Assembly (NCBI GenBank): GCA_003695725.1
Contig: RFHX01000065.1
Location: forward strand, 1-14,403
Reading direction: 5' to 3'
From: J061 sp003695725 [NCBI: Candidatus Schekmanbacteria bacterium]
GTDB taxonomy: Bacteria > Schekmanbacteria > GWA2-38-11
DNA: 14,403 bases
The notes under the pieces: model-generated
Database searches by the model: none
What the model was told of the DNA's origin: nothing
Seen by the model: the letters and a program-made list of their open reading frames with translations, nothing else
Position numbers and translations under genes: made by a program
In this document: in pieces, positions 1 through 14,403 of the stretch
Numbering within the stretch: the stretch's first letter is position 1
Layout: each line of letters opens with the position of its first letter

Positions 1-47
1 ATATTAGGGACAATACAATGAAATTTACTAAGATGGTAGTAAGAGCT

Positions 48-1205
48 CTATCCTTTTTTTAATATTACATAACCTACAATTCCGGAAATAAAAGAGGCAC
101 CTATTATTGCAAGCTTGTCTGTGTACTGAAAGATACTAGTGTCACTGAAGGCAAGAGTGGAAATGAATAAGCTCATAGTAAAGCCGATACCTGTAAATAC
201 TGAAACTCCATAAAACTGTCTCCAGTTGCTGTTATCCGGTAATTTTGCCAATTTGAGTTTTATTGTTATCCAACTAAAGCCAAATACCCCTATCTGTTTT
301 CCCAAAAATAGTCCTGCCAAAATTCCTAAAGGGACAGTTTCTAACATCTGATTGAAGGATATTTCTGTGAAATTAACTCCTGCATTGACAAAGGCAAATA
401 GCGGAAGTATCAGAAAGGCGACGACAAAATGCAGGCTCTGTTCAAGCTCTTTGAGCGGTGATGCCTGCTCTTGATTTTTATCTGTCACATTCAGCGGTAT
501 TGTAAATGCCAGCAGAACTCCCGCCAGTGTAGCATGGACACCTGATTTCAGGACACTTAACCACAATAGAATGCCTGCAATCAAATAAAAAGATTTTCTC
601 TTTATTCCAAAAGTATTGAATAAAATCAAGATTACTAAAAAACTCATTGCAAGGGCTAATGATAGCATAGATAAATTCGTTGTATAAAAAATGGCAATGA
701 TGACAATAGCGCCCAAATCATCGATAATAGCCAGTGCTGTCAGAAATACTTTAAGAGAAATTGGAACTCTTTTCCCCAAAAGAGAAAGAATTCCAAGAGC
801 AAATGCAATATCTGTTGCTGTTGGAATAGCCCATCCCTTAGTAGCTAACGGATTGTTTTGGTTTAATATCAGATAGATTAAAGCTGGAATCACCATTCCT
901 CCAATGGCAGCGATGCCCGGCAGAGCAGCTTGTCTTAAAGATGAGAGGTGTCCTTCCAATATTTCCCTTTTTACTTCAAGCCCAATCAATAAGAAGAAAA
1001 CAGCCATTAATCCATCGTTAACCCAATGATGCAGAGATTTATTCAAATGCAATGCTCCTATTCCTATTTCTATGGGAAGATGTAAAAATGATTCATAGTA
1101 GTACAATAAGAATGAATTGCTGAAGATGAGAGCAACCACAGTTGCAAACATTAATAAAATACCACTTGATGATTCCTTTTCTATGAATTCTTCAATAATT
1201 TTCAT
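48..1205 (-). CDS. nhaA: Na+/H+ antiporter NhaA
   Basis: Inner-membrane antiporter that exchanges cytoplasmic Na+ (or Li+) for external protons and so supports sodium and alkaline-pH homeostasis. The 385-residue product is close to E. coli NhaA in length and is hydrophobic throughout. The family's key residues are visible. TATDIAFALG carries D132 (E. coli D133). The ion-binding pair D162-D163 lies in AIIDDLGA. K303 lies in LGKQIG (E. coli K300). The pH-sensor region LEVKRE holds E77, R80 and E81, H224 lies in SGVHATLAG, and GIGFTMSLFI is near the C-terminus. The gene appears intact. The ATG at 1205 has a GAGG ribosome binding site five bases upstream. It follows the DUF362 gene after 131 bases and is probably transcribed separately. 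Nothing links it functionally to the carbohydrate genes. The family call is firm; the transport properties are inferred from the conserved residues. Confidence 0.97.
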   Translation of the reverse strand: MKIIEEFIEKESSSGILLMFATVVALIFSNSFLLYYYESFLHLPIEIGIGALHLNKSLHHWVNDGLMAVFFLLIGLEVKREILEGHLSSLRQAALPGIAAIGGMVIPALIYLILNQNNPLATKGWAIPTATDIAFALGILSLLGKRVPISLKVFLTALAIIDDLGAIVIIAIFYTTNLSMLSLALAMSFLVILILFNTFGIKRKSFYLIAGILLWLSVLKSGVHATLAGVLLAFTIPLNVTDKNQEQASPLKELEQSLHFVVAFLILPLFAFVNAGVNFTEISFNQMLETVPLGILAGLFLGKQIGVFGFSWITIKLKLAKLPDNSNWRQFYGVSVFTGIGFTMSLFISTLAFSDTSIFQYTDKLAIIGASFISGIVGYVILKKG

Positions 1206-1270
1206 TAGTGCCTCAAAAGCGATAGTGTAGAGTTTAACATATCAGGCAGAATGATAGAGCATAAATTCTT

Positions 1271-1289
1271 TGATGATAAAAGATCATCA
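1271..1289. repeat. 7-bp perfect inverted repeat upstream of nhaA
   Basis: TGATGAT at 1271-1277 and ATCATCA at 1283-1289 form a perfect dyad with a five-base spacer, about 65 bases upstream of the nhaA start. On the nhaA strand no T-run follows it, so it is not a convincing terminator for the gene before it. It could be an operator or an mRNA hairpin in the nhaA leader, or chance in AT-rich DNA. I found no good sigma-70 promoter beside it and did not recognise a known riboswitch. Confidence 0.3.
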
Positions 1290-1336
1290 TTTTATTGTGG
1301 AAAAAAATTTGCTGAAGATGGTGTTTATGCCATTTT

Positions 1337-2410
1337 TTAGATTATTTCAGCATTCGTTGTGCCGAGTCCCATCTTCTCTGCTGACCAGATGTGACCAGCC
1401 GCTTCATGGGAAACTTCAGGAATTTTCATTTCCCTTCTTTTTTCATTTATTATTCCCATTCCTACGATGTCTGCCGCAACCCTGTCTGTACTCATTACTA
1501 TTTTGTGGCTTACTCCCTGCGGGGGTGAAGATGGAGCTCCATTGAAAACACCTGCAAGGGCATCGATTACTACTAATTTTGTTTTCTTCATTAGATGTTC
1601 GCTTGCATTGACTTCGGCAATTTGCGGGTTGCAGTGATGACGGTGCATCTTGTCAAATGCTTCGGGCATATCAGGAGGGTATAGTCCCACAGATGCCTGC
1701 TCGGCAATACTTATGGTGCCATACATATTTTTCAAAGAAAGAGTTACTCCCGTAACTCCCGGGGAATCAGCAGATTTTAGGACAGGAACATTGATCAAGT
1801 AGTCAATATGTTGAGAAAGAATTTTGCTGTGTGTTCGCTCGAAGTTTTCAGATTTGATGAATACCTTTGCTTCCGGGTCAAGACCAATATTTTCAGCTCC
1901 TTTACCTATGAATGTGCCATAACATTTATATCCTTCTTTCCCTTTGTTTATCTTATATCCTGATTTCTCCAAAAATCCTTCCACATTGTCCCAAATGAGA
2001 ATATTTTCCTTTTTTATACCTGCTTCAGCCATACTGTCTGCTATGGAATAGACTACTTCAGGGTGAGAAGGAATTCGCCAATTAACACAATTCGGCTTTA
2101 TACCAATGACTTCATTCTCTTTTAAATTTGGAAAAATTTTGACCCAAGCTTCGGATATGCTTTTAGTATTTGTTATTCTCTTTATTGCTTCATCAACCAT
2201 TGCCCTTGCCAGTTTTGCATCGATTGAAAAATTATCAGTAATTGCTTTTTTGTCCTCGACTACTGCAACTATGGATTTGGCGACAGATTTTTTCCCTTCA
2301 TCAGCAAATAAAAAAGTCGGATTGATTCCCGTTATTGCAGCTGCAGCGACGGTTGATTTTAAAAAGGACCTTCTTGTTAATAGATGACTGTATGGGCATC
2401 TTTTCTTCAT
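1337..2410 (-). CDS. Tat-exported DUF362 protein
   Basis: A 357-residue protein of the DUF362 family, whose biochemical role is unknown. The N-terminus has a near-ideal twin-arginine signal: T12-R-R-S-F-L-K18, then an Ala-rich hydrophobic stretch (about 19-36) ending near LFADE. The folded protein is therefore expected outside the cytoplasmic membrane, perhaps with a cofactor. The mature part shows DUF362-like segments: VIGIKPNCVNW (about 95-110), ILIWDNVEGF, VPVLKSADSPGVTGVTLSLKN in the middle, and a C-terminal ADIVGMGIINEKR stretch. It lacks the CxxCxxC ferredoxin-like module that some family members carry. The ATG at 2410 has an AGGAG ribosome binding site six bases upstream. It follows the second GH130 gene by 89 bases containing a terminator-like hairpin, so membership of the carbohydrate operon is doubtful. 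Family and export are well supported; function is not assigned. Confidence 0.88.
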   Translation of the reverse strand: MKKRCPYSHLLTRRSFLKSTVAAAAITGINPTFLFADEGKKSVAKSIVAVVEDKKAITDNFSIDAKLARAMVDEAIKRITNTKSISEAWVKIFPNLKENEVIGIKPNCVNWRIPSHPEVVYSIADSMAEAGIKKENILIWDNVEGFLEKSGYKINKGKEGYKCYGTFIGKGAENIGLDPEAKVFIKSENFERTHSKILSQHIDYLINVPVLKSADSPGVTGVTLSLKNMYGTISIAEQASVGLYPPDMPEAFDKMHRHHCNPQIAEVNASEHLMKKTKLVVIDALAGVFNGAPSSPPQGVSHKIVMSTDRVAADIVGMGIINEKRREMKIPEVSHEAAGHIWSAEKMGLGTTNAEII

Positions 2411-2421
2411 TGGAATCTCCT

Positions 2422-2461
2422 AAAAAAAGAAAATGTTTGCAAAAAACTCAAGGCAAAAACA
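2422..2461 (-). terminator. Terminator-like hairpin between the GH130 gene and the DUF362 gene
   Basis: Reading the minus strand, TGTTTTTGC (2461-2453) can pair with GCAAACA (2440-2434), giving seven base pairs with a two-base bulge and a 12-base loop. TTTTCTTTTTTT (2433-2422) follows. A hairpin plus U-tract just after the last glycan gene would fit a weak intrinsic terminator closing that cluster. The stem is AT-rich and bulged, so read-through is likely. The tract ends beside the ribosome binding site of the DUF362 gene. Confidence 0.33.
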
Positions 2462-2499
2462 GAAAAAAATTAGAACATTTAGTTTTTTTATTCAAGTTT

Positions 2500-3441
2500 T
2501 CAAAGTGGATTCCTCTTTTTTTTAAGGCATAATTCAACAAGTTCTTCAACTATTGCCGTGCCAACACACATAACGGTGTCAGCACCGCCCCAATAAAGCT
2601 TCAATGTACCGTCATCTTCGGGCACTGCACCGCAAGAAAAAACAACATTGTGAACATAGCCAGTAATTTCCCACGAATCTTCCGGTTGTAGAATCCAATC
2701 ATCGGCAACTCCAATAATTTTACCGGGATTTTCAAGCTCATGAAGAGCAACTCCTAAGCGATATATTGAACCGTCCATAGTTTTGAATACGCCATGAAAT
2801 ATATTTAACCATCCCTTGTCAGTCCTTATAGGTGTTGCACCGGGACCTACTTTCATTTCGTCCCAATGATAATTCTGCGGCTTGATGATGATTTCAGAAT
2901 TGCCCCAGTGAATGAGGTCAGGCGAAGAAGAAATCCAAATCGACCATGGCGATATTTCTGAATGTGGTCTATCAAGACGGTAATAGAGTCCGTCAATTTT
3001 TTCAGGAAATAAAACAACATTCCTGTAATCGCATTCTGTTATAAAAGCAATTCTTTCAATATTGTTGAAATCTTCTGTTTTGGCTAATCCGATTCTTACG
3101 CCATGTCTTGAATAGGCGCTGTATGTAATGTAATAAATTCCCTCGATTTCACAAAGGCGAGGGTCTTCCACACCGTATTCTTCATAAACTGAAAAAGGTT
3201 CTTCTTTCGAAGGAGTAAGAAAGGGTTTGTCATCGGCTTGAAAATTGAATCCATCTTCACTTTCTGCCTTGCCAATTATTGAGCGCCCATTTCTCAGATG
3301 AGAGCGGAAAAGCATTATATATTTGCCATCTTTTTTGATGACAGCGGCATTATGGACTGTTTCGACAGGATAGGGAATATCCTTCTTTGTTAAAATAGGA
3401 TTCCCTTCATACCTTTTTACTAAATCTTTTTTTACTTTCAT
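2500..3441 (-). CDS. GH130 family beta-mannoside phosphorylase-like enzyme (copy 2)
   Basis: Five-bladed beta-propeller enzyme of family GH130, whose members phosphorolyse (or in some subfamilies hydrolyse) beta-mannosides, typically releasing mannose 1-phosphate. The 313-residue length is typical of the shorter subfamilies. Visible hallmarks are YGVEDPRL with the presumed general acid D93, LFPEK (144-148), DRP with R158, VGPGATPI (198-205), FHG with H216, YRLGVAL (227-233), and the closing GGADTVM (285-291). Retention of R158 and H216, at positions of the kind reported to bind phosphate in the family, favours phosphorylase over hydrolase; this is inference. There is no signal peptide, so it should be cytoplasmic. 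The ATG lies three bases after the preceding glycosyltransferase stop and has only a weak Shine-Dalgarno, consistent with translational coupling. It diverges from the other copy around 44-60. Linkage and substrate are not determinable. Confidence 0.9.
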   Translation of the reverse strand: MKVKKDLVKRYEGNPILTKKDIPYPVETVHNAAVIKKDGKYIMLFRSHLRNGRSIIGKAESEDGFNFQADDKPFLTPSKEEPFSVYEEYGVEDPRLCEIEGIYYITYSAYSRHGVRIGLAKTEDFNNIERIAFITECDYRNVVLFPEKIDGLYYRLDRPHSEISPWSIWISSSPDLIHWGNSEIIIKPQNYHWDEMKVGPGATPIRTDKGWLNIFHGVFKTMDGSIYRLGVALHELENPGKIIGVADDWILQPEDSWEITGYVHNVVFSCGAVPEDDGTLKLYWGGADTVMCVGTAIVEELVELCLKKKRNPL

Positions 3442-3444
3442 TTT

Positions 3445-4488
3445 CTATATTCGTTTTACTTTTGTAGATTTTGCCTTCTCGATGGAGAGGATTTCTTCAT
3501 AAACTTTGATATAATCATTTACCATTCTTTCAACTGAGAAATTCTTTTCAACCCACCTGCGGCATTCAATGCGCGAGATATTTTTAATTTCATCAACTTT
3601 TTTTATTGCATCATCTATGCTTTCAACTAAAAAACCTGTTTTTTCCTTATCGATAACTTCAGGCATACTGCCTCTATTCTTTGCGATAACAGGTGTGCCG
3701 CATGCCATAGATTCTATTACAGAAAGTCCAAAGGGCTCGTCGAAGTTGATTGGGTGCAAAAGTGCATAAGCACCGCCCAACAATTCATCTCTTTTCTTTG
3801 GTCCTGCGCTTCCCACATAAACGATTTGTTCTCCGTCTATGAAAGGAGCAACCTTTTCATCGAAATATTTTTGGTCCTGAATGATTCCGGCAATAATCAA
3901 TTTTCTTTTTGTCTTTTTTGCAATTTCTATGCATTCATAAGTTCCTTTCTCATTATGAATCCTGCCAAAAAAGAGAAGATAGTCGCCTCCTTTCTCATTG
4001 AAAGTGAATTGATTCAAATCGATGCCATGATGTACTGTTGCAATATAATCAAGCTCGTCCGCTCTGTCCGAATTGCTGATGGAAACATAATATACTTTAC
4101 CATTGTACTTCTTATATACAGGCAAAATTTTTGGAGACGAGAAACCATGAATTGTTGTTACAACAGGTGTGGATGTCATTGCTGTATATGTCAAAGGAAG
4201 GAAATCAAAGTGATTATGGATTATATCGAATTCATCTCCTCTTTCAAAACATTCTGAGATGTGAAGACATTCCCATACTTTTGGCAAGAGAGTTTTGTCA
4301 TCCTCATATCCATGAGGAGCAACGCTTACAAGTTTAGCTGATGTAATTGAATCTGCTGTGGCAAATAGGGTTACATCAATTCCCTTTTTTACAAGACCTT
4401 CTGTAATTAATGAGACAACATTCTCCCATGGACCATAGTGGCGCGGTGGTGTCCTCCATGCTATTGGAGAAAGCATTGCGATTCGCAT
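3445..4488 (-). CDS. GT4 family glycosyltransferase
   Basis: GT-B fold retaining glycosyltransferase, 347 residues, presumably using a nucleotide-sugar donor in the cytoplasm. The N-terminal acceptor-side domain opens with MRIAMLSPIAWRTPPRHYGP, whose pattern (PP followed by YG, then a helix and VTLFATADS) matches a GT4 subgroup I know from other bacteria. The C-terminal donor domain starts near FFGRIHNEKG (173-182), carrying R176 and K181. The GT4 E-x7-E motif is intact as E251 and E259 in DEPFGLSVIESMACG, followed by TPVIAKNRGSMPEVI. There are no membrane segments or signal peptide. It sits between the two GH130 genes: six bases after the upstream one and three bases before the downstream one. 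GGGAGG, about 12 bases before the ATG and inside the upstream gene's end, may serve as its ribosome binding site. Donor and acceptor are unknown; the neighbours suggest mannose chemistry. Confidence 0.92.
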   Translation of the reverse strand: MRIAMLSPIAWRTPPRHYGPWENVVSLITEGLVKKGIDVTLFATADSITSAKLVSVAPHGYEDDKTLLPKVWECLHISECFERGDEFDIIHNHFDFLPLTYTAMTSTPVVTTIHGFSSPKILPVYKKYNGKVYYVSISNSDRADELDYIATVHHGIDLNQFTFNEKGGDYLLFFGRIHNEKGTYECIEIAKKTKRKLIIAGIIQDQKYFDEKVAPFIDGEQIVYVGSAGPKKRDELLGGAYALLHPINFDEPFGLSVIESMACGTPVIAKNRGSMPEVIDKEKTGFLVESIDDAIKKVDEIKNISRIECRRWVEKNFSVERMVNDYIKVYEEILSIEKAKSTKVKRI

Positions 4489-4494
4489 TTTTTT

Positions 4495-5439
4495 CTACTG
4501 CCTCCCTTCATATTTTTTTACCCATTGCAATAGCTCTGAAAGTTTTGCAGTTGCCATTGAAATGCTTTTGTCTGCGCAGCCATAGTATAACCTAACTTCA
4601 TTATCTTCTATAATCCATCCACAGGGGAACACGACTTTATCTACATCTCCTATCATTTCATATTCTTCTTCAGGTGAAAAAATCCATTCATCACCTCTTG
4701 AAATTACTTTGCAAGGATCGTCAAGGTCAAGAAGTGCCAACCCCAATCTATAGATGCATCCACTTACAGTCCTTTTTACGCCATGATAAAGTATGAGCCA
4801 TCCTTCATCGGTTTTAAGCGGTGGTGTTGAGGCTCCGATTTTTTCCGCATCCCACCAACTGCCTTCTCTTGCTTTGAGCAATAATTTGTGTTTTCCCCAG
4901 TGTATGAGGTCGTCTGAGAATGCAATCCATATATGCGCTCCTGTGCCGGGAAATGTTGAAACAGGCCTGTGAAGCATTGCCCATTGCCCATTTACCTTTT
5001 CAGGAAAAATTGCGGCATCTTTGTTTTCAGGGGGTAGTACAATGCCAATCCGTTCAAAAGTTATAAAATCATCTGTAAGAGCAATTGATACCAATGGCCC
5101 TGCTTTAGAAAATGATGTATATGCAACAGCCCATTTTCTAATTTCAGAAAGATAGCTTATTCTTGGGTCTTCTATTCCCCAAAATTCTTCAGGATGACGG
5201 TCAGGTTGTGGCATTAGTGTTGGCTTTTCATCGCATTTCCAATTTGTTATTCCATCACTGCTTACAGCTTTAGTCAAGTGTGATATTCCTCTCCTATCTT
5301 CTACTCTCATTAGAAGAAGCGTCGTATCATTAAATTTTGTAGCACCTGTATTGAATAGAGAGTTGGCTTTATAAGGCAGGTCTTTGACATTTAGCAAAGG
5401 ATTCCTTGAGTATCTTGTAAACAATTCTTTCTTTTCCAT
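4495..5439 (-). CDS. GH130 family beta-mannoside phosphorylase-like enzyme (copy 1)
   Basis: Second GH130 enzyme, 314 residues, co-linear with its neighbour's paralogue (FPEK at 145-148 and R158 fall at the same positions in both). Hallmarks are MRVEDRRGISHL (44-55), WGIEDPR with the presumed general acid D91, HRP with R158, KIGASTPPLKT (200-210), LYHG with H219, YRLGLAL (230-236), VVFPCG and YYGCADKS with D290. The MRVEDRRGIS segment is closer to the usual phosphorylase pattern than the equivalent stretch in the other copy, so the two probably differ in substrate length or linkage. No signal peptide is present, implying a cytoplasmic enzyme. The ATG at 5439 follows an AAAGG three bases upstream and an AAGGT about ten bases upstream. 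It starts 84 bases after the preceding glycosyltransferase and leads a tightly spaced three-gene block. The family call is firm; phosphorylase versus hydrolase is inferred. Confidence 0.92.
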   Translation of the reverse strand: MEKKELFTRYSRNPLLNVKDLPYKANSLFNTGATKFNDTTLLLMRVEDRRGISHLTKAVSSDGITNWKCDEKPTLMPQPDRHPEEFWGIEDPRISYLSEIRKWAVAYTSFSKAGPLVSIALTDDFITFERIGIVLPPENKDAAIFPEKVNGQWAMLHRPVSTFPGTGAHIWIAFSDDLIHWGKHKLLLKAREGSWWDAEKIGASTPPLKTDEGWLILYHGVKRTVSGCIYRLGLALLDLDDPCKVISRGDEWIFSPEEEYEMIGDVDKVVFPCGWIIEDNEVRLYYGCADKSISMATAKLSELLQWVKKYEGRQ

Positions 5440-5523
5440 AATCCTTTTACCTTATGTAGAAAACATTTAGAGATTCAGGAAACGAGAAAAATTATCTATG
5501 AGAACAGCAAATCTAAGTTTATC

Positions 5524-6750
5524 TTAAAACTCCAGTCCAAGGTCGATTTTCTTGCCGAGTTTTTTGGCTTCATTTGCCAAAGCATATGCCTCATTGTATT
5601 GTTCAGCTACTTTTTCCCAACACACCACTTCTTCAAGGTATTTTTTTAGATTATTGCCAAGCTCGAGACGAAGGTTTTCATCGAGTGCCAATCTAATGAC
5701 TTTTTTCTTAAGCATTTCTTTTGTTGTGAAAAGAAGACCTCCTTCACTTTCTAATGTCTGAGCTGTCAAACCTTCAAGAGGTGCTGTCGTAATGTATGGT
5801 TTATTGAGTGCTATGATTCTTGCGAGAGTGCCTGATTGGGTTTCATCGACTGAAGGCAGGACGATAAAATCGCATGTTGCCATCATCTTATAATAGATTT
5901 CACCTCGAGGTATGAATTCATGATAATGAGCTATGCCTTTTGTTTCCAAGAATTGAACTTCACTTTTCCATTCTTCATAGTCACCTTTATGATTTGGATC
6001 GCGCATAGCACCTGCGGCAAGAAGCGACCATTCAATACCGCTTGCCTTTTTAATTTCTTCATGAATTTCTTCCCACATTGAAAGCAGAATGTCCCAGCGT
6101 TTATTGGTTTGAATCCAGCCAATCATTCCAACAATATGCTGTGTGAGTGTTGTTTTATCGAATCCCAGCTCTTTTCTGATGCCTTCAATTTCATGAAGTC
6201 CCCAACGTTTATCTGAACGCGCCCCGTGAGGGACTACCATTATATTCCTTGGTGTATCCCATCCTCTTCCGCTAAAATTCCAGTCAAGCCGCCATTTCTG
6301 GTAATGGCATTTAAATAAGACAATGTCGCTGAGTCGGCACATTTCATATATGAAATTTGCTTCAGGATCCCTCAATCTTCCATGAACAGTGTGTGGCTCT
6401 ACCACTGTTGGATAGTTCTCTATTGCTTCAAGTAATGTTAAGAACCCTTTGTTTTCATCGCCAATTCCTCTTTCATCTATATATTCATACAATCCATATT
6501 CATGTTCGAGGTGTACAGCATAAGGATCAAGTTCTTCAATTTTATCTGCAACTGGCTTCCACCAATCCCTTGAGCTTATGTCTATAAGCGGGAAAACTCC
6601 TTTTCCGCGTCCATCTGTATGGCTAATTACAAAAACCTCCCTATCTGGGTTCGCTTTTTCTATGAATTCTCTTGCTTCTTCTACGAAAGTGGCAATGCCG
6701 CACAATCTTGGTGGATATGAACTGATTAAAACTATGGGTTTTTTATTCAT
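5524..6750 (-). CDS. GT-B glycosyltransferase related to the N-terminal half of the adjacent fusion protein
   Basis: Soluble GT-B type glycosyltransferase of 408 residues with no membrane segment. It opens with VLISSYPPRLCGIATF, matching NYLPRRCGIATF in the neighbouring fusion protein, and shares the HEYG motif (83-86; LEHEYGLY here, LQHEYGIF there). The linker region reads MVVPHGAR (171-178), and the donor domain follows from about 203. The usual GT4 E-x7-E motif is altered: the aligned segment is E303-TQSGTLA-R311, so the second Glu is Arg. SGTLA (306-310) is shared with the fusion protein. The ATG at 6750 has GAGGT five bases upstream. The gene begins 19 bases after the fusion gene's stop, so they are very likely co-transcribed. 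A paralogous origin for the pair is inferred from the shared motifs. Donor, acceptor and whether the altered motif changes activity are unknown. Confidence 0.85.
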   Translation of the reverse strand: MNKKPIVLISSYPPRLCGIATFVEEAREFIEKANPDREVFVISHTDGRGKGVFPLIDISSRDWWKPVADKIEELDPYAVHLEHEYGLYEYIDERGIGDENKGFLTLLEAIENYPTVVEPHTVHGRLRDPEANFIYEMCRLSDIVLFKCHYQKWRLDWNFSGRGWDTPRNIMVVPHGARSDKRWGLHEIEGIRKELGFDKTTLTQHIVGMIGWIQTNKRWDILLSMWEEIHEEIKKASGIEWSLLAAGAMRDPNHKGDYEEWKSEVQFLETKGIAHYHEFIPRGEIYYKMMATCDFIVLPSVDETQSGTLARIIALNKPYITTAPLEGLTAQTLESEGGLLFTTKEMLKKKVIRLALDENLRLELGNNLKKYLEEVVCWEKVAEQYNEAYALANEAKKLGKKIDLGLEF

Positions 6751-6769
6751 TTTTTACCTCTAAACAATT

Positions 6770-9088
6770 TTATCCTGCCTGCGTTAAAACTTCCACCTTC
6801 TCATCAGCTTTGCTTTTAATTTGAAGATTGAGCATCTTTCTCATATTGAAAAGTGATATAAGCCAGCAAAGTGTTGATTCGGCCCCTTGGTTTTGGTTGA
6901 TACCCGAAGCCATCAACCCATCACAACAGCCGCCTGTAATATAATCGTAAAGAGGTGCATTTGCATCGTTTCTTCCGAGAAACCATTCTATGCAAAGCCG
7001 CGCAAAACTTATCCATTTTTCTTCTCTTGTTACATTATAGGCTTCTCGACATGCTTCTATCATTGAAAGAGCTTCAATTGGTTGTTGGTCAAAACGGGCT
7101 TTTACACTGTTTTTTTCAAACCATCCATTGTTTCCTACAGGAGCAAAATATTTATTCACATTGTCTGTTTGGTGTTTCATTAGCCATTCTAAAATTTTTA
7201 ATCCAATTTCCATCATTTCATTGTCAGGAATCCATTGCCCTGCCATAATGAGCGCTTGAGCAACCTTTCCGCTTCCCCAAGTGACTTTATCGGAAACCCA
7301 CTGCCAGTCATCGGAAGAATGAATATGGTAGAGTTCTTTCAATTTGCTTGCCAGAAGTTCTCTTGCCCGTCTCGCCTCGCTGTCTCCTCCAAATCGTTTG
7401 AGGTATTCTTGAATTCCGATTATGGAAAAGGATATAGGATGGTAATATTTGAATTCAAGAGCGGCAGAAAGAGATTTTTTAAAGAGTGTCAAGGCATATC
7501 CTGCTATGTTTTCAAATTTAGATAAACCAACAGTTGCACCCAATGCCCAAATTGCCCTTGCGTAGCTGTCGTCAGAACCTTTCTCATCGAGCCATTTTCG
7601 TTCATAATTCATAAAATTTCGAAAACGGCCGTTTTTTTCATTAAAGGCATAGTGCAGGAAACTAAGGTATTTGCACATCAATTCAATTAAGAGGTCTTCT
7701 TCAGCAACAAATTCTTGAGCCATCAATACTGCAATCAGTGCGCGTGCATTATCATCGGTGCAGTAGCCATGAAATCTATCGGGGATAATGTATTTTGCAT
7801 GCTGAAGAATTCCCACATCGTCAGTTAATCTCAGAAGATGATCCAACTTTGGCTGTGGAAGGTCAAAAAGTGTTTTTTCGAGAGTTTTGGTTTTGAACAC
7901 AGGTTTTGCTTTTCCTTCCATTTCACTTCTGACTTCTTCAAAGACATCGAGATATCTCCGTGATACCTCCTTCCAAATCATATTACGGCAATAGATATAG
8001 GCACGTTTTCTCATAGAATGTCTTTCAACTTCATTTGAAAATAAATTTATTACATTTTCTGCCAGCGCTTTTGAATCCCTGAATGAAACAATCCTGCCTC
8101 TTCCGTCGGCAAGCATTTCTTCCGCATACCAATAAGGTGTCGAAATGACTGCCTTACCAGCTCCTAACGAATAGGCAAGTGTGCCTGATACTATCTGCTG
8201 TTTATTGAGATAGGGAGTAACATAAATATCTGCCGCTCCCAAAAATTCACACAGCTCTTTCAGTTCAACGAAGCGATTATGAAAAATCAAATGATTTTCA
8301 ACACCAAGTTCTCTTGCTTTCCTTTGGAGAAATATTCTATAGGATTCTCCATGTTCTTTCTTTACATGGGGATGTGTAGCGCCAAGGATGATATAGACAC
8401 AATCAGGAAATCGTTTGACGATTTCAGGCATAGCATCAATCATATATTCAATTCCCTTATTGGGAGAGAGAAGACCGAAAGTGAGGATAACTCTTCTCCC
8501 TTCGACACCGAACTGGTCCTTGTAATAATTGGGGTCAACAAAGGGAACATCAGGAATACCATGATGAATCATAACTATTTTCTCATATGGAATGCCAAAT
8601 ACTTTTTTAAGAATCTCTTTGGCATGTTCACTCATAACAACCAATCGGTTTGATAATTTTGCAATGCTTATCAAAACTTCTTTCTGCTCGTCCGATGGTT
8701 GTTCGAGGACAGTGTGAAGTGTTGTAACAACGGGCATCCTGAGATTCGAAAGAAGGTTGATAATATTGCTTCCACAATCACCTCCAAAGATTCCGTATTC
8801 GTGCTGAAGGTTGACAATGTCAACATTATTCATATTTAAAAAATCAGAAGCAAGAGTATAGTCTATAAGCTCTCTTTGCCGCACCTCAAATCGCACTTCA
8901 GAAGGATAGGGATAACCTTCAGGAATGTCGTTCATGGCAATTGCCCAGAAAGAGGTATCAGGAGCTTCTAATGATAACCCCCTAAGCAAGTCGGAAGTAA
9001 ATGTTGCAATACCACATCGGCGAGGGAGATAGTTCCCTATCAAAGCAACAGACTTGAGAGATGACTTATAAAATCCTCTTTCAGACAT
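6770..9088 (-). CDS. Bifunctional-looking protein: GT-B glycosyltransferase fused to an (alpha/alpha)-toroid-like domain
   Basis: A 772-residue two-part protein. Residues about 10-390 are a GT-B glycosyltransferase: NYLPRRCGIATF near the start, LQHEYG (94-99), MIHHGIPD linker, FGLLSPNKG (204-212), and SGTLA at 301-305. The E-x7-E pair is replaced by Q298 and Y306. Residues about 415-755 are helical and resemble (alpha/alpha)6-toroid glycosidase-like folds, with acidic motifs CTDDNAR (443-449), GSDDSYAR (504-511), RFDQQP (665-670) and NQNQGAES (731-738). I cannot assign this part to a numbered GH family. The start is the ATG at 9088, because AGGAGGG lies five bases upstream. A TTG at 9148 would add 20 residues without a good ribosome binding site. 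It heads the carbohydrate cluster, 108 bases after the Mo-hydroxylase gene. A combined synthesis and trimming role is inference; the toroid may instead bind or hydrolyse a glycan. Confidence 0.85.
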   Translation of the reverse strand: MSERGFYKSSLKSVALIGNYLPRRCGIATFTSDLLRGLSLEAPDTSFWAIAMNDIPEGYPYPSEVRFEVRQRELIDYTLASDFLNMNNVDIVNLQHEYGIFGGDCGSNIINLLSNLRMPVVTTLHTVLEQPSDEQKEVLISIAKLSNRLVVMSEHAKEILKKVFGIPYEKIVMIHHGIPDVPFVDPNYYKDQFGVEGRRVILTFGLLSPNKGIEYMIDAMPEIVKRFPDCVYIILGATHPHVKKEHGESYRIFLQRKARELGVENHLIFHNRFVELKELCEFLGAADIYVTPYLNKQQIVSGTLAYSLGAGKAVISTPYWYAEEMLADGRGRIVSFRDSKALAENVINLFSNEVERHSMRKRAYIYCRNMIWKEVSRRYLDVFEEVRSEMEGKAKPVFKTKTLEKTLFDLPQPKLDHLLRLTDDVGILQHAKYIIPDRFHGYCTDDNARALIAVLMAQEFVAEEDLLIELMCKYLSFLHYAFNEKNGRFRNFMNYERKWLDEKGSDDSYARAIWALGATVGLSKFENIAGYALTLFKKSLSAALEFKYYHPISFSIIGIQEYLKRFGGDSEARRARELLASKLKELYHIHSSDDWQWVSDKVTWGSGKVAQALIMAGQWIPDNEMMEIGLKILEWLMKHQTDNVNKYFAPVGNNGWFEKNSVKARFDQQPIEALSMIEACREAYNVTREEKWISFARLCIEWFLGRNDANAPLYDYITGGCCDGLMASGINQNQGAESTLCWLISLFNMRKMLNLQIKSKADEKVEVLTQAG

Positions 9089-9089
9089 T

Positions 9090-9109
9090 TTAGCCCTCCT
9101 TTCAGCTAA
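9090..9109 (-). promoter_or_regulatory. Ribosome binding site of the GT-toroid gene, flanked by a short inverted repeat
   Basis: On the minus strand AAGGAGGG precedes the ATG at 9088 by about five bases and is the strongest Shine-Dalgarno in the window, which decides the start of this gene. It is bracketed by TTAGC (9109-9105) and GCTAA (9094-9090), which would form a five-pair hairpin with most of the ribosome binding site in its ten-base loop. The Shine-Dalgarno is clear; any regulatory role for the hairpin is speculative. Confidence 0.6.
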
Positions 9110-9196
9110 GAAAAGAAAAGCCGAATCAGTTTTATTGCGAAGGACCAATAGAAAAAATAAGAAATATAGGTTAGTAGATATAACAGATTTGGATTA

Positions 9197-11464
9197 TTAT
9201 GTCATCTTTTTTCTAATTGCTTCAAGAACCTTTTCAGGAGTAATTGGAAGGCTTTTTATCGGATATCCTATGGCATTGTTGACTGCGTTTGCTATTGCCT
9301 GTGCCACGCAAACGATTGGTCCTTCTCCAACTTCCTTTGCACCAAAGGGTCCATAGGGGTCATTTGTTTCAACAATAATGTGCTCGACTTCAGGGATTTC
9401 AAATGGACGAGGAAGTTTATAATTTAAAAGGGAAGGATTCAAGATTTGTCCATAGTCAAACTTGCACTCTTCAAAAAGGGTTTGACTCATTCCGCTGAAT
9501 ACCTGTCCGTCAATCTGTCCTTCTATTGCCAATGGATTTAATGCTCTGCCAACATCATGTGCGGCCGTTACTCTCAACACTTTTACTTGTCCTGTTTCGG
9601 GATTGACTTCAACTTCAGCTACCTGAGCCCCAAAAGAATAGGCGAGGCAGTTATTACCTTCAAAAGTAATCGGGTCAACTGATTGTGTTGGAGGATTGAA
9701 AAAACCTCGCCCCATTACATATCTGCCTTCTGATGAGTGCAAGGTATCAAATACGATTTCCTCAAAAGGCAGTGCTTTTTCTTCTTCTCCTCTTGGATAA
9801 ACCTTCCTGTTGCGAAATACAATGGATGAAGCTTTCACATTGAAATTTTTTGCCGCTGTTTTTAAAAGTTGCCTTTTTGCATCGAGCGCTGCATTTTTTA
9901 CAGCATTTCCTGTTGTAAGCGTCCCACGCTGTGAGAAGGCCCCAATGTCAAATGGTGTTACATCGCTATCACCTGAAACTACGGTAATATCTTCTATTTT
10001 TATTCCAAGTGTTTCCGCCGCAATCATTGCAAGGACAGTGTGAGAGCCCTGTCCCATATCAGGAAGTCCTGTAAATAGGGAAACTTTGCCGTCTTCTCCG
10101 ATTTTTATGAATGCAGCCGAAGTATCATGGTCGAAAACACCTTTTCCGCCGGAATTCATAACACCACAGCCAATGCCAATTCCTCTAAATGGAGGCAGTT
10201 TTCCTCTTTTTCTTTTCCAACTGGATTTTTTCAAGACTTTCTTTATACATTCTTTCAAGCCACAGCTTGCATAATAGTTTTTGCTAAGGGTCCTGTATCC
10301 CTTTGAAACAGCATTTTTAAGACGAATTTCTGCAGGGTCGATGCCAATGTCTTCTGCCACAAGGTCAAGATGAGTGCCAAATGCAAAGCGTGCCGGCACA
10401 AATCCTCCTCCATGATGAAAAAGGTAGGGGATATTGTTTGTATAAACAATCTTGGCATTGTATTTAAAAGCGTTCATCTTATAGAGCATTTGAAGTCCCA
10501 GTCCCACGAATCTTGCCATTGTGAACTGAGTTTCAATATATGCACCGCAGTCGTAGAGGGCTTCTGCTTCAACGGCTTTTATAGTACCGTCCTTCATAAC
10601 AGCAGTCTTGAACCTGAATTTGTTTTTTCCTCCGCTTCTGCAAACTAAAAACTCCTCTTCCGGAGTGCAATGAATCTTTACAGGTTTCGATGATTTCTTG
10701 GATAAAAGGGCCGCGAGATAATGATGGGCGCGAGCAACTCCTCGTCCTGAGAAAGCGCCACCTGTATTCAGATTCAACACACGGACATCGCTTTCATTGA
10801 TTCCAAGTTTTTCAGACATTCTTTTCTGTATCAGCGGTGCAGTTTGGACAGGAAGCCAGATTTGTAGTTTCCCGCTGTGAGTAAAATCTGCAATAACTGA
10901 ATGATGTTCGGCAAAGGCATTATGTGTTGCTTCTGTGGTGTATTCATCCTCTCTTATGTAGTCGGCTTCGGCAAATTCTTTTTCACAGTCGTCAAAGTTT
11001 ATTTTTACCTCATCAGCAATGTTGTCATCCATAAAGTTATGAATGGGGGGCGCTCCTTTCCTGAGTGCTTCATCAATGGAAAGGATTGGCATTTGCGGTT
11101 CAAATTCCACTTTTATTAGCTCCAATGCTTCGATTGCTGTATCTTCATCAACTGCAGCAACTGCGGCTATTTCTTCTCCAAAGTGTTTGACTTCATCTTT
11201 GCAAAGCAGATTTTGTTCGGGACCTAACATTATTCCTGCTGTGTCTTCATAAGTTACAATTGCCTTTACTCCCTTCACTTTGGCAGCTTTACTGGTATCT
11301 ATGTTGAGAATTTTGGCTTTTGGATAAGGGCTTCTCAATATTTTCCCATAGAGCATTCCTGCAGGAGAATAATCATCTGTAAATTTGGCTTTGCCAGTTA
11401 CTTTTTGGGCGGCATCAAGGCGAGGTTGTCTCTTCCCTATATTTATGAAATCGTTTTTTTTCAT
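9197..11464 (-). CDS. Molybdopterin-binding large subunit of a xanthine dehydrogenase/CoxL-type hydroxylase
   Basis: Catalytic large subunit (755 residues) of the xanthine oxidase family, which hydroxylates aldehydes, N-heterocycles or related substrates at a molybdopterin cofactor. The N-terminal hammerhead domain is visible (RLDAAQKVTGKAKFTDDY at 15-32, then GEEIAAVAAV). Cofactor-binding motifs follow: GGAFSGRG (235-242) in place of the usual GGGFGGK, GQGSHT (471-476), a QRGTLTTGNA segment (512-521), and AKEVGEGP near the end with the presumed catalytic Glu E714. The segment FVPARFAFGTHLD (355-367), which lies near the active site in relatives, is also non-standard. No small [2Fe-2S] or FAD subunit gene is adjacent on either side. 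The product has no signal peptide. The ATG at 11464 has no clear Shine-Dalgarno, but an in-frame stop at 11492-11494 excludes an earlier ATG. Substrate unknown. Confidence 0.93.
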   Translation of the reverse strand: MKKNDFINIGKRQPRLDAAQKVTGKAKFTDDYSPAGMLYGKILRSPYPKAKILNIDTSKAAKVKGVKAIVTYEDTAGIMLGPEQNLLCKDEVKHFGEEIAAVAAVDEDTAIEALELIKVEFEPQMPILSIDEALRKGAPPIHNFMDDNIADEVKINFDDCEKEFAEADYIREDEYTTEATHNAFAEHHSVIADFTHSGKLQIWLPVQTAPLIQKRMSEKLGINESDVRVLNLNTGGAFSGRGVARAHHYLAALLSKKSSKPVKIHCTPEEEFLVCRSGGKNKFRFKTAVMKDGTIKAVEAEALYDCGAYIETQFTMARFVGLGLQMLYKMNAFKYNAKIVYTNNIPYLFHHGGGFVPARFAFGTHLDLVAEDIGIDPAEIRLKNAVSKGYRTLSKNYYASCGLKECIKKVLKKSSWKRKRGKLPPFRGIGIGCGVMNSGGKGVFDHDTSAAFIKIGEDGKVSLFTGLPDMGQGSHTVLAMIAAETLGIKIEDITVVSGDSDVTPFDIGAFSQRGTLTTGNAVKNAALDAKRQLLKTAAKNFNVKASSIVFRNRKVYPRGEEEKALPFEEIVFDTLHSSEGRYVMGRGFFNPPTQSVDPITFEGNNCLAYSFGAQVAEVEVNPETGQVKVLRVTAAHDVGRALNPLAIEGQIDGQVFSGMSQTLFEECKFDYGQILNPSLLNYKLPRPFEIPEVEHIIVETNDPYGPFGAKEVGEGPIVCVAQAIANAVNNAIGYPIKSLPITPEKVLEAIRKKMT

Positions 11465-11495
11465 TTTTATAGAAATTTTTGTAAGACATTTTTAG

Positions 11496-11524
11496 GATAT
11501 AATCAATATTCATTTGATTGAAAA
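11496..11524 (-). promoter_or_regulatory. Candidate sigma-70 promoter for the Mo-hydroxylase gene
   Basis: On the minus strand TTTTCA (11524-11519) and TATATC (11501-11496) are separated by exactly 17 bases. Each matches four of six consensus positions. Transcription would start roughly 25 bases before the ATG at 11464, giving a short leader without a Shine-Dalgarno. The surrounding DNA is very AT-rich, so a chance match is quite possible. Confidence 0.28.
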
Positions 11525-11554
11525 AAACTTTTTTTATCCATTTTTACTGATACT

Positions 11555-11606
11555 TGCAGGGGCAGAATAGCTCATCTTTTCAGTTAGTATTCTACCTTTC
11601 AGTGCA
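11555..11606 (-). repeat. Extended intergenic inverted repeat (possible structured leader or operator)
   Basis: On the minus strand GGTAGAATA (11596-11588) pairs with TATTCTGCC (11569-11561), giving nine pairs including one G-U, around an 18-base loop. Outside it TGCA (11606-11603) and TGCA (11558-11555) could extend the stem across an internal loop. The G-U pair is allowed only on the minus-strand RNA (it becomes a C-A mismatch on the other), which weakly favours a minus-strand transcript. No T-run follows, so it is not an intrinsic terminator. I do not recognise it as a known riboswitch. It lies upstream of the candidate promoter for the Mo-hydroxylase gene. Confidence 0.35.
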
Positions 11607-11715
11607 GATGCTACAATCTTATTTGTTTTAAGCCAACAGGGAAAATATTGTTTCGAAATATTCAAATGAGACTATGTAAGAAGGATTATTGATGAAAAGG
11701 TTGAAATATGAAGAA

Positions 11716-11755
11716 AGAAAAGCCGTTGAAATTAACTGCCCTCTATGGCTTTTCT
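11716..11755. terminator. Inverted repeat at the end of the kinase gene, possibly a bidirectional terminator
   Basis: AGAAAAGCC (11716-11724) and GGCTTTTCT (11747-11755) are a perfect nine-pair inverted repeat with a 22-base spacer that contains the kinase stop codon (11732-11734). On the minus strand the 3' arm continues into TTCTTC; on the plus strand it is followed by AATTTTTATT, the better terminator-like tail. The large loop weakens the case. It could end kinase transcripts or stop a transcript coming from the gap in the opposite direction. Confidence 0.3.
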
Positions 11756-14403
11756 AATTTTTATTGCGAGTTCTCGCGAAGTAAAAGGCTTTTGAATTAC
11801 AACATTATCTCCAAATAATCCGTCTTCTTTTGCGATAATGGCTTCTGCATATCCTGACATAAACATTATTTTAATGCCTGAATTCAATTTTTTTATTTCT
11901 TTTGCAAGAATATCACCACGCATATCAGGCATTACAATATCAGTCAAAAGCAGGTCTATATTTTCGTTGCTGTTTTTTAATATAAGCAATCCTTCATCTG
12001 CATTAGAGGCACTCAATACCTTGTAGCCAAGCTGTTCAAGTATTTCTTTTGTCATTTTTCTCACCACTTCTTCGTCTTCTACGACAAGGATGGTTTCATT
12101 ACCCTCGGGAATTTTGTCTAAAAAAAGTTCGCTGATTTCTTCCTTTTTCATTCCTTCAGCCACAGGGAGGTAAATTTTGAATGTCGTTCCTCTGCCAATT
12201 TCGCTGTACACACTGATATACCCATTGTTTTGCTTTACAATTCCATAGACGGTGGAAAGACCAAGTCCGGTGCCTTTATCAACATCTTTTGTTGTAAAGA
12301 ATGGCTCAAAGACATGAGATAGAGTTTCTTTATCCATTCCACAACCATTGTCTGAAACAGTAATCAAAACATATGCTCCTTCCTTTGCTCCCCTATGATT
12401 TTTTACGAAGAATTCATCGAGATATACATTGGTGGTTTCTATGATAAATTTTCCTCCATTGGGCATCGCATCTCTTGCATTGGTTGCGAGGTTTAGCATT
12501 ATTTGGGAAATATGGTCAGGGTCAGCTTTTATTGGGTTAATATTTTCATTCGTTTTGATTTCAACCTTGATATCCTCTCCTATAATTCTTTTTAACATCA
12601 TTTCAGTATTTTTTAATGCGTTGTTGACATCTATTATCTGAGGCCTAAATATCTGTTTTCTGCCAAAGGCAAGAAGCTGTTTTGTGAGAGAAGATGCTCT
12701 TTCTCCTGCTTTTACTATTTCATTTATATACCTTTGTGCGGTTTCCATTTCCGAAGGCAGGGTTTCCTTTAAAAGTTCGCTATAGCCGATTATTCCAACC
12801 AATAGATTGTTAAAATCATGTGCAATTCCTCCTGCTAAGCGGCCTATTGCTTCCATTTTTTGTGCTTGTAGAAGCTGGGCTTCCATTTCAACTTCGCGGC
12901 TTACATCTCTCATTACAGCAACATAGCTGATATTATTTCCTTTTGTGTCTTTTATAGGGGAAATAGTTGCATCTTCGTTATAAAGAGAGCCATCCTTTTT
13001 GCGGTTTATGAGCCGTCCTTTCCATGTTTCGCCTTTTAAAAGTGTTGCCCATAACTCCTTATAGAAATTTTCATCCTGTAAACCGCTTTTCAAAAATGCC
13101 GGTGTCCTCCCAATGGCTTCTTCTTTTTTATATCCTGTTATCCGCTCAAAGGAATCGTTGACATAGGTAATAACGCCTTCCTTGTCTGTAATCATAATGA
13201 TGTCCCAAGACTGGTTTATTGCTTCAAGAAGTCTCTTTTGTTCTTCTTCTGCTTCAATGCGGCTTGAAATATCCAGTACCATACACAAATGACATGGCTT
13301 TGATTCATATAGTATTTTTTGGATATATATTTCTACCGGATATTTACTCCCATCTTTTCGTGTATGCACCGCTTGAAATTTGACCAACTTCTTTTCTCCG
13401 CTATCGACTTCTCTGGTTATTTCTCTTATTTTTTCCCAAGTCATTTCCGGTTTTAAATCCAATGGAGTCATTTCCCTCAATTCATCCAAAGAATATCCCA
13501 GATTGTCTCTCGCCGCTTTGTTGACTTCTATGAATTTGAGGGTTTCAGCATCGAGTATGTAGATTTCATTGAGAGAGCTTTCAAATATTTTGGCAAGATG
13601 CTCCATCCTTTCTTCAGCTAACTTTTTTTCAGTCAAGTCTGTTGTAACAATATAGCGGTATGTCTTGCCTTCTTCTGTTTTTCTTGCGCTGTATCGATGC
13701 TGGACATAAGCCAGTGTGCCATCATTTCTTTCATTCCAGCACTCAATTTCAACATATGGCAGTGATTTTGATATTGCTTCCCTTTTAAGTTCAATCATTT
13801 TCTCTCTGTCTTGGGCGCTGATAAATTCTTCTGCTTTTTTAGTTTTTAAAATCTCTTCTTTTGTTCTTCCGAGGATTTCACACATTCGGTTATTGATATA
13901 AACTGGCTTATCCTCTTCAATTATTAGAATTCCATCTTGAATGCTTTCTGCCATATAGCGGAAACGCTCTTCGCTAATCTCGATTTTTGACATCGTTTCT
14001 GAATTTTTTTTCAGAAAATAGTATAAGAAAATGAAAAACGCTCCAATGATTGTGCACCAAACAACAACCATCCCCCAAAAAATAGCCGTAACTCGCATAA
14101 AGTTTTCCTTGCGGCCTTCTTTGAGGAAGTTTTTTATATTACTGTATTCTTTTAGGAGATTTTCAAAATGGGCAGCATATCTGTTGATTATTGAGGCAGT
14201 ATCAAATGATTCATTGCCTGCGATTATTTTGGATACAAGGGACGACACTCGAGTGATATGATTTTTGTATTTTTCAAGATATTTTCTTACCTCTTCATCT
14301 ATAATGGGCTTTACAGAAAAACCGGGCGGCTTCTTTGAATCTTCAATTACTGTATTAATGTCATTTATTTCTCTTTTTAAATCTTTTAAAATGTCTTTTA
14401 GAC
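11732..14403 (-). CDS. Membrane-anchored PAS-PAS-PAS hybrid sensor histidine kinase (5' end beyond the window)
   Basis: Hybrid two-component sensor. Counting residues from an in-frame GTG at 14248, the parts are: a helical, probably extracytoplasmic segment, a membrane helix (about 53-79), three PAS/PAC repeats (about 93-205, 217-332, 339-450), HisKA with H477 in GGIAHDFNN, an ATPase domain (N590 in NLATNARDA, DNGCGM, FEPFFTTK, GTGLGL), and a C-terminal receiver with phospho-acceptor D770 in LLTDIVMPD, S798 and K820. The frame stays open for 51 more codons up to the window edge, with no ATG, and no ribosome binding site precedes the GTG. The real start, and probably a first membrane helix, therefore lie outside. 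All catalytic residues seen are intact. There is no HPt or output domain, so it probably feeds a separate regulator. No such regulator gene is in the window, and the signal is unknown. Confidence 0.94.
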   Translation of the reverse strand, partial: LKDILKDLKREINDINTVIEDSKKPPGFSVKPIIDEEVRKYLEKYKNHITRVSSLVSKIIAGNESFDTASIINRYAAHFENLLKEYSNIKNFLKEGRKENFMRVTAIFWGMVVVWCTIIGAFFIFLYYFLKKNSETMSKIEISEERFRYMAESIQDGILIIEEDKPVYINNRMCEILGRTKEEILKTKKAEEFISAQDREKMIELKREAISKSLPYVEIECWNERNDGTLAYVQHRYSARKTEEGKTYRYIVTTDLTEKKLAEERMEHLAKIFESSLNEIYILDAETLKFIEVNKAARDNLGYSLDELREMTPLDLKPEMTWEKIREITREVDSGEKKLVKFQAVHTRKDGSKYPVEIYIQKILYESKPCHLCMVLDISSRIEAEEEQKRLLEAINQSWDIIMITDKEGVITYVNDSFERITGYKKEEAIGRTPAFLKSGLQDENFYKELWATLLKGETWKGRLINRKKDGSLYNEDATISPIKDTKGNNISYVAVMRDVSREVEMEAQLLQAQKMEAIGRLAGGIAHDFNNLLVGIIGYSELLKETLPSEMETAQRYINEIVKAGERASSLTKQLLAFGRKQIFRPQIIDVNNALKNTEMMLKRIIGEDIKVEIKTNENINPIKADPDHISQIMLNLATNARDAMPNGGKFIIETTNVYLDEFFVKNHRGAKEGAYVLITVSDNGCGMDKETLSHVFEPFFTTKDVDKGTGLGLSTVYGIVKQNNGYISVYSEIGRGTTFKIYLPVAEGMKKEEISELFLDKIPEGNETILVVEDEEVVRKMTKEILEQLGYKVLSASNADEGLLILKNSNENIDLLLTDIVMPDMRGDILAKEIKKLNSGIKIMFMSGYAEAIIAKEDGLFGDNVVIQKPFTSRELAIKIRKAIEGS

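What the first reader, a model, noticed from the sequence alone, without database searches (positions are those of the whole stretch)
2500..9088. Five-gene cluster interleaving two GH130 enzymes with three glycosyltransferases: a candidate intracellular mannan-like make-and-recycle system
Seen: GT-toroid, GT, GH130, GT4, GH130, all on one strand with gaps of 19, 84, 6 and 3 bases. None has a signal peptide or membrane helix, and the window holds no sugar transporter, outer-membrane binding protein or secreted glycanase. Known: GH130 includes reversible beta-mannoside phosphorylases acting on beta-1,2 or beta-1,4 links; tandem GH130 pairs acting on beta-1,2-mannans occur in Thermoanaerobacter; and the GT108 family, related to GH130, builds and turns over the beta-1,2-mannan reserve (mannogen) of Leishmania. 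Inference: these genes may build a cytoplasmic mannose-containing glycan or solute and release it again as mannose 1-phosphate. Three glycosyltransferases imply more than one linkage or a primer step.
Basis: partly seen in the sequence, partly recalled or inferred. Interest (0 to 1): 0.68.

Follow-up and report, generated by a model that had tools for sequence, protein, structure and literature searches.

The report
Mobile bacterial mannose-sugar gene module
A five-gene cluster of sugar-joining and sugar-splitting enzymes belongs to a widespread, patchily distributed bacterial module that is often found beside genes for activated mannose and probably builds and recycles a mannose-containing sugar inside the cell; the sugar itself is not known.

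Summary
In detail: five minus-strand genes at 9088-2500 (GT4+toroid, GT4b, GH130a, GT4c, GH130b) with gaps of 19, 84, 6 and 3 bases and no membrane helix. The exact order recurs in one other genome (G137); all five types recur in G267 and G209. The real units are smaller: GT4-toroid plus a GH130, and GT4c plus GH130b (15 of 17 loci); GT4b lies within 5 kb of GT4-toroid in 9 of 9 genomes. Both GH130s keep phosphorylase-type residues. GH130a has the likely beta-1,2 Lys; GH130b has Arg-Asn there, like beta-1,4 enzymes. GT4c is 47% identical to glucosylsucrose synthase but lacks its sucrose-facing Trp. The toroid is an (alpha/alpha)6 domain with no Pfam or NCBIfam family. In 11 of 18 annotated plasmid loci the module lies with mannose-6-P isomerase, GDP-mannose pyrophosphorylase and/or phosphomannomutase genes, twice all three; no importer family recurs. 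This favours an endogenous cytoplasmic mannose-fed glycan or solute. Product, linkages, donors and GH130 direction are unproven; a beta-mannan built by GT4s themselves is unlikely, since GT4s are retaining. New variant of a known kind.

The parts
6770..9088 (-). GT4tor: GT4 domain (about residues 1-390) fused to a C-terminal (alpha/alpha)6 toroid domain
   Evidence: Pfam GT domains at residues 76-364; homologues fused or as two adjacent genes in many genomes
6773..7903 (-). Toroid domain of GT4tor; undescribed family, probable glycan-processing enzyme
   Evidence: AF2 pLDDT 90.5; best structural match YPO2471 Z 39.2; no Pfam or NCBIfam family reaches its cut-off; 28 invariant columns in 18 sequences
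5524..6750 (-). GT4b: second GT4-type glycosyltransferase, optional part of the module
   Evidence: Pfam; GT-B fold, pLDDT 91.2; within 5 kb of GT4tor in 9 of 9 other genomes
4495..5439 (-). GH130a: probable beta-1,2-mannoside phosphorylase
   Evidence: PF04041 197 bits; catalytic Asp, Arg/Lys/His set, Glu before Asp; Lys-Asp motif in 17 of 17 relatives
3445..4488 (-). GT4c: GT4 of the glucosylsucrose-synthase kind, acceptor unknown
   Evidence: 47% identical to TeGSS over 334 residues; Y18, R179, K184, E256 kept in 19 of 19, Trp10 and Arg117 in none of 19
2500..3441 (-). GH130b: phosphorylase-type GH130 with Arg-Asn in place of the beta-1,2 Lys-Asp; partner of GT4c
   Evidence: PF04041 184.8 bits; Arg-Asn in 16 of 16 relatives; GT4c neighbour in 15 of 17 fetched loci

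Best explanation
A horizontally spreading cytoplasmic mannoside module. GDP-mannose is made in the cell (the own genome has a ManC-type gene elsewhere; relatives carry supply genes beside the module) and is probably a donor for at least one GT4. The GT4s assemble a soluble alpha-linked primer, oligosaccharide or small solute. GH130a reversibly adds or removes beta-1,2-mannose with mannose 1-phosphate, the same pool that feeds GDP-mannose. GH130b does the same on another linkage or acceptor, one made together with GT4c. The toroid probably trims the glycan or frees primers. The role is likely a reserve or a stress-protective sugar. Shown here: gene content, order, modularity, active-site residues, folds, supply-gene neighbours. 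Inferred: donors, linkages, product, direction, role.
For: Mannose-activation genes beside the module in 11 of 18 annotated plasmid loci and in L022, L027, L028, L044, L050 (PGM/PMM and hexapeptide NTP-transferase families do not fix the sugar). All three of isomerase, mutase and guanylyltransferase around GT4tor-GH130 in two Sphingobium plasmids. ManC-type gene in the own genome. No importer, SusC/D, flippase or polymerase family with two members in any batch of 171 neighbour ORFs. GH130 residues. Chaperone genes near the module in 7 of 18, mostly one Sphingomonadaceae island.
Against: No product or activity known. GT4c's best characterised relative uses UDP-glucose (PMC9909042), so a glucoside is possible. 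The best PDB match of both GH130s is TM1225, listed as beta-1,4, and in the tree the GH130a clade joins the beta-1,4 enzymes with weak support (0.497). The long GH130s that replace GH130a in the alphaproteobacterial loci have Gln at the phosphate-type Lys (10 of 10). G015 and G302 have GT4tor-GT4b beside an outer membrane 'alginate export' protein and no GH130 match. The own genome has one SBP_bac_8 gene on another contig and a glycogen-synthase-type gene, so a mannose reserve would not be its only possible store.
Confidence: 0.5

Rival explanations
1. Surface-glycan synthesis: the GT4s build part of an LPS, capsule or exopolysaccharide, and the GH130s and toroid edit or recycle fragments.
For: GT4tor-GT4b beside an Alginate_exp outer membrane protein in G015 and G302, one family; PMT_2 glycosyltransferase-type genes upstream in L017 and L018; GT4b's fold matches include WaaG of LPS synthesis.
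Against: No flippase, polymerase or initiating-transferase family had two members in any neighbour batch (lists cut); the proteins lack membrane segments; autonomous two- to four-gene cassettes on plasmids carry supply genes but no export genes.
Confidence: 0.17
2. Salvage: the GH130s phosphorolyse imported beta-mannosides to mannose 1-phosphate, which feeds GDP-mannose and the GT4s, as proposed for Thermoanaerobacter (PMC4264767).
For: The Thermoanaerobacter cluster pairs two GH130s with a mannose-1-P guanylyltransferase and a GT4; a ManC-type gene follows GT4c in L044; the own genome has one SBP_bac_8 gene, elsewhere; the Deinococcus plasmid has a cellulase-family hydrolase about 5 kb away.
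Against: That cluster has ABC importers and a GH5 gene; here no importer family recurs, and isomerase plus mutase genes, which make mannose 1-phosphate from fructose 6-phosphate, would be needless for salvage.
Confidence: 0.1
3. The GH130s act mainly as synthases that build beta-mannose links in vivo, from mannose 1-phosphate or even GDP-mannose as GT108 does, and the toroid is the degrading enzyme.
For: They sit among mannose-activation genes; long GH130s have Gln at a phosphate-type Lys (10 of 10); a solved relative is titled mannoside synthase; GT108 enzymes with the same fold have both activities (PMC8950772); the toroid has a hydrolase-like fold and invariant acidic residues.
Against: GH130a and GH130b keep the basic residues in 17 of 17 and 16 of 16 (Lys and Arg both counted); use of a nucleotide sugar by a GH130 is not known to me; no GT108 match at E<=0.001.
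Confidence: 0.13

Closest known systems
Thermoanaerobacter GDP-mannose cluster with Teth514_1788/1789 (PMC4264767, passages)
   Same: Two GH130s, a GT4 and a mannose-1-P guanylyltransferase in one cluster; GH130s without signal peptides
   Different: Has five ABC transporter genes and a GH5; no toroid is named; the GH130s fall outside the GH130a and GH130b clades
Leishmania mannogen with GT108 enzymes (PMC8950772, passages)
   Same: Proposed cytosolic make-and-recycle use of mannose; GH130 and GT108 share the fold
   Different: No GT108 match at E<=0.001; retaining GT4s and a toroid are present here; product unknown
Mycobacterial methylmannose polysaccharide with ManT and MmpH (PMC9883506, passages)
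   Same: GDP-mannose-type GT-B enzyme plus an (alpha/alpha)-type hydrolase that makes new primers; ManT is among GT4b's fold matches and MmpH among the toroid's (Z 25.3)
   Different: No methyltransferase in the module genes; GH130s present; low sequence similarity
Glucosylsucrose synthase TeGSS (PMC9909042, two sections and passages)
   Same: GT4c is 47% identical and keeps the named donor-phosphate residues
   Different: Sucrose-facing Trp10 lost in 19 of 19; no PF00862 domain in the own genome
YPO2471, PDB 7tem
   Same: Homologue of the toroid: Z 39.2, profile E 1.9e-18
   Different: Titled putative exported protein, function not given; a 427-residue chain, shorter than a GT4-toroid fusion

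Membership tests
GH130 | Sequence match above the Pfam GH130 cut-off | tested here: met
   197 and 184.8 bits against 26
GH130 | Catalytic Asp and -1 subsite Asn/Asp | tested here: met
   Present in both; residues named in PMC4264767 and PMC4599007
GH130 | Phosphorylase-type basic residues | tested here: met
   Arg, Lys and His in both; that these three are the phosphate ligands is recalled, the paper passages seen say only three basic residues
GH130 beta-1,2 phosphorylases | Lys equivalent to BT3780 Lys199 | tested here: inconclusive
   GH130a has Lys140 and GH130b Arg at the likelier of two candidate columns; BT3780 itself was not in the alignment
GH130 beta-1,2 mannobiose phosphorylase (NCBIfam equivalogs) | Score above the curated cut-off | tested here: not met
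   Best 260.9 and 242.9 bits against 550 for NF050092; 217.8 and 203.7 against 450 for NF052550
GT108 | Sequence similarity to GT108 members | tested here: not met
   No GT108 structure among the PDB sequence hits at E<=0.001; a GT108 profile was not run
GT108 / mannogen system | beta-1,2-mannan product and dual transferase-phosphorylase activity | not testable with these tools
   Needs assays
Glucosylsucrose synthase | Donor-phosphate residues Tyr18, Arg179, Lys184, Glu256 | tested here: met
   19 of 19 GT4c sequences
Glucosylsucrose synthase | Sucrose-facing Trp10 | tested here: not met
   0 of 19
Thermoanaerobacter-type salvage cluster | ABC importer and GH5 gene in the cluster | tested here: not met
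   Absent from the window and not recurrent in neighbours
AGE / cellobiose 2-epimerase family (toroid) | Shared (alpha/alpha)6 fold | tested here: met
   Z about 31 to RmCE
AGE / cellobiose 2-epimerase family (toroid) | Catalytic His residues (recalled) | tested here: inconclusive
   No His invariant in 18 sequences, H35 nearly so; not superposed on an epimerase
MmpH-like hydrolase (toroid) | Catalytic Asp47/Asp50 and Glu262 equivalents | tested here: inconclusive
   Invariant D50, D51 and E342 are similarly laid out but were not superposed

The most novel reading that the evidence does not exclude
A mobile bacterial pathway makes and recycles a mixed alpha/beta-mannoside in the cytoplasm as a reserve or stress protectant. 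It combines retaining GT4s, two GH130 phosphorylases of different linkage and an undescribed (alpha/alpha)6 enzyme family fused to a GT4, and it can travel on plasmids with its own GDP-mannose supply and beside chaperone genes: a bacterial counterpart of mannogen built from other parts.
Probability: 0.33. Interest if true: 0.8.

Novelty: new variant of a known kind. Interest (0 to 1): 0.62.

Why it matters
GH130 enzymes are mostly described as catabolic enzymes for foreign mannosides (PMC8950772, passages). Here they sit in a module without a recurrent importer that, in several organisms, carries genes leading to GDP-mannose. If the product is cytosolic, a mannose-based reserve or protectant has been overlooked in many bacteria. 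The toroid is in 67 of 386 sampled genomes, 7 of them by weak matches, yet has no Pfam or NCBIfam family, and the GT4c-GH130b pair predicts a testable, possibly new, linkage.

Tried and rejected
Sucrose-based reading of GT4c: not favoured, because no PF00862 domain was found in the own genome (97.84% complete) and Trp10 is gone in 19 of 19.

A fixed five-gene unit: rejected. Among the loci examined the exact order was seen only in G137; modules vary.

Simple vertical inheritance: not favoured. The same-family genome G001 has no match to GT4b, toroid or GH130b at the thresholds used, while G002 of the same order has a toroid beside a GH130. GT4b is in 1 of 7 and 1 of 5 genomes of the orders of G137 and G267, several of them incomplete.

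Promoter and terminator scan: 26 promoter-like sites against 19.1 expected and 10 terminator-like against 5.4; no minus-strand promoter-like site in the 84-base gap. Not used.

Toroid fold: epimerases, GH9 and GH76 enzymes share it, so the fold does not tell the reaction. GH125 and GH15 entries were not among the 50 rows shown, which excludes nothing.

Seven on GH130 with glycosyltransferases, synthase, mannogen, GDP-mannose, Cry7Aa naming, stress or plasmid, and storage or solute listed no paper whose title or abstract start describes this module; lists were capped at 8 to 20 rows and the library is open access only. Papers seen: PMC9909042 outline with abstract, passages and two sections; PMC4599007 passages and one section; PMC4264767, PMC8950772 and PMC9883506 passages; PMC8195603 passages, a false lead.

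Rows dropped: 188 neighbour ORFs of 36 loci were listed; 171 were scanned (60+59+52). One long ORF of L126, most of the later ORFs of L129 and some of L134-L139 were left out, and some L135-L139 frames were replaced by the annotated ones. G252 was not fetched; its distances come from coordinates. Of 28 plasmid records 19 were read.

One search repeated with another threshold and added nothing.
Full report
Observation. In reading order I call them GT4tor (9088-6770), GT4b (6750-5524), GH130a (5439-4495), GT4c (4488-3445) and GH130b (3441-2500). Pfam gives GH130 for two and GT4-type domains for three. None has a strongly hydrophobic segment, while NhaA and the histidine kinase of the window do. 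The other genes of the window have no sugar-transport or secreted-glycanase function.

Conservation and modularity. GT4b orthologues (53-73% identity) are in 9 of the 385 other genomes searched; GT4tor, whole or as two adjacent genes, lies within 5 kb in 9 of 9. The exact order is in G137 (L048, 61-70% identity per protein). G267 (L049) has GT4tor-GH130a-GT4c-GH130b-GT4b. G209 (L045) has all five types, with GH130b on the other strand, a weaker GT4c (41%) and a further GH130. G385 (L044) has GT4tor-GT4b-GH130a-GT4c and then a guanylyltransferase-type gene.

GH130b relatives at 60% identity or more are in 18 other genomes of the 385. GT4c is the neighbour in 15 of the 17 that I fetched: 13 at 56-70% identity, two at 38-41%. 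The misses are G258, and G094, where the contig begins at GH130b. In 14 of 18 a toroid is on the same contig within 10 kb; two have it on another contig, and G060 and G258 have none. Of 59 other genomes with a toroid match below 1e-50, 28 have a GH130 match within 5 kb, against a rough 0.7% per locus if unlinked (my assumption of two GH130s in 3 Mb). The 28 is probably a lower bound, since the GH130b query can miss long GH130s. So the units are GT4tor+GH130 and GT4c+GH130b, with GT4b optional. Distribution is patchy, which suggests horizontal spread.

Named carriers. A tblastn of GT4tor finds 28 plasmid records; I read 19. A GH130 is in the fetched stretch in 19 of 19. Ilyobacter polytropus pILYOP02 carries GT4c-GH130b-long GH130-GT4tor and Deinococcus sp. 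KNUC1210 carries GT4tor-GT4c-GH130a. In L153 and L154 the GH130 is some kilobases off on the other strand; in L152 and L154 GT4tor is in pieces. Of 18 annotated records, 11 have a mannose-6-P isomerase, mannose-1-P guanylyltransferase and/or phosphomannomutase in the stretch; Sphingobium amiense and S. yanoikuyae have all three around GT4tor-GH130. Chaperone genes are in 7 of 18, all Sphingomonadaceae and largely one island. An AGE family epimerase follows GH130 in two Rhizobium plasmids. A HAD-IIB hydrolase is in 4 of 18, which leaves open a phosphorylated intermediate. These records are related and not independent.

Neighbours. In 171 neighbour ORFs of 36 loci (the window itself not included) NTP_transferase has 3 and 2 members in two batches; L050, in the third batch, has one too, just outside the 25 families shown there. 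PMT_2 has 2 members. No sugar-binding-protein, sugar-permease, SusC/D, flippase or polymerase family had two members in any batch; ABC_tran had two in one, and SSF one. Each list shows 25 of 69 to 81 families, so singletons are partly unseen. PGM/PMM-family genes lie beside the module in L027 and L050 and nucleotidyltransferases in L022, L028, L044 and L050; only the ManC-type one in L028 scores above the cut-offs of its mannose-specific domains. The own genome has a ManC-type gene, one SBP_bac_8 gene and a glycogen-synthase-type gene, each on another contig.

GH130a and GH130b. Both keep the catalytic Asp, -1 subsite residues and an Arg-Lys-His set, with Glu and not Tyr before the Asp, which separates them from the beta-1,4 subfamilies. 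PMC4599007 names Lys199 of BT3780 as the beta-1,2 determinant. Two columns are Lys in four beta-1,2 enzymes and not in three beta-1,4 enzymes; by its spacing from the Asp the first (GH130a Lys140) is likelier. There GH130a relatives have Lys-Asp in 17 of 17, GH130b relatives Arg-Asn in 16 of 16, long GH130s Lys-Gly in 10 of 10, the last with Gln at the phosphate-type Lys. GH130b's closest relatives in the tree have Lys-Asp, so Arg-Asn looks derived. Against a clean beta-1,2 reading: the best PDB hit of both is TM1225, listed as beta-1,4; the GH130a clade joins the beta-1,4 enzymes with support 0.497; the beta-1,2 NCBIfam models are the best hits but far below their cut-offs. I read GH130a as probably beta-1,2 and GH130b as acting on another linkage or acceptor (inference).

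GT4c, GT4b, toroid. GT4c is 47% identical to TeGSS, a UDP-glucose:sucrose alpha-1,2-glucosyltransferase. It keeps Tyr18, Arg179, Lys184 and Glu256 in 19 of 19 and Trp10 and Arg117 in 0 of 19. With no PF00862 domain in the own genome, another acceptor is likely; the donor is open. GT4b's fold matches include MshA, PimB' with GDP-mannose, WaaG and ManT, which does not settle its donor. The toroid (pLDDT 90.5) is nearest to YPO2471 (Z 39.2, rmsd 2.6 over 335 residues), then 2-epimerases (about 31), GH9 and GH76 enzymes; MmpH has Z 25.3. A profile search of the PDB finds YPO2471 alone. The best Pfam matches are below their cut-offs and NCBIfam has none. MmpH uses Asp47/Asp50 and Glu262; the toroid has invariant Asp50-Asp51 and Glu342, a similar layout that I did not superpose. 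I read it as a glycan-processing enzyme, more likely hydrolase than epimerase (inference).

Mechanism. Most likely GDP-mannose made in the cell feeds GT4s that build a cytosolic alpha-linked primer or solute; the GH130s exchange beta-mannose with the mannose 1-phosphate pool; the toroid trims or makes primers. Chaperone neighbours hint at a stress role. What stands against it is listed under Best explanation.

Verdict. Its beta-mannan and mannogen reading is one option among several, and the fixed five-gene unit does not hold.

Noticed in passing
window 1337-2410, minus strand: DUF362 protein with a twin-arginine-like start (RRSFLK), directly downstream of GH130b on the same strand.
   Followed up: no
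window 48-1205, minus strand: NhaA sodium/proton antiporter downstream of the cluster; a link to salt stress is only a thought.
   Followed up: no
window 9197-11464, minus strand; L145:9801-12128: Molybdopterin oxidoreductase large subunit upstream of GT4tor; a xanthine-dehydrogenase-type gene also adjoins GT4tor-GH130 in Novosphingobium resinovorum (26% identity), probably coincidence.
   Followed up: partly
L021:8667-10094 and L046:7848-9281: Alginate_exp outer membrane protein directly behind GT4tor-GT4b in two genomes of one family (G015, G302).
   Followed up: partly
L023:4475-7387: Three GH130 genes in a row beside a GT4; the first has lost the catalytic Asp and other active-site residues in the alignment.
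   Followed up: no
L051, L052, L053, L057: A different GT4-GH130 pair (GH130 46-47% to GH130b, Lys-Asp type) recurs in genomes without a strong toroid match beside it.
   Followed up: no
L152 and L154: GT4tor is broken into pieces in Neorhizobium galegae and Sphingomonas paeninsulae plasmids.
   Followed up: no
L153, L154, L135, L140: HAD-IIB family hydrolase near the module; this family holds sugar-phosphate phosphatases of solute pathways (recalled).
   Followed up: no
L143 and L148: AGE family epimerase/isomerase directly behind GT4tor-GH130 in two Rhizobium plasmids.
   Followed up: no
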